Below are positions 1-64,000 of a stretch of DNA of 64,000 nucleotides, piece by piece (position 1 is the first letter of the stretch; each line of letters begins with the position of its first letter). Source of the stretch: Hyphomicrobiales bacterium. GTDB lineage: Bacteria > Pseudomonadota > Alphaproteobacteria > SPJN01. Location: the NCBI GenBank assembly GCA_006844605.1, contig SPJN01000002.1, positions 80,337-144,336 of the forward strand, written 5' to 3'. A model generated the notes under the pieces. The model made no database searches, was not told the origin of the DNA, and saw nothing but the letters and a program-made list of their open reading frames with translations. The position numbers and the translations under genes were made by a program.

Positions 1-671
1 AGACACGCATGGCGCAGCTATGTATTGATCCTAACGCCTTTATCCGGCCATCCCCCTCTTCCGGGACGCTGGGCGGGGTCACCCGCGTGACGCGCGAAAC
101 CATGTTGTTGTGCGAAGCTGCTGGCTTTGACGTGATTTTGGTTGAGACGGTGGGGGTCGGTCAGTCCGAAACCATCGTTGCCGAAATGGTTGATTTCTTT
201 TTGGTGCTGATGTTGCCCGGTGCGGGAGATGAATTGCAGGGCATCAAAAAGGGCGTGCTTGAGCTTGCCGATCTGATCGCGGTCAACAAGGCCGATGGCG
301 ATAATGAGCTGCGGGCGAACCGCGCCGCCACTGAATACAGGGCCGCCATCCACATCATGACCCATAAGGAACCTGATTGGGAACCGCCTGTCATGACCGT
401 CTCAGGTCTTGGCAATCTGCGTCTTGATGAGATGTGGGTAAAGGTCTGCAAACATCGTGACCTGCTGGCCAGCGATGGGCGGCTTGACCTGTTGCGGCAA
501 GAACAACAAATCCGGTGGATGTGGTCTATGCTGCGGGATCAGCTGATGGCTGACCTGAAGGCAGACGAGACTGTTGCCAAGATGTTGCCGCTGCTTGAGG
601 AAGCCGTCAGGAACGGGGCTGAATCCCCGTCCGCTGCTGTTGCAAAGATTCTAAACGCGTTTGAAGCCTGA
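1..671 (+). CDS. meaB: Methylmalonyl-CoA mutase-associated GTPase MeaB (3' part only)
   Basis: This is the C-terminal part of a G3E-family GTPase that protects and loads B12 into methylmalonyl-CoA mutase. The reading frame is open from the window edge, so the Walker A loop lies upstream. Visible signatures are the [10 protein letters not shown] switch segment and the NKAD guanine-specificity motif, followed by the helical C-terminal dimerisation arm. MeaB and ArgK are one family; the mutase role is known from relatives. With the isocitrate lyase nearby it fits a propionyl/acetyl-CoA-using lifestyle. It converges on the next gene with only about 10 bases between stops. Confidence 0.88.
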
Positions 672-680
672 AATCGTTGA

Positions 681-1958
681 TTACGGCGCGACCTGACCAA
701 TGATCAGGTCAAGCGGTGTGCCTGTTGGCCCTGTGCCGCCCGTGCCGGGTGTTGTCAACGAGTTCAAGATGTTGACCAGATTGTCCTGAAGGTTGCTGTT
801 CTGCGCCCCATCACCCAGCAACAGGGTTTGCAGGTCCGCTTGTATGTTCGTGCCGCCGCCTTGCAAATCGGCCAATGTTGTGGCCAGCACATGTGTGCTG
901 GGGTCCGGATTGCTTAAATCGGCGGCTAACAGTGTCAGCGCACTGGTCAGATTGTTGGACAGATCGGTTTGATCATTGCTGCCATCAGCATTGGTATCGC
1001 CAGCGCCCAGCGCATCGGTTGTGTTATCAGCTGACCCGACAATGGTTTTGTTTGACGGGCCGGGGTTGCCTGTACCACCACCAGTAAGCGCACCAACGAC
1101 AGGGCCGACCACAACGTCAAGTGGTGTACCTGTCGGTCCTGCGCCATTTCCTGCGCCATCAGGCGTTGTCAGCCCTTCGACAATGTTCTGTAGGTCTGTT
1201 GCCAGATCATTGTCATTGGGCCCGCCAACCAGCAGGTTTTGCAAATCGGCCTGTAAGTCATCGCCGCCGCCCTGCAAATCAGCCAATGTCGTTGCCAAAA
1301 CATGCGTTTCGGTATTCGCATTGGTCAATTCCAGCACCAAAATAGTAAGGGCCAGTTGCAAGTTGGTTGTCAGATCAGTTTGATCATTATCGCCATCACC
1401 GTCGATGTCGCCAGCCCCGGCAAAATCGGTCGTGTCATTGAGTGAACCGACGATGGTCCGTTCGCCCTGACCCGGCGGGGGGGTGTCGGTGCCAAGAAGG
1501 ACGCCGGCGACCGGATCAATTACGACATCAAGGGGCGTGCCCGTTGTGCCGCCTGTGCCGCTGCCATCAGGTGTTGTCAGGCCAGCAAGAATATTTTGCA
1601 GGTCGGTTGCCAGATCATTGTTCAGGGGCGCTTCGCCAACCAGCAAACGTTGCAGATCAGCCTGTAGCCCAGCGCCGCCGTCCTGAAGGTCCGCCAGCGT
1701 TCTGGCAAGGACGTGATTTTCAACATCTGCATTTGTCAGCTCTGCCAGCAGGACAGTCACAGCCAGTTGCAAATTGTTGCTTAGGTCGGTTTGATCATTG
1801 TCGCCGTCACGATCAGTGTCGCCGGCGCCCGCATTGTCAGCGGTGCTGTCCAACGACCCAACAATCGTCCGGTTGCCGCCTGCCGGCGGCGTCGTGCCAT
1901 CATCGCTAAGGCCAAGTGCGTCCGCAACGGGATCAATCACAACATCCAGCGGTGTGCC
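681..1958 (-). repeat. Three tandem coding repeats plus a partial fourth
   Basis: Units start at about 1958, 1541, 1130 and 722 on the minus strand, giving periods of 417, 411 and 408 bases. The last unit is cut after about 13 residues by the stop codon. The units are diverged in DNA sequence but keep GTPLD, the TIVGS strand, the Asp-rich loop, THVLATTLADLQ-type and LQADLQ segments in the same order, so they arose by internal duplication of coding sequence. Confidence 0.85.
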
Positions 1959-2972
1959 AGTGGTGCCTGCGCCTGTGCCGTCATCCTCGCCAGCCAACGC
2001 GCTGGGATCTGTGGGGATGCCAACCTGTTGGGCGGGGGCGCCATCTTGCACAAGGTCAACGATAACAGCGTTGAAGCCATCATTTTGAAATGCTTCTGGA
2101 CCAAGGTTCAGGATGACCAGATTATCCGGCTCTTCGGTTTCGGCCATGCCCGCCGGTGTGCCTGATGAGGCAAGGTTGGCAACGCCCTGATCACTTAGGG
2201 GGCCAAATGTGCCATCACCGGGTTCGTCATCATCCAGAACTTCCAAAACGGTCAGGGTCATGCCTGCTTCATTGCCGTTTTCATCCGTCACAAGATTGTC
2301 CGCAAGATTGATGCCGACCACTGGCCGACCGTCTGTGTTCGGGTTTTCTGCGGGCGTGCCAGCGGAAACTTGAACCAAGCTGTCCGGTGCGTCTGATGTG
2401 CCAAAATTTTGCAAGCTGGCAACATCACCCACGGTTACCGCAGCAACTGATTGACCCACAACCGGCAATACGCTGGGAATGATGGGATCTTTCGGTGATT
2501 TGTGTTCGGCTTCTGCACCGATCAGGCGGCAGCGCTGATTTTCCAGATTGCTGTTCAGGCCGGATTCATCTTCCTGTTCCAAGGACAAGGTACAGCCCAT
2601 AACCCCTGCCGTCAGCGGCAGGCTGGTAACCGGGGCCTGATCAATTTGATCGGAAGAGGGTAAGTAGGCTGAGCCTGAAGTGTTGCCATTAGTTGTTGGC
2701 ATGGCGCTCATCGTGCCGTTCAAAAACGCTTCCATATCCGCGTCGCTGACAGTGCCGGGCGTGGTGGTTGTGCGCGCGGCAGGCGTCGCAGCAGGTGCGG
2801 GCGCCGTGCTTTGTGCCGGGGCGTTGTTGCCATAGAACATGTCCCAATCAGATTGGCTGATGTTGTCCTGCGCCTGTGCAGCAAAACTGCCGCTGACCAA
2901 CAGCAAGCCTGCTGCCAATGCGCCTGTTGAAATACTGTTCTTCAATTGCCCGAATGTGTTTGTGCGCGGCAT
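681..2972 (-). CDS. Secreted protein with three long internal repeats and Asp-rich loops
   Basis: Unrecognised exported protein of about 763 aa. The ATG at 2972 is preferred over one 20 codons upstream because a TGGAGGT ribosome site lies just before it and a clean signal peptide follows (basic start, hydrophobic core, AQA cleavage motif near residue 35). A Pro/Ala/Thr-rich linker leads to a Cys-containing segment around residues 120-150. From residue 339 a unit of 136-139 aa repeats three times and the start of a fourth (GTPLD at 339, 478, 615, 751) forms the C terminus. Each unit carries an Asp/Asn-rich loop such as GDTDRDGDNDQTD, resembling calcium loops of dockerin or thrombospondin type 3, then a helical LADLQ...LQADLQ segment. 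No sorting signal or transmembrane anchor is seen. A surface or extracellular structural role is an inference. Confidence 0.75.
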   Translation of the reverse strand: MPRTNTFGQLKNSISTGALAAGLLLVSGSFAAQAQDNISQSDWDMFYGNNAPAQSTAPAPAATPAARTTTTPGTVSDADMEAFLNGTMSAMPTTNGNTSGSAYLPSSDQIDQAPVTSLPLTAGVMGCTLSLEQEDESGLNSNLENQRCRLIGAEAEHKSPKDPIIPSVLPVVGQSVAAVTVGDVASLQNFGTSDAPDSLVQVSAGTPAENPNTDGRPVVGINLADNLVTDENGNEAGMTLTVLEVLDDDEPGDGTFGPLSDQGVANLASSGTPAGMAETEEPDNLVILNLGPEAFQNDGFNAVIVDLVQDGAPAQQVGIPTDPSALAGEDDGTGAGTTGTPLDVVIDPVADALGLSDDGTTPPAGGNRTIVGSLDSTADNAGAGDTDRDGDNDQTDLSNNLQLAVTVLLAELTNADVENHVLARTLADLQDGGAGLQADLQRLLVGEAPLNNDLATDLQNILAGLTTPDGSGTGGTTGTPLDVVIDPVAGVLLGTDTPPPGQGERTIVGSLNDTTDFAGAGDIDGDGDNDQTDLTTNLQLALTILVLELTNANTETHVLATTLADLQGGGDDLQADLQNLLVGGPNDNDLATDLQNIVEGLTTPDGAGNGAGPTGTPLDVVVGPVVGALTGGGTGNPGPSNKTIVGSADNTTDALGAGDTNADGSNDQTDLSNNLTSALTLLAADLSNPDPSTHVLATTLADLQGGGTNIQADLQTLLLGDGAQNSNLQDNLVNILNSLTTPGTGGTGPTGTPLDLIIGQVAP

Positions 2973-3095
2973 GGTGCGACTACCTCCAACTATAGTTACC
3001 AATATCTTAATGGGCTTATATATCTGCAGCAAATCAAATTACCCGCAGATTGGGGCATTTCTGTGATTAACGGGTTGTGATGGCGGCGGCTTTTT

Positions 3096-4574
3096 CTATT
3101 CGAGCGCGAATGTGAAGGGTGAAACCCCGCGCACATGGTCATGCACGGTCAAGCGCCGATTCAATGGCGGGAAGGCGCGCTGGGTGCAATCTGCCCGGTC
3201 ACACAGCCGACAAGTGACACCAATCGGTGTTGGCAGTTTGGGGTTTTCAAGGTCCATCCCATCGGCGTAACAAAGCCGTTTTGCGTAATCAAGCTCGCAA
3301 CCCAATCCGACCACAAATTGCTGGTTGGGGATGGCAGTATCACCGCCGACCCGGTCCACCGTGCGTGAGATAGAGAAATATTCCGTGCCGTCAGACAGCT
3401 CAATCGCCTGTTTGAAAGTTTGGCCGGGCAAGCGAAACGCCTCATGCAGGTTCCAGCGCGGACAGGTACCGCCCTGTCTGGCAAAGTGAAAACCACCCGC
3501 GGAAAAGCGTTTGGACACATTCCCGGCAGTATCAACACGGATTAAAAAGAACGGGATGCCCCGATCACCGCGTCGTTGCATCGTGGTCAGCCTGTGGGCG
3601 ACCTGTTCAAACCCGGCTGAAAAGCGGTCGCACAATGCCTCGACATCATACCGTAAAATCTTTGCCGCATTATGAAAACGGGAATAGGGCATCATCAATG
3701 CGGCGGCAGCATAGTTTGCCAACCCCACGCGGAACAAGGGCGCGGCGCTGATGGGATCAAGATTGCTGGCCTCAACCTCAGCATCGATCAAGTCGCTATG
3801 GGCCAACAAAAACGCGCGGTTCGCCAATTGAAACACGCGCGCAGAATAGGGTAGCCGTTCTGACAGGTAGATCGTCTTATTGTGCTGGTCATAGCGGCGC
3901 AGGGTGGCTGACATCACATCAACGGGCATAACGCGCACATTGGTGTTGTGAACTGATTTCAAATAGTCACGCAGGGCAAAGTAAGGCTCGTCCTTATGAA
4001 ATTTGGCGTCCTCGTAAAGTGCCTCAGCGGCGTCATCGATGTCTGCAAAATGATTGCGCTTGGCATGAAAATGGTCACGCACCTCTTCAACCGGGAACTG
4101 TAACCCTTCGCCCCGTTGCAGGTCTTCACCCACAACACTTGGCGGTTCCAGATCACGGTCAGCGAAATGTTCGGCCATCGCATTGGCGCTGGCGAGGGCA
4201 TCTTGATAGGCGCGATGAAGCCGCGAGATCGCCTGCACGGCGGTGGGGCTTGCCGCTGCAAGGTCGCGCAGTTCCTGCTGCATGACGTCAGCGCCAGCCA
4301 ACACCGGGTCAGAGAAGACTTCTTGCAGTTGCGCGATGGCCTGTTGTTCTTCGTCGCCAGCCAGGCTTTTCAGGTCAACATCATAGGTTTCGGCCAGCCG
4401 CAGCAATATCTGTGCAGTCAGGGGGCGCTGGTTGCGTTCGATGAGGTTGAGGTAACTTGTGGAGACGCCCAACTCCTCCGACATGCGGACTTGGGTTAGG
4501 CCCAGCTCCCGGCGCAAGCGCCGAATTGCCGGTCCGGCAAAGATTTTGCGGCCATCAGCCTTACGTTCTGCCAT
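3096..4574 (-). CDS. XRE-family short-chain acyl-CoA regulator (ScfR/RamB/MccR type)
   Basis: DNA-binding regulator of 492 aa with the long COG3800-type layout: an N-terminal helix-turn-helix (residues about 16-70), a central IrrE/ImmA-like domain, and a C-terminal DUF2083 domain with a Cys cluster (C455, C458, C463). The zinc-peptidase HExxH signature is not present in the central domain (the corresponding helix reads NRAFLLAHSD), so proteolytic activity is unlikely. Family members RamB and MccR control glyoxylate-shunt and methylcitrate genes in response to acyl-CoA. It is divergent from isocitrate lyase, which is its likely target. Start at 4574 fits the usual start of the family. Confidence 0.85.
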   Translation of the reverse strand: MAERKADGRKIFAGPAIRRLRRELGLTQVRMSEELGVSTSYLNLIERNQRPLTAQILLRLAETYDVDLKSLAGDEEQQAIAQLQEVFSDPVLAGADVMQQELRDLAAASPTAVQAISRLHRAYQDALASANAMAEHFADRDLEPPSVVGEDLQRGEGLQFPVEEVRDHFHAKRNHFADIDDAAEALYEDAKFHKDEPYFALRDYLKSVHNTNVRVMPVDVMSATLRRYDQHNKTIYLSERLPYSARVFQLANRAFLLAHSDLIDAEVEASNLDPISAAPLFRVGLANYAAAALMMPYSRFHNAAKILRYDVEALCDRFSAGFEQVAHRLTTMQRRGDRGIPFFLIRVDTAGNVSKRFSAGGFHFARQGGTCPRWNLHEAFRLPGQTFKQAIELSDGTEYFSISRTVDRVGGDTAIPNQQFVVGLGCELDYAKRLCYADGMDLENPKLPTPIGVTCRLCDRADCTQRAFPPLNRRLTVHDHVRGVSPFTFALE

Positions 4575-4919
4575 TTTTAGTGTCCTGAATGCTGTAGCTC
4601 AAATATTTACAAGTTTTACAAATTTACAGACCGATTTTGTCAAATTCAACACAAATCGACCCTTTTTTCGGGGGGTGTGGCATGTTGCGACTCGTAAATC
4701 GCGGTTTTGTCAGCCATAAGCCGCTTGACTTGTCCGAAGGCAGGCTTGCAGCAAGGCAACGCAGCAGACCTGTATTTAGGCAGTTTGACAAATTTTGGTA
4801 TGACTTGCCCCTGTGAATGGGGGCTTGTATGGACCTGCTCCTTGGCTGCGCGACCTGAACTCAGGGCACTCCCTGACAGCGCCGGTCAGATCAGGGGGCC
4901 ATTAAAGGAGAAACTGGCA
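4575..4919. promoter_or_regulatory. Divergent control region between acyl regulator and isocitrate lyase
   Basis: This 345-base gap has no convincing gene. It holds two near-palindromes of the form TTTGNCAAA (4636-4644 and 4784-4792) about 148 bases apart, resembling the TTTGCAAA core reported for RamB boxes, and three closely spaced TTTACA motifs at 4606, 4615 and 4623 just upstream of the regulator gene. The 3' end carries an AAAGGAG ribosome site for aceA. No classic -35/-10 pair stands out. Confidence 0.5.
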
Positions 4920-6194
4920 ATGACCACGTTCTACGATCTTGTCCCCGGTGCCCCGAAGGGCCGTTTTGATAATGTTGAGCGCAACTACACAGCAGAAGAT
5001 GTATTGAAGCTGCGCGGCTCATTCCCCATTCAGTACACGCTTGCTGAGCGTGGCGCGAACAAGCTGTGGGATCTGATCCACACAGAAGACTATGTGCATT
5101 CACTTGGTGCCCTTTCAGGCAACCAGGCCATGCAGATGGCCCGCGCTGGCCTGAAGGCCATCTACCTGTCAGGTTGGCAGGTTGCTGCGGACAACAACAC
5201 CGCCGGCACAACCTACCCTGACCAGTCACTATACCCGGCCAACTCAGGCCCGGAACTGGCCCGGAAAATCAACAAAACCCTACAGCGTGCCGACCAGGTT
5301 GAGCATTCTGAAGGTGGCGCAAAGCGCGACTGGTTCCTGCCGATCGTTGCTGACGCCGAAGCCGGTTTCGGCGGCCCGCTGAACTGCTTTGAACTCATGA
5401 AAGCTTATATCGAAGCTGGCGCCGCTGGCGTCCACTACGAAGATCAGCTTGCTTCTGAAAAGAAGTGCGGTCATTTGGGCGGTAAGGTTCTTATCCCCAC
5501 AAAGCAGCATGAGCGTAACCTGAACGCTGCCCGTCTGGGCGCCGACGTCATGGGCACACCGACCCTGATCATGGCCCGTACAGATGCCGAATCAGCCAAG
5601 CTGATCACGTCTGACATTGACGAGCGCGATCACGCCTTCATCGATTTCGATGCTGGCCGTACAGCCGAAGGCTTCTACCGTTTGAAAGAAGGCACCGGCG
5701 TTGACCATTGTATCGCTCGCGGTAAAGAGTTCGCCAAATATGCTGACCTGCTGTGGTGGGAAACATCAGTACCGAACCTTGACGATGCCAAGCGCTTCGC
5801 TGAAGAAGTTCGTAAAGAACATCCTGATCAGCTGCTTGCTTACAACTGCTCCCCCTCATTCAACTGGGAAGCAAATCTGGACAAAGACACGATTGCCAAG
5901 TACCAGCGCGAGCTGGGTGCGATGGGCTATAAGTACCAGTTCGTGACACTGGCCGGCTTCCATCAGTTGAACTACGGCATGTTCCAGTTGGCGTCAGGCT
6001 ACCGCGATCGCGGCATGGCTGCATACTCTGAGTTGCAGCAGGCCGAATTCGGTGCCGAAAAAGACGGTTACACCGCAACACGCCATCAGCGTGAAGTTGG
6101 CACCGGCTACTTTGACATGGTTGCAACCGCAGCAGCTGGTGGCGAAAGCTCAACCACTGCATTGGGTGAATCAACCGAATCAGCACAGTTCTAA
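4920..6194 (+). CDS. aceA: Isocitrate lyase
   Basis: Cleaves isocitrate to glyoxylate and succinate in the glyoxylate shunt, allowing growth on acetate and other C2 units. The 424-aa protein has the family length. The KKCGH catalytic motif is at 181-185 (Cys183), preceded by the metal-binding region [11 protein letters not shown]. The ATG at 4920 is chosen over an in-frame ATG 71 codons upstream because AAAGGAG sits just ahead of it and the protein then begins like other lyases. The divergent ScfR/RamB-type regulator probably controls it. Malate synthase is not in the window. Confidence 0.96.
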
Positions 6195-6231
6195 TTTTAG
6201 AACTGGCGTAACGGCATAATGGAGTATGACC

Positions 6232-6429
6232 ATGGCTGGTAAGAAGTTCTGGATAGTTGGTGGTGAATATACCAATACGAATTTCGATACGATCAAACCT
6301 GAAACAGGTTTGGTGGCCGGGCCATACTTCCGCCGTGACGAAGCAATGGCTGAGTGGAAGCGCCTGACAGAGGCACCCCACGCGGCGCTGGTTCGTTATA
6401 CGATCGCTGAAGAGTTGATGATCGGCTAA
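6232..6429 (+). CDS. DUF4170 small protein
   Basis: A 65-aa protein with the GGEYTNTNF start, GPYFRRDEAMAEWKRL middle and RYTIAEEL end that I associate with DUF4170, a family of unknown function common in Alphaproteobacteria. The ATG at 6232 is preferred to the ATG at 6226 because GGAG at 6221-6224 would touch the latter. It lies 37 bases after aceA and ahead of a strong terminator, so it is probably cotranscribed with aceA. No catalytic motif is visible. Confidence 0.7.
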   Translation: MAGKKFWIVGGEYTNTNFDTIKPETGLVAGPYFRRDEAMAEWKRLTEAPHAALVRYTIAEELMIG

Positions 6430-6456
6430 TCAACAAGCCGACCATGCAATTATTGA

Positions 6457-6490
6457 AAAGGCCTGCGCCAACTGGTGCGGGCCTTTTTTT
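6457..6490 (+). terminator. Rho-independent terminator after the aceA unit
   Basis: A 13-base-pair stem (AAAGGCCTGCGCC pairing with GGTGCGGGCCTTT, two G-U pairs) with an AACT loop runs directly into a T tract. It closes the aceA-DUF4170 unit. Confidence 0.9.
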
Positions 6491-6526
6491 ATTGGTATGA
6501 AGGGTAGAAAAATTTGGGAGACCCTT

Positions 6527-7012
6527 ATGACTTATGCAGTAACCGATCTTTGTGATGACCACGGCGATGATGTGCGCGTTCTTGAATGCGCGATGATTGC
6601 GCTGGGCGGCGTGACCGCCTTTCACGGCCCGGTCAAGACACTGAAAACTTTTGAAGACAACACGAAAGTCCGGGCACTGGTTGAAACGCCGGGTGAAGGA
6701 CGCGTGCTGGTGGTTGACGGCGGCGGCTCCCGCCGTTGTGCCTTGTTTGGCGGCAATCTAGCTGTGCTAGCAGCAAATAATGGCTGGGCCGGTGTGGTGA
6801 TCAATGGCTGCGCCCGCGACGCCGACGAAATCGATGCGGAAAATTTGGGTCTACGTGCCCTTGGCCTGTGTCCACGAAAAAGCGTCAAGTCAGGACTGGG
6901 TACAGAGGATGTCACTGTCCGCTTTGGCGGTTTGACGATCAACCCGGGCGAATGGCTGTATGCCGATCGCGACGGCATAATTATTTCAGCTAAACCAGTA
7001 CACGAAGGATAA
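6527..7012 (+). CDS. RraA-like protein / possible HMG aldolase-type enzyme
   Basis: A 161-aa protein with the RraA fold, the same length as E. coli RraA. It matches RraA through CFEDN-like TFEDN, GRVLVVDGGGS, the GWAGVVINGCARDADEI segment and the LYADRDGIIIS end. RraA inhibits RNase E; related proteins are class II 4-hydroxy-4-methyl-2-oxoglutarate aldolases / oxaloacetate decarboxylases needing an Arg-Asp pair. An Arg-Asp pair is present here in GCARDADE, where E. coli RraA has Arg-Gln, so enzymatic activity is possible. The ATG at 6527 follows TTGGGAG. It is separated by five bases from the next SDR gene. Confidence 0.8.
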   Translation: MTYAVTDLCDDHGDDVRVLECAMIALGGVTAFHGPVKTLKTFEDNTKVRALVETPGEGRVLVVDGGGSRRCALFGGNLAVLAANNGWAGVVINGCARDADEIDAENLGLRALGLCPRKSVKSGLGTEDVTVRFGGLTINPGEWLYADRDGIIISAKPVHEG

Positions 7013-7017
7013 GCGGT

Positions 7018-7869
7018 ATGAGCGGGGGACAAAAATCCATTTTCATTACGGGGGCTGCCAGCGGCATGGGGCGTGCGGCGGCACATTTGTTTGCAAACGC
7101 GGGCTGGTTCGTTGGCGGCTTCGACGTGAACGAAGTTGGCCTTGGCACCTTGGCTGAGGAGTTGGGCCACAATCAATGCATGACCGGCGCGCTTGATGTT
7201 CGCAACATGGATGCATTCAACGCCGCTGTTGCTGAGTTTGGCGAGAAAACCGGCGGCACGATGGATGTCATGTTCAACAATGCGGGCATTGGCGAAACGG
7301 GCAAGTTTGGTGATGTGCCCTATGACCGCGCGATGAATGTTGTAGATATCAATTTGCGCGGCGTCATCAATGGGGTTTATGCCAGCTTGCCATTGCTTAA
7401 GAACACGCCTGATTCATTGTTGTTCAATAACTCATCTTCTTCCGCGACATACGGGATGCCGGGACTGGCGGTTTATTCAGCCACCAAGCATGGGGTGAAG
7501 GGCCTGACAGAAGCCCTGTCGATTGAGTTTGCAGAATATGGTGTGCGGGTTGCAGATTCGCTACCCGGTTTGATCAATACGCCTTTGTTGCTGAACACCC
7601 CAAACCATTCTGCTGATAGTGCTGAGGGGCCCGGTATGACAAAGGCAGACCTTGAGGCGGTCGCCCCCAAGAAAGGCCCCATGCGTCTGATCGAACCTGA
7701 AGAGGTGGCGCAAGCAGTTTGGGCGTCCTATCACACTGACAAGAAGCGTTTGCACTGGTATGTGCCTAAAGGGATTGGCCTGATTGATCGCATTAAGGGG
7801 ATCAAGCCGGAATGGGCGCGCGCCATGATCAAACGTGCTACGGCCAGCGGTATGTTAGGCAGCGAATAG
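7018..7869 (+). CDS. SDR-family oxidoreductase
   Basis: Classical short-chain dehydrogenase, 283 aa, NAD(P)-dependent and cytoplasmic. The cofactor motif TGAASGMG is at 11-18, NNAG at 87-90, the Ser cluster near 139-142 and the catalytic YxxxK at Tyr153/Lys157. AAGGA in the end of the upstream gene serves as ribosome site, so the two are probably translated from one mRNA. The substrate cannot be read from sequence. The 3' end overlaps the convergent FAD oxidase by 15 bases. Confidence 0.9.
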   Translation: MSGGQKSIFITGAASGMGRAAAHLFANAGWFVGGFDVNEVGLGTLAEELGHNQCMTGALDVRNMDAFNAAVAEFGEKTGGTMDVMFNNAGIGETGKFGDVPYDRAMNVVDINLRGVINGVYASLPLLKNTPDSLLFNNSSSSATYGMPGLAVYSATKHGVKGLTEALSIEFAEYGVRVADSLPGLINTPLLLNTPNHSADSAEGPGMTKADLEAVAPKKGPMRLIEPEEVAQAVWASYHTDKKRLHWYVPKGIGLIDRIKGIKPEWARAMIKRATASGMLGSE

Positions 7870-9153
7870 GTCGCGCAAATAGGGGGAGAGGAAGCGGCCT
7901 TCAGGGTCCAGCCTGTCCCGCAATGTGCAGAACTCATTGAATTTGGGCAGGCGGGCTGACAGGTCCGCCTGTTTCATTGTGTGCAGTTTGCCCCAATGGG
8001 GCCGACCATCAGCATCCTGCAAGACAGGTTCGGCCACGTTAAACAATGGCTCAGGCTTTACCGGACCATATTGATGAATAGAAATGGTGGTGCAGTCGCG
8101 GCCATAGGCAGGGGACAGCCAAATGCCATCACCGTTTAGCGTGCGAAATTCCAGTGGCCACAATACCGGCACGTCAGCCTTGCGAATGGCGGCGATTGTT
8201 TCCTTCAATGTTGCGACACCTATGGCGGCAGGAACGGCGTATTCCATCTCGTTAAAGCGGGCGTTGCGCGGGCTGGGGTAGATCAGTTGGGCTGGTCCGC
8301 GTCTGCGTTCAACCGCGCCGGCAAGATTATCCATCAATGCCGATTGGATGGATTGTTTAACCGATGGGAAAAAACGGATCGTGGTGGCCGCCGCCTCAAA
8401 CATCACATCTTCGCCCGTTTGCGTATCAATAGCGGGCAGGGGCTGCGCCTCAGGCCAATCGGCATGGGTGTCTGTAACAAGGTCGAGCGTTTTTAGGATG
8501 ACACGATTATCATAGGGGAACCAAAACAGCTCTGCATGGCGATGCGCGCTGGCAATCTCGTCCCATTGTTCCAATGCCTCATCCGCCCGCATAACGCGGC
8601 TTTCTTCGGCGAGGTCGAAGGCAGTATCGCAACACAGCGTTACTTCAGTCATCACACCCAACAGGCCAAGGTTAAGGCGTGCGGCGTTCAGCATGTCGTC
8701 GGGGCTGTCCGCATCAATGCGCATCACCTCGCCCGTGGCAGTGATAAGGGTAATGCCTTGGACAAAGGTCGACAGGCTGCCATGGCCGCGCCCGGTGCCG
8801 TGGGTGCCGGTGCCGATAGCCCCAGCCAATGTCTGATGGTCAATGTCGCCCTGATTGGGCAGGTTCAATCCGCGATCGCGTAATTGCGGCCCCAGCGTGC
8901 GTAACTGTGTGCCTGCCTGCACCGTTGCCAGCCCGGATGCCGCATCGGCGCTGATCACGCCTGACAACTTGCTGATGTCGATTATGGTGCCATCGGTCGG
9001 GATAAGGGGGGTAAAGGAATGGCCGGACCCCACAGGGCGAAGCGGTGTTTTCAGATTGGGCATGTCGCGTGTAAGCGCCGTGCTGTCGCGCGGCGTAAAT
9101 ATGGTGGCATCGCGGGCCACCTGTTTGCCTGACCAGTTTTGCCAGCTCATCAA
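7855..9153 (-). CDS. FAD-linked oxidase, D-arabinono-1,4-lactone oxidase type
   Basis: A 432-aa flavoprotein of the aldonolactone oxidase group: an N-terminal FAD-binding PCMH domain with the VGSGHSFTP motif (GSGHS at 42-46, where family members attach FAD through His) and the G-rich IGTGTHGTGRGHGS segment, then an ALO C-terminal domain. Relatives oxidise sugar lactones or sugar alcohols at C1 with O2 or another acceptor; the substrate here is not known. It starts eight bases after the stop of the PLP enzyme and forms a two-gene unit with it. ATG at 9153 or 9150. Confidence 0.87.
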   Translation of the reverse strand: MMSWQNWSGKQVARDATIFTPRDSTALTRDMPNLKTPLRPVGSGHSFTPLIPTDGTIIDISKLSGVISADAASGLATVQAGTQLRTLGPQLRDRGLNLPNQGDIDHQTLAGAIGTGTHGTGRGHGSLSTFVQGITLITATGEVMRIDADSPDDMLNAARLNLGLLGVMTEVTLCCDTAFDLAEESRVMRADEALEQWDEIASAHRHAELFWFPYDNRVILKTLDLVTDTHADWPEAQPLPAIDTQTGEDVMFEAAATTIRFFPSVKQSIQSALMDNLAGAVERRRGPAQLIYPSPRNARFNEMEYAVPAAIGVATLKETIAAIRKADVPVLWPLEFRTLNGDGIWLSPAYGRDCTTISIHQYGPVKPEPLFNVAEPVLQDADGRPHWGKLHTMKQADLSARLPKFNEFCTLRDRLDPEGRFLSPYLRDLFAA

Positions 9154-9161
9154 TCGGTTCC

Positions 9162-10277
9162 CTATTGGCTTTTGCCACGTGCTTCAACAGGCCATATGTC
9201 GATTAGCCGGTCGTCCTGCACCACATGGATTTGATCATACAGATTTACCGTTGGGTCGCAGTGCGGGACGGTGATTGCTGCGCGAGAGGCAAGCGGTAAC
9301 CCATTCGCGCCATCAGGCAATTTGATGCCGCCATGTTCATCCCCCATGAAGAAATATTTTGACCCGTCAGGCGCGCCGTTATGAACAACAGGTCGTGGCC
9401 CATCGGTGGCGAAACTTTTGAAGCCGCCGTCGGTGGTGACATAGCCTTGCTGGTTGGCGCTGATAACGGTGACATCAACAAACAGCGCGGGGTCAAAGTC
9501 TGGGCTGCTGCCTTCGGGGCCATACAGGTCAAGATATTCGCGGTCCATCACGCAATAGCTGCCTGCCTGCAATTCTGTGATAACACCAAGCGCAGGCTCA
9601 ATATCATAGGTGCCGGTACCGCCACCCGATATGATGGTGATGTTGAGGCCAGCTGCGGCGGCGCTATCCAATGCAGTTTTGATCATCTTGGCAGATGCTG
9701 CGGCGGCGGCCCTGCGTTCCTCAAAACTTTCAATATGCATGACGTGTCCGGCATAGGCCTGAAATCCACGCAAGCTAAGGTTGCTGGCGCTTTCGACCAT
9801 CATGGCCAGCTCAGTCGAAGGTTTGCCCACATCTGCACCTGTGCGCCCGGTGCCGACATTCAGATCAACCATGACAGACAGTGTGTAATCCGCCGCTGCA
9901 CAGGCGCGGTTCAGGCGCGCAACACAGTCAGGGTGATCAACCACCAAACATAGATGATCCATCTGTTGCCCCAGCGTGATGGCGCGGCTGAAGGATTGAT
10001 CCGTAACCTGTGGAGAGGTCACCAGAATATCATTAATACCAGCGGCGGCCATGGCTTCAGCCTCGCCCAATTTGGCCGTGCATATGCCCTGCGCACCACG
10101 GGCAAGCTGGGCCTTCACAATGGTGCTGCATTTGTGGGTCTTGGCGTGGGGGCGCAGCACCAAATTGTGTTGCGCACAATGGGCTGCCATGCGGTCCAGA
10201 TTCGCTTCAAACTGCGCCAGATTAAGGATGAGCGCGGGCGTGGCGATGGCGGCGCGATTGATAGTGCTGCTGGTCAT
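9162..10277 (-). CDS. DSD1-family PLP enzyme (D-threonine / D-3-hydroxyaspartate aldolase-like)
   Basis: A 371-aa fold-type III PLP enzyme: alanine-racemase-like barrel with the RPHAKTHK motif (Schiff-base Lys about 46) and a C-terminal D-serine-dehydratase-like domain. The metal site near the C terminus reads His339-Cys-Asp341. His and Asp two apart fits the D-threonine aldolase arrangement, whereas D-serine dehydratases use His and Cys two apart, so an aldolase acting on a D-beta-hydroxy amino acid is favoured by inference. TAGGGGGAAA precedes the ATG. Upstream gap 10278-10454 also serves the divergent pilus operon. Confidence 0.85.
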   Translation of the reverse strand: MTSSTINRAAIATPALILNLAQFEANLDRMAAHCAQHNLVLRPHAKTHKCSTIVKAQLARGAQGICTAKLGEAEAMAAAGINDILVTSPQVTDQSFSRAITLGQQMDHLCLVVDHPDCVARLNRACAAADYTLSVMVDLNVGTGRTGADVGKPSTELAMMVESASNLSLRGFQAYAGHVMHIESFEERRAAAAASAKMIKTALDSAAAAGLNITIISGGGTGTYDIEPALGVITELQAGSYCVMDREYLDLYGPEGSSPDFDPALFVDVTVISANQQGYVTTDGGFKSFATDGPRPVVHNGAPDGSKYFFMGDEHGGIKLPDGANGLPLASRAAITVPHCDPTVNLYDQIHVVQDDRLIDIWPVEARGKSQ

Positions 10278-10454
10278 GGTTATTTCCCCCTAAATTCAAG
10301 GGCATAGTCACTGGTCGGAGTGGCGGATTCAAGTGATTTCCACAGCTAACTTATTGTTAAACCTTTCTCGCCATAGTCCTAACTGTGATTGGCAAGGCGT
10401 TGCTGATCAGTGGACACAGCCCGGTAAGGGCAAAATTGGGAGTGGAGTTGACTT

Positions 10455-10970
10455 ATGTCGAAGTTCTTTTCGAAAAAACTGGCAACAGCGGGCGCAGCAT
10501 TTGCGGTTGGCGCGGTTGGCCTGACAGCCCCCGGCGCGTTTGCCGGTTCGGGCAATGATTCATTTTCGGTCACAGCGAATGTTGTGGATACTTGCACAAT
10601 TTCTGCCGCTGATATGGCGTTCGGTGATTATGACCCCCTGTCGGTAACACCGACGGTTGGGACATCTAACCTGACTGTATCATGTACGTTGTTGGCCCCT
10701 TATACGATTGAGCTTGATGCCGGTGTTGGCGATAGCGCGACGACAACAGCACGTCAGATGGAAAATGCAGGTGGTGACCAGCTGGAATATTCCATCTTCC
10801 AAGACGTAACACACTTGCTGTTGTGGGGGCTGGCTATTGACACGCTCGAAGTGAGCGGCATTGGGACCGGCCTGCCAGTCCCCACCACCATGTTTGGACA
10901 AATCGTTGCAAACCAACAGGTTGCTTCAGGTGCCTATTCAGACACCGTTACTGCAACGATTAATTTCTGA
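10455..10970 (+). CDS. Spore coat U (SCPU) domain pilin-like subunit
   Basis: An exported 171-aa protein with signal peptide (AFA cleavage site near residue 30) and an SCPU domain: paired Cys, FGDYDP motif, beta-rich body and a C-terminal beta strand (DTVTATINF) of the donor-strand type. SCPU proteins are subunits of archaic chaperone-usher fibres, not spore proteins, outside Myxococcus. It heads the operon ahead of chaperone and usher and is followed by its own terminator, which would make it the most abundant product and so the likely main shaft subunit. GGAGT lies upstream of the ATG. Confidence 0.88.
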   Translation: MSKFFSKKLATAGAAFAVGAVGLTAPGAFAGSGNDSFSVTANVVDTCTISAADMAFGDYDPLSVTPTVGTSNLTVSCTLLAPYTIELDAGVGDSATTTARQMENAGGDQLEYSIFQDVTHLLLWGLAIDTLEVSGIGTGLPVPTTMFGQIVANQQVASGAYSDTVTATINF

Positions 10971-10990
10971 TCCGCCAACGGTCTGAAGTT

Positions 10991-11016
10991 GCCCCACCTT
11001 ATGGGTGGGGCTTTTT
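10991..11016 (+). terminator. Attenuating terminator between major subunit and chaperone genes
   Basis: An eight-base-pair G/C stem (GCCCCACC with GGTGGGGC) followed by five T. It sits between the first SCPU gene and the chaperone gene, where partial termination would set subunit excess over assembly proteins. Confidence 0.8.
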
Positions 11017-11059
11017 CAGGCCCGCCGCACTATGGTTAATCAGCGATAAGGAAAAGGTT

Positions 11060-11833
11060 ATGAGTATTTGGTCTCACGCTTGGTTGAAAGCCGCTGCGAT
11101 CGCGGTCGTGACGATCCTGATCAGTAGCTGGGCGCGCGCCGCCGCGCCAGTGCAGGTTACGCCGGTGCAATATGTCATCGACAAGGGCCGTCCAATCGTT
11201 TCGATGACCATCAAAAGCAGCGGCGATGAACGACAATTATTTCAGGTGGACTTGCGTGAATGGCATGTCGTTGACGGCACAGCCACGCTGACACCGGTAC
11301 AGAGCGGCATGATCGTTACCCCGCCTGTGTTTGAGATCAAGGGTGGTGAAACGCAGATCGTGCGCCTTGGGTTGACAGGCCCTGTCGACACAAGTGCACA
11401 GGAAAAGACCTGGCGTGTGATCCTGCGTGATATTTCACCCAAGCCTGAGGCCGGTGGCTCAACAATGTTTGTGCGTATGAATATTTCAATGCCGGTATTC
11501 TTACCTGCCGATAACCCCCAACCGATTAACGTCGCCACAACTGCCACATGGCAGGACGATAGAAGCATTAAGATTTCGTGCGAAAATAATTCAAACCGTC
11601 ATGGTCATATTGTTGATGCAACGCTGCTTGATGCCAATGGTGATGCCATCGTCAGTCGCAACCTGTCGCATTATGTCTTGCCGCAAGAGCGGAACGAAAC
11701 CTTGCTGACGATTCCCACAGAAGATGATGAGCAAACGCAGGCTTTGCGACAGGCCACCCATATCAGCCTGACCGTTCGCAATCATGTGTCGAAAGAGGTT
11801 ACTGATCTTGTTGTGCCGCTGGGCCACAAATAG
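11060..11833 (+). CDS. Periplasmic pilus chaperone (PapD-like, archaic type)
   Basis: A 257-aa exported chaperone with a signal peptide ending near ARA (about residue 27) and two immunoglobulin-like domains. The first shows P-x-VTP-VQYVID and the strand ending GGETQIVRLGL that contributes the donor strand to subunits; the F1-G1 region precedes the Arg-rich KTWRVILRDI strand. It caps SCPU subunits in the periplasm and hands them to the usher. The usher frame begins inside its last 50 bases, so the two are translationally coupled. Confidence 0.88.
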   Translation: MSIWSHAWLKAAAIAVVTILISSWARAAAPVQVTPVQYVIDKGRPIVSMTIKSSGDERQLFQVDLREWHVVDGTATLTPVQSGMIVTPPVFEIKGGETQIVRLGLTGPVDTSAQEKTWRVILRDISPKPEAGGSTMFVRMNISMPVFLPADNPQPINVATTATWQDDRSIKISCENNSNRHGHIVDATLLDANGDAIVSRNLSHYVLPQERNETLLTIPTEDDEQTQALRQATHISLTVRNHVSKEVTDLVVPLGHK

Positions 11834-14258
11834 GGGCCTATGGTCCGTTGTAGCTGCCATGGTGATGTTTGGCGGCACTTTCGCCGCCGCGCAAGAGCAA
11901 GGCGGCGAAAGGCCTGTGCGCGAAGACTGGCAGGTTATGGCGTTGCTTGAAGAAGGGGCAGACCAATTGCCGCCTGATGAATTGGCGGCCTTTTGGGGCA
12001 ATGATGTGCCCGATGACAAGTCGCTTTTATTGGGCGGGCCGGAAAGTTTATTGTTGTCATTTGCAGTGAACGGCACATCGCTTAATTATTTTGATCTTGT
12101 CTATGTCACCCGCGATGGCCGCGCCTATGTGCGCGGTGATGTGCTTGAATCCATGCGGATTGTACCGCCCCCTGCTGGGCGCTTGCCAAAGGGTGTGGTG
12201 GCAGGGTTTCACCCCATTCATCTGGTGCCCGGTCTTGTCTATGAAATTGACCGTCAGGCCCTGCAACTTGATATCGCCTGTGCGGCGGCCTGTTTCAAAA
12301 TCACTGAGCTGTCGGCGCGCTATACAGCCATAACGGCAACGCCAACCCAGATCGGTAATGGCGGCTTTGTGAATTATGATGCCAATGTCGAATATCGTGA
12401 TTTCGACTTTGATATTACCAGTCTGTTTGAGGTTGGATATTTTGACGAGCATGGCTCCTTCCTGACGACATTTGCAGCACAGGATTTGGCCAACAGCGCC
12501 ACGGCCCTGCGGTTGGAAACCAGCTTCACCATTGATGATCAGGCGCAGCGACGCAGGCTTGTGTTGGGGGATTCGATTTCCCGCAACGCGGTGTGGAGCC
12601 AACCCGTCCGCTTTGCTGGCGTGCGCTATGGAAATGAATTTTCTATGACCCCCGGATTTGTCAGCCTGCCATCACCTGATTTCGCGGGCGAGGCAGCCTT
12701 GCCATCCACCATCGATGTGTTTGTTGATGGCGTGCGGCGCTTTACATCTGAGGTTCCCGCCGGACCTTATCAGGTGCGCGATCTGCCTGTGTTAAGCGGT
12801 ACGGGCGAGGCGCAGATCATCGTGCGTGATGTGTTGGGGCGCGAACAGGTTTATACAGAATCTTATGCGTTGGGGCGGGCAATGTTACGCCCGGGTCTGT
12901 CTGACTGGTCAATCTCTGCAGGTGTGTTGCGCGAAGATTTTGCCGTCCGCTCCGGCACATATGGAGACGGGTTTGTTGATGCGATTTATGCGCAGGGCAT
13001 ATCCACCGAATTGACGGTCGAAATGCAGGGGCAGTTGTCTTCTGATGTCGGTAGCGCAGGGGCCGGTGTTACCTATGCCAAGCCGGGCTTTGGCGTGTTC
13101 AGCCTGGCAGCGGCTTTGTCCAAAACCGATGAGGATATGGGAAGTTATCTTGGTGCCGGGTGGGACTGGTCCTATGGGGCGGTGTCGTTTTCAACCAATA
13201 TTGAAACAGCCAGTGCGCCGTTCAGGGCCTTGGGGCAGGACTTGACCCGCGATGCAGATAAATATCGGTGGCGCGTGCGCGGCGGTGTGCGGATCGGTGA
13301 TGGCAATCTATCTGCCAGCTATGTCGATCTGAAAAGGCGCGGGCGGTCGGATTTCCGCTCTATCAGTTTGGGGCTGACGACCCGGTTGTCCCGGCGTTTT
13401 TCTGTATCGGTCAATGGTTTTCGCCAGATAAAGCCAACCCGGTCTGATACGGTGTTGCTGTCTGTGTCCGCTGCATTCGGTGCCGGACGGGTTGGCGGCC
13501 TGTCTGCAAAAAAGGACAGGGCAGGCCAATATAGCATCTCAGCCTCTGTGCAGGAATCAGCACCGGTAGAAGGTGGCTTCGGCTATCGGCTGCGCGTTGG
13601 GCAGGATGACAAGGCGCGCTTTTCCGACGGCACGTTAAGTTATCGTGGTGACATTATTGAAAGTTCAATTGGCTGGTCTGATGCGCAGCGTCAAACACAA
13701 TTGCGCGGTACGGCACGCGGCGGCTTGGTGATGGCCGATGGTCACGTGCGATTGTCTCGCTATGTCACGTCCAGTTTTGCGATTGTCGATGTTGCAGATA
13801 TTGAAGGTGTGCGTGTTTATGCCGACCGCAGATTGGCTGGTCGGACCGGCGCTGGCGGAACAATTGCTGTTACCCAGTTGCGCCCGTGGGAAAAGAATGT
13901 GATCAGCATCGAAGGGGCCGACTTGCCACTGGATTGGCCCGTCACACAATTTGATTACGATATTGTTCCCGCAAATCGCACAGGGCATTTCCTGAAGATT
14001 GAAGGCAGCGTTGGCCGATCCGCCGTGATGAGCTTGCGTTTGGTGGATGGCACCAGCCCCCCGGTGGGTGCGCGCATCACATTCGATGATAGTGAAGATA
14101 CCTATTTTGTGGGTGAGGAGGGGTATTCCTTCGTCGCAAGTTTACCGCAGACCACATCCGTAACGGTAGCGTGGCCCAACGGGTCGTGTCAGGCGCAGCT
14201 TTCATTGCCAGCCAATGATGTGCCGCAAATCATGTTGGGAGAGGTGATATGTCGTTAG
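11784..14258 (+). CDS. Outer-membrane usher of an SCPU chaperone-usher pilus
   Basis: An 824-aa usher that secretes and orders chaperone-delivered subunits. After a signal peptide (cleavage near AAA-Q, about residue 37) come the N-terminal chaperone-binding domain, the beta-barrel with the plug region around the PSTIDVFVDG strand, and a C-terminal beta domain with a terminal Cys pair (GSCQAQL...GEVICR). No good ribosome site is seen at the ATG 11784, which overlaps the chaperone gene by 50 bases; later Met codons would remove the signal peptide. It overlaps the next gene by 10 bases. Confidence 0.9.
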   Translation: MCRKRLLILLCRWATNRGLWSVVAAMVMFGGTFAAAQEQGGERPVREDWQVMALLEEGADQLPPDELAAFWGNDVPDDKSLLLGGPESLLLSFAVNGTSLNYFDLVYVTRDGRAYVRGDVLESMRIVPPPAGRLPKGVVAGFHPIHLVPGLVYEIDRQALQLDIACAAACFKITELSARYTAITATPTQIGNGGFVNYDANVEYRDFDFDITSLFEVGYFDEHGSFLTTFAAQDLANSATALRLETSFTIDDQAQRRRLVLGDSISRNAVWSQPVRFAGVRYGNEFSMTPGFVSLPSPDFAGEAALPSTIDVFVDGVRRFTSEVPAGPYQVRDLPVLSGTGEAQIIVRDVLGREQVYTESYALGRAMLRPGLSDWSISAGVLREDFAVRSGTYGDGFVDAIYAQGISTELTVEMQGQLSSDVGSAGAGVTYAKPGFGVFSLAAALSKTDEDMGSYLGAGWDWSYGAVSFSTNIETASAPFRALGQDLTRDADKYRWRVRGGVRIGDGNLSASYVDLKRRGRSDFRSISLGLTTRLSRRFSVSVNGFRQIKPTRSDTVLLSVSAAFGAGRVGGLSAKKDRAGQYSISASVQESAPVEGGFGYRLRVGQDDKARFSDGTLSYRGDIIESSIGWSDAQRQTQLRGTARGGLVMADGHVRLSRYVTSSFAIVDVADIEGVRVYADRRLAGRTGAGGTIAVTQLRPWEKNVISIEGADLPLDWPVTQFDYDIVPANRTGHFLKIEGSVGRSAVMSLRLVDGTSPPVGARITFDDSEDTYFVGEEGYSFVASLPQTTSVTVAWPNGSCQAQLSLPANDVPQIMLGEVICR

Positions 14259-14752
14259 GCCGTTTTCTTGTTGTAGGATTGTTTGCCTTGCTGGCCTCAA
14301 TGTTTTGGGCTGATCGGGCGAATGCCACATGTACGGCATTGGGCTGTAGTTGCGGTGTCAGCGTTGGCACAATGTCGTTCGGGACTTATGACCCGCAAGA
14401 CCTTTCACCGCATGATGGGGTGGGAACCGTCACAGTGACCTGCACCGCATTGTTACTGGGTGGCGAGGTGGCCTATGAGATCGACATTGATCAGGGGTCT
14501 GCAGGCAGTTTCAGTCCCCGTACACTAGAAAATGGTGGCGACACGGTGGACTATAATCTGTTCGCAGATTCAGGGCGCACCCAGATTTGGGGTGATGGCG
14601 GCGGCGGAACGGTCACGGTATCTGATGGTTATTCATTTTTGTTGGGATTGGTGATCATCCGAAACTACACCCTTTACGGACGGATCCCGGCAAGCCAAAT
14701 TGTGCCGTCCGGCAGTTATGACGATACGCTGACCGTTACCGTGACGTTCTAA
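14249..14752 (+). CDS. Second SCPU-domain subunit (possible tip/minor pilin)
   Basis: An exported 167-aa SCPU protein with signal peptide (ANA cleavage near residue 27), CTALGCSCGV Cys cluster and MSFGTYDPQD motif matching the first subunit, and a C-terminal DTLTVTVTF strand. GGGAG precedes the ATG, which overlaps the usher end, so its level is tied to the usher. The extra Cys and position after the usher suggest a minor or tip subunit, but this is inference. Confidence 0.87.
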   Translation: MSLGRFLVVGLFALLASMFWADRANATCTALGCSCGVSVGTMSFGTYDPQDLSPHDGVGTVTVTCTALLLGGEVAYEIDIDQGSAGSFSPRTLENGGDTVDYNLFADSGRTQIWGDGGGGTVTVSDGYSFLLGLVIIRNYTLYGRIPASQIVPSGSYDDTLTVTVTF

Positions 14753-14771
14753 ACCACAATCAGAAGCCCCC

Positions 14772-15647
14772 TTATGGAAGGGCGTTGCCGCGCCCCACTG
14801 CAACACGAAAACTGATCAGCTTACCTGTGCGTGCCGTGGTCTTGCCGGGGTCTGATTCCGTTGCAATCAGGATCATAAGGTCATGTCCATCTTCGCCGCC
14901 CAACATACAGGCAAAGGGTGTCATGCCATCGCCATCACACTCAATCTCGATCGTGTCGAGAACATCGCCACCTTCTGCGATGCGGTTAACCGTGCGGGAG
15001 CCGGGCGAGGTGATCCAAATCGCCCCTTCGGCATCCATGCAAATGCCATCAGGCGTCATGCCGGGCAGATCAGCCCAGACGCGCTTTTCGGTCAGGCTGC
15101 CATCATCTTGTACGGTGAAAGCGGTCAACTTTTGGCCAAAGCTTTCCCCGACGATCAAGGTCTTGCCATCAGCAGTCATGACGGTGCCGTTTGGAAAGAA
15201 AACATCATCATCAACCTTGCGTACCTTGCCATCCGGTGTGGCAAGGATCAGGCAGGTTGGCTTGGGCTTGATAGGGTGGTCATAAAGGTCAAAGCCGAAA
15301 TTGCCGACATAGGCATTGCCCTTGGGGTCCACCAACATGTCATTGCAAATATGGTCGGCAAGGTCAGACAGATCAGCATGGATGGATAAGCTGCCATCTG
15401 CTTCCTGCCGTAGCAGTTTCTTGTCCTGCATGGATACGATCAGCAGCTGGCCATCGGGCAACCAGCCAAGGCCGGAGGGATGGGCGGGCACTTCAGCGAC
15501 CAGTTCTAGCGGCGCGCCGGGCACAGTGATGCGCCAGACCTTGCCGTCATGCATGTCAGAGAAATACAGGCTGTTGTCGCGCCAGCGCGGGCCTTCGCCA
15601 AAACGCAAACCCTCAACCCATATTGTGCCGTCTTGCCAGCCAGTCAT
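14772..15647 (-). CDS. SMP-30/gluconolactonase-family protein
   Basis: A 291-aa six-bladed beta-propeller of the SMP-30 / LRE family, hydrolysing sugar lactones with a bound divalent metal. Visible family elements are the EGPRW (metal-binding Glu) start, the ND-type Asn-Asp of CNDMLVDPKGNAYVGN, FPNGTVMTADG, and the DGICMDAEGAIW blade. ATG 15647 is preferred over 15668 because a GGGGGCG ribosome site lies at 15653-15660. It is convergent with the pilus operon. The exact lactone is unknown. Confidence 0.87.
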   Translation of the reverse strand: MTGWQDGTIWVEGLRFGEGPRWRDNSLYFSDMHDGKVWRITVPGAPLELVAEVPAHPSGLGWLPDGQLLIVSMQDKKLLRQEADGSLSIHADLSDLADHICNDMLVDPKGNAYVGNFGFDLYDHPIKPKPTCLILATPDGKVRKVDDDVFFPNGTVMTADGKTLIVGESFGQKLTAFTVQDDGSLTEKRVWADLPGMTPDGICMDAEGAIWITSPGSRTVNRIAEGGDVLDTIEIECDGDGMTPFACMLGGEDGHDLMILIATESDPGKTTARTGKLISFRVAVGRGNALP

Positions 15648-15698
15648 TATTCCGCCCCCAGTTTGCATTTGTTTGGGGGCAGAATAATCAGAATGGAT

Positions 15699-16538
15699 CT
15701 AAGCTGCCAATTCTTTATTGGAGCGTTTGCCCATAAAGCCCAAAATGCGGAAGTAGAGATTGGGGAACCAACGCACTATGCGTGTAATGATGTGGGCATC
15801 AAGGCCGATCATGACGCGCTTTTTGTTCTTCTCAATACCGTTCAGAATCACATTGGCTGCTTCTTCAGGTGTGGTGCGGGCAATTTTTTCAAATGCTACT
15901 CCCGGATCCTCATTGCCGCGGGCGCTTGCAACATCGGCTTCCATGCGGGCATTGCGGGCGATGTTGGTTTTAATCCCGCCCGGATGCACGGTTGTGACGT
16001 TGACACCTTTGCCTTCAACTTCGTGGGCCAGGCTTTCATTAAAGCCACGCACTGCGAATTTTGAGGCACAATAGGCTGATTGCGTCGGCACGCCGATAAA
16101 GCCGAACAGAGACGAGATGTTGATAATATGCCCATGATCTTTTTCAAGCATATGGGGTAGCGACGCTTTTGTGCCATGCACAACACCCCAGAAATTGATG
16201 TCCATCAGCCATTCCATATTCTCATATGACATGGTGTCTGTGTTGGCAGCCAGCGCCACACCGGCATTATTGAACACCAGATCAATGCCGCCCTGGGTTT
16301 GAATGGTTTCTGCCATCAAATCTTCAACTGCTTCGCGATTGGCGACATCCAATTTGCGTGAAATGACATTGATCTGCTTGGCACGCACCATCTGGGCGGT
16401 TTCTTCCAGACCTTCTTCGTTTACATCGGAAATCACCACGGCCTTGGCACCGCGATTGGCAAGTTCCAACGCCAATGCCCGACCAATGCCTGAACCTGCG
16501 CCGGTTACAAAGGCGACCTGATCTTTAATCTGTGTCAT
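15699..16538 (-). CDS. SDR-family oxidoreductase
   Basis: A 279-aa short-chain dehydrogenase with TGAGSGIG (12-19), NNAG (90-93), Ser142/143 and Tyr156-x3-Lys160. The C-terminal extension with a hydrophobic, basic tail (about IITRIVRWFPNLYFRIL) is typical of lipid- or acyl-linked SDRs of this length. ATG 16538 has GAGGG upstream; the longer frame adds non-family residues. It is divergent from an HSL-family hydrolase across a region with a palindromic operator candidate. Substrate unknown. Confidence 0.88.
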   Translation of the reverse strand: MTQIKDQVAFVTGAGSGIGRALALELANRGAKAVVISDVNEEGLEETAQMVRAKQINVISRKLDVANREAVEDLMAETIQTQGGIDLVFNNAGVALAANTDTMSYENMEWLMDINFWGVVHGTKASLPHMLEKDHGHIINISSLFGFIGVPTQSAYCASKFAVRGFNESLAHEVEGKGVNVTTVHPGGIKTNIARNARMEADVASARGNEDPGVAFEKIARTTPEEAANVILNGIEKNKKRVMIGLDAHIITRIVRWFPNLYFRILGFMGKRSNKELAA

Positions 16539-16879
16539 GAAATTACCCTCAATATCTAAGGCGGCCCGATCATGCCGGGCCGGAACGATCCATAATCCGA
16601 TCCCACCCCCTAACAAAACAGGGCGGGACGCTTAATCTGATAAATTATCACCCAAATACTTTACGCGGCTTTCGCAGTCAATGCGGCGGCTGACCAAAGT
16701 GTGCGGGCTGACATCCCATTTGTGCGCAGGCTGATCCCTGCTCCTCCAATTATGTCATTTACAGTAATGTAAATAGCTGGCAAATAAAAGGCGACAAATC
16801 CGCCGCTGGTTCCGATTGCGCCAAAAACCGGGTATAAGGAGCGCCAGTTGCATGTATTTTTTTGGTTGGAGGCAAGATT
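16539..16879. promoter_or_regulatory. Divergent intergenic region with a perfect palindrome
   Basis: No gene is seen in these 341 bases. At 16757-16774 lies ATTTACA-GTAA-TGTAAAT, a perfect 7-base inverted repeat with a 4-base centre, of the size and symmetry of a dimeric repressor operator. A second, smaller palindrome GATAA-A-TTATC is at 16639-16649. The first site is about 105 bases ahead of the hydrolase gene and about 220 bases ahead of the SDR gene. Confidence 0.5.
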
Positions 16880-17848
16880 ATGAGCTTTGGGGCCTTTATG
16901 GTGCGCGGTTTTATGCGCGCGTTCCTACGTCCGCAGATTCACAAGGATGCAGAGATTGATCCTGTGGTATTGCGCAATCAAATCGACAAACAGTCAGGTC
17001 GCATGAAATGGCCGGATTTTATTGAGGTTGAGGAAGTAACAGCAAACGGCGTGCGCTGCCTGTGGATTACGCCGCCGGATGCCCATCCGGACAAGGTGTT
17101 TTATTACCTGCATGGCGGTGGTTATATTTTCGGCCATCCCGACACAACCCATAAGGATTTGTTGTGGCGTTTGGCTGTGGCCTGCGGATGCAAGGTGTTT
17201 GCGCTTGATTACCGCCTTGCGCCGGAACATCCGTTTCCCGCCGCGATTGAGGACAGCGTGGCAGGCTATCGCTATCTGTTGGATCAGGGCTATGACGCCG
17301 GCGCGATTGGTATCGGCGGCGACAGCGCCGGGGGTGGCTTGACCTTCGGAACTTTGTTCCAGTTGAAGGATGAGCATTTGCCCCTTCCCGCCTGTGCTGT
17401 TGGTTTGTCACCGTGGACCGATTTGTTGGGCACGGGTGAAACCCTGCGCACAAATTTGAATACCGATTACATGATCCCGGGTGAGAAAATCGCAGAGACC
17501 GCCAAAATGTATTATGGCGATGTCGACCCGATGACACCTCAGGCGTCACCGCTTTATGGTGATTATACGGGGATGCCGCCAACACTGATCCAGTGCAGCA
17601 AGACCGAAGTGCTGTATGATGACAGCCGTCGTTTGGCAGCCAAGATTGATGCCGCAGGCGTGCCTGTCGTACTTGATCCCTATGACAAGCTGCCCCATGT
17701 CTGGCAGGCATTGGCCCGCTTCATTCCTGAGGGTCGCGAGGCCATTCATGAAATCGGGTTGTTTGTGCGCGGTCATCAGCGTGCGAAACCGCGCGCGATT
17801 GCTGATCAGAACGCAGCAGCTAAATTGCTGCCCCAAGCGGCTGAATAG
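16880..17848 (+). CDS. Alpha/beta hydrolase, hormone-sensitive-lipase family
   Basis: A 322-aa esterase of bacterial family IV. The oxyanion-hole motif HGGG is at 78-81 and the nucleophile elbow GDSAGG has Ser149; Asp and His follow in the DPYDKLPHVW region. ATG 16880 follows TTGGAGG at 16865-16871, which argues against a start six codons earlier. It acts on short-chain acyl esters by family knowledge. It is only six bases ahead of queC, so queC may be read from this promoter. Confidence 0.9.
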   Translation: MSFGAFMVRGFMRAFLRPQIHKDAEIDPVVLRNQIDKQSGRMKWPDFIEVEEVTANGVRCLWITPPDAHPDKVFYYLHGGGYIFGHPDTTHKDLLWRLAVACGCKVFALDYRLAPEHPFPAAIEDSVAGYRYLLDQGYDAGAIGIGGDSAGGGLTFGTLFQLKDEHLPLPACAVGLSPWTDLLGTGETLRTNLNTDYMIPGEKIAETAKMYYGDVDPMTPQASPLYGDYTGMPPTLIQCSKTEVLYDDSRRLAAKIDAAGVPVVLDPYDKLPHVWQALARFIPEGREAIHEIGLFVRGHQRAKPRAIADQNAAAKLLPQAAE

Positions 17849-17854
17849 CGGCAT

Positions 17855-18559
17855 ATGGCGAAACAAAGTCGGGCGCTGGTGCTTTTTTCCGGCGGGCAGG
17901 ACAGTGCGACCTGCCTTGCCTGGGCGCTCGACCGGTATGATTATGTGGAAACCGTCGGCTTTGATTATGGGCAACGCCATAAGATTGAGCTGACGGCCCG
18001 CGATCAGGTGCGTAATGCGCTGGTTGAAAAATTCCCTGAATGGGCAGTGCATCTTGGCCCCGACCATATGCTTGATGCCCGCGTGCTGGGTGCCTTGGGC
18101 GAAACAGCACTGACCCATGATGCGGAAATTCGCATGGGCGAAGATGGCCTACCCACCACCTTTGTCCCCGGGCGAAACTTGTTGTTTCTGGTGTTGGCGG
18201 GGGCGCTTGGCTATCGGCGCGGTATTGATGTGCTTGTCGGCGGTATGTGCGAGACGGATTATTCCGGCTATCCCGATTGCCGCGACAGCACAATGGCGGC
18301 GATGGAAGCTGCCTTGGGCGCAGGCATGGCCCGCCCAACCGAGGTTAAGACCCCGCTGATGTTTTTGACCAAGGCGCAAACATGGGCACTGGCCCATGAT
18401 TTGGGCGGCATGATGCTGGTCGATTTGATCCGCGAGGATAGCCACACCTGTTACAATGGCGTGCGTGATGGCTTGCATGATTGGGGTTATGGTTGCGGCA
18501 CATGCCCGGCGTGTGAGCTGCGTGCCAATGGCTATCGCGAATGGACCGCAAACGACTGA
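17855..18559 (+). CDS. queC: 7-cyano-7-deazaguanine synthase
   Basis: Converts 7-carboxy-7-deazaguanine to preQ0 using ATP and ammonia, in queuosine biosynthesis. The PP-loop SGGQDS is at 12-17; the FDYGQRH segment follows; zinc ligands are Cys199, Cys214, Cys217 and Cys220 in the family spacing. At 234 aa it has normal length. queD and queF follow on the same strand; queE, which makes its substrate, is not in the window. Confidence 0.96.
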
Positions 18560-18681
18560 TTCTCTGCTGTTTTCCTTGGCATGGCTGTCATATGCCCCCC
18601 GCGCGGCTAAGTCCCATTGCCTTTTGCGCGTAAAACAGGCTTTTAGCGCAGATACGAATAAAAGCCCGGGTTTTCAAAACG

Positions 18682-19056
18682 ATGCCAGTCGTTGAAATAT
18701 ATAAAGAATTCCGCTTCGAAGCGGCGCATTACCTGCCCCACGCACCAAAGGGGCACCCTAATGCACGTCTGCATGGCCATTCTTTCCGCGCGGTCGTGAC
18801 CTTGCGTGGTGAGGTTGACCCGGACAAGGGGTGGATCCGTGACTTTGCGGCGATTGAACAAGCCATGAATGATATGCGCGAGCTGCTTGACCACAATATG
18901 CTGAACGAGATTGACGGGCTGGCCACACCGACATTGGAACGTTTGGCCGTCTTCATCTATGATGGTTTGAAACCCACCGTGCCTGAAGTGGCAGCGGTTG
19001 GTGTTCATCGCGATTCGTGTAACGAAGGCGCGACCTATCGGGGGACACAGGCGTGA
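18682..19056 (+). CDS. queD: QueD/PTPS-family protein with Asn in place of the catalytic Cys
   Basis: A 124-aa homologue of 6-carboxytetrahydropterin synthase, the queuosine pathway step after GTP cyclohydrolase. Zinc ligands His16, His31 and His33 and the Asp70-His71 pair are present at the E. coli positions. The catalytic Cys27 is replaced by Asn (codon AAT, in [10 protein letters not shown]), and the residue matching Glu110 looks like Asp111. Gene context between queC and queF supports the pathway, but the canonical mechanism needs that Cys, so activity may be altered. Its stop overlaps the GTG start of queF. Confidence 0.85.
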
Positions 19057-19517
19057 GCGAAAATTCCTATCAGGATTTGGGCCAGCTAGGCGGCAGTAAT
19101 GCCATGCCTGCAAACCCGGACGAGGCTGTTCTGGAATGCGTTGGCAATCCCCATCCTGATACGGATTATGTTATCCGCTTTTCCTGTCCTGAATTTACCA
19201 GCCTTTGCCCTGTAACGGGCCAGCCGGATTTTGCGCATTTGATGATCGACTATGTGCCCGGGCCGCGCATCGTGGAATCAAAGTCGCTGAAACTTTACCT
19301 TCATTCATTCCGCAATCATGCCGGCTTTCATGAGGCCTGCACCGTGGGAATCGCCAAACGGATATTCGAGGCAACTGACGCAAAATATTTGCGTATCGGT
19401 GGTTATTGGTATCCCCGCGGCGGTATCCCCATTGACGTGTTCTGTGCGTTGGGCGCGCTACCTGATGGGGTTTCGCTTCCCGATCAGAACGTGCCAAACT
19501 ATCGGGGCCGGGGTTAA
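19053..19517 (+). CDS. queF: NADPH-dependent preQ0 reductase
   Basis: Reduces the nitrile of preQ0 to the amine preQ1. It is the short, single-domain (YkvM-like) form at 154 aa, with catalytic Cys52 in [12 protein letters not shown], Asp59, and the QueF NADPH motif ESKSLKLYL (75-83). The GTG start at 19053 overlaps the queD stop (GTGA), indicating coupled translation. Confidence 0.96.
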
Positions 19518-19555
19518 CGAATCACTTCAACCAAGAAAGCACGGCAAAGGCAATC

Positions 19556-20233
19556 ATGTCGGACGCACCAAAAAAACGGATACGCCGCACGGCGGAAGAA
19601 GCGCGCAGGCTGATCCTTGACGCTGCAGAAGAACGGCTTGCCAATGGCGGGCCAGAAGCTTTGCGTTTGCAGGATATTGCTGCTGACGTTGGGATTTCGC
19701 ACCCTGCCATCTTGCACCATTTTGAAAGTCGCGATGGCCTTGTGTTGGCGCTGACCGTCCGCACGCTGCAAAGCCTGCGTGATGGCTTGCTTGAAGTATT
19801 GGCCGAAGTGGATTTACAAAACCCGAATGTCGAGGCTGTTTTGGCCAGCGTATTCGGCGTGTTGTCAGATCGTGGATTGGCGCGTTTGATCGCGTGGGTG
19901 GTTTTGTCCGGTCGCTTGGTGCCTGATGCTGTTGGCAATTCTGAGGAGGCGGAGCTTCTAAAGGATATTTCAGACGCCATTCATGCCCTGCGCCTGCGTG
20001 CGGCAGAGGATCATGATATTCCCGCCGGGAACCCGCAGGACACAATGTTTATCGTCTATTTGGTGGCTGCCGCTGCCTTTGGTGACGCCGTTTTCGGCCT
20101 GCCTTTGATTGACGGATTCGGCATAGACCCGGATGATCAACCCCAAGTGCAGCAAGATTTCCGCACATGGTTTGCCAGCCTGATCAGCGATCATTTGACA
20201 GGTGGGGTACCCGCTGGCGAAAACCAGTCCTAA
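19556..20233 (+). CDS. TetR/AcrR-family regulator
   Basis: A 225-aa repressor-type protein. Residues about 14-60 form the TetR helix-turn-helix (ILDAAEERLANGG ... LQDIAADVGISHPAILHHF). The ligand-binding part is unique and Ala/Leu/Asp rich. It is 38 bases after queF and could share its transcript, but the target is not evident from neighbours. AAAGG lies upstream of the ATG. Confidence 0.9.
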   Translation: MSDAPKKRIRRTAEEARRLILDAAEERLANGGPEALRLQDIAADVGISHPAILHHFESRDGLVLALTVRTLQSLRDGLLEVLAEVDLQNPNVEAVLASVFGVLSDRGLARLIAWVVLSGRLVPDAVGNSEEAELLKDISDAIHALRLRAAEDHDIPAGNPQDTMFIVYLVAAAAFGDAVFGLPLIDGFGIDPDDQPQVQQDFRTWFASLISDHLTGGVPAGENQS

Positions 20234-20307
20234 ACCCGCCTAATTCTGCGCTTTTTGCTGTGGACGCTATGCCGCACAAAAGCGCGAAATTCAGCCACAA
20301 AGGACGG

Positions 20308-20336
20308 TTGACAGCGCGCGGCTTGGCCCATATTGT
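20308..20336 (+). promoter_or_regulatory. Sigma70-type promoter for rpmJ
   Basis: TTGACA at 20308-20313 and TATTGT at 20331-20336 are separated by 17 bases, ahead of the L36 gene. The leader then contains a perfect 7-base-pair hairpin, CTGTCGC/GCGACAG, at 20371-20391. Confidence 0.7.
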
Positions 20337-20423
20337 CCGCGCCACGCTCATTTAGACAGGTGTTGATCCACTGTCGCGCCGCAAGCGACAGCGTGTCCGT
20401 CTGTAGTAACAAGGAATAAGTCG

Positions 20424-20549
20424 ATGAAAGTCGTCAACTCACTCAAGTCCGCAAAAAAGCGTGACCGTAACTGCCGCGTCGTCCGTCGTAAGGGGCGCGT
20501 TTACGTGATCAACAAGCGTAACCCCCGCCTTAAGGCGCGCCAGGGTTAA
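20424..20549 (+). CDS. rpmJ: 50S ribosomal protein L36
   Basis: A 41-aa basic protein, start [13 protein letters not shown] and end NPRLKARQG, matching L36 of the 41-residue, zinc-free class (only one Cys, at residue 17, instead of the C-C-C-H zinc set). AAGGA at 20411-20415 is the ribosome site. It stands alone, as is usual in Alphaproteobacteria, with its own promoter and terminator. Confidence 0.95.
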
Positions 20550-20632
20550 TCCAATAAGGCTTGGCCCTGTTTGGGCCATTCCCCTTTGGATGAATAACCT
20601 GCGGGTTATCGCTGTTGCATGATTATGCTAAG

Positions 20633-20693
20633 AAGCCGTCCGGAAAGGGCGGCTTTTTTGTTGCCCCCACAGTAAAGGGCGGCTTTTTTGTTG
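20633..20693 (+). terminator. Rho-independent terminator with duplicated 3' half
   Basis: AAGCCGTCC (20633-20641) pairs with GGGCGGCTT (20647-20655) and runs into six T. The 20-base segment 20644-20663 (AAAGGGCGGCTTTTTTGTTG) is repeated exactly at 20674-20693, giving a second arm plus T tract without a full 5' partner. Two more small hairpins (20594-20609 and 20562-20578) lie between rpmJ and this site. Confidence 0.85.
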
Positions 20694-20719
20694 TCGAAAG
20701 ATTGTGAGCCGGGACCGCG

Positions 20720-21328
20720 ATGATTAAGGGCGTCATATTTGATTTGGGGAATGTGCTGGTCGATTGGGACCCGCGCCATCTATATCGTAAACTCATTGTG
20801 GACGACGCTGCGCGCGAACACTTCTTGACGACGGTTTGCACCTTGCAATGGCACAAGGCCCATGACCTTGGTGTGCCGTTCAAAGACAATGCAGACCGGC
20901 TTGTTGCCCTTTATCCTGAACATGAAGCGCTGATCCGCGCCTGGGGCGACCGCTGGCTTGAGACGATTGCCGGCAGGATCGATGGGTCGGTTGCCTTGGC
21001 ACAGCGCCTGAAAGCAAACGGGTACAAGCTGATCGGACTGACCAACTGCCCGGCAGAACAGTTTGACGATATCTGTTCGCAGTTCGGCGTCTTTGACGGG
21101 TTCGACGATATTGTCGTGTCAGGGGTGGAGCGGTTGGCAAAGCCCGACCCGGCAATTTATGAGCTAACAATCGCCCGCGCCGGGCTGGCGGGGGGCCAGC
21201 TGGCCTTTCTGGATGATATGCCCCACAACATTGCAGCAGCCGAACAGCACGGCATTCATGGTGTTTTGTTCGAAAGTCCTGAACAGGCCGCTGCTGCGCT
21301 TGATTCCAAGGGCGTTACAACGGCATAA
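20720..21328 (+). CDS. HAD-superfamily phosphatase (YihX-like)
   Basis: A 202-aa HAD-IA hydrolase. Motif I is FDLGNVLVDW with nucleophile Asp8 and Gly where many phosphatases have a second Asp, as in E. coli YihX. Motif II is in LTNCP, Lys of motif III in LAKPDP, and motif IV is FLDDMPHNI. YihX acts on glucose-1-phosphate; the substrate here is unknown. It has its own likely ribosome site and follows the rpmJ terminator. Confidence 0.88.
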   Translation: MIKGVIFDLGNVLVDWDPRHLYRKLIVDDAAREHFLTTVCTLQWHKAHDLGVPFKDNADRLVALYPEHEALIRAWGDRWLETIAGRIDGSVALAQRLKANGYKLIGLTNCPAEQFDDICSQFGVFDGFDDIVVSGVERLAKPDPAIYELTIARAGLAGGQLAFLDDMPHNIAAAEQHGIHGVLFESPEQAAAALDSKGVTTA

Positions 21329-21357
21329 TCCCGCAACTTTTCTTTGGGGGATTCTCT

Positions 21358-22425
21358 GTGACCGACACAGCATCACAAAAACCGATCATGATTTACGGCG
21401 CCACCGGCTATACAGGCCAATTGGTTGCCAAGGAAGCGGCGCGACAGGGCGAGAATGTCATTCTGGCCGGGCGTAACGCTGACAAGGTAAGGGCCGTGGC
21501 GGAACCATTGGGCCTGCCGCATCGTGCGTTTGATTTATCTGACCATCAAAACATCGTCAGCAATATTGCGGATTGCGCCGTTGTCCTGCATATCGCGGGG
21601 CCGTTTTCGGCAACTAGCGCGCCGATGGTCAAGGCGTGCATTGAAGCGAAAGCCCATTACCTCGATATCACCGGTGAAATTGCCGTCTTTGAAAACTGCG
21701 CGACGCAGGATCAGGCCGCGAAGGATGCGGGCATCATGGTGATGCCGGGCACCGGGTTTGACGTCATTCCGTCTGACTGTCTGGCCAAATATGTCGGCGA
21801 ACAAATGCCGGACGCCACTGACTTGAAAATCTTTATCTCAGGTCTTGGTGGCGCATCGCAAGGCACGATGAAATCTGGCGTTGAATCCCTTGGTAAGAAA
21901 ACGCTGGTTCGCCGTGGCGGCAAGATCGTTGAAACTGAATATCTTTCTGCACAACGTGATTTCGGGCAGGGTACAAAGGACTGCGCGGCCATCAGTTGGG
22001 GCGATGTGTCTACGGCCTATTATTCAACCGGTATTCCTGACATTGAAGTTTATTTCGAAGCGCAAGGCCCCATTGCGAGTATGAGCAAACTTGGCCCGGT
22101 TTCGCGATCAGTCCTGCGCCGGAAGTTCGTGCAAAACCTGCTCAAGAAACAGATCGATAAAATGCCCGCAGGCCCAACCGATGAAGAGCGCGCCGCAGGC
22201 TATACTGTGTTGTTGGGGGAGGCGACAAATGCCAAAGGTGAGAAATTCACCGCCCGTTTGACCACGCCTGATGGCTATACCCTAACGATGCTGTCAGGAT
22301 TGGAAGTGGCAAAGCGCGCCCGCGCAGGCGAATTCAATCCGGGGTTCCAGACGCCTTCTAATGTGTATGGCGCAGACTTTATCCTCGACTTCGACAATAC
22401 AAAACGCGAAATCCCTAACCAGTAA
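21358..22425 (+). CDS. Saccharopine dehydrogenase-like / trans-acting enoyl reductase-like protein
   Basis: A 355-aa NAD(P)-binding protein beginning with GTG after GGGGGATT. The N-terminal Rossmann motif is YGATGYTGQLVA; the following AGRN and YLDITGE, GTGFDVIPSDCLA segments are typical of the saccharopine dehydrogenase NADP-binding family that includes mycobacterial trans-acting enoyl reductases. Reaction and substrate cannot be assigned. It may be cotranscribed with the HAD gene (29 bases upstream) and the peroxiredoxin gene (28 bases downstream). Confidence 0.83.
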   Translation: MTDTASQKPIMIYGATGYTGQLVAKEAARQGENVILAGRNADKVRAVAEPLGLPHRAFDLSDHQNIVSNIADCAVVLHIAGPFSATSAPMVKACIEAKAHYLDITGEIAVFENCATQDQAAKDAGIMVMPGTGFDVIPSDCLAKYVGEQMPDATDLKIFISGLGGASQGTMKSGVESLGKKTLVRRGGKIVETEYLSAQRDFGQGTKDCAAISWGDVSTAYYSTGIPDIEVYFEAQGPIASMSKLGPVSRSVLRRKFVQNLLKKQIDKMPAGPTDEERAAGYTVLLGEATNAKGEKFTARLTTPDGYTLTMLSGLEVAKRARAGEFNPGFQTPSNVYGADFILDFDNTKREIPNQ

Positions 22426-22453
22426 GAACACCACGCTAGAAGGAGCGACGATT

Positions 22454-22939
22454 ATGACAATTAAAGTAGGCGACAAACTGCCTGAAGCCACATTGATGGA
22501 AATGACAGATAAAGGCCCGGCCCCCGTGCCATCCGCAGATTTCTTTGCCGGTAAAAAGGTCGTTCTGTTTGCGCTGCCCGGCGCGTTCACGCCCACATGT
22601 TCCAACCAGCATTTGCCCGGCTTTGTGAAAAATGCCGATGCGCTGAAGGCAAAGGGCGTTGATGAAATCGCCTGTCTGTCCGTCAATGATGCATTTGTTA
22701 TGGGTGCATGGGGCAATGAACAAAATGCCGGTGATGCCGTGCGTATGCTGGCAGACGGCAATGCAGATTTCACCAAGGCTGTCGGGCTTGAGATGGACGG
22801 CTCCAGCTTTGGTATGGGTACACGCTCATTGCGCTATTCCATGCTGGTCGATGATGGCGTTTTGAAGACGCTGAACATCGAAAGCAATCCCGGCGGCGCA
22901 GAAGAGTCCGGCGCGGAAAAAATGCTTGGCGATCTGTAA
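22454..22939 (+). CDS. Peroxiredoxin, Prx5 type
   Basis: A 162-aa thiol peroxidase reducing H2O2 and organic peroxides. Peroxidatic Cys49 lies in the PGAFTPTCS motif; downstream GMGTRSLRYSMLVDDG is the typical Prx5/AhpC-TSA region. ATG 22454 is chosen over an earlier in-frame ATG because AAGGAGCGACG precedes it and the earlier start falls inside the upstream gene. No second resolving Cys is obvious apart from the one in EIACLSV, so the partner (glutathione or glutaredoxin) is open. Confidence 0.93.
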   Translation: MTIKVGDKLPEATLMEMTDKGPAPVPSADFFAGKKVVLFALPGAFTPTCSNQHLPGFVKNADALKAKGVDEIACLSVNDAFVMGAWGNEQNAGDAVRMLADGNADFTKAVGLEMDGSSFGMGTRSLRYSMLVDDGVLKTLNIESNPGGAEESGAEKMLGDL

Positions 22940-22960
22940 ATTATAATTGTGAAAAGTGTC

Positions 22961-23000
22961 GCCCGGTTGTGAATCTGTCGTAACCGGGCAGCGCGTTTTT
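22961..23000 (+). terminator. Terminator after peroxiredoxin gene
   Basis: GCCCGGTT (22961-22968) and AACCGGGC (22982-22989) form a perfect 8-base-pair stem, followed by AGCGCG and five T. It ends at the stop codon of the convergent gene. Confidence 0.65.
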
Positions 23001-23496
23001 AGTCGTCAGTTTTAAGACGCGTCACAACAGCGGCGCGCATTTCGGCGGTCACCGCCAACAGCTCGTCCAGCTCCTGCAACAAGATGGGCGCTTCTTTTTC
23101 GTCGATGTCATTGTCATCTTCCAAAAAGGTATGGCTTCGCGCGAATACTTCGCCTGCTTCCTTGCCGATCTTTGTCAGATGCAGGGTCCATTCATAGTCA
23201 ACTTCTGCTTCAGGCAATCGCAGGATCAGGCAATTTTGCGCCGCTGCCAAAAATTCGGTGACGGGCATCGCGCCGGTCGCCTTTTCAAGCTGCGAGACCA
23301 CATCAATAGGCATGTGGGTTTTTTCGTGATTGGGATTGGCATAATCTGACAGCATGGATTTGCCGACACGGCATTTTTCGGCTGCTGCCTTTTCGCCACC
23401 TGCAGCGCCGATCAGTGCTGCAACCGCAGCCTTGATGGACCCATAGTCACGCGGAAAGAATGAATGAATGCGTGTCTGCTTGGTATCGCGTGCCAT
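22999..23496 (-). CDS. Small putative DNA-binding protein (phage CII/XRE-like)
   Basis: A 165-aa protein I cannot name. Residues about 19-80 look like a helix-turn-helix of the phage-regulator kind (Ala-rich helices, KCRVGKSMLSDYANP turn region, then IDVVSQLEKATG). The rest is acidic and helical, ending in a Leu/Glu-rich helix. GGGAGG precedes the ATG. There are no phage genes around it, so it is more likely a resident regulator than a prophage remnant. Confidence 0.65.
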   Translation of the reverse strand: MARDTKQTRIHSFFPRDYGSIKAAVAALIGAAGGEKAAAEKCRVGKSMLSDYANPNHEKTHMPIDVVSQLEKATGAMPVTEFLAAAQNCLILRLPEAEVDYEWTLHLTKIGKEAGEVFARSHTFLEDDNDIDEKEAPILLQELDELLAVTAEMRAAVVTRLKTDD

Positions 23497-23553
23497 GCCG
23501 CCTCCCGCTCAATGTGAAATGCCCCATGCGGCTGTTAAGTGCCGCTTTTCGCT

Positions 23554-24000
23554 TTACTTTGTATAGGGGGCCAGCCCCGCCCGCGCAAGGGCGTCGGCAC
23601 GTTCATTGCCGGGGTGTCCTGCGTGTCCTTTGACCCATTGCCATGTCACTTTGTGGCCGGACTCATAGGTTAAAACGTCCAATTCCTGCCAAAGATCGGC
23701 GTTTTTGACAGGTTTTTTGGCGGCGTTTTTCCAGCCCTTTTTCTTCCACCCGATGATCCATTCTGTGATGCCCTGTTTCACATAGGTGGAATCGGTGACA
23801 ATCGTAATGTCAGCGGGTTTTTTCATGGCTTTGAGGGCTTCAATCGCGGCCATCAATTCCATGCGGTTATTGGTTGTGTCTGGCGCGCCGCCGGTCAGTT
23901 CTTTTTCAGCACCGCCAGCGGTTAGCAAAACGCCCCAGCCGCCGGGGCCGGGATTGCCTGAACAGGCGCCATCCGTATAGGCGATAACCGCTTGTGCCAT
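23554..24000 (-). CDS. rnhA: Ribonuclease HI
   Basis: Degrades the RNA strand of RNA-DNA hybrids. The 148-aa protein has the catalytic carboxylates at the standard places: Asp10 ([11 protein letters not shown]), Glu48 (NRMELMAA), Asp70 (VTDSTYV), and the late Asp in NERADALAR, with the basic handle region rich in Lys/Trp. Its ribosome site overlaps the thrB stop, completing the ispH-thrB-rnhA unit well known in Alphaproteobacteria. Confidence 0.97.
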
Positions 24001-24003
24001 GTC

Positions 24004-24984
24004 CTAAAGTCCGTAGTCAGCCGGGCCGGTAACAGCCTGATGAAAGCGCAGCTTGCGCAAATATTCCAGCGGGTCTTTCTTGCGTACCAGCGCCCCGTCA
24101 TGGGTGGCGAACCAGTCATGCAGCCGCGTCAACAAAAACCGCATGGCCGCACCGCGCGCCAACAAAGGCAGGGCGGCAAGTTCAGCATCGCTTAATGTGC
24201 GGTGGGACAGGTAGCCAGCCAATAGGCGACCGGCCTTGGTCACGTTGAAACTGCCATCAGCCTCAAAGCACCATGCGTTCAGGCAAACGCCAATGTCATA
24301 AACAAGTATGTCTGTGGCTGCGAAATAAAAGTCGATCAATCCGCTGAGGTTTTGTCCCTTAAAGAAAACATTGTCGGGAAACAGATCGGCATGAACGATG
24401 CCGCGCGGCAGGGCGTTGAGCGTTGGCCACGCCGCTTTCAGGTGGGCCAGTTCATCCCGGATAATATCGGGCAGGTCAGGACGTACGCGGTCCGCCCGGG
24501 GCAATTGGTCGTCAGCCAAATCAATCCACCCGTCCAGCGACAGGTCGTTCGTGCGGGTCATGGAAAAATCAGCGGCGGCCAAATGCAAATCGGCCAGTGC
24601 TGCACCCAGCTCCTCGCAATGGTGGGGCTGCGGGGTGCGCACCGAAACCCCCTGCAGGAATGACACCATCGCCGCAGGGCGACCATTCAGGTTTTGCAGG
24701 GCGTTGCCATTCTTGTCCTTAATCGGGACCGGGCAGGGCAGTTTCTTGGCTGCCAGATGATCCATCAAAGACAAAAAGAAAGGCAATTCCTGACTGTTCG
24801 TGCCCGCTTCATACAGGGTCAAAATGAATTGTTGGGCGCTGCCGTCTTCTTTTTCAGTGCCAAGCAGATAATTCGAATTTTGAACGCCTTCGGCGATGCC
24901 CTTCATGCTGACCAGCGTGCCGACATCATAATGGCCAAGAAAGGTGGCGATATCCTCGTCGCTGACTTCGGTATAAACAGCCAT
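24004..24984 (-). CDS. thrB: Homoserine kinase, ThrB2 (APH-fold) type
   Basis: Phosphorylates homoserine for threonine synthesis. The 326-aa protein has the aminoglycoside-phosphotransferase fold, not the GHMK fold: a GVQNSNYLL start, HADLFPDN catalytic loop and LIDFYFAATD metal-binding segment. GGAGG in the end of ispH precedes the ATG, with two bases between the genes. Confidence 0.94.
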   Translation of the reverse strand: MAVYTEVSDEDIATFLGHYDVGTLVSMKGIAEGVQNSNYLLGTEKEDGSAQQFILTLYEAGTNSQELPFFLSLMDHLAAKKLPCPVPIKDKNGNALQNLNGRPAAMVSFLQGVSVRTPQPHHCEELGAALADLHLAAADFSMTRTNDLSLDGWIDLADDQLPRADRVRPDLPDIIRDELAHLKAAWPTLNALPRGIVHADLFPDNVFFKGQNLSGLIDFYFAATDILVYDIGVCLNAWCFEADGSFNVTKAGRLLAGYLSHRTLSDAELAALPLLARGAAMRFLLTRLHDWFATHDGALVRKKDPLEYLRKLRFHQAVTGPADYGL

Positions 24985-24986
24985 GT

Positions 24987-25973
24987 TTATGCCTCCGCCG
25001 TTAAGATGCGGGGCAGCTTGAACTGCACATTTTCCTTGCCAATCGCCTCTTCGCGCACAGTGACGTCAAAGCGGTCGCGGAAAGCGTCGATCACTTCTTC
25101 AACCAACACTTCAGGGGCGGAGGCCCCGGCGGTAATGCCCACAACAGGTACACGGTCAGTAATGGCGTTCAAGGCAGGCAGTAAACGATCCCATTCGATT
25201 TCGTTGCCCCGTTGTACCAGCATGGAATCATCAGCGCCGTGACGTTCGCCAACCTCAACCAACCGCATGGAGTTTGAGGAGTTGGGGGCACCGATCACAA
25301 GCATAATGTCAGATTCGTCCGCAATGGCCTTAACCGCCTGCTGTCGGTTGGTGGTCGCATAGCAGATATCGTCCTTGCGCGGCTCAACAATGTTGGGGAA
25401 GCGTTGCTTCAACACGGTCACAATGTCTGCCGTGTCATCAACTGACAGGGTGGTTTGTGTGACAAAGGCAAGCTGTTGATCCGATGATGGGGTATAGGCT
25501 TCGGCGTCGGCAACCGTTTCAATCAGGCTCATGCTGCCGTCGGGAAGCTGGCCCATCGTGCCGATAACTTCGGGGTGGCCTTCATGCCCGATCAACAGAA
25601 TGTGCAACCCGTTGTTAAAATGACGTTCAGCTTCCACATGTACCTTGGAAACCAGCGGGCAGGTGGCGTCAACAAACACCATCTCGCGTGCCTCTGCAGC
25701 GGCGGGCACTGATTTGGGAACGCCGTGTGCAGAAAAGACGACCGGCTTGTCGGTCGGGATTTCGTCAAGCTCATCCACAAAAACGGCGCCCTTGGCTTCC
25801 AACGATTCGACAACAAAGCGATTGTGAACGATTTCGTGGCGCACATAGACGGGCGGGCCGAATTTATCAAGCGCGGCGTCGACGATTTGGATTGCCCGAT
25901 CCACCCCGGCGCAAAAGCCCCGTGGGGCGGCCAGCAGGATGGTCAGCGGTGTTTTTTCATGCCCTTCAGTCAT
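24987..25973 (-). CDS. ispH: 4-hydroxy-3-methylbut-2-enyl diphosphate reductase
   Basis: Last enzyme of the MEP isoprenoid pathway, making IPP and DMAPP with a [4Fe-4S] cluster. The 328-aa protein shows [24 protein letters not shown], the catalytic TxxE region in FVTQTTLS and the APNSSNS motif, with the cluster Cys in the first two and in [10 protein letters not shown]. First gene of the ispH-thrB-rnhA operon. No clear ribosome site is seen. Confidence 0.96.
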
Positions 25974-26158
25974 GGCCGCAGCATAGTTTATTCAGCCACG
26001 GGGGGCGAGCCTTTGTTGACCATGCCGGGATGGGCAGACTGTCGCAAAACCGCTGTTGCCCCTTATGGTGCCTTCAGATGACTTGAGGCTGTTAGATGGC
26101 TTGGCAGGTCTGGGTGGGCGCGCTATAAGCGGACAGCGATTAATGACTGGTTTGTTTT

Positions 26159-26722
26159 ATGAAACTGATTCTGCGATTTTCAGCCCTGACCCTTGGCCTG
26201 CTTGTTTTGGCGGCCTGTAGCCCCAACAGTACGGGGCCCGGCACCTTGATTGGCGAACTGCGTGGCGATGCCCGCGGCTGTCCGGCGATCGGGGTTTTGG
26301 AACATGCGGTTGATATTACCGTGTTTCAACCGGGCAAGGGTCGTGACCTGACTGATGTAGAATATGAGGGGGAGTTCCGCGGCGTCGGCACTTCTTGCGA
26401 TTATGACGAAGATGACCGCCTGATAGAGGCTGAGGCATCCTTCAAAATTCTGGCGCGCCGTGGCCCTGCTGCCCGCAACAGCCAGATTGAGCTGCCGATT
26501 TTCGTTGCTATCGTTGCTGCAGGCGGGGAAATCGTCGATAAGCGGCAATATCCGGTTCTTTTGAAATTTGACGAGGGCACCGAGGTAGCGCAGGTCGCTG
26601 ATACGTTGGAAGACATCAAGATTTATCTTGAGCGGGGCGATTCGACCCGATCTTATGAAATCCTGATCGGGTTCCAATTGTCAGAAAGTCAACTGGCCTA
26701 CAACCGCTCTCGCCAGCGTTAA
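26159..26722 (+). CDS. Putative lipoprotein of unknown function
   Basis: A 187-aa protein with a lipoprotein signal: charged start, hydrophobic stretch and LAAC lipobox with Cys20, followed by Ser, so outer-membrane retention is likely. The mature part is beta-rich and contains two more Cys (GCPAIG and TSCDYDEDD). No domain recognised. It stands alone between the ispH unit and the gcv riboswitch. Confidence 0.75.
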   Translation: MKLILRFSALTLGLLVLAACSPNSTGPGTLIGELRGDARGCPAIGVLEHAVDITVFQPGKGRDLTDVEYEGEFRGVGTSCDYDEDDRLIEAEASFKILARRGPAARNSQIELPIFVAIVAAGGEIVDKRQYPVLLKFDEGTEVAQVADTLEDIKIYLERGDSTRSYEILIGFQLSESQLAYNRSRQR

Positions 26723-26788
26723 AACCACCCATTTTCGGCACAAGCTGCGCTAAAGGCGCGCTTTTGTGGCGCGACCCCGACTCCATCG

Positions 26789-26816
26789 TTGACTCTGTGG
26801 GGGCGGCCTCTACACT
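26789..26816 (+). promoter_or_regulatory. Candidate promoter for the glycine riboswitch-gcv operon
   Basis: TTGACT (26789-26794) and TACACT (26811-26816) are spaced by 16 bases. Transcription from here would begin about 50 bases ahead of the first aptamer. The -10 matches only four of six consensus bases. Confidence 0.45.
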
Positions 26817-26872
26817 CGCCCCATCACCTTTCCCCGTCGGGAGACGCAGATCGGTGGCCATCAATTGATTTT

Positions 26873-27079
26873 GGCGGGAGAGCATGATCCGCGTTTATAT
26901 GGATCATCGCCGAAGGAGCAACCGACCCCGGAAACTCTCAGGCCCCATGGACCGCTAAATGATGAAACTCTGGTGAGCGGGTATTGCCTGTAAAACGGCA
27001 GACCCCACCGAAGGGCGCAAGTCAGCGTTATCCCCTATGGGATGCTGATGAAATCTCTCAGGTCCAGGACAGAGGGGGT
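26873..27079 (+). ncRNA. Tandem glycine riboswitch
   Basis: Two glycine aptamers in series upstream of the glycine cleavage genes. Aptamer 1 (26873-26956) shows GGCGGGAGAGC, GCCGAAGGAGCAA and AACTCTCAGGC; aptamer 2 (about 26967-27079) shows CTCTGGTGAGC, CACCGAAGGGCGCAAGTC and ATCTCTCAGGTCCAGGACAG. These are the conserved gcvT-element core strings in the expected order, joined by a short A-rich linker. Glycine binding is expected to switch on gcvTHP. Confidence 0.95.
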
Positions 27080-27083
27080 CAGT

Positions 27084-27127
27084 CAGACACCAATGCTTTG
27101 GGGCATGTTTTCGCCAAAGTGAGTCTG
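27084..27127 (+). promoter_or_regulatory. Probable riboswitch expression platform hairpin
   Basis: Immediately after aptamer 2, CAGAC (27084-27088) pairs with GTCTG (27123-27127) and CTTTGG (27096-27101) with CCAAAG (27114-27119). No T tract follows, so it is not a simple terminator. About 50 bases separate it from the gcvT start, which has GGAG just ahead. Confidence 0.5.
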
Positions 27128-27178
27128 GCAGGACTCGGACTCAATGTCCTTACTGTAACCTGAGAATGCGGAGCGCCC

Positions 27179-28339
27179 ATGGCTTCCCCGACTGACACAG
27201 AAAACCTTTTCAAAACGCCGCTTTTTGCACTGCATGAAGCGTTGGGTGCCAAGATTGTGCCCTTCGCAGGCTATGCCATGCCCGTGCAATACAAGCTGGG
27301 CGTGATGAAGGAACATCAATGGACGCGGGAAAATGCCGGGCTGTTCGATGTGTCCCATATGGGCCAAGCAGTGTTGGAGGCGAACGAAGGCGAAGACGCC
27401 GCGACCTTGTTGGAGGCATTGACCCCCAGCGCCCTGCAGGAGTTGAAGCCGGGACGCCAACGCTATTCCATGTTGTTGAACGACCAGGGCGGCATCCTTG
27501 ACGATTTGATGGTGGCCCGCCCCCTGAACCCGTTGCCCGACACGACATCTGACAATCAGCTTTATCTGGTTGTGAATGCTGCTTGTAAGGCGCAGGATTT
27601 TGCCCTGATTGAGGCAAGCATCGCAGGCAAGGGGACACTGACCCAACTGGCAGATCGCGCGCTATTGGCGCTGCAAGGCCCGGCGGCAGAAGCTGCCTTG
27701 GCATCATTGGTCCCCGAAGTGGCGGCAATGGTCTTTATGCAGTCCCGCGTGTTTGACTGGCATGGGGTGACGTTGTTCATCTCACGCTCAGGTTATACGG
27801 GCGAGGACGGGTTTGAAATTTCAGTGCCCGCTGACAAGGCCGAAGACTTTGCCAAGGCCCTGCTTGCGGATGAACGTGTGGCCGCCATTGGCCTTGGTGC
27901 CCGCGATTCCCTAAGGCTTGAGGCAGGCTTACCGCTTTATGGGCATGATCTTGACCCTGACACCAATCCGGTTGAAGCGAACCTGACCTTTGCCATTGGC
28001 AAGCGGCGCAAGATCGACAAGGATTTCCCCGGCGCTGAAAAAATCATGTCAGACTTGTTCGATGGGCCGGCGCGGCGGCGGGTTGGTTTGCTGCCCGAAG
28101 GGCGCGCCCCGGCACGTGAAGGCACCAAGGTATTGTCCGCAGCGGGCGATGAAATCGGCATCATCTGTTCCGGCGGGTTTGGGCCATCCTTTGGCGGGCC
28201 TGTGGCGATGGCGTATCTGAAAACAGAATTTGCAGAGGAGGGCACGGACGTCCTGCTCGAAATCCGGGGCAAGCAGCATAAGGCGCAAGTCGCGCCCATG
28301 CCCTTTACCCCCCACACATATAAACGCGCAAGCGCGTAG
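27179..28339 (+). CDS. gcvT: Glycine cleavage T protein (aminomethyltransferase)
   Basis: Transfers the aminomethyl carbon from lipoyl-GcvH to tetrahydrofolate, releasing ammonia. The 386-aa protein begins with the family pattern (TPLFALHEALGAKIVPFAGY), has DVSHMGQ, the folate-binding region LDDLMV and the SGYTGEDGFEI motif, and the C-terminal GCV_T barrel. First gene of gcvT-gcvH-gcvPA-gcvPB under the tandem glycine riboswitch. Confidence 0.96.
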   Translation: MASPTDTENLFKTPLFALHEALGAKIVPFAGYAMPVQYKLGVMKEHQWTRENAGLFDVSHMGQAVLEANEGEDAATLLEALTPSALQELKPGRQRYSMLLNDQGGILDDLMVARPLNPLPDTTSDNQLYLVVNAACKAQDFALIEASIAGKGTLTQLADRALLALQGPAAEAALASLVPEVAAMVFMQSRVFDWHGVTLFISRSGYTGEDGFEISVPADKAEDFAKALLADERVAAIGLGARDSLRLEAGLPLYGHDLDPDTNPVEANLTFAIGKRRKIDKDFPGAEKIMSDLFDGPARRRVGLLPEGRAPAREGTKVLSAAGDEIGIICSGGFGPSFGGPVAMAYLKTEFAEEGTDVLLEIRGKQHKAQVAPMPFTPHTYKRASA

Positions 28340-28370
28340 GTTCTAACCAGTCTGAAAAGGGATCAGAAGG

Positions 28371-28742
28371 ATGGCTGACAAAAAATTTACAGAAGATCAC
28401 GAATGGATCGAAATGGACGGTATCACAGGCCGCGTCGGTATTTCTGCCTATGCGCAGGAACAGCTGGGCGACATTGTGTTTGTGGAATTGCCCGAAGTGG
28501 GCACCACCTTTGCCAAGGGCGATGAAGTGGCAGTTGTTGAATCCGTTAAGGCCGCATCGGAAGTTTATGCCCCGGTCGGCGGCGAGGTTGTTGCTGTGAA
28601 TGCCGCGCTTGAGGGCGAACCGGGATTGGTCAACGAAAGCGCAGAAGAAGATGGCTGGTTCTTTGAAATCAAACCTGCTGACGCGGGTGAGCTTGATGAA
28701 CTGATGGATCAGGCCGCTTACAACGATCATATTGCTGACTAA
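28371..28742 (+). CDS. gcvH: Glycine cleavage H protein
   Basis: Lipoyl carrier of the glycine cleavage system, 123 aa. The lipoylated Lys60 sits in the [12 protein letters not shown] loop, preceded by [12 protein letters not shown]. Acidic protein as usual. AGAAGG precedes the ATG; it lies 31 bases after gcvT. Confidence 0.97.
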
Positions 28743-28760
28743 AAACAGGCGACGTTTCCT

Positions 28761-30113
28761 ATGCGCTATTTGCCCCTAACTGATGATGACCGCCGTGCAA
28801 TGCTTGCCACGATTGGTGTCCGTTCCGTCGATGACCTGTTCATTGATGTGCCTGATGCAGCACGGCTTGACGATCTGATTGATCTGCCACGCCATCAGGG
28901 CGAATTGGCAGTGGAACGGGATATGTCAGGACTGGCAGCACAATCTGTTGCTGCCGGATCTGTGCCGTTCTTTTGTGGGGCTGGGGCCTATCGGCATCAT
29001 GTGCCAGCCACCGTTGATCATTTGATTCAACGGTCTGAGTTTTTGACGGCCTATACCCCCTATCAGCCCGAAATCGCGCAAGGCACGTTGCAGTATTTGT
29101 ACGAGTTTCAAAGTCAGGTTGCCCTGCTGACCGGGATGGAGGTCGCGAACGCGTCGCTTTATGACGGATCAACCGGTACGGCTGAAGCTGTGATCATGGC
29201 AAACCGCGTCACGCGCCGTAAAAAGGCTGTGTTGTCTGGCGCGCTTCACCCCCATTACGCACAGGTTGTTAAAACCACCTTGCAATATGACGGATCTGAA
29301 ATTGTTGAAGCACCATTGGTAAGTGACGGACAAGAATCACTTGCCGACATGATCGACGACAAGACGTCATGCGTTGTGGTCCAAACACCCGACCTGTTCG
29401 GGCACTTGCACGATTATGCGGCGCTGGCTGATGCCGCCCATGCAAAGGGTGCCTTGCTGATCATCGTGGTGACGGAAATCGTCTCGCTTGGCGCGTTGAA
29501 GTCGCCCGGCGATATGGGCGCCGACATCGTTGTGGCCGAAGGGCAGTCACTGGGTGTTGGGTTGCAATTTGGAGGCCCCTATGTGGGGTTGTTCGCCACA
29601 AGACAAAAACTTGTGCGTCAAATGCCGGGCCGTGTGGCGGGTGAAACGCGTGATGCCGCTGGCAAGCGTGGCTATGTGCTGACGCTTTCAACGCGGGAAC
29701 AGCATATTCGCCGGGAAAAGGCGACCAGTAATATTTGTACGAATGCCGGGCTTTGTTCCTTGGCTTTTTCCATCCACTTGTCGTTATTGGGGGAAAGCGG
29801 GTTGCAGAAATTGGCTGCGCTTAATCACGCGATGGCAAGTCGGGCCGCAGACCGTTTGGCCACCATCCCCGGCGTGACAGTGCTGAACGACACATTTTTT
29901 AACGAGTTCACATTGCAGCTGCCCGTGGCAGCCGCACCGGTTGTTGATCAATTGGCGCAGCAAAACATCATCGCAGGCGTGCCTGTCAGCCGTTTGGTGC
30001 CGGGACAGGCCGAAGACCTGTTGCTGGTCGCGGTGACAGAAACCACAACTGATGAAGATGTAGAGGCGCTGGCAAGAGCCTTGTCCGCGATTGTAGAAGG
30101 AGCGTCATCATGA
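28761..30113 (+). CDS. gcvPA: Glycine dehydrogenase (decarboxylating) subunit 1
   Basis: N-terminal half of the P protein as a separate 450-aa subunit. It opens with [15 protein letters not shown], the typical start of subunit 1, and contains the [18 protein letters not shown] segment and [13 protein letters not shown]. It pairs with GcvPB to decarboxylate glycine with PLP. Its stop overlaps the gcvPB start by four bases (ATGA), so subunits are made in step. Confidence 0.96.
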
Positions 30114-31693
30114 TGAACAAGCAGGGGCGCCCCACAAATACAGGCGACGCAGGCGATACAGGCAGCGCCGCACGAATTGAAACCGCGACAGGTCATTATG
30201 GCTTGGATCACAATGAACCGCTGATCTTTGAACAGGGCGTGCCAGGCCGTAGCGGCGTTGATTTGCCCGAAATACCAGATGCTCCCAGCCGTCTTGGCGG
30301 GCTTGCGCGGGCTGACCAGATCGGCCTGCCCGACCTGACCGAACCTGACGTGATGCGCCACTATGTGCGCCTGTCACGCAAGAATTATGCCATTGATATG
30401 GGGCTGTTCCCACTTGGCTCCTGCACGATGAAGCACAATCCGCGCCTGAATGAAAAGATGGCGCGGCAACCCGGCTTTTTTGATGTGCATCCCTTGCAGC
30501 CCGAAAGCACTATACAGGGTGCGCTGGCAGTAATGGATGAACTGACCCATTGGTTGACGACGCTGACCGGGATGCCCGCCGTGGCGTTGAGCCCCAAGGC
30601 AGGGGCCCATGGTGAATTCTGCGGGATGATGGCCATTCGTGCGGCACATGAAGCTGCGGGTGAGGGCGCAACACGTACCCGCGTGCTGGTGCCGGAAAGT
30701 GCCCACGGCACGAACCCCGCAACCGCCGCGCAATTGGGCCTGAAAGTTGATTCGATCCCCGCGACCGAAGAAGGGCGCGTTGACCTTGAAGCCTTCCGGG
30801 CCAAGCTTGGCCCCGATGTGGCAGGCATCATGCTGACCAACCCCAATACATGCGGGTTGTTTGAACGTGATATTCGCGCGATTGCCGATGCCATTCACGA
30901 TGTCGGCGGCTATTTCTATTGCGATGGTGCGAACTTCAACGCCATCGTTGGCCGTGTCCGCCCCGGTGATCTGGGCGTCGATGCGATGCATATCAATTTG
31001 CACAAGACATTCTCAACCCCGCATGGCGGCGGCGGGCCCGGTGCCGGGCCAGTGGTCCTGTCGGAAGCCTTGGCCCCCTTTGCGCCCCACCCGTGGGTAG
31101 TGGGCGATAAGGACGGGTTGCATTTGGTGGAGCATGATGGCGATCAGGGCGATGACGCCCCAGCCTTTGGCCGCCTGACGGCATTCCACGGGCAGATGGG
31201 CATGTATTCCCGCGCCCTGACCTATATGAAAAGTCACGGCACAGACGGGTTGCGGCAGGTTGCAGAGGATTCTGTGCTGTCGGCCAACTATGTGCTGGCC
31301 CGCCTGAAGGATCATATGTCCGCCCCGTTTGAAGGTCCCTGTATGCATGAGGCCCTGTTTGATGACCGCTTCTTGGAAGGGACAGGGGTGACAACTTTGG
31401 ACTTTGCCAAGGCAATGATCGACGAGGGCTTTCACCCCATGACCATGTATTTCCCCTTGGTTGTTCATGGCGCCATGCTGATTGAACCGACTGAGACGGA
31501 AAGCAAGCAAAGCCTGGATATCTTCTGCGATTCACTGTTGGCATTGGCTGAGGGCGCAAAGGGCAATGATAAGGAACGGTTCACTGCCGCGCCGCATTTT
31601 GCCCCGACAGGTCGTCTGGACGAGACATTGGCAGCCCGTAAGCCGAACCTGCGCTGGTCAGTGGCACAGAAGCCGCTGGAGGCTGCCGAATAG
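30110..31693 (+). CDS. gcvPB: Glycine dehydrogenase (decarboxylating) subunit 2
   Basis: PLP-binding half of P protein, 527 aa. The Schiff-base Lys is Lys299 in [32 protein letters not shown] and [10 protein letters not shown] are also family hallmarks. The first 25 or so residues, rich in Gly/Thr/Asp, are extra to the usual start; an in-frame later start cannot be ruled out but the ATGA overlap with gcvPA supports this one. No clear terminator follows. Confidence 0.95.
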
Positions 31694-31696
31694 CCC

Positions 31697-32170
31697 CTAG
31701 CCTATTAGCGGCACCCAAATTTCAATGTCCCCCGACAATGTGACGGGGTTGAACAGGGGGCCATAATGTTCGATCAGGATCAGGTCGCAATCGGTATCAA
31801 TCTGCAAGTCAGTGTGTGGACGCCAGTCTTCATCAATCGCTGCGCATGTTGCATCAATCGTTGAAACGTCGCCGTTATGGGTGAAAACCGCATAGGGGCG
31901 GGCTTGTATCTGGTCTGTCGTCATACCGGCGGGTACTTGATCAATTGTCGTGACTTGTTGCGCGACCAGATAGATGAACCCTGTGCTGCCATCGGCGGGC
32001 TGGCGACAAACCCCATAGCTGTCGGGTAAGGCGTGGGGAATTTCATGGGCGCGGGCACCGAACGCCCCCCATTGATCGGCTGCGGTTGATCGTTCCCCAA
32101 AAACCTGTCGATCAGTGATGCCAATCAGATTCAGCGGACCATGCGTTCTGATTATTGGTGTGCCTAACAT
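31697..32170 (-). CDS. GyrI-like / AraC effector-binding-domain protein
   Basis: A 157-aa stand-alone effector-binding domain (BacR/GyrI-like fold). Pattern YGVCRQP...GFIYLVAQQV...VPAGMT...YAVFTHNGDVSTI...W and a C-terminal EIWVPL strand match this family, which binds small hydrophobic ligands. No DNA-binding domain is attached. ATG 32170 follows GGGGGAGG at a good distance; an ATG five codons earlier overlaps that site. Function unknown. Confidence 0.75.
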   Translation of the reverse strand: MLGTPIIRTHGPLNLIGITDRQVFGERSTAADQWGAFGARAHEIPHALPDSYGVCRQPADGSTGFIYLVAQQVTTIDQVPAGMTTDQIQARPYAVFTHNGDVSTIDATCAAIDEDWRPHTDLQIDTDCDLILIEHYGPLFNPVTLSGDIEIWVPLIG

Positions 32171-32222
32171 GTCATCCTCCCCCAAAATAAGCAGGTGATT
32201 AGGCTAGGCCAAGACTGAACAT

Positions 32223-32254
32223 AAAAAAACCCCACTCAAGCAGAGCGGGGTTTT
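32223..32254 (-). terminator. Terminator of the ATP synthase F0 operon
   Basis: AAAACCCC-A-CTC and GAG-C-GGGGTTTT form a long symmetrical stem around AAGCA. Read on the minus strand it ends in about seven T, closing the atpI-B-E-b'-b operon; it could also act weakly in the other direction. Confidence 0.88.
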
Positions 32255-32292
32255 CTATGAATAATGTAACGCAGGGCTATGAAGGGTCTGCT

Positions 32293-32787
32293 TTAGTGCA
32301 GGTTGTCCTTGATAGACGCGATGCCGTTGTCGATCAGGCTTGCGGCCTTGTCGCCGGTCATGCTGCCTGTCACGACAGAGCGGGAGGCTGACACAGCGGC
32401 GTTAATGGCGACGTTGCGTACTTCTGCAACGGCCTGCGCTTCGGCCTGTGCGATCTTCTGTTCAACCAATTTGGTCCGGCGTTCCGCCAGTTCTTCAAGC
32501 TGAACCCGTGTCTGTTCTGCCAGTGCGGTTGCTTCCTTGCTGGCCTGTTCGACGATGGCTTCGGCTTCTTTTTCTGCTTCTGCCTGGGCCTTCTGATATT
32601 TGGCAAGCAATGCCTGCGCTTCAGAGCGGATGCGGGCGGCTTCTTCAAGCTCGTTCCGGATGGCATCTGCCTTGTCGTCCAGTGCGCCAAGCACCATTGC
32701 GGGTACTTTTTTCCAAATCAACAAACCAACGAAGACTAGAAAGGCAATAGCAACCCAATCTGTATCGGATAAAGGTAACATGGTCAT
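32293..32787 (-). CDS. atpF: ATP synthase F0 subunit b
   Basis: Peripheral-stalk subunit, about 164 aa: one N-terminal membrane helix (VAIAFLVFVGLLIW) then a long Ala/Glu/Lys/Arg-rich coiled coil contacting F1 delta. Start 32787 leaves seven bases after the b' stop and has AAGG upstream; 32781 is also possible. Together with b' it forms the heterodimeric stalk of alphaproteobacteria. Confidence 0.93.
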   Translation of the reverse strand: MTMLPLSDTDWVAIAFLVFVGLLIWKKVPAMVLGALDDKADAIRNELEEAARIRSEAQALLAKYQKAQAEAEKEAEAIVEQASKEATALAEQTRVQLEELAERRTKLVEQKIAQAEAQAVAEVRNVAINAAVSASRSVVTGSMTGDKAASLIDNGIASIKDNLH

Positions 32788-32794
32788 TCCTTCC

Positions 32795-33286
32795 TTAACT
32801 ACGGCTGCTGAGGGCATCAGCAACGGCAGTGTCAATGGCGGCCTGATCGGCAGCCTGACCGGTCAGCTTGGTCACCAATTCGGCAGTGACGTCGGCAGCA
32901 ACGGTGCGGACATTGTTCATGGCTTCGTCACGGACAACCGCGATGCGCGCTTCGGCTTCGGCCAGTTGCGCTTCCAGCTTTTCTTCCAGCGTGCTGCGTT
33001 CCTTGGCGGATTCAGCGGCCAGCTTGTCGCGCGTCTGTGCGGCGATGGCGTGTGCATCGGCGCGGGCCTGTGCCAACGCGGCCTCATAGGCGGTCAATGC
33101 TTCTTCTGCTTCGCGCTTCAAACGATCGGCACTGTCCAGATCGTCAGCGATTTTAGTGCGACGTTCTTCAAGCACATGGCCGATACGCGGCAAAGCCACG
33201 CGTGACATGGCGATATAAAGCAGGATGAAGGTGATGGCGAGCCAGATAAGCTGCGGGGCAAAGTCGCCAAACTCTAACTGAGGCAT
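32795..33286 (-). CDS. ATP synthase F0 subunit b'
   Basis: Second peripheral-stalk subunit, 163 aa, with MPQLEFGDFAPQLIWLAITF as the membrane segment and a coiled coil. The MPQL start and ALPRIGHVLEERR region are typical of b' proteins of photosynthetic and alphaproteobacterial enzymes. It lies between atpE and atpF. Confidence 0.93.
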   Translation of the reverse strand: MPQLEFGDFAPQLIWLAITFILLYIAMSRVALPRIGHVLEERRTKIADDLDSADRLKREAEEALTAYEAALAQARADAHAIAAQTRDKLAAESAKERSTLEEKLEAQLAEAEARIAVVRDEAMNNVRTVAADVTAELVTKLTGQAADQAAIDTAVADALSSRS

Positions 33287-33434
33287 AAGCCTATTCCTTC
33301 GTTCATTAGCGCGCCGTCGAACACAAAACCGGATACCACTTTTGCTGACGGTCGCTTGTCTTGCTGCACTTCATAAACAAAGCACAGCTGTTAATTCTTG
33401 CCGGTTCAATGCTCCGACGGGCAAGGGGTGAGAG

Positions 33435-33460
33435 GGGGGCATGCCCAAAGACACGCCCCC
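33435..33460 (-). promoter_or_regulatory. Intercistronic hairpin between atpE and the b' gene
   Basis: GGGGGC (33435-33440) pairs with GCCCCC (33455-33460), with two further inner pairs across a single mismatch. It lies in a 201-base gap after atpE and is not followed by T on the minus strand. It may protect the atpE message or slow readthrough, matching the need for many c subunits. Confidence 0.45.
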
Positions 33461-33487
33461 ACACTCAACTAATCCAAACGGGGTCGA

Positions 33488-33730
33488 TTAGACCACGAAG
33501 ATCAGGATCAGCGCGACCACCAGGCCGAACAGGCCGGTGGCTTCCGCCAGCGCGAAGCCCAGAAGCAAGTTTGCAAACTGGCCTTGAGCGGCTGAGGGGT
33601 TGCGCATGGCAGCTGTAAGATAGCTGCCGAAGATGTTACCGATGGCGATACCAGCACCGGCTAGTGCGACAGTGGCGGCGATGCCGGCACCGATGAACTT
33701 ACCCAATTGGGTTGCTGCTTCGACTTCCAT
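33488..33730 (-). CDS. atpE: ATP synthase F0 subunit c
   Basis: Proteolipid ring subunit, 80 aa, two membrane helices joined by the RNPSA polar loop. The ion-binding carboxylate is Glu63 in ALAEATGLFGL. No Gln/Ser sodium-site residues are apparent, so proton coupling is likely. AAAGGAG precedes the ATG. Confidence 0.97.
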   Translation of the reverse strand: MEVEAATQLGKFIGAGIAATVALAGAGIAIGNIFGSYLTAAMRNPSAAQGQFANLLLGFALAEATGLFGLVVALILIFVV

Positions 33731-33799
33731 GATATGCTCCTTTAAGCTTTGGCGTATGCGTCAAGTCGATGATGTAAAACCACTGTGGCGCTGAATGCC

Positions 33800-34591
33800 T
33801 TAGTGATCGTGGAGGTGAAGTGCATCATTAAGATAGATGCACGACAGAACGGCGAACACATAGGCCTGAAGAAATGCAACAAGCACCTCCAGACCAGTCA
33901 GCGCCACCGCAAAGAAAAACGGCAGAAAACCACCGCCGATAAAACCTAGGCTGACAATAAAGCCAGCAAAAACTTTCAACATTGTGTGACCCGCCAGCAT
34001 GTTTGCGAACAAACGCACTGAAAGGCTGATCGGACGTGACAGGTAGGAAATTACCTCAATCACTGAGATCAGCGGCAGCAGCCATACAGGCACACCGCTG
34101 GGGATAAACAATTTTACGAATTTGAAGCCATGCTTGAAAATACCCACCAATGTCACGCCGATGAAAACAACGGATGCCAGGGCAAAAGTCACGATGATGT
34201 GGCTTGTGGGAGTAAAGGCATAGGGCAGCATGCCGAACAGGTTACACAACAGAATAAAGATAAAGAGTGTAAAGATGATCGGGAAGAATTTCTGGCCGGA
34301 AGGGCCAACAATATCGCGCATGATGCCGGCAATGAACTCATAGGCCATTTCGGACACAAGCTGTGCGCGGGAGGGGACCAAGGCGCGGGATTTGGAAGCG
34401 CCAACGGAAAGGGTCAGGAACAAGGTGGCTGTGACAGCCACAATAACCATCCACAAAGCCGAATTGGTGAAGGAGGCATCAATGCCACCGATTTCGAGCG
34501 GGATAATCCGGGAAATCTCGAACTGGTGCATCGGATCGATGTGGAAACCACCTTCCGCTGCTGCAGCTGCGCCATGATCTGGTGATGACAC
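33800..34591 (-). CDS. atpB: ATP synthase F0 subunit a
   Basis: Proton-channel subunit of about 263 aa with five to six membrane helices. The essential Arg lies in [25 protein letters not shown] is the usual N-terminal segment. The GTG at 34591 is preferred over an upstream start because AGAAGGAAAG lies just before it and the longer version would begin inside the atpI gene region. This is an inference. Confidence 0.93.
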
Positions 34592-34631
34592 GCCAACTTT
34601 CCTTCTTTTATTGTCCTTAGGCAGGAATTGC

Positions 34632-35078
34632 CTAGGACCGATTATCTGACCCGTCGTCAGCGGCATCACTATTAGCCGCTTCAGACTGTTGATTCATTCG
34701 ATTGGCCGTGCGGAACACATTTACAATCCCCGCAGCCACACCCAGTGGAAAAAAGATCAGAAGCAAAACCGGTTTCGTGCCCAACCAATCGTCAAGCATC
34801 CAACCAATAAAGCCCCCGACCAAAACAGCGGCCACCAAATCGGTGGAAAGCCGCATTGCCATGCCGAACGAGTTTTGACGCGGTGCGTCGTCAACATCAT
34901 CGGCCTGACCATTGGGTCCGGTCGCGTGCGGATCGGGGGTTTCTGCTTTTAACCCCGCCTCTACACGGACCTTGCGTAGCTTATCTGCAAATCCATCCAG
35001 CCCATCGGGCCGCGCAGTACGCCCGGAAATCGTTCCCGGCTGGTCGCGCTTAGCGCGCTTATCAGTTTCATCATGCAT
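34632..35078 (-). CDS. atpI: ATP synthase-associated protein AtpI/AtpZ family
   Basis: A 148-aa protein with a long polar, charged N terminus and two membrane helices ([17 protein letters not shown] and [17 protein letters not shown]). AtpI helps c-ring assembly in other bacteria. First gene of the F0 operon. ATG 35078 is used; a TTG four codons upstream is possible. No strong ribosome site. Confidence 0.88.
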
Positions 35079-35218
35079 CGGCGTAACCAACTATCTGACC
35101 AAGTTGACTGCAACCACATTGTGCAGCAGCAAGATCAAATCGGATACTTTCGGATGCAGATGGTTCCTGACAGGCACCATCAATAGACATGCAAACACCC
35201 CACTAACAAGGCGCTGGC

Positions 35219-35248
35219 AACCTAGCTTTTACATCGCCAAAGGGTCAA
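35219..35248 (-). promoter_or_regulatory. Candidate promoter of the F0 operon
   Basis: On the minus strand TTGACC (35248-35243) and TAGGTT (35224-35219) are separated by 18 bases, about 140 bases before atpI. The F1 genes are elsewhere, as in other Alphaproteobacteria. Confidence 0.5.
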
Positions 35249-35348
35249 GCAAACACCATGTCGCATCAGGGGCATAAGTGCATGTTTTATAACGGAAAAC
35301 ATACTCCGCGTCGATCCGCCGCGCTGATTGCGTGGTCCTTTGGGCAGG

Positions 35349-38300
35349 CTATTCGGCTGCGATCATTTCTTCAGCATGTTCCAAGCTGACCGAAACCAGT
35401 TGTGACACGCCCCGTTCGGCCATCGTGACCCCGAATAGGCGGTGCATTCTTGCCATCGTCACCGCGTGATGGGTGATGATCAGGAACCGGGTCCCGGTTT
35501 CCTTGGCAATTGTCTCAACCAAATTGGTGAACCGTTCGACATTGGCGTCATCAAGCGGGGCATCAACCTCATCGAGGACGCAAATCGGTGACGGATTGGT
35601 CAAGAAAACCGCGAAAATCAGCGCCAAAGCGGTCAATGCCTGCTCACCACCTGACAGCAGCGTCATGACCTGCAGTTTCTTGCCGGGGGGCGAGGCATAG
35701 ATTTCCAAGCCTGCTGACAATGGGTCGTCTGATTCGATTAGTTCCAGATGGGCGGTGCCGCCACCGAACAAAATGCCGAATAGACGGGTGAATTTTTCAT
35801 TCACTGATTCGAACGCGGTTAGCAGTCGTTCACGCCCTTCCTTGTTCAGGCTTTGAATACCGCCGCGCAGGCGCGCGATGGCCCCTTCAAGGTCAGCCTT
35901 TTCCGCCTCCATCCCTTCAAGCTGCTCTGTCAGCTCGCGGCTTTCTTCTTCAGCGCGCAGGTTCACGGCGCCCATATTTTCTCGCTCGCGCTTCAGTTTT
36001 TCCAACTTGTCTTCCACGTCATTGGCGGGGGGCGGTGTTTCGCCTTCCTTCAATTCGGCAAGTTCAAGCGCCTTTTGCGGCGGGCATTGCAGCACTTCGT
36101 GAATGCGTGCTGCCGAATCACCCAGCCGTTCTTCGGCTCCTTCAAGATGGCCGCTGATCTTGGCGCGGTCTTCGCGATGGGTGCCGAGTGCCTCATTCAC
36201 CGCGCGTGCCCACTTGCCAGCCTCTGCCAGCAGGGATTCAGCTTCAGCCAGCTTGTCCGCAGAATCGCGGCGGTTTTGTTCAGCCTCGCCGATTTTATCA
36301 AGCAATAGGGTCCGCTTGGATTTCAAATGCTCAGGCAGATTGTGCAGTTCTTCCTGCTGGGCCAGTGCATTCTTTTTACGATTGTTCAGCGCCTCAATCT
36401 GTTTGATGGAGTTGCCGGACCGGTCAACCCATGCCTGCCGTTCACGTGAAATGGTGGACAGGCGGGTGGCGCGGGCCTGCGCTTCTTGTTGCAGACCAGA
36501 TTGGTTTGAGCGTGCCTCTGCCAGGCCAGCACGAAGGCTGTCCACATGGGTGCGCTTGGCGGAAATTTCGCCATCCAGCGTTTCCTGCGGCTCCAGCCGG
36601 CCCAAACCTTCCTTGGCTTCTGCCAGACGGCTTTCTGAATCCGTGCGGTCCTGCGTTAGCCGTTCAGCGTTTTCAGTCAGGCTTTGCAGGCGGGTCTGGC
36701 GCTTTGCTTCTACCTGTTCGAATTCAGCCAATTTGCGGCGCGCGTTGGACAGATTGTCTTCGGCGCTGCGGCGGGCTTTGCGCGTGTTCTGGTCAGCAGC
36801 CTTGGCGGCGTCCAGAACCTGCTTTTGCCCGTCGTGATTTTTGGTTGCGTCTTCGGCGGTCCGTTCGGCAACTTCCCGTTCCATGATCAGGTCGGATAGC
36901 CGGTTGCGTTGTTCCAACCGCTTGGCAGCAGCAGAGGGGGCGTCGGCAGCAGATGTCAAACCATCCCAACGCCACAAATCACCATCGCGAGTGACAATCC
37001 GCTGACCGGGCTTTAGCAAGCCATGCAGGCGACCACCATCTGCGCGGTCTTCGACAAGGCCGATATGGCTAAGCCGGCGTTTCAATGCGGCAGGGGCCTT
37101 CACAAAGTCAGACAGCGGCACAACACCGTCGGGCAGCAGGGCATTGTCGGCATATTCGCCAAGCTTGGCCCAATGTGCCGGGGCGTCAGGGTCGAATGAC
37201 ACATCAAGGTCATCGCCCAATGCGGCACCCAGCGCCTTTTCATAGCCCGGTTCAACCGATAGTTCGTCAACCATGGGCGGGTAGTCACCAGCCGACCCGG
37301 TGTCGAGCAGATTGGTCAGGGCCTGTTCTTCGGCCTTGATGCGATGGGCGACATTGCGTGCCTCGTTCATCCGGTCACGAGCTGCACTTTCGGATTGTTC
37401 TGCGGTGCGCGTGGCCTCTTCAGCAGCGATCTGCGCTTCTTGTGCAGCGGTCAGGGCTGCTTCTGATTCAGCAAGGCGTGTGCGGGCCGCGGCCAGCGCC
37501 TCATCCTCGCGCAATTCGCGTTCAATCTTGGCCTTTTCTTCTTCGATTGATGACAATTGCGCCACCAACCGTTCCAGACGGCCACCGGTTTCGCGGATCT
37601 CGCGCTCAAACCCGCTGCGGCGCGCGGCAAGGGCGGCGGCCCGTTCGGTCAGAACATGCAAGGCATCTTCGTCGGTGCGCAGAGTTTCCTGCGCCTGCGT
37701 GACCGCGGCCTGTGCCTCCGCAATGCGGTCAGCCTCGCCCGCGCGAGCGCCGTCCAATGTTTCCTTTTCAGCGTCGAGCCGTTCAAGGGCGGAGGCGGCG
37801 TCCTTGGCCAATGTGCCTTCGCGTTCAAGGTCAGTGTCAATTTGGGTTAGCTGGCCTTCAAGTTCCGCCATTTTTTGGCGGGCACGTTCTTCTTCTTTGG
37901 CAAGGCCGTCGCGTTCAACAGACAGGCGATGCAGGGCGGCGGCCATTTCGGCTTCTTTTTCGCGCAAAGGCGGCAGGCCATGCTGTGCCAATGCCTCAAC
38001 ACGGGCTGCTTCGGCGGCAGCTTGTGTGGCGGTGGCGACCTCAGCCTCGGTCTTTTTCAATTTTGCCCGCGACTCTTCAACTTGCAGGCGTGCCTCTGTC
38101 CACTTCAGATGCAGAAGTAAGGCTTCATGGCGGCGGATATGGCCTTGCAAATTGCGGTAACGATTGGCCTGACGAGCCTGACGTTTCAGGCTGCCCAATT
38201 GTGTTTCAATCTGGGCCATCACATCATCAAGGCGGGTTAGATTGGTTTCAGCGGCGCGCAAGCGCAATTCCGCTTCATGCCGACGAGAATGAAGCCCGGT

Positions 38301-38813
38301 GATCCCGGCAGCTTCTTCAAGGATGGAACGGCGGTCCTTCGGTTTGGCAGAAATCAAGGCACCGACGCGGCCCTGACTGACCAAGGCGGGGGAGTGGGCC
38401 CCGGTTGAACTGTCTGCAAATAAAAGCTGCACATCACGGGCGCGCACATCATTGCCATTGATCCGATAGCCGGACCCGGCACCCCGTTCGATACGGCGCG
38501 TGATTTCAAGGTCGTCGCTGTCATTGAACGCGGCGGGGGCTGTGCGATCCGAATTGCCAAGCGCCAATGTCACCTCGGCCATGTTGCGGGCCGGACGATT
38601 TGTAGTGCCGGAAAAGATTACATCTTCCATGCCTGTGCCGCGCATCGATTTGGGGCTGGTTTCCCCCATCGCCCAACGCAGGGCTTCCACAAGGTTGGAC
38701 TTGCCGCAACCATTCGGGCCGATCACACCGGTCAGGCCCGGTTCGATCAACAATTCGGTCGGTTCGACAAAGCTCTTAAATCCACTTAGCCGTAGGGCAT
38801 TGAATTCAACCAT
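35349..38813 (-). CDS. smc: Chromosome segregation protein SMC
   Basis: A 1154-aa SMC ATPase that organises and separates chromosomes with ScpA/ScpB. Walker A is GPNGCGKSN (33-41); two long coiled coils flank a hinge at about residues 500-670; the C-terminal head has LSGGEQALTALAL and Walker B VLDEVDAPLDD. Length and layout are normal. Follows the DsbA-like and DciA-like genes, a known alphaproteobacterial neighbourhood. Confidence 0.97.
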   Translation of the reverse strand: MVEFNALRLSGFKSFVEPTELLIEPGLTGVIGPNGCGKSNLVEALRWAMGETSPKSMRGTGMEDVIFSGTTNRPARNMAEVTLALGNSDRTAPAAFNDSDDLEITRRIERGAGSGYRINGNDVRARDVQLLFADSSTGAHSPALVSQGRVGALISAKPKDRRSILEEAAGITGLHSRRHEAELRLRAAETNLTRLDDVMAQIETQLGSLKRQARQANRYRNLQGHIRRHEALLLHLKWTEARLQVEESRAKLKKTEAEVATATQAAAEAARVEALAQHGLPPLREKEAEMAAALHRLSVERDGLAKEEERARQKMAELEGQLTQIDTDLEREGTLAKDAASALERLDAEKETLDGARAGEADRIAEAQAAVTQAQETLRTDEDALHVLTERAAALAARRSGFEREIRETGGRLERLVAQLSSIEEEKAKIERELREDEALAAARTRLAESEAALTAAQEAQIAAEEATRTAEQSESAARDRMNEARNVAHRIKAEEQALTNLLDTGSAGDYPPMVDELSVEPGYEKALGAALGDDLDVSFDPDAPAHWAKLGEYADNALLPDGVVPLSDFVKAPAALKRRLSHIGLVEDRADGGRLHGLLKPGQRIVTRDGDLWRWDGLTSAADAPSAAAKRLEQRNRLSDLIMEREVAERTAEDATKNHDGQKQVLDAAKAADQNTRKARRSAEDNLSNARRKLAEFEQVEAKRQTRLQSLTENAERLTQDRTDSESRLAEAKEGLGRLEPQETLDGEISAKRTHVDSLRAGLAEARSNQSGLQQEAQARATRLSTISRERQAWVDRSGNSIKQIEALNNRKKNALAQQEELHNLPEHLKSKRTLLLDKIGEAEQNRRDSADKLAEAESLLAEAGKWARAVNEALGTHREDRAKISGHLEGAEERLGDSAARIHEVLQCPPQKALELAELKEGETPPPANDVEDKLEKLKRERENMGAVNLRAEEESRELTEQLEGMEAEKADLEGAIARLRGGIQSLNKEGRERLLTAFESVNEKFTRLFGILFGGGTAHLELIESDDPLSAGLEIYASPPGKKLQVMTLLSGGEQALTALALIFAVFLTNPSPICVLDEVDAPLDDANVERFTNLVETIAKETGTRFLIITHHAVTMARMHRLFGVTMAERGVSQLVSVSLEHAEEMIAAE

Positions 38814-38884
38814 GTGACGTTCCCTTTTATAGTGTTTTGGTCGCCATAGTGTTGGGCGCTATAGCGTTTTGGTTGCCGGGTGGC

Positions 38885-39553
38885 TTAGTCCGCCAGCAAC
38901 TTGTCGAAAGTTGATTTTGTGAAAGGTTCACTCGTCAGCTTGCCATTGATGACAAAGCTGGGCGTGCCTTGAATTTTGTAATTGGCCTGCGCGTCATAGC
39001 GTGCCTTGACGATTGAATTGAACAGTTCCTCGTCAGCCATGCACTTGTCAAAATCAGCTCTGCTCATCCCGCCTAGCTGGGCAATTTGTGCCAATGCTTC
39101 GATCGGGGCGTTGCTGGTGGCCCATTGTGCTTGCTGGACAAACAGGACCTGTGTGAAGGCCGCGTTTTTGTCGCCGCCACAGGCTGCCAGCATGGTGGCC
39201 TTCGCCGCCAACATATCCAGCGGGAAGGGGTGCAGCTCCAGATAGACTTTGCCGGTGTCTATATAATCCCGTTTTAGGGCGGGCAGGTCTTCGGCATGGA
39301 ATGTCGCGCAATGCGGGCATGTCATGGAGGCAAATTCGACGATTTTGATGGGCGCATCAGGGTCGCCATAGGCAACAATGGCCTGATATCCCTCTGCCGA
39401 GGTAGGCAGAGTGCCGGAAGACAGGTCCGCGGTGCCGGATGTGCCGCCATTTACGGGCGCAGTTGCGCTGCCGGACTGGTTGGTTGCATAAAAAATTGCG
39501 CCGCCGGCAACCAAAATAAGCGCGACAAGGCCAATCACAAGATTACGGTTCAT
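38885..39553 (-). CDS. DsbA-family thiol-disulfide oxidoreductase, membrane-anchored
   Basis: A 222-aa periplasmic thioredoxin-fold protein with an N-terminal anchor or signal (LVIGLVALILVAGGAIFYA) and low-complexity linker. The active site is CPHC at 79-82 and the cis-Pro loop is in GTPSFVING. Two extra Cys (AACGGD, DKCMAD) could form a structural disulfide. It likely oxidises or isomerises exported proteins. Lies 72 bases ahead of smc. Confidence 0.9.
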   Translation of the reverse strand: MNRNLVIGLVALILVAGGAIFYATNQSGSATAPVNGGTSGTADLSSGTLPTSAEGYQAIVAYGDPDAPIKIVEFASMTCPHCATFHAEDLPALKRDYIDTGKVYLELHPFPLDMLAAKATMLAACGGDKNAAFTQVLFVQQAQWATSNAPIEALAQIAQLGGMSRADFDKCMADEELFNSIVKARYDAQANYKIQGTPSFVINGKLTSEPFTKSTFDKLLAD

Positions 39554-39632
39554 TTACCTATCCCCTACTACATATTGGGGGTCATTATAGGTCGAACCAC
39601 AACATCTCTCAATTCCTGATCAAGCTGAATCC

Positions 39633-40211
39633 CTACTTATCCACAAGAATCTTCTCTCCCAGCCCGGCAAGGGCCGCCCGCAGCTCTGGGTCTTCTATGT
39701 CTTTGAGTCTGTTGCTCAATTCTGTTTTTTGGGCCTCTGACAGGCGTGGTTCGGGCGCTTTTTCGTCCCCGAACAGCCCCGCAAGACCACTTTTGTGGGT
39801 GCTTGGTGGACTGTTTTTACGTGCCGATTGGGCAATTTTCAGTCTGGCAATGGCCTTATACCCATAAAATTGGTTGATCCGCTCTATCAGGCGGGGGGCC
39901 TCCATATCAATAAGGGGGGCTGCTGCACCGCTGGCCCGCAAGGTCAGGATACCGTCACGGGCCGCCAAACCGGGAAAACGAATTTCCATGGGCTGACACA
40001 GGGGCCCCAGCTCAGGCCCGGCGATATCCTGCCATTGGCGGATAATCTCAGCCTTAACGAAACCGCGTTTGCGCAAGATTTGATCGGTCAGACCCGGCAG
40101 CCGATCGGCCACAGGCTCAAAACCCCGGCTACGACGCAATTTGCGCGGCGTGACGGGCTTCACCTCAGGGTCTTTGTTCCGGTCTTTTGATTTGTCTGGC
40201 GATTTGGCCAT
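39633..40211 (-). CDS. DciA-like (DUF721) protein, probable replicative helicase loader
   Basis: A 192-aa protein with a basic N terminus and the DUF721 core (ILRKRGFVKAEIIRQWQDIAG ending before residue 90), then an acidic tail. DUF721 proteins such as DciA help DnaB loading in bacteria lacking DnaC. ATG 40211 has AAGGTGA before it. It is divergent from mutY with 67 bases between starts. Confidence 0.82.
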   Translation of the reverse strand: MAKSPDKSKDRNKDPEVKPVTPRKLRRSRGFEPVADRLPGLTDQILRKRGFVKAEIIRQWQDIAGPELGPLCQPMEIRFPGLAARDGILTLRASGAAAPLIDMEAPRLIERINQFYGYKAIARLKIAQSARKNSPPSTHKSGLAGLFGDEKAPEPRLSEAQKTELSNRLKDIEDPELRAALAGLGEKILVDK

Positions 40212-40278
40212 TTTCACCTTGCTTGGCTACCATTCGCGGGGCACACAGAAGCTTAAACTTTTTCAACAGGTTTGTCGC

Positions 40279-41373
40279 GTGTCCGATACAAAGCCACCGG
40301 TTCCCATCAAAAAGCTGCATCAGGATTTGCTTGGCTGGTATGACCGCCATGCGCGGACATTGCCGTGGCGGGTTAGCCCCAATGATCGCAAGCAGGGCGT
40401 GGTGCCGGACCCGTACCGTGTTTGGCTATCTGAGATTATGTTGCAGCAAACCGTGGTGAAGGCCGCGGCACCCTATTTTGACAAGTTCACACAAAAATGG
40501 CCAACCGTTACTGACCTTGCTGCCGCAAGTTTAGAGGACGTGATGGCCGCATGGGCGGGGCTGGGCTATTACAGCCGGGCGCGCAATCTGCATGCCTGCG
40601 CTGTCACTATCGCAGACGATTGGCAGGGCCAGTTTCCCGACAATGAAAAAGATCTGCTTGGCCTGCCGGGGATCGGCCCCTATACCGCCGCGGCGATATC
40701 GACGATTGCGTTCAACCGTCCGGCGAATGTGGTCGATGGCAATGTCGAACGGGTTATGGCGCGGCTTCATAACAGTGATGCGCCCATTCCATCGGCCAAG
40801 AAACAGTTGGCCGCATTGGCCGCGCCGTTGGTGCATAGGGAGAGGCCGGGCGATTATGCCCAGGCGTTGATGGATTTGGGGGCCACAATCTGCACCCCGC
40901 GCAAGCCTGCGTGTTCACTGTGCCCGTGGACGGATCATTGCGCCGGGCGCAAGGCTGGCAGCGCCGCTGATTTACCCATGCGGGAAAAGAAAAAGCCCAA
41001 GCCGGTGCGCACTGGCACAGCCTATTGGGTGCGCGATGGGCAGGGCAAAATCCTGTTGGTGCGGCGGCCCGAAAAGGGCCTGCTCGCGAAAATGATGGGG
41101 CTGCCGACAATGGGGTGGGAAACCGCGACCAGTGATGGCAGTGCCGACCCGGTCGCGCTTGGCCTGCCTAAGGGTGGTTGGCGCGCGCTGGATGGCGAGG
41201 TGCGCCACGTCTTTACCCATTTTGAATTGCGATTGCAGATCAAGGCATTGCGCCTGAAGACCAAGGGGGATAGCGCCCTTGGTCACTGGATCATAGAAGA
41301 TGATTTGGCAGATGCCGGCTTGCCCAGCGTCATGCGCAAGGTCGCGCGGCTTGCCCTTTCTGAAGGGGGCTAG
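40279..41373 (+). CDS. mutY: A/G-specific adenine glycosylase
   Basis: Removes A mispaired with 8-oxoG. The 364-aa protein begins at a GTG (40279) after CAGG. It has the SEIMLQQTVV catalytic Glu region, helix-hairpin-helix GLPGIGPYTAAAI, NVVDGNVERV catalytic Asp and a [4Fe-4S] loop with Cys205, 212, 215, 221. The C-terminal NUDIX-like domain that reads 8-oxoG follows. Longer upstream starts would overlap the DciA-like gene. Confidence 0.95.
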   Translation: MSDTKPPVPIKKLHQDLLGWYDRHARTLPWRVSPNDRKQGVVPDPYRVWLSEIMLQQTVVKAAAPYFDKFTQKWPTVTDLAAASLEDVMAAWAGLGYYSRARNLHACAVTIADDWQGQFPDNEKDLLGLPGIGPYTAAAISTIAFNRPANVVDGNVERVMARLHNSDAPIPSAKKQLAALAAPLVHRERPGDYAQALMDLGATICTPRKPACSLCPWTDHCAGRKAGSAADLPMREKKKPKPVRTGTAYWVRDGQGKILLVRRPEKGLLAKMMGLPTMGWETATSDGSADPVALGLPKGGWRALDGEVRHVFTHFELRLQIKALRLKTKGDSALGHWIIEDDLADAGLPSVMRKVARLALSEGG

Positions 41374-41400
41374 CGGGCATATGCGCGGCAGCCTGACAGA

Positions 41401-42600
<1,200 letters not shown>

Positions 42601-42612
<12 letters not shown>

Positions 42613-43290
42613 GCTGCTACTAGATATAGTGGCTGCGGCGGCGACAGGCGCAAAACTGAGTCTGTGATGGGGGGTGATGCCGTGGGTTTTCAGTGCCTCC
42701 ATATGCAGTTTGGAGCCATATCCGGCATTTGTGTGCCACCCATAATGGGGAAACGCTGTTGCAAGCTCTGTCATGATGCGGTCGCGTGTGACCTTGGCAA
42801 TGATGGACGCTGCCGCGATGGACAGCGCACGGGCATCGCCCTTGACCAATGCCACAGCCGGGCAGGGCAAATCGGGCACGAACCGTCCGTCGATCAGCGC
42901 GGCGGCTGGTTGCACCTTTTCGCTTAACGCATCAAAGGCGCAGCGCATGGCCAACAAACTGGCAGTGTGAATATTGTTGATGCGGTCCAGCTCTGCCACC
43001 TCAATCACGCCAAGCCCATAATGGGCGGTGCCCTGCAGGGCAGCGAACAAGGTGTCGCGTCGTTTGGGTGTCAGCTTTTTGGAATCATGCAGGCCATCAG
43101 GGCAGGTCGCAGGGTCAATGACGGCAGCGGCAGCAATCAAAGGCCCGGCAAGGGGGCCGCGCCCAACCTCGTCAATGCCGGCGATTGGGCCGCCATGACG
43201 GTCGATCAGGTCTTGTTCATGACTAAAGTCTGGCCTGAAGTCTGGCCTGAGGTCAGAAGGGGAGACCGGCTTGGGTTTTGGTTTGGGCAT
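42601..43290 (-). CDS. rnhB: Ribonuclease HII
   Basis: Removes ribonucleotides from DNA and RNA primers. The 229-aa protein has AGIDEVGRGPLAGP (two catalytic carboxylates Asp/Glu), LHDSKKLTPKRR and the later Asp in ALIDGRFVPD and NPLLxxxLK-like HRLSFAP end. Its ATG directly follows the TAG of the radical SAM gene, so the two are in one unit. A Ser-rich tail ends the protein. Confidence 0.95.
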
Positions 43291-44499
43291 CTACGCATCA
43301 GCAAAAAGGGACAATTGATCCGACGGTACAGAAAACAGGTCGGAGCGCAAGTCCAGTATCTGTCGATTAAGGTCCAGCCGCTTGCAGGCCAGCACAAATC
43401 GCTGCCGCAAGGTTTGGGCCAAGGGGCCTGAACCACGGGCGCGTTTATGAAAAGTTGCGTCATAATCCTTGCCGTCACGCATTTGCCGGATCAATGACAT
43501 CACCCGGTCTGCCCGATCAGGCACAGCGGTATGCAGCCAATCGACAAACAGGTCGCGCACCTCAAGCGGTAGGCGTAGCAGAATAAAGCTGGCATAGATC
43601 GCGCCATTGTCTGCAGCGGCGGTCAAAATTGCCTCAAGCTCATGATCATTCAGTCCAGGGATCATGGGGCTTGCCATCACGACCGTGGGGATACCCGCAT
43701 CAGACAGGGCCTTGATGGTGGCAAGGCGACGTTCAGGGGTGGCGGCACGCGGTTCCATCGCCCGGCTTAATTTGCGATCAAGGGTGGTGATCGACAGGGC
43801 AACCTTGACCAAGCCCTTTTCAGCCATGGGGGCGAGGATATCAATGTCACGCCCGACCAGTGCCGATTTTGTGACGATGGCGACGGGGTGATTGTGGGCG
43901 GCCAGCACCTCCAACAATTGGCGGGTGATCTTCTGCTCACGCTCAATCGGCTGATAAGGGTCTGTATTGGTGCCCATGGCGATCACGCGCGGCTGATAAC
44001 CCGGTTTTGCCAATTCCTTTTCAAGCAGGCGCGGGGCATCAGGCTTGGCAAACAGTTTGGTTTCAAAATCAAGTCCTGCTGACAGACCATGATAGGTGTG
44101 GGTGGGACGTGCAAAACAATAGGTGCAGCCATGTTCACACCCCCGATAAGGATTGATGGAGCGGTCAAAACTTAAATCAGGGCTTTGATTTTTGGTGATG
44201 ATGGTGCGCGGCTTTTCGATCGTTACTTCGGTCTTTAGGGGCATGGCGAAGGGGTCACTAACCCAGCCATCATCGACCAATTCACGCTTTTCGGTTTCAA
44301 ACCGGCCCGTCAGGTTTGACAAAGTGCCGCGTCCACGCCGCACAGCTGGGGGGCGATAGCCATTTGGGCGGAAGGCAAAGGGGGCAGGGTCCACACGATC
44401 AATTAAGTTGACCGCACGGGTGCTGCGCGGCGTTGGTGCCTGCGTGCGGCTGCTACTGCCATGCTGCGTGTCGTATTTTCGGGCGCTTGAAAGGGCCAT
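43291..44499 (-). CDS. PA0069-family radical SAM protein (SplB-like)
   Basis: A 402-aa radical SAM enzyme. The cluster motif CEHGCTYCFARP (CxxxCxxC) is followed by the HTYHGLSAGLDFETKLFAK segment typical of the PA0069 / spore-photoproduct-lyase-like group; its reaction is unknown. GGAGGTAAGTG precedes the ATG at 44499. It abuts rnhB and has a GTTC-N7-GTTC box 28-42 bases upstream, suggesting DNA-damage control. Confidence 0.9.
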   Translation of the reverse strand: MALSSARKYDTQHGSSSRTQAPTPRSTRAVNLIDRVDPAPFAFRPNGYRPPAVRRGRGTLSNLTGRFETEKRELVDDGWVSDPFAMPLKTEVTIEKPRTIITKNQSPDLSFDRSINPYRGCEHGCTYCFARPTHTYHGLSAGLDFETKLFAKPDAPRLLEKELAKPGYQPRVIAMGTNTDPYQPIEREQKITRQLLEVLAAHNHPVAIVTKSALVGRDIDILAPMAEKGLVKVALSITTLDRKLSRAMEPRAATPERRLATIKALSDAGIPTVVMASPMIPGLNDHELEAILTAAADNGAIYASFILLRLPLEVRDLFVDWLHTAVPDRADRVMSLIRQMRDGKDYDATFHKRARGSGPLAQTLRQRFVLACKRLDLNRQILDLRSDLFSVPSDQLSLFADA

Positions 44500-44526
44500 C
44501 ACTTACCTCCACATCTCATCAAATGA

Positions 44527-44541
44527 GAACATAATAGGAAC
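44527..44541 (-). promoter_or_regulatory. Candidate LexA (SOS) box, GTTC-N7-GTTC
   Basis: On the minus strand GTTC-CTATTAT-GTTC, the direct-repeat form used by alphaproteobacterial LexA, lies 28-42 bases ahead of the radical SAM start codon. The AT-rich centre is also typical. It could be chance: about two matches are expected per 64 kb. Confidence 0.55.
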
Positions 44542-44701
44542 ATTATGATGGATCCATAGGATAGTCAAGCGCGGCAAAGCGGCCCGATTAATGCATAAAT
44601 GGCTAAAATGAAGGGGATTTTTGGGATTGCGTGGTTTGGCATGGGCCGTGGCTGTGTTAGTAGGGATAAGACTGCATGTGGAACACAGGGTGGAATATCG
44701 A

Positions 44702-45142
44702 ATGGCTATCCGAACAACAATACCGACGGTAAAGAACGCGACTTTGGGCCTTTTGGTTGCGGTCTTGCTGGCCGGTTTGACCGCCACAGGCGCGCAAGCA
44801 GACGGGACCGCGCAGGATGAAACATTCGATATATTTCAATCCCGGATGAACCAGCAAAATGTGACGCGCCGTGCCCCGCCGCCGCAACCTTATGTGGCCC
44901 CGGCACCTGTGATGGCCCCCCAACAACAAGGCCAACACCAAGCCCAACCGCAACCCCAGCAGCAATCAGCCCAACAGGCCCAACAACAGCGCCCGGTGCA
45001 ACGGTCTGCAATGCCCAATGATGCCTCGCCATCTGTCTATGACCCCTATGAGGGGCAACGTGATTTTCTGGCAATCGATCCGGTATGGGCGGCAGTCAGC
45101 ACCGGTTTGTTGTTTGTCGTTGGCTTGGTGCTGATATTGTAG
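44702..45142 (+). CDS. Exported Gln/Pro-rich protein with C-terminal membrane segment
   Basis: Unrecognised protein of 146 aa. A signal peptide (basic start, LLVAVLLAGLTATGAQA) is followed by a Gln/Pro/Ala low-complexity stretch at about residues 55-105 and a final hydrophobic helix (AAVSTGLLFVVGLVLIL). GGTGGA precedes the ATG at 44702. It is 12 bases ahead of a glycosyltransferase and probably cotranscribed. Confidence 0.6.
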   Translation: MAIRTTIPTVKNATLGLLVAVLLAGLTATGAQADGTAQDETFDIFQSRMNQQNVTRRAPPPQPYVAPAPVMAPQQQGQHQAQPQPQQQSAQQAQQQRPVQRSAMPNDASPSVYDPYEGQRDFLAIDPVWAAVSTGLLFVVGLVLIL

Positions 45143-45154
45143 GGGCCTGCTTCC

Positions 45155-45832
45155 GTGATCAGTATCATTATCCCGACATATAATGCAGCGGCGCAAATCG
45201 GCCCCTGCCTTGGTGCCCTTGTGCCCGGCGCGGTTGCCGGACAGGTGCGTGAGCTGATTTTGTCCGACGGTGGGTCCACCGATGATATTGCGAAAATAGC
45301 GGATGGCAGCGGCGCACAATTTATTGAAGGCGACAAGGGACGCGGTGGTCAGTTGGCGCGAGGGGCAGCAACAGCAAAGGGGCCGTGGCTGCTGTTTCTT
45401 CATGCAGACACTGTTTTGGCGGATGGGTGGATTGATGCGGTCAGCCAGTTTGTGGCTGAGGCCCATCAGGGGCAGGCAGCCTGTTTCACATTTGCCTTGG
45501 CCGATCCTGACCCACGTGCGCGCCGTGTTGAAAAATGGGCGCGCCGTCGTGCCCGCTGGTTTGGCCTGCCCTATGGGGATCAAGGCTTGTTGATCCATAA
45601 GCAACATTATCAGGAAATTGGCGGCTTCCCCGATCTGCCCTTGATGGAGGATGTGGCCCTGATCCGCCGCATTCGCAAGCGTGATTTGACGATCCTGCCG
45701 GTTGAGGCACGGACCAGTCCTGCGCGTTATCGGACCGATGGCTATTGGTTCAGGCCGCTGAAAAATATCGGCTTGTTGGCGCTTTATCTTGTCGGCGTGC
45801 CGGCCCGTAGCCTAGCGCGGCTTTATGCCTAG
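45155..45832 (+). CDS. Family 2 glycosyltransferase, TIGR04283 type
   Basis: A 225-aa GT-A enzyme starting at GTG. ISIIIPTYNAAAQI binds the nucleotide; LILSDGGSTDD and FLHADTVL (HAD replacing DXD) are the TIGR04283 pattern, a group named after proposed arsenosugar synthesis. The GDQGLLIHKQHYQEIGGFPDLPLMEDVAL segment (split here by family) includes the ED acceptor motif. No arsenic-methylation genes are next to it, so the substrate is open. Confidence 0.85.
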   Translation: MISIIIPTYNAAAQIGPCLGALVPGAVAGQVRELILSDGGSTDDIAKIADGSGAQFIEGDKGRGGQLARGAATAKGPWLLFLHADTVLADGWIDAVSQFVAEAHQGQAACFTFALADPDPRARRVEKWARRRARWFGLPYGDQGLLIHKQHYQEIGGFPDLPLMEDVALIRRIRKRDLTILPVEARTSPARYRTDGYWFRPLKNIGLLALYLVGVPARSLARLYA

Positions 45833-45840
45833 TATGTGGC

Positions 45841-47622
45841 CTAGTCGCGCAAGCTGACAGGCACCAGACCGATCACGCTGTTCGATACGTAAAGCGCGTC
45901 GGCACATTTTAAATCATCACGGGTCAATACCTGTTCACGCACCTGTTTGTCTGCCATCACTTCGGCGCGCATGGTGCCGGGCAATAGACCGCTGGATTGG
46001 GGCGGGGTGAGCCACACACCATCACGGATGATAAACAGGTTGGTCTTTGACCCTTCGGTGATTTCACCGCGTTCATTCATCACCAGATAATCAATCAGGC
46101 CCTCTTTGGCTGCCTGCCCCATCAGCCTGTCATAAACGGGGCGCAGGCTGGTTTTGTGATGCAGAAACAAATCATCTGAACGGGTGCGGTCTTCTGCGAT
46201 GGCAACGACGCCCTGTGTGGGAAAGGCACTGTCGTCCAGTGGCACAATCCGTAAATCAATCGCGCCATAGCGGTTAATGGCAAAACGTATCCGGTGCGGC
46301 TGGTGGGGAAGAGATTGGGCGGCCCGCGCCAAGGATGCGCTAATCTCATCCCGGTCAAACCGATAGCCAAAATAAGTGGCAGAGGTTGCCAGCCGTTGCA
46401 GATGCGCCTCCAGCAATAGAAAGCCGCTGTCAGGTCGCCAGACCGTTGTTTCAAACAGATCAAACGCAGGGCGTGGATCAGTAAGGAAGCGGCCTTTCAA
46501 ATGGCATTCTTCATATTCTGATTGGGCATTTGAATCAGCAACAATACCAGACCCAAGGCCGATGCGCCCTTCGCCGCCGGGGAACACAATGGGCGTGCGG
46601 ATCGCTACGTTAAAACTGAAAGTCCCATCGGGGTTCAGCACCCCAATGGCCCCTGTATAGGGGCCGCGGGGACCCGCTTCCAATTCATGGATGATTTCCA
46701 TCGCCCTTTTTTTGGGCGCGCCGGTCACCGACCCGCAGGGGAACAGCGCCCCCATAATATCGGCAAGGCCCTGATCAGCCTGTAATGTCCCACTGATGGT
46801 TGATGTCATAGTGTTCAGGGTTGGGTAATGTTCAACCTGAAACAAATGATCGACGCTGACACTGCCTGCCTGTGTCACGCGGGCAAGATCGTTGCGTAAC
46901 AGATCAACGATCATCAGATTTTCAGCGCGGCTTTTGGGGTCGTCGCGCAGGGCGGTTGCGGCGTCATTATCGGCCATTAATGTCAGCCCACGCGGGGCGG
47001 TGCCCTTCATCGGACGGGTGCGCAATGTGGTGCCATCATTGGTCAAAAACAATTCAGGCGACACGGACAGGATGGACCAGTTATCCGTTTCAATCATCGC
47101 GCTGTGCGCTGTGCGTTGGCCCTGCCGTAATGTGCGGTAAAGGCCCTTGGCGCTGCCGTCCCAGCGGAATGATGCCTGCATGGTGAAGTTAATTTGATAG
47201 GCGTCGCCCGCATCCAAATAGGCGTGAATCTTGTCAATTGTGCGGGTGTAGTTTTGTTGATCAAACGGCAGGGTCAAATCATGGGCTGCGCTTTGTGGCT
47301 CGTCAGCCCACAGGTGATCCGCCGCGGTCGGTGACAGGTCTTGCGGCGAATCGAAAACAGCAAACCAGACCAGCGGCAGCCGGTCATCCGGCGCATGGGT
47401 GGTCAGCGCTGCATCAAATGCCCCCGCCGCCTCATAGGCGATAAAGCCCGCGACCCATTTGCCATTGTGCGCGGCACGTTCAGCGGCACTGATTATATCC
47501 GGTACTTCCGACAGACAGGTTGCGGTCAGGATCGTGTCAGGTGTCGTGAAAAGCTGTGTCCCGGTGCCGTCCTGCGCCAGACTGTTATCAATCAGAACCG
47601 TAATGCCGGTTGCGGCATCCAC
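45841..47622 (-). CDS. pabB: Fused aminodeoxychorismate synthase I / aminodeoxychorismate lyase (PabB-PabC)
   Basis: A roughly 593-aa fusion making 4-aminobenzoate for folate from chorismate. The first 390 or so residues are a TrpE/PabB domain (FPCGSVTGAPKKRAMEII, GLGSGIVADS); the rest is a fold-IV PLP lyase (FDLFETTVWRPD start, EITEGSKTNLFI). The GTG at 47622 directly follows the sixA stop and has AAAGGA upstream; a TTG at 47649 would overlap sixA. The PabA glutaminase subunit is not here. Confidence 0.92.
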   Translation of the reverse strand: MDAATGITVLIDNSLAQDGTGTQLFTTPDTILTATCLSEVPDIISAAERAAHNGKWVAGFIAYEAAGAFDAALTTHAPDDRLPLVWFAVFDSPQDLSPTAADHLWADEPQSAAHDLTLPFDQQNYTRTIDKIHAYLDAGDAYQINFTMQASFRWDGSAKGLYRTLRQGQRTAHSAMIETDNWSILSVSPELFLTNDGTTLRTRPMKGTAPRGLTLMADNDAATALRDDPKSRAENLMIVDLLRNDLARVTQAGSVSVDHLFQVEHYPTLNTMTSTISGTLQADQGLADIMGALFPCGSVTGAPKKRAMEIIHELEAGPRGPYTGAIGVLNPDGTFSFNVAIRTPIVFPGGEGRIGLGSGIVADSNAQSEYEECHLKGRFLTDPRPAFDLFETTVWRPDSGFLLLEAHLQRLATSATYFGYRFDRDEISASLARAAQSLPHQPHRIRFAINRYGAIDLRIVPLDDSAFPTQGVVAIAEDRTRSDDLFLHHKTSLRPVYDRLMGQAAKEGLIDYLVMNERGEITEGSKTNLFIIRDGVWLTPPQSSGLLPGTMRAEVMADKQVREQVLTRDDLKCADALYVSNSVIGLVPVSLRD

Positions 47623-47623
47623 G

Positions 47624-48145
47624 TCAGACCAATCCTTTGGGCGCAACAAAGCGTTTCAATTGTCCGGTCCGGGGTTTGATGTCGGCCCAGCGATCACAAT
47701 CGAACTGAATGATGGCCAGCCCGGCGGTCGGGAATTTTAGCATGGCCTGCTGCGCGGCTTCAGATGTCAGTGCCTCTTCCGTAAGGGCCAATGGGATGAA
47801 ATCTGCCATGCTGGGATTATGGCCGATGACCATCATCGGGCTGGGTGCATCGCCAAGGCTGGTGACACGTTCAAACACGGTATCTGCACTGGCCATATAG
47901 AGGTCGGGCAGGCTGACAATATCAGGCGGGGCAGGCAATTGCGCCACGACCCGTTGGGCAGTTTGTTCGGTGCGCATTGCGGTGGAACACAGAATGCCAC
48001 GCGGGGCCAGGCCCTTTTGCGTCATAAAAATGCCCATCAGGCTGGCCGCCCGCTGCCCCCGATTGGTCAAAGTGCGGTCGAAATCATCCTGATGCTCATC
48101 CGTCCAGTCTGATTTTGCATGACGCATAAGGTATAGCGTTCGCAT
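47624..48145 (-). CDS. SixA-type histidine phosphatase
   Basis: A 173-aa phosphoglycerate-mutase-fold phosphatase. The SixA form of the RHG motif is LMRHAKSDW near the N terminus; ICSTAMRTEQTA-like and GHNPSMADF motifs follow, giving the two catalytic His. SixA dephosphorylates phosphohistidine; the target here is unknown. It is six bases after the desaturase stop and immediately ahead of pabBC. Confidence 0.9.
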   Translation of the reverse strand: MRTLYLMRHAKSDWTDEHQDDFDRTLTNRGQRAASLMGIFMTQKGLAPRGILCSTAMRTEQTAQRVVAQLPAPPDIVSLPDLYMASADTVFERVTSLGDAPSPMMVIGHNPSMADFIPLALTEEALTSEAAQQAMLKFPTAGLAIIQFDCDRWADIKPRTGQLKRFVAPKGLV

Positions 48146-48151
48146 GATGGA

Positions 48152-48967
48152 TCAGCCTTTGTCCCGTCCCAGCCACAATGGCAGGGTCACCATTTTCAGA
48201 TACAGCGTGTCGTCCAGTTCGGGAGCCTCGTCAAGCCCCAAGGTCATATTTTCATGATCTTGTAATGGTTGCGCCCGGTAGGTGCCCCATAGCCTGTCCC
48301 AGAAACTTAACCAAAACCCGTAATTTGAATCGGTTTCAATGACATTGGGTGAATGGTGTATCCGGTGCATGTCAGGGGTCACAATCACAGTGCGCAACAC
48401 GGCATCTACTGTGCGGGGCAGGCGCAGATTGGCGTGATTGAATATGGCCGATGCGTTCAGGATCACTTCGAACAGCATAACCGCAACTGCCGCCGGTCCG
48501 ATTAAAATGACAAGGCCAAGTTTGAGCAGCATGGAGAGCAAAATCTCGACCGGGTGAAAGCGGACCCCGCTGGTCGCATCCAAATCGCGGTCCACATGAT
48601 GCATGGCGTGCAGCCGCCACAATGGTGGTACTTTATGGAAAATCACATGCTGCGCCCAAATCGCGAAATCCAGCAGGATGATGGCCAGCGTTACCTCAAT
48701 CCAAACCGGCAGGGCGACAAGATTGAATAAACCCCATCCCCGGTCTGCGGCGATCATCGCCATGCCAACGGCAAGCACAGGCACCAATAGGCCAAGCAAC
48801 ACGCTGTTCAGGGCAGCAATGCCAAGATTGTTGATCCAACGATGCAGGCGGGGGGCCGTGCGGTTGCGGCGGGCAAACACCGCCTCCAACAACAGCATGA
48901 TGCCCATCACCCCGGCATAGCTGACAAGGCGGATCGTTTGTTCGTTTGATAAAAGCCAGTCTGCCAT
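48152..48967 (-). CDS. Sterol desaturase / fatty acid hydroxylase family membrane protein
   Basis: A 271-aa multi-pass diiron protein. The His clusters HVIFH, HAMHH and HRIHH lie between hydrophobic helices, as in FA_hydroxylase proteins that hydroxylate or desaturate lipids such as carotenoids, sterols or ceramides. ATG 48967 avoids overlap with the upstream gene. Substrate unknown. Confidence 0.88.
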   Translation of the reverse strand: MADWLLSNEQTIRLVSYAGVMGIMLLLEAVFARRNRTAPRLHRWINNLGIAALNSVLLGLLVPVLAVGMAMIAADRGWGLFNLVALPVWIEVTLAIILLDFAIWAQHVIFHKVPPLWRLHAMHHVDRDLDATSGVRFHPVEILLSMLLKLGLVILIGPAAVAVMLFEVILNASAIFNHANLRLPRTVDAVLRTVIVTPDMHRIHHSPNVIETDSNYGFWLSFWDRLWGTYRAQPLQDHENMTLGLDEAPELDDTLYLKMVTLPLWLGRDKG

Positions 48968-48974
48968 TGCAGGA

Positions 48975-49394
48975 CTACAAGGTTTGGTGCCGGGCGCGTA
49001 CACACCGTTCAATAGCAGCGGCGGTTAGCCGATCGAGCCCAAGGCCAAAGCGGATGATTTCAAGGGCGCGGACTTCTTCTTCCGCGACGGCGCCGTCTGC
49101 GGCGGCGATTTCACAGGCCAGCGCATAGCCTGTTTCGCATAAATGGTCGGGCAGGCCCGCGCGGGCCACGGCCACGGCATCATCCAGACTGTCTGTTTCA
49201 TCAATGATGGTCGCGGCATGATCTGTGGCATGAACCAAGCCATCCTCGTTAAACCCGCGAAAGATGGGCAGAGTGCGGACCACTTCGCCAATCGCAAACA
49301 ATTCCTGATCGGTCATGTCGCTGTCGGCGGCGGACAGCATCACCATTATGGCGATGAGGGAAGTTTGCGGATCAAGGGGGGAGCCAGTAGACAT
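48975..49394 (-). CDS. TerB-family protein
   Basis: A 139-aa helical acidic protein with the TerB pattern: MVMLSAADSDMTDQELFAI, then CEIAAADGAVAEEEVRAL, two acidic metal-binding loops in homologous halves. TerB-like proteins occur in tellurite resistance and other stress settings; no other ter genes are near, so the role is unknown. Confidence 0.8.
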   Translation of the reverse strand: MSTGSPLDPQTSLIAIMVMLSAADSDMTDQELFAIGEVVRTLPIFRGFNEDGLVHATDHAATIIDETDSLDDAVAVARAGLPDHLCETGYALACEIAAADGAVAEEEVRALEIIRFGLGLDRLTAAAIERCVRARHQTL

Positions 49395-49427
49395 AGCCGT
49401 TTCCTTCTGTGGTGGTCGTTATGCCTG

Positions 49428-52334
49428 TTAGTCTAGAGTAAGAAAGCTGCGAACACCACTGACAGCCTCTGCCAAACCGACCCGTTCGACGATCACATTT
49501 TCGGGAAATGCCGTTAAAAGACGTGATGGGGTGCTGCGGTCCAGCATGACAAAACAGCCATGATCGTCCTGCCGCCGGATCAAACGGCCAAAGGCCTGCT
49601 TCAGCTTCAGGCGGGTCAGCATCTCTTCATAGGAACGGCCACCGAAATGATTGCGCCGCCCTTTATGTAACAGGCTGGGCCGTGGCCAGGGGACACGATC
49701 AAACACAATCAGGCGCAGGGCATTGCCCGGCACATCAACTCCGTCACGCATGGCGTCGGTCCCCAACAGACAGGCATGTTCACGGGCGCGGAACATATCG
49801 ATCAGGGCACTGTTGTCGAGCGCATCGACATGTTGGGCCAATAGCTCCAACCCGGCATTGGTTAATGGGTCCTCGATGCGTTTATGGACCTCTCGCAATC
49901 TGGCGATGGCGGTAAACAGGCCCAACGCCCCGCCATTGGCTGCCAGAAACAGCTCGCGATAGGCCGCTGCCATTTGATCGGGGCTGTTCTTGTCCACATC
50001 TGTCACAATGTAAACGCGTGCCTGCTTGCCATAATCAAAGGGGGAGGGGACGGACAAATGCTCCGCTGGGTGTATCAAGTGGCGCGCACCGGTGCGTACC
50101 TCAGCGACCTGCCAGTCATCAGCCTCATCCTCAATCGTGTGGTCGGATAATGTGGCTGACGCGATCAACACGCCGTGGGCGGGCTTATACAATATTTCGG
50201 CAAGCGAACGGGTCGGGTCAATCGCATGACGATGTAACCCGATATCGAACACCCGCCGATCATTGCGTTCAACGCCGGCCCAATCGATGGTGCCCAATGA
50301 CGGATCGGGCAAGTCTTCTGCCTGCATTTTCTTGGTGTCGATCAAATGCATCAACATGGCGCGCCACGCGGGCAGGGTCATCTTGCAGCGTTGTTCGATG
50401 CCTTGTAGCGACCCTTCAAGGCCGTTGCGCAGCATGGTGTCGAGTGTATCAGCCTCCCCATCCAGTCGTGCGGCAAGGCCGTGGGCCACCTTGTTCATGG
50501 CGTTTTCAAGTTGATGCAGATGTATGGCCAACGCCTTGGCAGTTTCAATCAACTCCTCTGCGGGATCATTAATCGTCGCTTCAAGGTCATGGCCATGGCG
50601 AATGTCAGCGGTGCGGGCCTTTACATGGGCATATAGGCGGGCAAGGAAGACTTCACCGGGGCCGTTGGCGCGGTCCTCCCCAATGCGGGGCAACCAGCCT
50701 TCTGACGGCAGCCCATTGGCCAGCGACTGTGTTTCCATCAAGCCGTCGCGTGCCTCGCCAATTATGATGGCAAGCTGCTCATGGGCGGCCTTTGCCTGGT
50801 CATCGGCATCTTCGGGCAAGTCGCTTGTGACCAACAATTCAAGCACACGTTCGGACAACCCGCGCCCGCGCCGCTTGCTGCTTTTTTCGCGGCCCCTGAC
50901 CCAGCGCCGCATCATCGACATTTCAATGCCGGTCAAATGGGCGGAAAAGGCACTGTCCGCTGCATCAAACAGGTGATGCCCCTCATCCAGAACAAACCGT
51001 GTCGGCGGGGCCATATTACCGTGTGACACGCCGAAGTGCCCCTGTGCGGCGCGCAACATGACCAACGCATGATTGGCGACAACCAGCCGGGCATATTTGG
51101 ATTTGCGATTGGCGATTTCGATAAAGCAACGGCGATGGTGGGGGCAGGCTGAATGGATGCACTCCCCCCGCCGGTCGGTCAGATTGCTTGTGCTGCCGGG
51201 CGGAAACAAATGCGGCACATGGGGCGGAAAATCGCTGCCAACCATCGCGCCGTCACGGCTTTCCGATGCCCAGCGCGCGACCAGCCCCAACCCGATCAGA
51301 CTGGTAAAGCCAGCGCCCAAGCCCCCTTGCATGGCACCGCCAACCGCGTCCTGATAATTCAGCAGACACATATAGTTTTCGCGCCCCTTGCGGATGACGG
51401 TTTTTTCGGTGCGCATCTTGTCGTCGGGGTAAAGCTTGATCAGTTCCTCATCCAATTGCCGTTGCAGGTTTTTGGTATAGGTGGACAGCCAGACCGTGCC
51501 GTCATTCATCTCGGCCCAAAGGCTCGCCGGGGCGACATAGCCCAGCGTTTTGCCCGTGCCTGTGCCAGCCTCCGCCAATACCATATTGGGCATGTCTTCG
51601 ATTTGACGGGGGGTGAAGGCATAGGCACCGCGAGATGTAAACTCAATCTGTTCGCCGCGTTCTTCGGCGTTTGGCCCCAACAGGCCGCGCAATTGTTCAA
51701 CCGCCGCTTCGCGGGTCACGGCATTGTCGGCAGGGGGCAGGGGGGGCGCGCGGTCCTCCCACTCTGGCACTTGGTTCCAAATGTCATAACCCTGATGAAG
51801 ACCGCCACGGCGTTTGGGCAGACCGAGCGCGGCCATAACAGATTGGCCCCAATGCCAGCCCCCATCCATCATGGTTTTGGCGACCCGGCTGGCCTGTTCT
51901 TGCTTGTCCCCGGTCCAACTGGACAGGGTGGCCAGCAGGTCAGTGGCGGCATCCACCAGCAATAGCGGCGCAGATTCCGGGTCAAGATCGACTTTCAGGC
52001 CCAAGGCTGCGGCCACCCCATCTGGGGTGGGTAGGCAAAACCGGGTGGGGTAAGTAAACGAGAACAACTCAATTATGTCGTAAAGCGGCGCGCGGTCAGG
52101 CTCCCGCGGGTCAAGATGCAGCCGCCGCATGGTTTGCAGTGTATGGCAGATCAACAGGCCCCGCGCGCCCTCATCCCGTACATAATTGGGCAGGTCTTCG
52201 CGGGGAATGAACTCCAAACTGCCCGTATCATCCAATATATGCGCGCCACGTGGCCCCGCGACCAGCGCAGGAACGGGCGGCAAAAGCACCTGACCGCCCT
52301 TTGTCGGCGGGTCTATCGAATCGGATTGGCTCAT
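49428..52334 (-). CDS. DinG/XPD-like Fe-S DNA helicase
   Basis: A 968-aa superfamily 2 helicase. Walker A AEAGTGTGKTLGY, the four Cys of the XPD-type [4Fe-4S] domain (NYMCLLNY and GECIHSACPHHRRC), DEAH-type LDEGHHLFD, and a C-terminal helicase half with GTDAMRDGVDVPG and AFGRLIRRQDD. About 250 residues precede Walker A. DinG unwinds DNA, including R-loops. It has a weak ribosome site (TAGGG) and is the first of five close minus-strand genes. No SOS box was seen at its start. Confidence 0.92.
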   Translation of the reverse strand: MSQSDSIDPPTKGGQVLLPPVPALVAGPRGAHILDDTGSLEFIPREDLPNYVRDEGARGLLICHTLQTMRRLHLDPREPDRAPLYDIIELFSFTYPTRFCLPTPDGVAAALGLKVDLDPESAPLLLVDAATDLLATLSSWTGDKQEQASRVAKTMMDGGWHWGQSVMAALGLPKRRGGLHQGYDIWNQVPEWEDRAPPLPPADNAVTREAAVEQLRGLLGPNAEERGEQIEFTSRGAYAFTPRQIEDMPNMVLAEAGTGTGKTLGYVAPASLWAEMNDGTVWLSTYTKNLQRQLDEELIKLYPDDKMRTEKTVIRKGRENYMCLLNYQDAVGGAMQGGLGAGFTSLIGLGLVARWASESRDGAMVGSDFPPHVPHLFPPGSTSNLTDRRGECIHSACPHHRRCFIEIANRKSKYARLVVANHALVMLRAAQGHFGVSHGNMAPPTRFVLDEGHHLFDAADSAFSAHLTGIEMSMMRRWVRGREKSSKRRGRGLSERVLELLVTSDLPEDADDQAKAAHEQLAIIIGEARDGLMETQSLANGLPSEGWLPRIGEDRANGPGEVFLARLYAHVKARTADIRHGHDLEATINDPAEELIETAKALAIHLHQLENAMNKVAHGLAARLDGEADTLDTMLRNGLEGSLQGIEQRCKMTLPAWRAMLMHLIDTKKMQAEDLPDPSLGTIDWAGVERNDRRVFDIGLHRHAIDPTRSLAEILYKPAHGVLIASATLSDHTIEDEADDWQVAEVRTGARHLIHPAEHLSVPSPFDYGKQARVYIVTDVDKNSPDQMAAAYRELFLAANGGALGLFTAIARLREVHKRIEDPLTNAGLELLAQHVDALDNSALIDMFRAREHACLLGTDAMRDGVDVPGNALRLIVFDRVPWPRPSLLHKGRRNHFGGRSYEEMLTRLKLKQAFGRLIRRQDDHGCFVMLDRSTPSRLLTAFPENVIVERVGLAEAVSGVRSFLTLD

Positions 52335-52369
52335 GCCCTACTATAGCCCCGCATGCGGCGTCTGACACC

Positions 52370-52399
52370 GTTGACGGGGCGTCAGGGCGCGCATAATGT
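52370..52399 (+). promoter_or_regulatory. Shared 15-base motif and candidate lysK promoter
   Basis: GTTGACGGGGCGTCA (52370-52384) is identical to 15 of 17 bases of the palindrome at 58081. It includes TTGACG as a -35, followed after 17 bases by TAATGT (52394-52399) as a weak -10. It lies between the divergent DinG and lysK genes. Confidence 0.45.
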
Positions 52400-52429
52400 C
52401 CCCCGACCTTTTTTATGGATTATGGATCA

Positions 52430-54016
52430 ATGACAGACCTTCGTGACATCGCAATGGACTCCAACGCCTGGCCCTTTGTTGAGGCACGGAAGATCCTGAA
52501 ACGGATCGAACAGTCCGGCGTGCCCGAAAAGGGGTATATCCTGTTTGAAACAGGCTATGGCCCCTCTGGCCTGCCGCATATCGGTACGTTCTGCGAAGTG
52601 GCCCGCACGACGATGGTCCGTCATGCCCTTTCCACACTGTCAGATGTGCCCACCAAGCTGATTGCCTTTTCCGATGATATGGACGGTTTGCGCAAGGTGC
52701 CCGATAATATCCCCGAACAGGAGATGATGGCCGGTCATTTGAACAAGGCGCTGACATCCGTGCCCGACCCGTTCGGTACGCATCCCAGCTTTGGCGAGCA
52801 TAACAATGCCCGCCTATGTGCCTTTTTGGATCAATATGGCTTTGATTATGAGTTCAAAAGCTCCACAGCGACCTATCAGGCCGGGGAGTTTGACGAGACG
52901 TTGCTGCGTGTTCTGGACCGCTATGATGCGATCATGAATGTGGTCTTGCCGACATTGGGTGAAGAACGCCGTAAAACCTATTCTCCGTTCTTTCCGGTTG
53001 ATCCTGAAACACGCGAAGTGTTGCAGGTGCCGACAGTTGAACGGAATGTCGCCGCGGGCACAATTGTGTATGAGATGCCAGATGGCACCAAGCGCGAAAC
53101 CAGCGTGACAGGCGGGGCCTGCAAGCTGCAATGGAAGTGCGATTGGGGCATGCGGTGGGCGGCGCTGGATGTTGATTATGAAATGTCGGGCAAGGACCTG
53201 ACGGATTCGGTCAAGCTTGGCAGTCGCATCACGCAAATTCTGGGGCAAAAGCCGCCAGAAGGGCTGATCTATGAAATGTTTCTTGACCAAAAGGGCGAGA
53301 AAATTTCAAAGTCCAAGGGCAATGGCATCTCCATCGACGAATGGCTGCGCTATGCTACCGAAGAAAGTCTGGCACTGTACGTTCATCAAAGCCCGCGCAA
53401 GGCAAAGCGGCTGTACTTTGATGTGATCCCCAAGGCGGTCGATGAATATATCACCTTTAGCGAGAAATTCGCTGGTGAAGCGCCGGAAAAGCAGTTGCAG
53501 AACCCGGTGTGGCACATTCATGGCGGCAACCCGCCCAATGTTGATGTGCCCGTCAGCTTTGGCCTGTTGCTGAATTTGGTGTCGGCGGCAAATACGGAAG
53601 ATGAAGACACGTTGTGGGGCTTTATCAACCGGTATGCCGATGGCGTGTCACCACAAACCCATCCCATGTTGGCGGCGATGGTGACGAACGCGATTGCCTA
53701 TTTCGACGACTTTGTGAAGCCCACAAAATCGTTCCGGGCACCCAGCGCGGATGAGGCAAAGGCCATGACCGATCTGCGTGATCGTCTGTTGGCGTTGGAC
53801 CCTGACTTGCATGATGGCAAGGCGTTGCAGGATATGGTCTTTGCTGTTGGCAAGGAGCATGGCTTTGAAAATTTGCGTGATTGGTTCAAGGCACTTTACG
53901 AAACCTTGCTGGGGCAATCACAAGGTCCACGCATGGGTGGTTTCATCGCCATTTATGGGGTTGAGAATACTGCCGGGTTGATTGACAAGGCACTGGCCGG
54001 TGAGCTGGCGGCCTGA
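52430..54016 (+). CDS. lysK: Lysyl-tRNA synthetase, class I
   Basis: Charges tRNA-Lys; the class I form is archaeal-like and common in Alphaproteobacteria. The 528-aa protein has the HIGH-type signature GPSGLPHIGTF and KISKSKGNG as KMSKS loop. ATG 52430 starts with MTDLRDIA; one five codons earlier is possible. The next gene starts within its stop (TGATG), so translation is coupled. Confidence 0.95.
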   Translation: MTDLRDIAMDSNAWPFVEARKILKRIEQSGVPEKGYILFETGYGPSGLPHIGTFCEVARTTMVRHALSTLSDVPTKLIAFSDDMDGLRKVPDNIPEQEMMAGHLNKALTSVPDPFGTHPSFGEHNNARLCAFLDQYGFDYEFKSSTATYQAGEFDETLLRVLDRYDAIMNVVLPTLGEERRKTYSPFFPVDPETREVLQVPTVERNVAAGTIVYEMPDGTKRETSVTGGACKLQWKCDWGMRWAALDVDYEMSGKDLTDSVKLGSRITQILGQKPPEGLIYEMFLDQKGEKISKSKGNGISIDEWLRYATEESLALYVHQSPRKAKRLYFDVIPKAVDEYITFSEKFAGEAPEKQLQNPVWHIHGGNPPNVDVPVSFGLLLNLVSAANTEDEDTLWGFINRYADGVSPQTHPMLAAMVTNAIAYFDDFVKPTKSFRAPSADEAKAMTDLRDRLLALDPDLHDGKALQDMVFAVGKEHGFENLRDWFKALYETLLGQSQGPRMGGFIAIYGVENTAGLIDKALAGELAA

Positions 54017-54336
54017 TGGCATTGATCTATAAAATCGTGCCGTGCGCGCTGTGGGAAGACGCCTTGCGTGAAGGTGTGTTTGCAGGTGCGCCGGTTGATT
54101 TGGCTGATGGCTTCATCCATTTTTCCAGCGCCGACCAAGTGCAGGAAACCTGTGACAAACATTTCGCCGGGCAGCGCAACCTGTTGCTGGTGGCAATCGA
54201 AGAAGAAAAACTTGGCGATGCGCTGAAGTGGGAAGTTAGCCGGGGTGGGGCGTTGTTCCCGCATTATTACGGCACGTTCAGTCCCGCGCTTGCCACAACC
54301 GTCACGCTGATCAAAGATATGGCCCATGTCATCTAG
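54016..54336 (+). CDS. DUF952 protein
   Basis: A 106-aa cytoplasmic protein with the DUF952 pattern: IYKIVP...W..AL..GVF.G...DL.DGFIHFS...Q, and FPHYYG. Family function is unknown. It overlaps lysK by one base and pyrD by 11 bases. Confidence 0.88.
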   Translation: MALIYKIVPCALWEDALREGVFAGAPVDLADGFIHFSSADQVQETCDKHFAGQRNLLLVAIEEEKLGDALKWEVSRGGALFPHYYGTFSPALATTVTLIKDMAHVI

Positions 54337-55387
54337 TTTCGTTTCAAATTTTGGTACAGCACTGGTGCGCAAGCTATCGCCGGAGGCGGCGCATAAGGCA
54401 ACCTTGCGCGCGCTGTCGCTTGGGATGGCTGGGCGCAGCAAGACGCCGTCTGATCCGGTTTTGAAAACCACATTGTTCGGTATGCCATTCATGAACCCCG
54501 TCGGGCTTGCCGCCGGGTTTGACAAGGATGCGCTGGTCCCGGATGCCATGTTGCGGCTGGGCCTTGGCTTTGTTGAGGTGGGCACGTTGACCCCGCTGGC
54601 GCAGCCGGGCAATCCCAAGCCGCGTATTTTCCGCCTGCCTGAAGATGGCGCGGTGATCAATCGGTTGGGCTTTAACAATGGCGGCCACGGCCCTGCGTTG
54701 ACGCGGTTGGAAAAGCGCGCGCGCGCCGGACGGTTGGGCATTGTTGGTGTCAATATCGGGGCCAATAAAGATTCTGACGACCGCATCAATGATTATGTGT
54801 TGGGGGTGGAACGGTTCAAGCATCTGGCTGACTTTTTCACCGTCAATATTTCAAGCCCCAATACGCCGGGCCTGCGGGGTTTGCAGGATAAGGATCAGTT
54901 GGCCGCCCTGTTGGCGCTGACGGCTGATGCGCGCGGCGATGATGGCCCACCGCTTTTGTTGAAAGTTGCCCCTGACCTTGATGAGCAGGGGGTCAGCGAC
55001 ATTGCTGATTTGTTGAAGCGCAGTGCCTTTGATGGGTTGATCGTGTCGAACACCACCATCGACCGTCCCGCCAGTTTGCAAAGCGTCGCCAAGGGTGAGG
55101 CAGGTGGCCTGTCCGGCAGGCCCTTGTTTGAACCATCAACCCAAATGTTACGCAATTTTTATCAGGCGCTTGATGGGGCCATGCCATTGATTGGCGTTGG
55201 CGGCATCGCGTCGGGCGCAGATGCCTATACCAAGATCAAGGCAGGCGCATCGTTGGTTGAGCTTTATTCCGCATTGACCTATGGCGGCCCGCCCCTGATT
55301 GACGACATCGTTGCCGATCTTGCTGCACTGGTGAAAGCCGATGGCTTCACCAATGTGTCAGACGCGGTTGGCGCAGACTATAAATAA
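54326..55387 (+). CDS. pyrD: Dihydroorotate dehydrogenase, quinone-dependent
   Basis: Membrane-associated class 2 enzyme of pyrimidine synthesis, 353 aa. Signatures are GFDKDALV, NRLGFNNGG, NISSPNTPGLR and the FMN phosphate-binding GVGGIASGADAY. The N-terminal helix for quinone access is present. Overlaps the DUF952 gene. Confidence 0.96.
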   Translation: MSSSFVSNFGTALVRKLSPEAAHKATLRALSLGMAGRSKTPSDPVLKTTLFGMPFMNPVGLAAGFDKDALVPDAMLRLGLGFVEVGTLTPLAQPGNPKPRIFRLPEDGAVINRLGFNNGGHGPALTRLEKRARAGRLGIVGVNIGANKDSDDRINDYVLGVERFKHLADFFTVNISSPNTPGLRGLQDKDQLAALLALTADARGDDGPPLLLKVAPDLDEQGVSDIADLLKRSAFDGLIVSNTTIDRPASLQSVAKGEAGGLSGRPLFEPSTQMLRNFYQALDGAMPLIGVGGIASGADAYTKIKAGASLVELYSALTYGGPPLIDDIVADLAALVKADGFTNVSDAVGADYK

Positions 55388-55413
55388 AAGAAGACGACAA
55401 ATAGGAGATGAGT

Positions 55414-55761
55414 ATGAGCGACGTCACCATTTTGCATAACCCGCGCTGTTCAAAGTCCCGCCAGACACTGGCCCTGCTGGAAGAACAAGGTATCGCCCCC
55501 AAAGTGCGTCTGTATCTTGAGGACGCCTTGTCCGTTGACGAGTTGAAGGCGCTGCAAGGTCAGCTTGGCTTTGATGATGTGCGCAAGATGATGCGCACCA
55601 AGGAAGATGCCTATAAGGACCTTGGCTTGGCAGATGCCAGCGAAGCGCAGCTTCTTGTTGCCATTGCCGACAACCCCAAATTATTGGAACGCCCTGCCGT
55701 GATTAAGAATGGGCAGGCGCGTCTTGGCCGCCCGCCGGAGCAGGTGTTAGAGATTTTGTAA
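55414..55761 (+). CDS. arsC: ArsC-family arsenate reductase (glutaredoxin type)
   Basis: A 115-aa reductase-like protein: HNPRCSKSRQTL with catalytic Cys12, the LY-LEDA strand, and ERPAV...RLGRPPEQVL with the Arg residues of the family. ATG 55414 is used; the one at 55408 abuts GGAG. No ars operon is near, so a general thiol role cannot be excluded. Its last 59 bases overlap the convergent MATE gene. Confidence 0.85.
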   Translation: MSDVTILHNPRCSKSRQTLALLEEQGIAPKVRLYLEDALSVDELKALQGQLGFDDVRKMMRTKEDAYKDLGLADASEAQLLVAIADNPKLLERPAVIKNGQARLGRPPEQVLEIL

Positions 55762-57085
55762 TCGTCCGGTTAAGCCAAAGGGCAAGTGACAATGCCCGCA
55801 ATCCGAAAAAGATTGTAAAGGCCGCCCACAGGCCCTGATTGCCAAAGATTGGTGTCAGCACTGCCCATAGACCGATATAGGCTGCAAAGCAGATGATCAT
55901 GGCGTTACGCATGATGCGCGTCCCGCCCAGCCCGATATAGATCCCATCAAGCTGGAAGCACCACAGCGACACCAGCGGCAGAATAATCGCCCAATGCCAC
56001 AGGGCAGCGGTGGCGGTCTGTACGTCCTCAACATTGGTCATGATGGTCAAGAACAGGTCACGGCCCAAGACCCACAATAGCGCGATTGTAACGCCCGCAC
56101 CGATAGCCCATATGAATGTGCGGCGAATGACCAAGCGCAGCTTTTTGTCATCGCGCTTGCCGATGGCCTGACCGATCAGGCTTTCAGCTGCGATGGCAAA
56201 CCCGTCCAGCCCGTGGGCCGTAATGGTCAGCACGTGTAGCATTAATGCATTGGCAGCCAGAACGATGTCGCCCGCCTTGGCCCCCTGAATGGTAATCCAG
56301 ACAAAGGCGGTGGTCAGGAATAGCGCGCGGACAAACAGGTCGGTATTGACGATGCCGACCTCGCGCCATTTTTTGCTGTCCCAAAACCCGGTGATATGTT
56401 CATGGCGCGGTAGTTGCGGTATGCGGCCTTTGACCAGTAGCAGCCCAAGACCCAGCGTGATCCATTCCGCGACAGAGCTTGCCGCCCCAACGCCGCCGAC
56501 ACCCCAATCAAGGCCCATGACAAACCACAGGTCCAGCAGCATGTTCAGCCCATTCAGAAATAATTGCAGGCCCAGCACGGCGCGGGTGCGCCCCTGTCCC
56601 ATGAACCATCCCAGAATGGCAAAATTGGCAAGTTGCGCGGGCGTGCCCCAGAACCGGGCGGTGATGTAATCCTGTGCCAGGTTTTTGACCGGTGCGCTGG
56701 CATCAACGGCCTTATCGGCAAGCAGCCAGATTAAATCCTGTGCCAAAAACAACACAACGCCGATTGCGCCGCCCAACAACATGGCGCGTCCCAGTTGCGC
56801 AATAACCTCGCCCCCATCATCGCTGCCAAGGGCACGGGCACTTAACCCCGCTGTGCCGGATCGTAAAAACCCCAGCGCCCATACAACATAGGTGAACACA
56901 AGGGCACCAATGGCAACCGCGCCAATGGGTTCAGCAGTACCCAGATGACCGACGACCGCCGTGTCCACAGCCCCCAATAGGGGCACCATGGCATTAGACA
57001 GCAGGATCGGCCCGGCAATCCCGGCGATGTTGCGGTGACTGACGTCCAGGGTGTGCGTCTGCTGCTTATACTTGGCCTGCGCCAT
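55703..57085 (-). CDS. MATE-family efflux transporter (DinF-like)
   Basis: A 460-aa multidrug/organic cation antiporter with about 12 membrane helices in two halves. PILLSNAMVPLLGAVDTAVVG at the N terminus is typical of the DinF branch. It is two bases after the thioesterase stop, so it belongs to a three-gene unit controlled from the palindrome region at 58081. The 3' end overlaps arsC by 59 bases. Confidence 0.92.
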   Translation of the reverse strand: MAQAKYKQQTHTLDVSHRNIAGIAGPILLSNAMVPLLGAVDTAVVGHLGTAEPIGAVAIGALVFTYVVWALGFLRSGTAGLSARALGSDDGGEVIAQLGRAMLLGGAIGVVLFLAQDLIWLLADKAVDASAPVKNLAQDYITARFWGTPAQLANFAILGWFMGQGRTRAVLGLQLFLNGLNMLLDLWFVMGLDWGVGGVGAASSVAEWITLGLGLLLVKGRIPQLPRHEHITGFWDSKKWREVGIVNTDLFVRALFLTTAFVWITIQGAKAGDIVLAANALMLHVLTITAHGLDGFAIAAESLIGQAIGKRDDKKLRLVIRRTFIWAIGAGVTIALLWVLGRDLFLTIMTNVEDVQTATAALWHWAIILPLVSLWCFQLDGIYIGLGGTRIMRNAMIICFAAYIGLWAVLTPIFGNQGLWAAFTIFFGLRALSLALWLNRTITKSLTPAPAGGQDAPAHS

Positions 57086-57087
57086 GC

Positions 57088-57552
57088 CTAGCCTTTGTCC
57101 TGCGTGGTCAGGAAATTGCCAATGGCGACTGCGGTCAGTTTTTCAGGGTCCGATTGCCAGCATTCAACACGCACATTTGACAGCCGACGACCCAGCTTTG
57201 ACACGATGGCGCGGCCATATAACGGCGCCGCTCGGCCTGAACGCATATAGTCCACAGTCATGTTGACAGTGCGCGGCATAAATTGCGCCTGACCGATCCA
57301 GATCAATTGTACAATGGCGGTGACTTCCAAAAAGCTGCCAATGACGCCGCCGTGAATGGCTGGCAGTTGTGCATTGCCCACCAGCTCATCCTTGAAGGGC
57401 AGGGTGGTCAACACCGTGCCGTCCTGTTGCGGGCTGGTCTGGATGCCCAAAAATTTCAGATAGGGCAGGCTTTCAATCAACGCCTTGCCGCTGCCATCTT
57501 CGGGCGCACCGCGTTCAAAATAGTTAATCAGGTCTTGATGAAGGCTGCTCAT
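57088..57552 (-). CDS. PaaI-type hotdog thioesterase (second copy)
   Basis: A 154-aa acyl-CoA thioesterase with the hotdog motif LPAIHGGVIGSFLE and VDYMRSGRA. Similar to its upstream neighbour, from which it probably arose by duplication and with which it overlaps by four bases (ATGA). Substrate unknown. Confidence 0.88.
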   Translation of the reverse strand: MSSLHQDLINYFERGAPEDGSGKALIESLPYLKFLGIQTSPQQDGTVLTTLPFKDELVGNAQLPAIHGGVIGSFLEVTAIVQLIWIGQAQFMPRTVNMTVDYMRSGRAAPLYGRAIVSKLGRRLSNVRVECWQSDPEKLTAVAIGNFLTTQDKG

Positions 57553-58055
57553 GATGCGTCTCCATCATTTTTGGCTAGCATCTCACCAATCATGGAGGCG
57601 GTGGTATTCGCGCCGATCGGATCAGAACGGTTTGCGGCAAGCATAAAGCTGCCGGCGCAATGAGCGATAGGTTTGTCCGGGCTGTCGGTATAGGCAACCC
57701 CGCGCACAAAGGCGACCGCGCGGGTCAGGCGGTAGCATTCAGTGGTGCAGAATATATCTTTCCCAGCCTCTGCCGGGCGCATGTAATCGATGCGCAGATC
57801 AATCGTCGCAATGGCCATTGGCGCAGGCAAGGCTGAAATCACGGACGACCCGCAAACATTATCCAGCATTGCCGTGATGACACCGCCGTGAATAATGCCA
57901 GAGTCCGGGTCACCGATCAGATGATCGGCATAGGGCACCTTGGCGGTAACTTTGCCTTTTTCGGCGCTGATGATGCGAATGCCGATGGCATTGGCAAAGG
58001 GCACGTGGGAAATCAATTGACCGGCCGCTTCTTCAATGTCGGGATTGTCGCTCAT
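57549..58055 (-). CDS. PaaI-type hotdog thioesterase (first copy)
   Basis: A 168-aa thioesterase with the motif SGIIHGGVITAMLDNVCG and RIDYMRPAEAG. First gene of the thioesterase-thioesterase-MATE unit, divergent from a TetR gene and likely controlled through the palindrome 26 bases ahead of its start. Confidence 0.9.
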   Translation of the reverse strand: MSDNPDIEEAAGQLISHVPFANAIGIRIISAEKGKVTAKVPYADHLIGDPDSGIIHGGVITAMLDNVCGSSVISALPAPMAIATIDLRIDYMRPAEAGKDIFCTTECYRLTRAVAFVRGVAYTDSPDKPIAHCAGSFMLAANRSDPIGANTTASMIGEMLAKNDGDAS

Positions 58056-58080
58056 ATTATCACTTCAAACTGTCTGAATT

Positions 58081-58097
58081 GTTGACGGGGCGTCAAC
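58081..58097. promoter_or_regulatory. Perfect palindromic operator candidate
   Basis: GTTGACG-GGG-CGTCAAC, a perfect 7-base inverted repeat with a 3-base centre, lies between the thioesterase start (58055) and TetR start (58132). Symmetry and position suit autoregulation by the TetR protein and control of both sides. Confidence 0.65.
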
Positions 58098-58131
58098 TTT
58101 GGTCCACATCTTTATTGAATGTCTTTATAGC

Positions 58132-58794
58132 ATGAAAGATTCCAAAGTGGCTGAGCCAAAACGTCTTGAAGATGAAGGGGTTACCCCATCCGCGTCCCAG
58201 CCGGGCAAGCGTGAACGGACCAAGCAAGCGAATCGGGAGGCGATATTGCTTGCCGCCGCCAAGGTTTTTGCGGAGCTGGGATATGGGGCCACAACGGTGC
58301 GCGATATTATTCGCCAGACCGATTTGGCGGCGGGCACTTTTTATAACTATTTCAAAAGCAAGGAAGAGGTGTTCGAGGCGCTGTCCGACCAGTCTGCCTT
58401 GCGTGTGCGCCCCCGTTTACGTGACGAACGAGTGAAGGCGCAAAATTTTGAAGGCTTTATCATCGGTAGTTTCCGTACCTTCTTTGAATATGCGGAAAGT
58501 GACCGTGACTATTTCAATGTCATGCGCCGCAACACGGGTGCCTTGCGGGTGCGTATGGACACGCCCGAAATCGTCGCCGGGTTTGACGAACTGGAGCAGG
58601 ACATTCGTGACGGGATCGCACAAGGCTTATTGCCCGATGTTGATCCCAGCTATTTGACCGGGGCGATGATCGGCGTGGCGTTTGAGGTGTGTGACCGCAT
58701 GTTGCAACGCGAACCGATTGATGTGGACAATGCGGCCAAATTTGCGTCTGACCTGTTTTTGGGCGGGCTGCGCTCTATGACAGGTAAATCATAA
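58132..58794 (+). CDS. TetR/AcrR-family regulator
   Basis: A 220-aa regulator with a basic N-terminal extension before the helix-turn-helix (AILLAAAKVFAELGYGATTVRDI... GTFYNYFKSKEE). Upstream ATG 58099 would be inside the palindrome edge, so ATG 58132 is preferred. Likely ligands are acyl-CoA or drugs, judging by thioesterases, hydrolase and MATE exporter next to it; that is inference. Confidence 0.92.
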   Translation: MKDSKVAEPKRLEDEGVTPSASQPGKRERTKQANREAILLAAAKVFAELGYGATTVRDIIRQTDLAAGTFYNYFKSKEEVFEALSDQSALRVRPRLRDERVKAQNFEGFIIGSFRTFFEYAESDRDYFNVMRRNTGALRVRMDTPEIVAGFDELEQDIRDGIAQGLLPDVDPSYLTGAMIGVAFEVCDRMLQREPIDVDNAAKFASDLFLGGLRSMTGKS

Positions 58795-58832
58795 TATTCT
58801 ATTTTTGATCTAAAGTGGGGGAGGGCTGACCG

Positions 58833-59861
58833 ATGCAAGCCTTGATTACAAAATTGATACTGATGCTGCCGGGGTTTATTCTGAACTGGTTCGCTGGCGG
58901 CAAGACAATCGTTCGGGGTCGTGTGCTGGACCCGCGTATGAATTTCATCGCGACAATGGCGAAAAAGGCGATGGCAGATGGCCCCGCCAACCCCAGCGTA
59001 CAAGAACGGCGTGAGGCAGCAAATGCCGGGTTGGCGATGCTTGAAGGCAAGCCCCGCGCCATGAAGGCGATTGAACATCGCACGATCCCCGGACCTTTCG
59101 GTGAAACGCCCATTCGCATCTATACGCCCAATAGTGGCAACGGCGCCTTGCCGCTGATGGTCTATTATCATCAGGGTGGTTGCGTCATCGGTAACCCCGA
59201 TTGGTGCGAAACATTCTGTACCTATATCGCTGATGAGGCGAAGGCGATTGTTGTATCGGTTGACTATCAAAAGGCACCTGAACATGTGTTCCCTGCGTCC
59301 TTTGATGATGCGTTGAACGCCTATGACTGGGCGGTCAACAATGCCGCTGCCCTTGGTGCCGACCCGGCCCGCATGGGCATTGGTGGCGACAGCGCGGGCG
59401 GTAACCTGTCAGCAGCCATCACCCATGAATTGAAAAAGCAAAACCGCCCCCAACCTTTGGTGCAATTGCTCGTCTATCCGTGGACCACAACTGTGCAGGA
59501 GCTACCCTCACGCGAAGAGTTTGGCGAAAGCTACCCGCTCGACAAACCGACGATGGATTTCTTTAAGGAACAATATTTACCGGACGCGGAAACAATGTCG
59601 TTCGATCATCGTTGCTCCCCCCTTGATGAAGAAGACTGTTCCGGGCTTGCGCCTGCTGTGATTGCAACAGCAGGTTTTGACCCGATCAGTGACGAGGGCC
59701 AGGCCTATGCCGAAAAGTTGAAGGCCGCCGGCGTGCCGGTTGAATTCAAATGTTATGAATCTTTGACCCATTCATTCACCGCCATGTCCGGTGTGTTGCC
59801 TGCTGCGAAACAGGCCATCACCACATTGGCGCAACAAACAGCAGTGCGGTTGAATAAATGA
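58833..59861 (+). CDS. Alpha/beta hydrolase, HSL-like, with HQGG oxyanion motif
   Basis: A 342-aa esterase of the hormone-sensitive-lipase family. The nucleophile elbow GGDSAGGNLS is intact, as is the late Asp in AGFDPISDEG and His in SLTHSF. The usual HGGG is HQGG here (YYHQGGCVIG). GGGGGAGGG precedes the ATG. It follows the TetR gene by 38 bases and overlaps the next gene by four. Confidence 0.9.
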   Translation: MQALITKLILMLPGFILNWFAGGKTIVRGRVLDPRMNFIATMAKKAMADGPANPSVQERREAANAGLAMLEGKPRAMKAIEHRTIPGPFGETPIRIYTPNSGNGALPLMVYYHQGGCVIGNPDWCETFCTYIADEAKAIVVSVDYQKAPEHVFPASFDDALNAYDWAVNNAAALGADPARMGIGGDSAGGNLSAAITHELKKQNRPQPLVQLLVYPWTTTVQELPSREEFGESYPLDKPTMDFFKEQYLPDAETMSFDHRCSPLDEEDCSGLAPAVIATAGFDPISDEGQAYAEKLKAAGVPVEFKCYESLTHSFTAMSGVLPAAKQAITTLAQQTAVRLNK

Positions 59862-60853
59862 CCGGACAAACCATCCGCGCTGCACAGGTCGCAGCGTTGA
59901 GCGACGATTTTTCCTCCGTCCAAATTGTTGACCTGCCCCTTGATGCCCCCACGCCGGATGAGGTGCGGGTGACTATGAAGGCGGTGGCAATCAACTATCC
60001 CGACGTGTTGATGGTCAAGGGCGGCTACCAGTTCAAGCCACCCTTGCCCTATATCGTCGGGATGGAAGGTAGCGGTGTTGTCAACGCTGTTGGTGCCAAC
60101 GTGACCGACTGGCATGTCGGGGACGAGGTGATCGTTGGTGGGCGCGCTGGTCTGATGGCTGAACAGCTATGTGTACCAGCGGCGGGCCTGCGTAAAAAAC
60201 CAACGGGGCTAAACTTTCAGGAGGCGGCGGGCTATACCACCGTTGCCCTGACCGCCTATGTGGCGCTGGTCCCGCGCGGCCATCTGGAGGCGGGCGAAAC
60301 CCTGCTGGTGCATGGCGCGGCAGGCGGTGTCGGCATCGCTGCGGTTGAGCTGGGCAAACATTTGGGCGCGACCGTCATCGCCACCGCCAGTAGCGAAGAA
60401 AAACGCGCTTTGTGCCTTGAAAAAGGGGCCGACCATGTGTTGAGCCCTACCGGCGGGTTCCGTGAACAGGTCAAAGACCTAACAGGCGGGCGCGGCGCTG
60501 ATGTGATTTATGACCCCGTTGGCGGCGATGTGTTTGACGAATCCGTTCGCTGCATCAATTGGGGCGGTCGCTTGTTGGTGATTGGGTTTGCGGGGGGCCG
60601 CATTCCAACCGTGTCGGCCAACATGCCCCTGATCAAGGGGTTTTCCGTCGTTGGCGTGCGAGCGGGGGAATATGGTCGCCGCAACCCGGATAAGGGGGCA
60701 AAGGCAATGGCAGCGATTATGCAATTGGCAGATGATGGCGTAATCAAACCCCCGGTTGGGGCCAGTTTCCCGCTGGAACAGGCTGTGGATGCCCTGCGCA
60801 ACCTTGACACACGTCAAGCACTGGGCAAAACGGTTGTGACGCTGAACGGTTAA
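59858..60853 (+). CDS. NADPH:quinone oxidoreductase family protein
   Basis: A 331-aa zinc-free medium-chain dehydrogenase. NYPDVLMVKGGYQFKP and GMEGSGVV are typical of the quinone oxidoreductase branch; the NADPH motif is HGAAGGVGIAAVELGK. Catalytic zinc Cys residues are absent. It overlaps the hydrolase gene (ATGA) and its 3' end overlaps the convergent transporter by four bases. Confidence 0.92.
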   Translation: MTGQTIRAAQVAALSDDFSSVQIVDLPLDAPTPDEVRVTMKAVAINYPDVLMVKGGYQFKPPLPYIVGMEGSGVVNAVGANVTDWHVGDEVIVGGRAGLMAEQLCVPAAGLRKKPTGLNFQEAAGYTTVALTAYVALVPRGHLEAGETLLVHGAAGGVGIAAVELGKHLGATVIATASSEEKRALCLEKGADHVLSPTGGFREQVKDLTGGRGADVIYDPVGGDVFDESVRCINWGGRLLVIGFAGGRIPTVSANMPLIKGFSVVGVRAGEYGRRNPDKGAKAMAAIMQLADDGVIKPPVGASFPLEQAVDALRNLDTRQALGKTVVTLNG

Positions 60854-61797
60854 AGCCAGCGTAACTTTTTCAGCAAGGCCAGAAAAATCAGAATCAGTCC
60901 GGGCACCATGGCAAGGACGATCCAAAAGCCAAAGCCGCTTTCAACCATCGGCATCCCGCCGACATTAATGCCGAACAATCCGGTCAGTAATGATGGCGGC
61001 AATAGCAGGATAGATACCAGCGCCAACATATACATGGTGCGGTTCATGCGTTCATTCACATCGGCCATCAAATCATCATGAATGACGCCTGTGCGTTCCT
61101 TCAATTCCTCCAGCACCTCGACAATACGTACAGTATTCTGTGCCTGTTCCCTGATGTGGTCCCGATGGCTGTCCTCCAGCCAATCAACTTTCAATTTGGC
61201 AAGCGCAAACAACGCATCGCGTTGCGGGGCCATGTAACGGCGCAGGCCCGCAATGACATGGCGGGTCGAAACGACTTGCTCGCGCAAATTGCTGGGGCCG
61301 CCGCTTTCGGCATGCTCTTCAAGGCCGTCGATTTTGACTTCCAATTCATCCACCAGTTCGCGCAACCGTTCGGTTAGCCCCGTCACCGTGCGGGTCAAAA
61401 AGTCAGCAGCGTTCGCCGGCCCTTTGCCGATTTCCAAATCCTGCCGGATGGCGTTGATGGTGCGCACAGGGCGCAGCCTGACTGTGACGAGCGACCCTTC
61501 CGTCACCCACAGACGTAAGCCGATCAAATCATGGGGGGCATCCCCGTCATTCGTGTTGGCACCGCGTAGCACGATCAGCGCGTGATCATCAACAAGATCG
61601 GCGCGCGGACGTGCTGCATCTTCGACCATCACAGGGACATAAAGCGCAGGGACCCCTGCCTGATCCTGCAACCAGTTTTTCAGATTGTCGTGGCCCCGTT
61701 CCAGATGCACCCAATGGGGCCCATCATCATTCAATGGCCCGGCATGGATCAATCCGTGATCTTCCGCAGGTAGTTCTGTGGATGCAGTAATGGCCAT
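60850..61797 (-). CDS. zntB: ZntB/CorA-like divalent cation transporter
   Basis: A 315-aa CorA-superfamily channel with a large cytoplasmic domain and two C-terminal helices (MLALVSILLLPPSLLTGLFGIN and the last helix). The signature after the first helix is GINVGG rather than GMN, as in ZntB. ATG 61797 follows GGGGGAG; the longer frame lacks a ribosome site. Zinc or another metal is transported by family analogy. Confidence 0.9.
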   Translation of the reverse strand: MAITASTELPAEDHGLIHAGPLNDDGPHWVHLERGHDNLKNWLQDQAGVPALYVPVMVEDAARPRADLVDDHALIVLRGANTNDGDAPHDLIGLRLWVTEGSLVTVRLRPVRTINAIRQDLEIGKGPANAADFLTRTVTGLTERLRELVDELEVKIDGLEEHAESGGPSNLREQVVSTRHVIAGLRRYMAPQRDALFALAKLKVDWLEDSHRDHIREQAQNTVRIVEVLEELKERTGVIHDDLMADVNERMNRTMYMLALVSILLLPPSLLTGLFGINVGGMPMVESGFGFWIVLAMVPGLILIFLALLKKLRWL

Positions 61798-61878
61798 GCA
61801 GGGCTCCCCCAGGGTACGGTCGTTCGGGCGATCCAACAGGAAAGAATTTTGGGTGCGCCGATTCCTATCGTCATGCTA

Positions 61879-61893
61879 GAACAGGGTATGAAC
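61879..61893 (+). promoter_or_regulatory. Candidate LexA-type box GAAC-N7-GAAC at the helicase start
   Basis: GAAC-AGGGTAT-GAAC is the reverse complement of GTTC-N7-GTTC. It overlaps the ATG at 61888; if the gene begins at ATG 61924 the box sits just upstream. Chance is possible. Confidence 0.4.
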
Positions 61894-64000
61894 AAAAGGG
61901 AAGCGCAAACAGCACCGGATGGGATGTTGCCGCCAGTTATTGATGACTGGTTTATTGGCCGTGATTGGGCGCCACGTGCACACCAGCTGGAAATGCTGTC
62001 CCACGGACAGGCAGGTCAGTCAGCCCTGTTGATTGCGCCAACGGGGGCGGGCAAGACCCTGGCCGGGTTCTTGCCGACGCTAACCGATTTGGTTGCTGCT
62101 GTGGATGCCGCGCGTGGGGGCAAGGTGCGTCCCCATAAATTGCACACAATCTATATCTCGCCGCTGAAGGCACTTGCCGTTGATGTGCGGCGCAACCTGA
62201 TCGACCCGGTGTCTGAAATGGGCCTAGACCTCAGGATTGAAACGCGGACCGGCGACACGCCGCAATCGCGCCGCCAACGGCAACGGCGCTATCCGCCCGA
62301 TATTCTGCTGACCACGCCTGAACAGCTGGCATTGCTATTATCCTACCCTGATGCTGACCGTTTTTTCGGTGATTTGCAGTGCGTGATTTTGGATGAACTT
62401 CATGCCATCGAAAACACCAAACGGGGCGACCTGTTGGCGCTGGGCCTTGCGCGGCTGACGCATTTTTCCCCCGATGCGCGGCGGGTCGGCCTGTCTGCGA
62501 CAGTGGCGGAACCTGACCGTTTGCGTCGCTATCTTGTGCCGCAAGATGACGCCGCAGAAAAACAGGCCGCGTTGGTGCGCGGGCAGGCAGGGGCGGTGCC
62601 CGAAGTTACGATATTAAAGTCGGCCAATGACCTGCCTTGGGCGGGTCATTCGGCGGTCTATGCGGTCCAAGACATTCTGGACATGATTGACAGTGCCACG
62701 GTTGCGTTGGTCTTCGTCAATACGCGCAGTCAGGCCGAACGCATGTTTCAGGAATTGTGGGCAGCGAATAGCGACAATCTTCCCATTGCCCTGCATCACG
62801 GGTCGCTGTCGGTTGAACAACGGCGCAAGGTTGAACAGGCGATGATCAGCGGGGCGCTGCGCGGGGTGGTCTGTACCTCAACCCTTGATCTGGGAATTGA
62901 CTGGGGCGCGGTTGATCTGGTCATTCAGGTCGGGGCACCCAAAGGGGCCAGCCGGATGATGCAGCGCATTGGTCGGGCCAATCATCGGTTGGATGACCCC
63001 AGCCAAGCCGTATTCGTGCCGTCAAATCGGTTTGAGGTTTTGGAGTGTCAGGCGGCCGTTTCCGCGATTGAGGCAGGTCTGCTTGACGGCGTGCCGGAAA
63101 AAATCGGCGCGCTTGATGTGTTGGCGCAACATGTGATGGGCGTGGCGGTGCATGGGCCGTTTGACCCCAATGCGCTGTTCTGCGAAGTGACCAGCGCCGC
63201 GCCCTATCGCAGCCTGACGCGGGACAAGTTTGATCGCATCATCGACTTTGTCGCGACGGGCGGCTATGCGCTACGTGCCTATGATCGGTACAAGCGCCTG
63301 ACGCCGATTGGCGAAAAAGGCTGGTTGCGCCTGTCCCATCCCAATCACGCGCAAAGTTATCGCCAAAATCTGGGCACCATTATCGAAGCGCCCATGTTGA
63401 AGGTGCGTCTTGTCAAGCAGGCGGGCGGTTCAGCCCGTCGCCCACAGGGCCGGGGGCGCGGGCGTTATTTGGGCGAGATTGAGGAAATGTTCATCGAACA
63501 AATGGCGGTGGGTGATACGTTTTTGTTCGCAGGTCACGTTCTGCAATTTGAAGGCATGGTCGAAACCGATGTGATTGTCACAAAGGGTAAGGCAACCGAA
63601 CCACGCATCCCGTCCTATTACGGGGGCAAGTTTCCGCTGTCCACATTTCTGGCACAAGGGGTGCGCCATTTGCTTGCCACGCCATCACGCTGGTCTGAAT
63701 TACAGGGGCAGGTGCGCGATTGGTTGGCGCAACAGCAATGGCGGTCTGTCCTGCCGCGAGTTGACCAAATGTTGATCGAAACATTTCCGCGCGGCAATCG
63801 GCATTACATGGTGTGCTACCCGTTTGAGGGACGCTTGGCCCATCAAACACTGGGCATGTTGTTAACCCGCAGGTTGGAGCGAATGCGTTATCGACCACTG
63901 GGCTTTGTCGCATCCGATTATGCCATCGCCATATGGGGCCTGCGTGATATGAGCGATTTGGACTTCGCCACCTTATTTGACGAAGACATGCTGGGTGATG
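61888..64000 (+). CDS. Lhr-like, ligase-associated DEXH-box helicase (5' part)
   Basis: An ATP-dependent helicase, open to the window edge (704 codons seen). Walker A is APTGAGKT (50-57 if starting at 61888), DELH is at 169-172, then VGLSATVAEP, and in the second RecA half STLDLGIDWGAVDLVIQVGAPK and QRIGRANHR. This is the Lhr-like group often found beside DNA ligase and a metallophosphoesterase; those partners would lie downstream. A start at 61924 (MLPPVIDDW) fits relatives and is the likely alternative. Confidence 0.88.
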   Translation, partial: MNKREAQTAPDGMLPPVIDDWFIGRDWAPRAHQLEMLSHGQAGQSALLIAPTGAGKTLAGFLPTLTDLVAAVDAARGGKVRPHKLHTIYISPLKALAVDVRRNLIDPVSEMGLDLRIETRTGDTPQSRRQRQRRYPPDILLTTPEQLALLLSYPDADRFFGDLQCVILDELHAIENTKRGDLLALGLARLTHFSPDARRVGLSATVAEPDRLRRYLVPQDDAAEKQAALVRGQAGAVPEVTILKSANDLPWAGHSAVYAVQDILDMIDSATVALVFVNTRSQAERMFQELWAANSDNLPIALHHGSLSVEQRRKVEQAMISGALRGVVCTSTLDLGIDWGAVDLVIQVGAPKGASRMMQRIGRANHRLDDPSQAVFVPSNRFEVLECQAAVSAIEAGLLDGVPEKIGALDVLAQHVMGVAVHGPFDPNALFCEVTSAAPYRSLTRDKFDRIIDFVATGGYALRAYDRYKRLTPIGEKGWLRLSHPNHAQSYRQNLGTIIEAPMLKVRLVKQAGGSARRPQGRGRGRYLGEIEEMFIEQMAVGDTFLFAGHVLQFEGMVETDVIVTKGKATEPRIPSYYGGKFPLSTFLAQGVRHLLATPSRWSELQGQVRDWLAQQQWRSVLPRVDQMLIETFPRGNRHYMVCYPFEGRLAHQTLGMLLTRRLERMRYRPLGFVASDYAIAIWGLRDMSDLDFATLFDEDMLGD

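Follow-up and report, generated by a model that had tools for sequence, protein, structure and literature searches.

A repeat protein with a signal-peptide-like start, three calcium-type Asp-rich loops and a closing segment shared with a second protein in a Hyphomicrobiales bacterium

In this study, we have explored a stretch of DNA of 64,000 nucleotides from a Hyphomicrobiales bacterium (the window), in which the open reading frame at 681 to 2972, on the reverse strand and including the stop codon, encodes an acidic repeat protein of 763 residues; its coordinates and strand were checked and are correct. The ATG at 2972 stands 9 nt after a likely ribosome-binding site, GGAGGT (2982 to 2987, reverse strand), and a longer frame from a TTG at 3032 was set aside as mechanical. 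Nine bases separate the gene from the end of a meaB-like GTPase gene, which it faces; a ScfR/RamB-like regulator gene lies upstream on the same strand, and an isocitrate lyase gene follows on the opposite strand. The five best plasmid matches listed for this isocitrate lyase come from alphaproteobacterial genera (among them Sphingomonas at 77.8% and Sinorhizobium at about 74%), a hint at the class. This metabolic neighbourhood offers no functional clue.

The first 34 residues (2871 to 2972, reverse strand) form a signal-peptide-like start, which by inspection is probably of the Sec type and cut after AQA. This agrees with the first-pass annotation, which had taken the protein to be secreted. 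Residues 35 to 338 (1959 to 2870, reverse strand) make up an N-terminal region consisting of a Pro/Ala/Thr-rich linker and an acidic part, with no family match, and contain the sole cysteines of the protein, Cys127 and Cys148. By eye only, SQSDWDMFYGN and SDADMEAFLNG (at about 2715 to 2860 of the window, reverse strand) resemble copies of one motif with Pro/Ala/Thr linker between them. The whole protein is strongly acidic, with 14 Lys and Arg against 104 Asp and Glu, a computed pI of 4.05 for the mature form and a net charge of -54 over residues 342 to 763.

The rest of the protein is a repeat array. The repeat alignment delimits, all on the reverse strand, unit 1 (residues 339 to 477, 139 aa; 1542 to 1958), unit 2 (residues 478 to 614, 137 aa; 1131 to 1541) and unit 3 (residues 615 to 750, 136 aa; 723 to 1130), the second being 72% and the third 59% identical to the first. 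At an offset of 137 the array is identical to itself at 141 of 288 positions, while none of 2000 shuffles gave a self-identity above 56 at offsets between 100 and 179; the three repeats of 136 to 139 aa that had been proposed are thus in register far beyond what shuffling gives. Each unit divides into two parts. The first is a GTPLD segment and its Gly/Pro-rich joint; the second, a domain, begins near TIVGS, runs through the loop GAGDxDxDGxNDQTDL and goes on as predicted helices. The units are evenly kept: hydrophobic positions are conserved and indels are few. Comparison of the units gives pS of 0.70-0.78 and pN of only 0.19-0.30, with dN/dS of 0.11 for units 1 and 2 and 0.14 for units 2 and 3 (dS is saturated for units 1 and 3). 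Low pN against pS, a dN/dS of about 0.1 and near-saturated synonymous sites together mean that the copies are old and that selection has preserved them at the protein level.

GTPLD occurs at residues 339, 478, 615 and 751, so that there are n+1 segments, four for three domains. The closing one (residues 751 to 763; 684 to 722, reverse strand, from the repeat alignment) brings the protein to its C-terminal end, GTPLDLIIGQVAP. When the array is phased as a domain plus the segment that follows it, three full units result and the array ends exactly at the stop codon. Based on this phasing and on the n+1 count, we prefer to see a closing segment in what had been described as a truncated fourth copy: only one GTPLD segment is present there, and a unit profile recovers three copies, no more, from the organism's own genome.

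Apart from its own gene, the whole repeat protein matched the same genome at a single place (E 3.1e-4), the end of an exported protein of 199 aa (G000:C45:64971-65567; L020:1501-2100). This second carrier has its own signal-peptide-like start, a hydrophobic stretch, six Asp and seven Gly, followed by TTGTPLDAVLDPVAGALGGGVPASPI; it is probably membrane-anchored and is otherwise unrelated to the repeat protein. A profile of the repeat protein's four segments alone scores the second carrier at E 1.5e-9 (2000 sequences). This match carries a large composition-bias term of 16.7 bits, its flank being Gly-rich, though the core TTGTPLDxVxDPVAGAL lies outside the glycine run. A five-segment profile, built from all five rows that it recovered, found five places only in the genome up to E 10, four in the repeat protein and one in the second carrier. 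As a DNA pattern, GTPLD has nine sites in the genome, five of which encode GTPLD; the other four encode GTPFD and were dropped by their letters (one of them, C11:118814, falls in the window near 38478). The longer pattern GTPLDxxxDPV, searched as DNA, was found in none of 384 other genomes of the class, and the word GTPLD was not found in a literature search. Against 366 other genomes of the class, the 199-aa protein gave three matches at E 0.001. Two of these (G340 and G227, E about 2e-4; the G227 match is flagged for a TGA) are laid out alike, from signal peptide through body to hydrophobic stretch, and, weak as the matches are, look like true relatives. The third (G050), which falls within a long protein, looks like chance. 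Since the frames in G340 and G227 end without GTPLD, the segment appears, from these two weak relatives, to be a terminal addition to the 199-aa protein in this genome. The second carrier adjoins genes that by eye encode a UbiA-like membrane protein and an enzyme of Cys/Met metabolism.

Each of the three units carries one loop of the type Dx[DN]xDGxNDQTD. On the reverse strand and from the repeat alignment, these are loop 1, DTDRDGDNDQTD (residues 385 to 396; 1785 to 1820), loop 2, DIDGDGDNDQTD (residues 522 to 533; 1374 to 1409) and loop 3, DTNADGSNDQTD (residues 659 to 670; 963 to 998). The pattern D.[DN].[DN]G..D..[DE] occurs three times and in register, whereas among 20,000 shuffles of the repeat region it occurred three times in none and at least once in 107. 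Asp stands at loop positions 1, 5, 9 and 12 in all copies, and loop 3 has Asn at position 3 and Ser at position 7. As a sequence pattern, therefore, the calcium-like loop claimed for each unit is borne out in 3/3 units. In PMC3123361, the Dx[DN]xDG motif is described as binding calcium in many unrelated settings, as a convergent site across diverse families. The loops here share that linear pattern, extended by Asp at positions 9 and 12 and likewise found in an exported protein; the motif, being convergent, is silent on ancestry. Read from its sequence, the repeat protein may bind calcium through these loops.

In a Dockerin type I domain, two loop-helix motifs span about 60 residues at most, and a canonical EF-hand loop has a hydrophobic residue (Ile, Val or Leu) at position 8. 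Both are like the repeat unit in that an Asp loop leads directly into a helix (here a predicted one); they differ in that the unit is 136 to 139 aa long, has one loop rather than a pair, and has Asn at loop position 8. All three loops carry acidic or amide residues at the EF-hand ligand positions 1, 3, 5, 9 and 12, but all three have Asn at position 8, and with no profile match in addition we rejected EF-hand membership. Dockerin membership was likewise rejected: there is a single loop per 137 residues, and the Dockerin type I profile (PF00404) matched nothing in the protein at E 1 and, at E 10, nothing in the units or the own genome (the genome search, run as a control, matched 9 of 14 genomes). 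The spacing DxDxDGxxDxxD is common to the loops and to Thrombospondin type 3 repeats (PF02412), but here the loops lie 137 residues apart with predicted helices after each. On this wide spacing, and with no match in the Pfam-A scans of the protein and the units (scan filters can drop weak matches), this family was also rejected.

The only Pfam match was to Pex19 (PF04614), a eukaryotic peroxisomal receptor, at 24.7 bits against a gathering cut-off of 22.2. It covers residues 674 to 747 in unit 3, that is 74 residues aligned to profile positions 64 to 120 (57 of 249), and when the isolated units were compared with Pex19 up to E 10, two of three matched, with a best E of 0.024. Formally this touches on the strong match to a named domain that would speak against an unrecognised family. 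The match is short and not found in all copies, and we judge it spurious and driven by composition, though it stands above the curators' cut-off. No family for the repeat protein was found in NCBIfam or PHROGs. Across Pfam, NCBIfam and PHROGs no named domain fits, which agrees with the first-pass annotation, where the family was not recognised.

The search for relatives was similarly sparse. The whole repeat protein matched none of 57 other genomes, and the unit profile matched none of 387 other genomes drawn from the phylum and one of 384 drawn from the class, two draws that overlap. This one match (G372, E 2.5e-4) is antisense to a gene that we take to be secB and was rejected. The N-terminal region matched one of 366 other genomes of the class (G188, E 4.6e-4), where the protein matched is short, exported and Ala/Pro-rich at its start, with a vaguely similar two-cysteine stretch; we took this match as compositional. 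The own genome is the sole one of its order among the genomes searched, and these absences accordingly say little on close relatives. Four collections, from which records near the own genome may be absent, yielded no relatives: genome and viral contigs searched with the unit alignment, viral contigs searched also with the whole repeat protein and the GTPLD alignment, plasmids and phages. Genome contigs searched with the neighbouring regulator gave no named locus of equal gene order. Solved structures gave no match to the repeat protein at E 1, and three profile matches up to E 10, at E 0.15 to 8.1 (RPN8 twice, a phage DNA stabilization protein) were rejected as chance. The protein is thus an orphan within what could be searched, and the unit is probably a domain not described before, with a calcium-type loop of a widespread, convergent kind.

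Two structure predictions, with alignments one to three sequences deep, reached mean pLDDT of 37.6 and 37.1. In both models a helix begins at or soon after the loop in each modelled copy, with two or three more after it and none before, where paired EF-hands have a helix on either side of each loop, at a confidence (mean about 37) far too low for a fold; any fold of the unit is therefore given here as a tentative suggestion. The LADLQ and LQADLQ segments had been called amphipathic. As good a helical moment arises in 10-30% of shuffles of the former and 47-82% of the latter, neither being beyond shuffles, and in 0.5-2.2% for the DLATDLQNIL stretch in its three copies, so that the description clearly stands for this one of four helices only.

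Based on these results, we put at about an even chance that this is an exported acidic envelope protein made of three calcium-stabilised helical modules and a docking segment in common with the second carrier. Calcium in each loop would fix or cap the start of the following helix and stiffen the domain, and three stiffened domains could make up a short rod or spacer, stabilised by calcium and placed in the periplasm or on the cell. The GTPLD segments may pack between the helical domains or against a common partner, as a docking segment, which would explain both the n+1 segments and the second carrier. Against the calcium modules stand the non-canonical Asn at position 8, the departures of loop 3 at positions 3 and 7 and the pLDDT near 37; against the shared segment stands the large bias term in the match to the second carrier.

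The low pLDDT throughout could also be taken at face value, the protein being an acidic, extended or disordered envelope protein whose Asp loops bind ions or water loosely, with no folded calcium-dependent domain. Its richness in Gly, Thr and Asp and the scarcity of Lys and Arg beside Asp and Glu would fit. However, a pLDDT near 37 is what an alignment of one to three sequences leads one to expect, because homologues are missing, and the length of the units, the constraint on them, their conserved hydrophobic positions and the scarcity of indels argue against disorder, which we regard as unlikely. We hold it somewhat less likely again that the loop forms a metal-free structural turn, EF-hand-like by descent or by chance, as position 8 and the weaker third loop might suggest, for the Asp at 1, 5, 9 and 12 are kept in 3/3 copies while synonymous sites are near saturation. 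On a par with this in improbability is a calcium-dependent adhesin or S-layer-type protein, whose repeats would hold out a binding tip or assemble into an extracellular lattice: the protein is exported, acidic, built from repeats and furnished with calcium-type loops, but it matches no named adhesin or S-layer repeat family (Pfam, NCBIfam, PHROGs), its N-terminal region has no family match, no binding-tip domain is recognised in it or elsewhere, and a secretin search of the 92%-complete own genome, where an assembly gap is possible, found none (the same search matched 6 of 14 control genomes).

Surface export by a secretin route is thus not in evidence, and nothing found here points to the adhesion or surface layer that had been suggested. 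C-terminal sorting tags of the LPXTG or PEP-CTERM type consist of a motif, a membrane helix and then basic residues at the end; the end of the repeat protein has no such tag.

Returning to the calcium-stabilised modules with a docking segment, the shared GTPLD segment is the part of the find most worth attention. In a bolder form, to which we give still less credence than to the alternatives above, GTPLD would be a new docking module that completes or links the calcium-loop domains of the repeat protein, the probably membrane-anchored 199-aa protein would plug into the same site, and the calcium-ordered domains would tether the repeat protein to the membrane. If GTPLD is a docking element, the two proteins would make a simple two-protein envelope tether; if not, the repeat protein is one more lineage-restricted acidic repeat protein.

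Elsewhere in the window, an SCPU-type chaperone-usher cluster lies at 10455 to 14752 on the forward strand, comprising an SCPU protein, a PapD-type chaperone, an usher and a second SCPU protein. A protein encoded at 22999 to 23496 on the reverse strand matches Phage_CP76, a CII-like regulator (E 2.1e-10). Finally, the glycine cleavage P-protein is encoded at 28761 to 31693 on the forward strand by two adjacent, overlapping genes, a split form that is well known.
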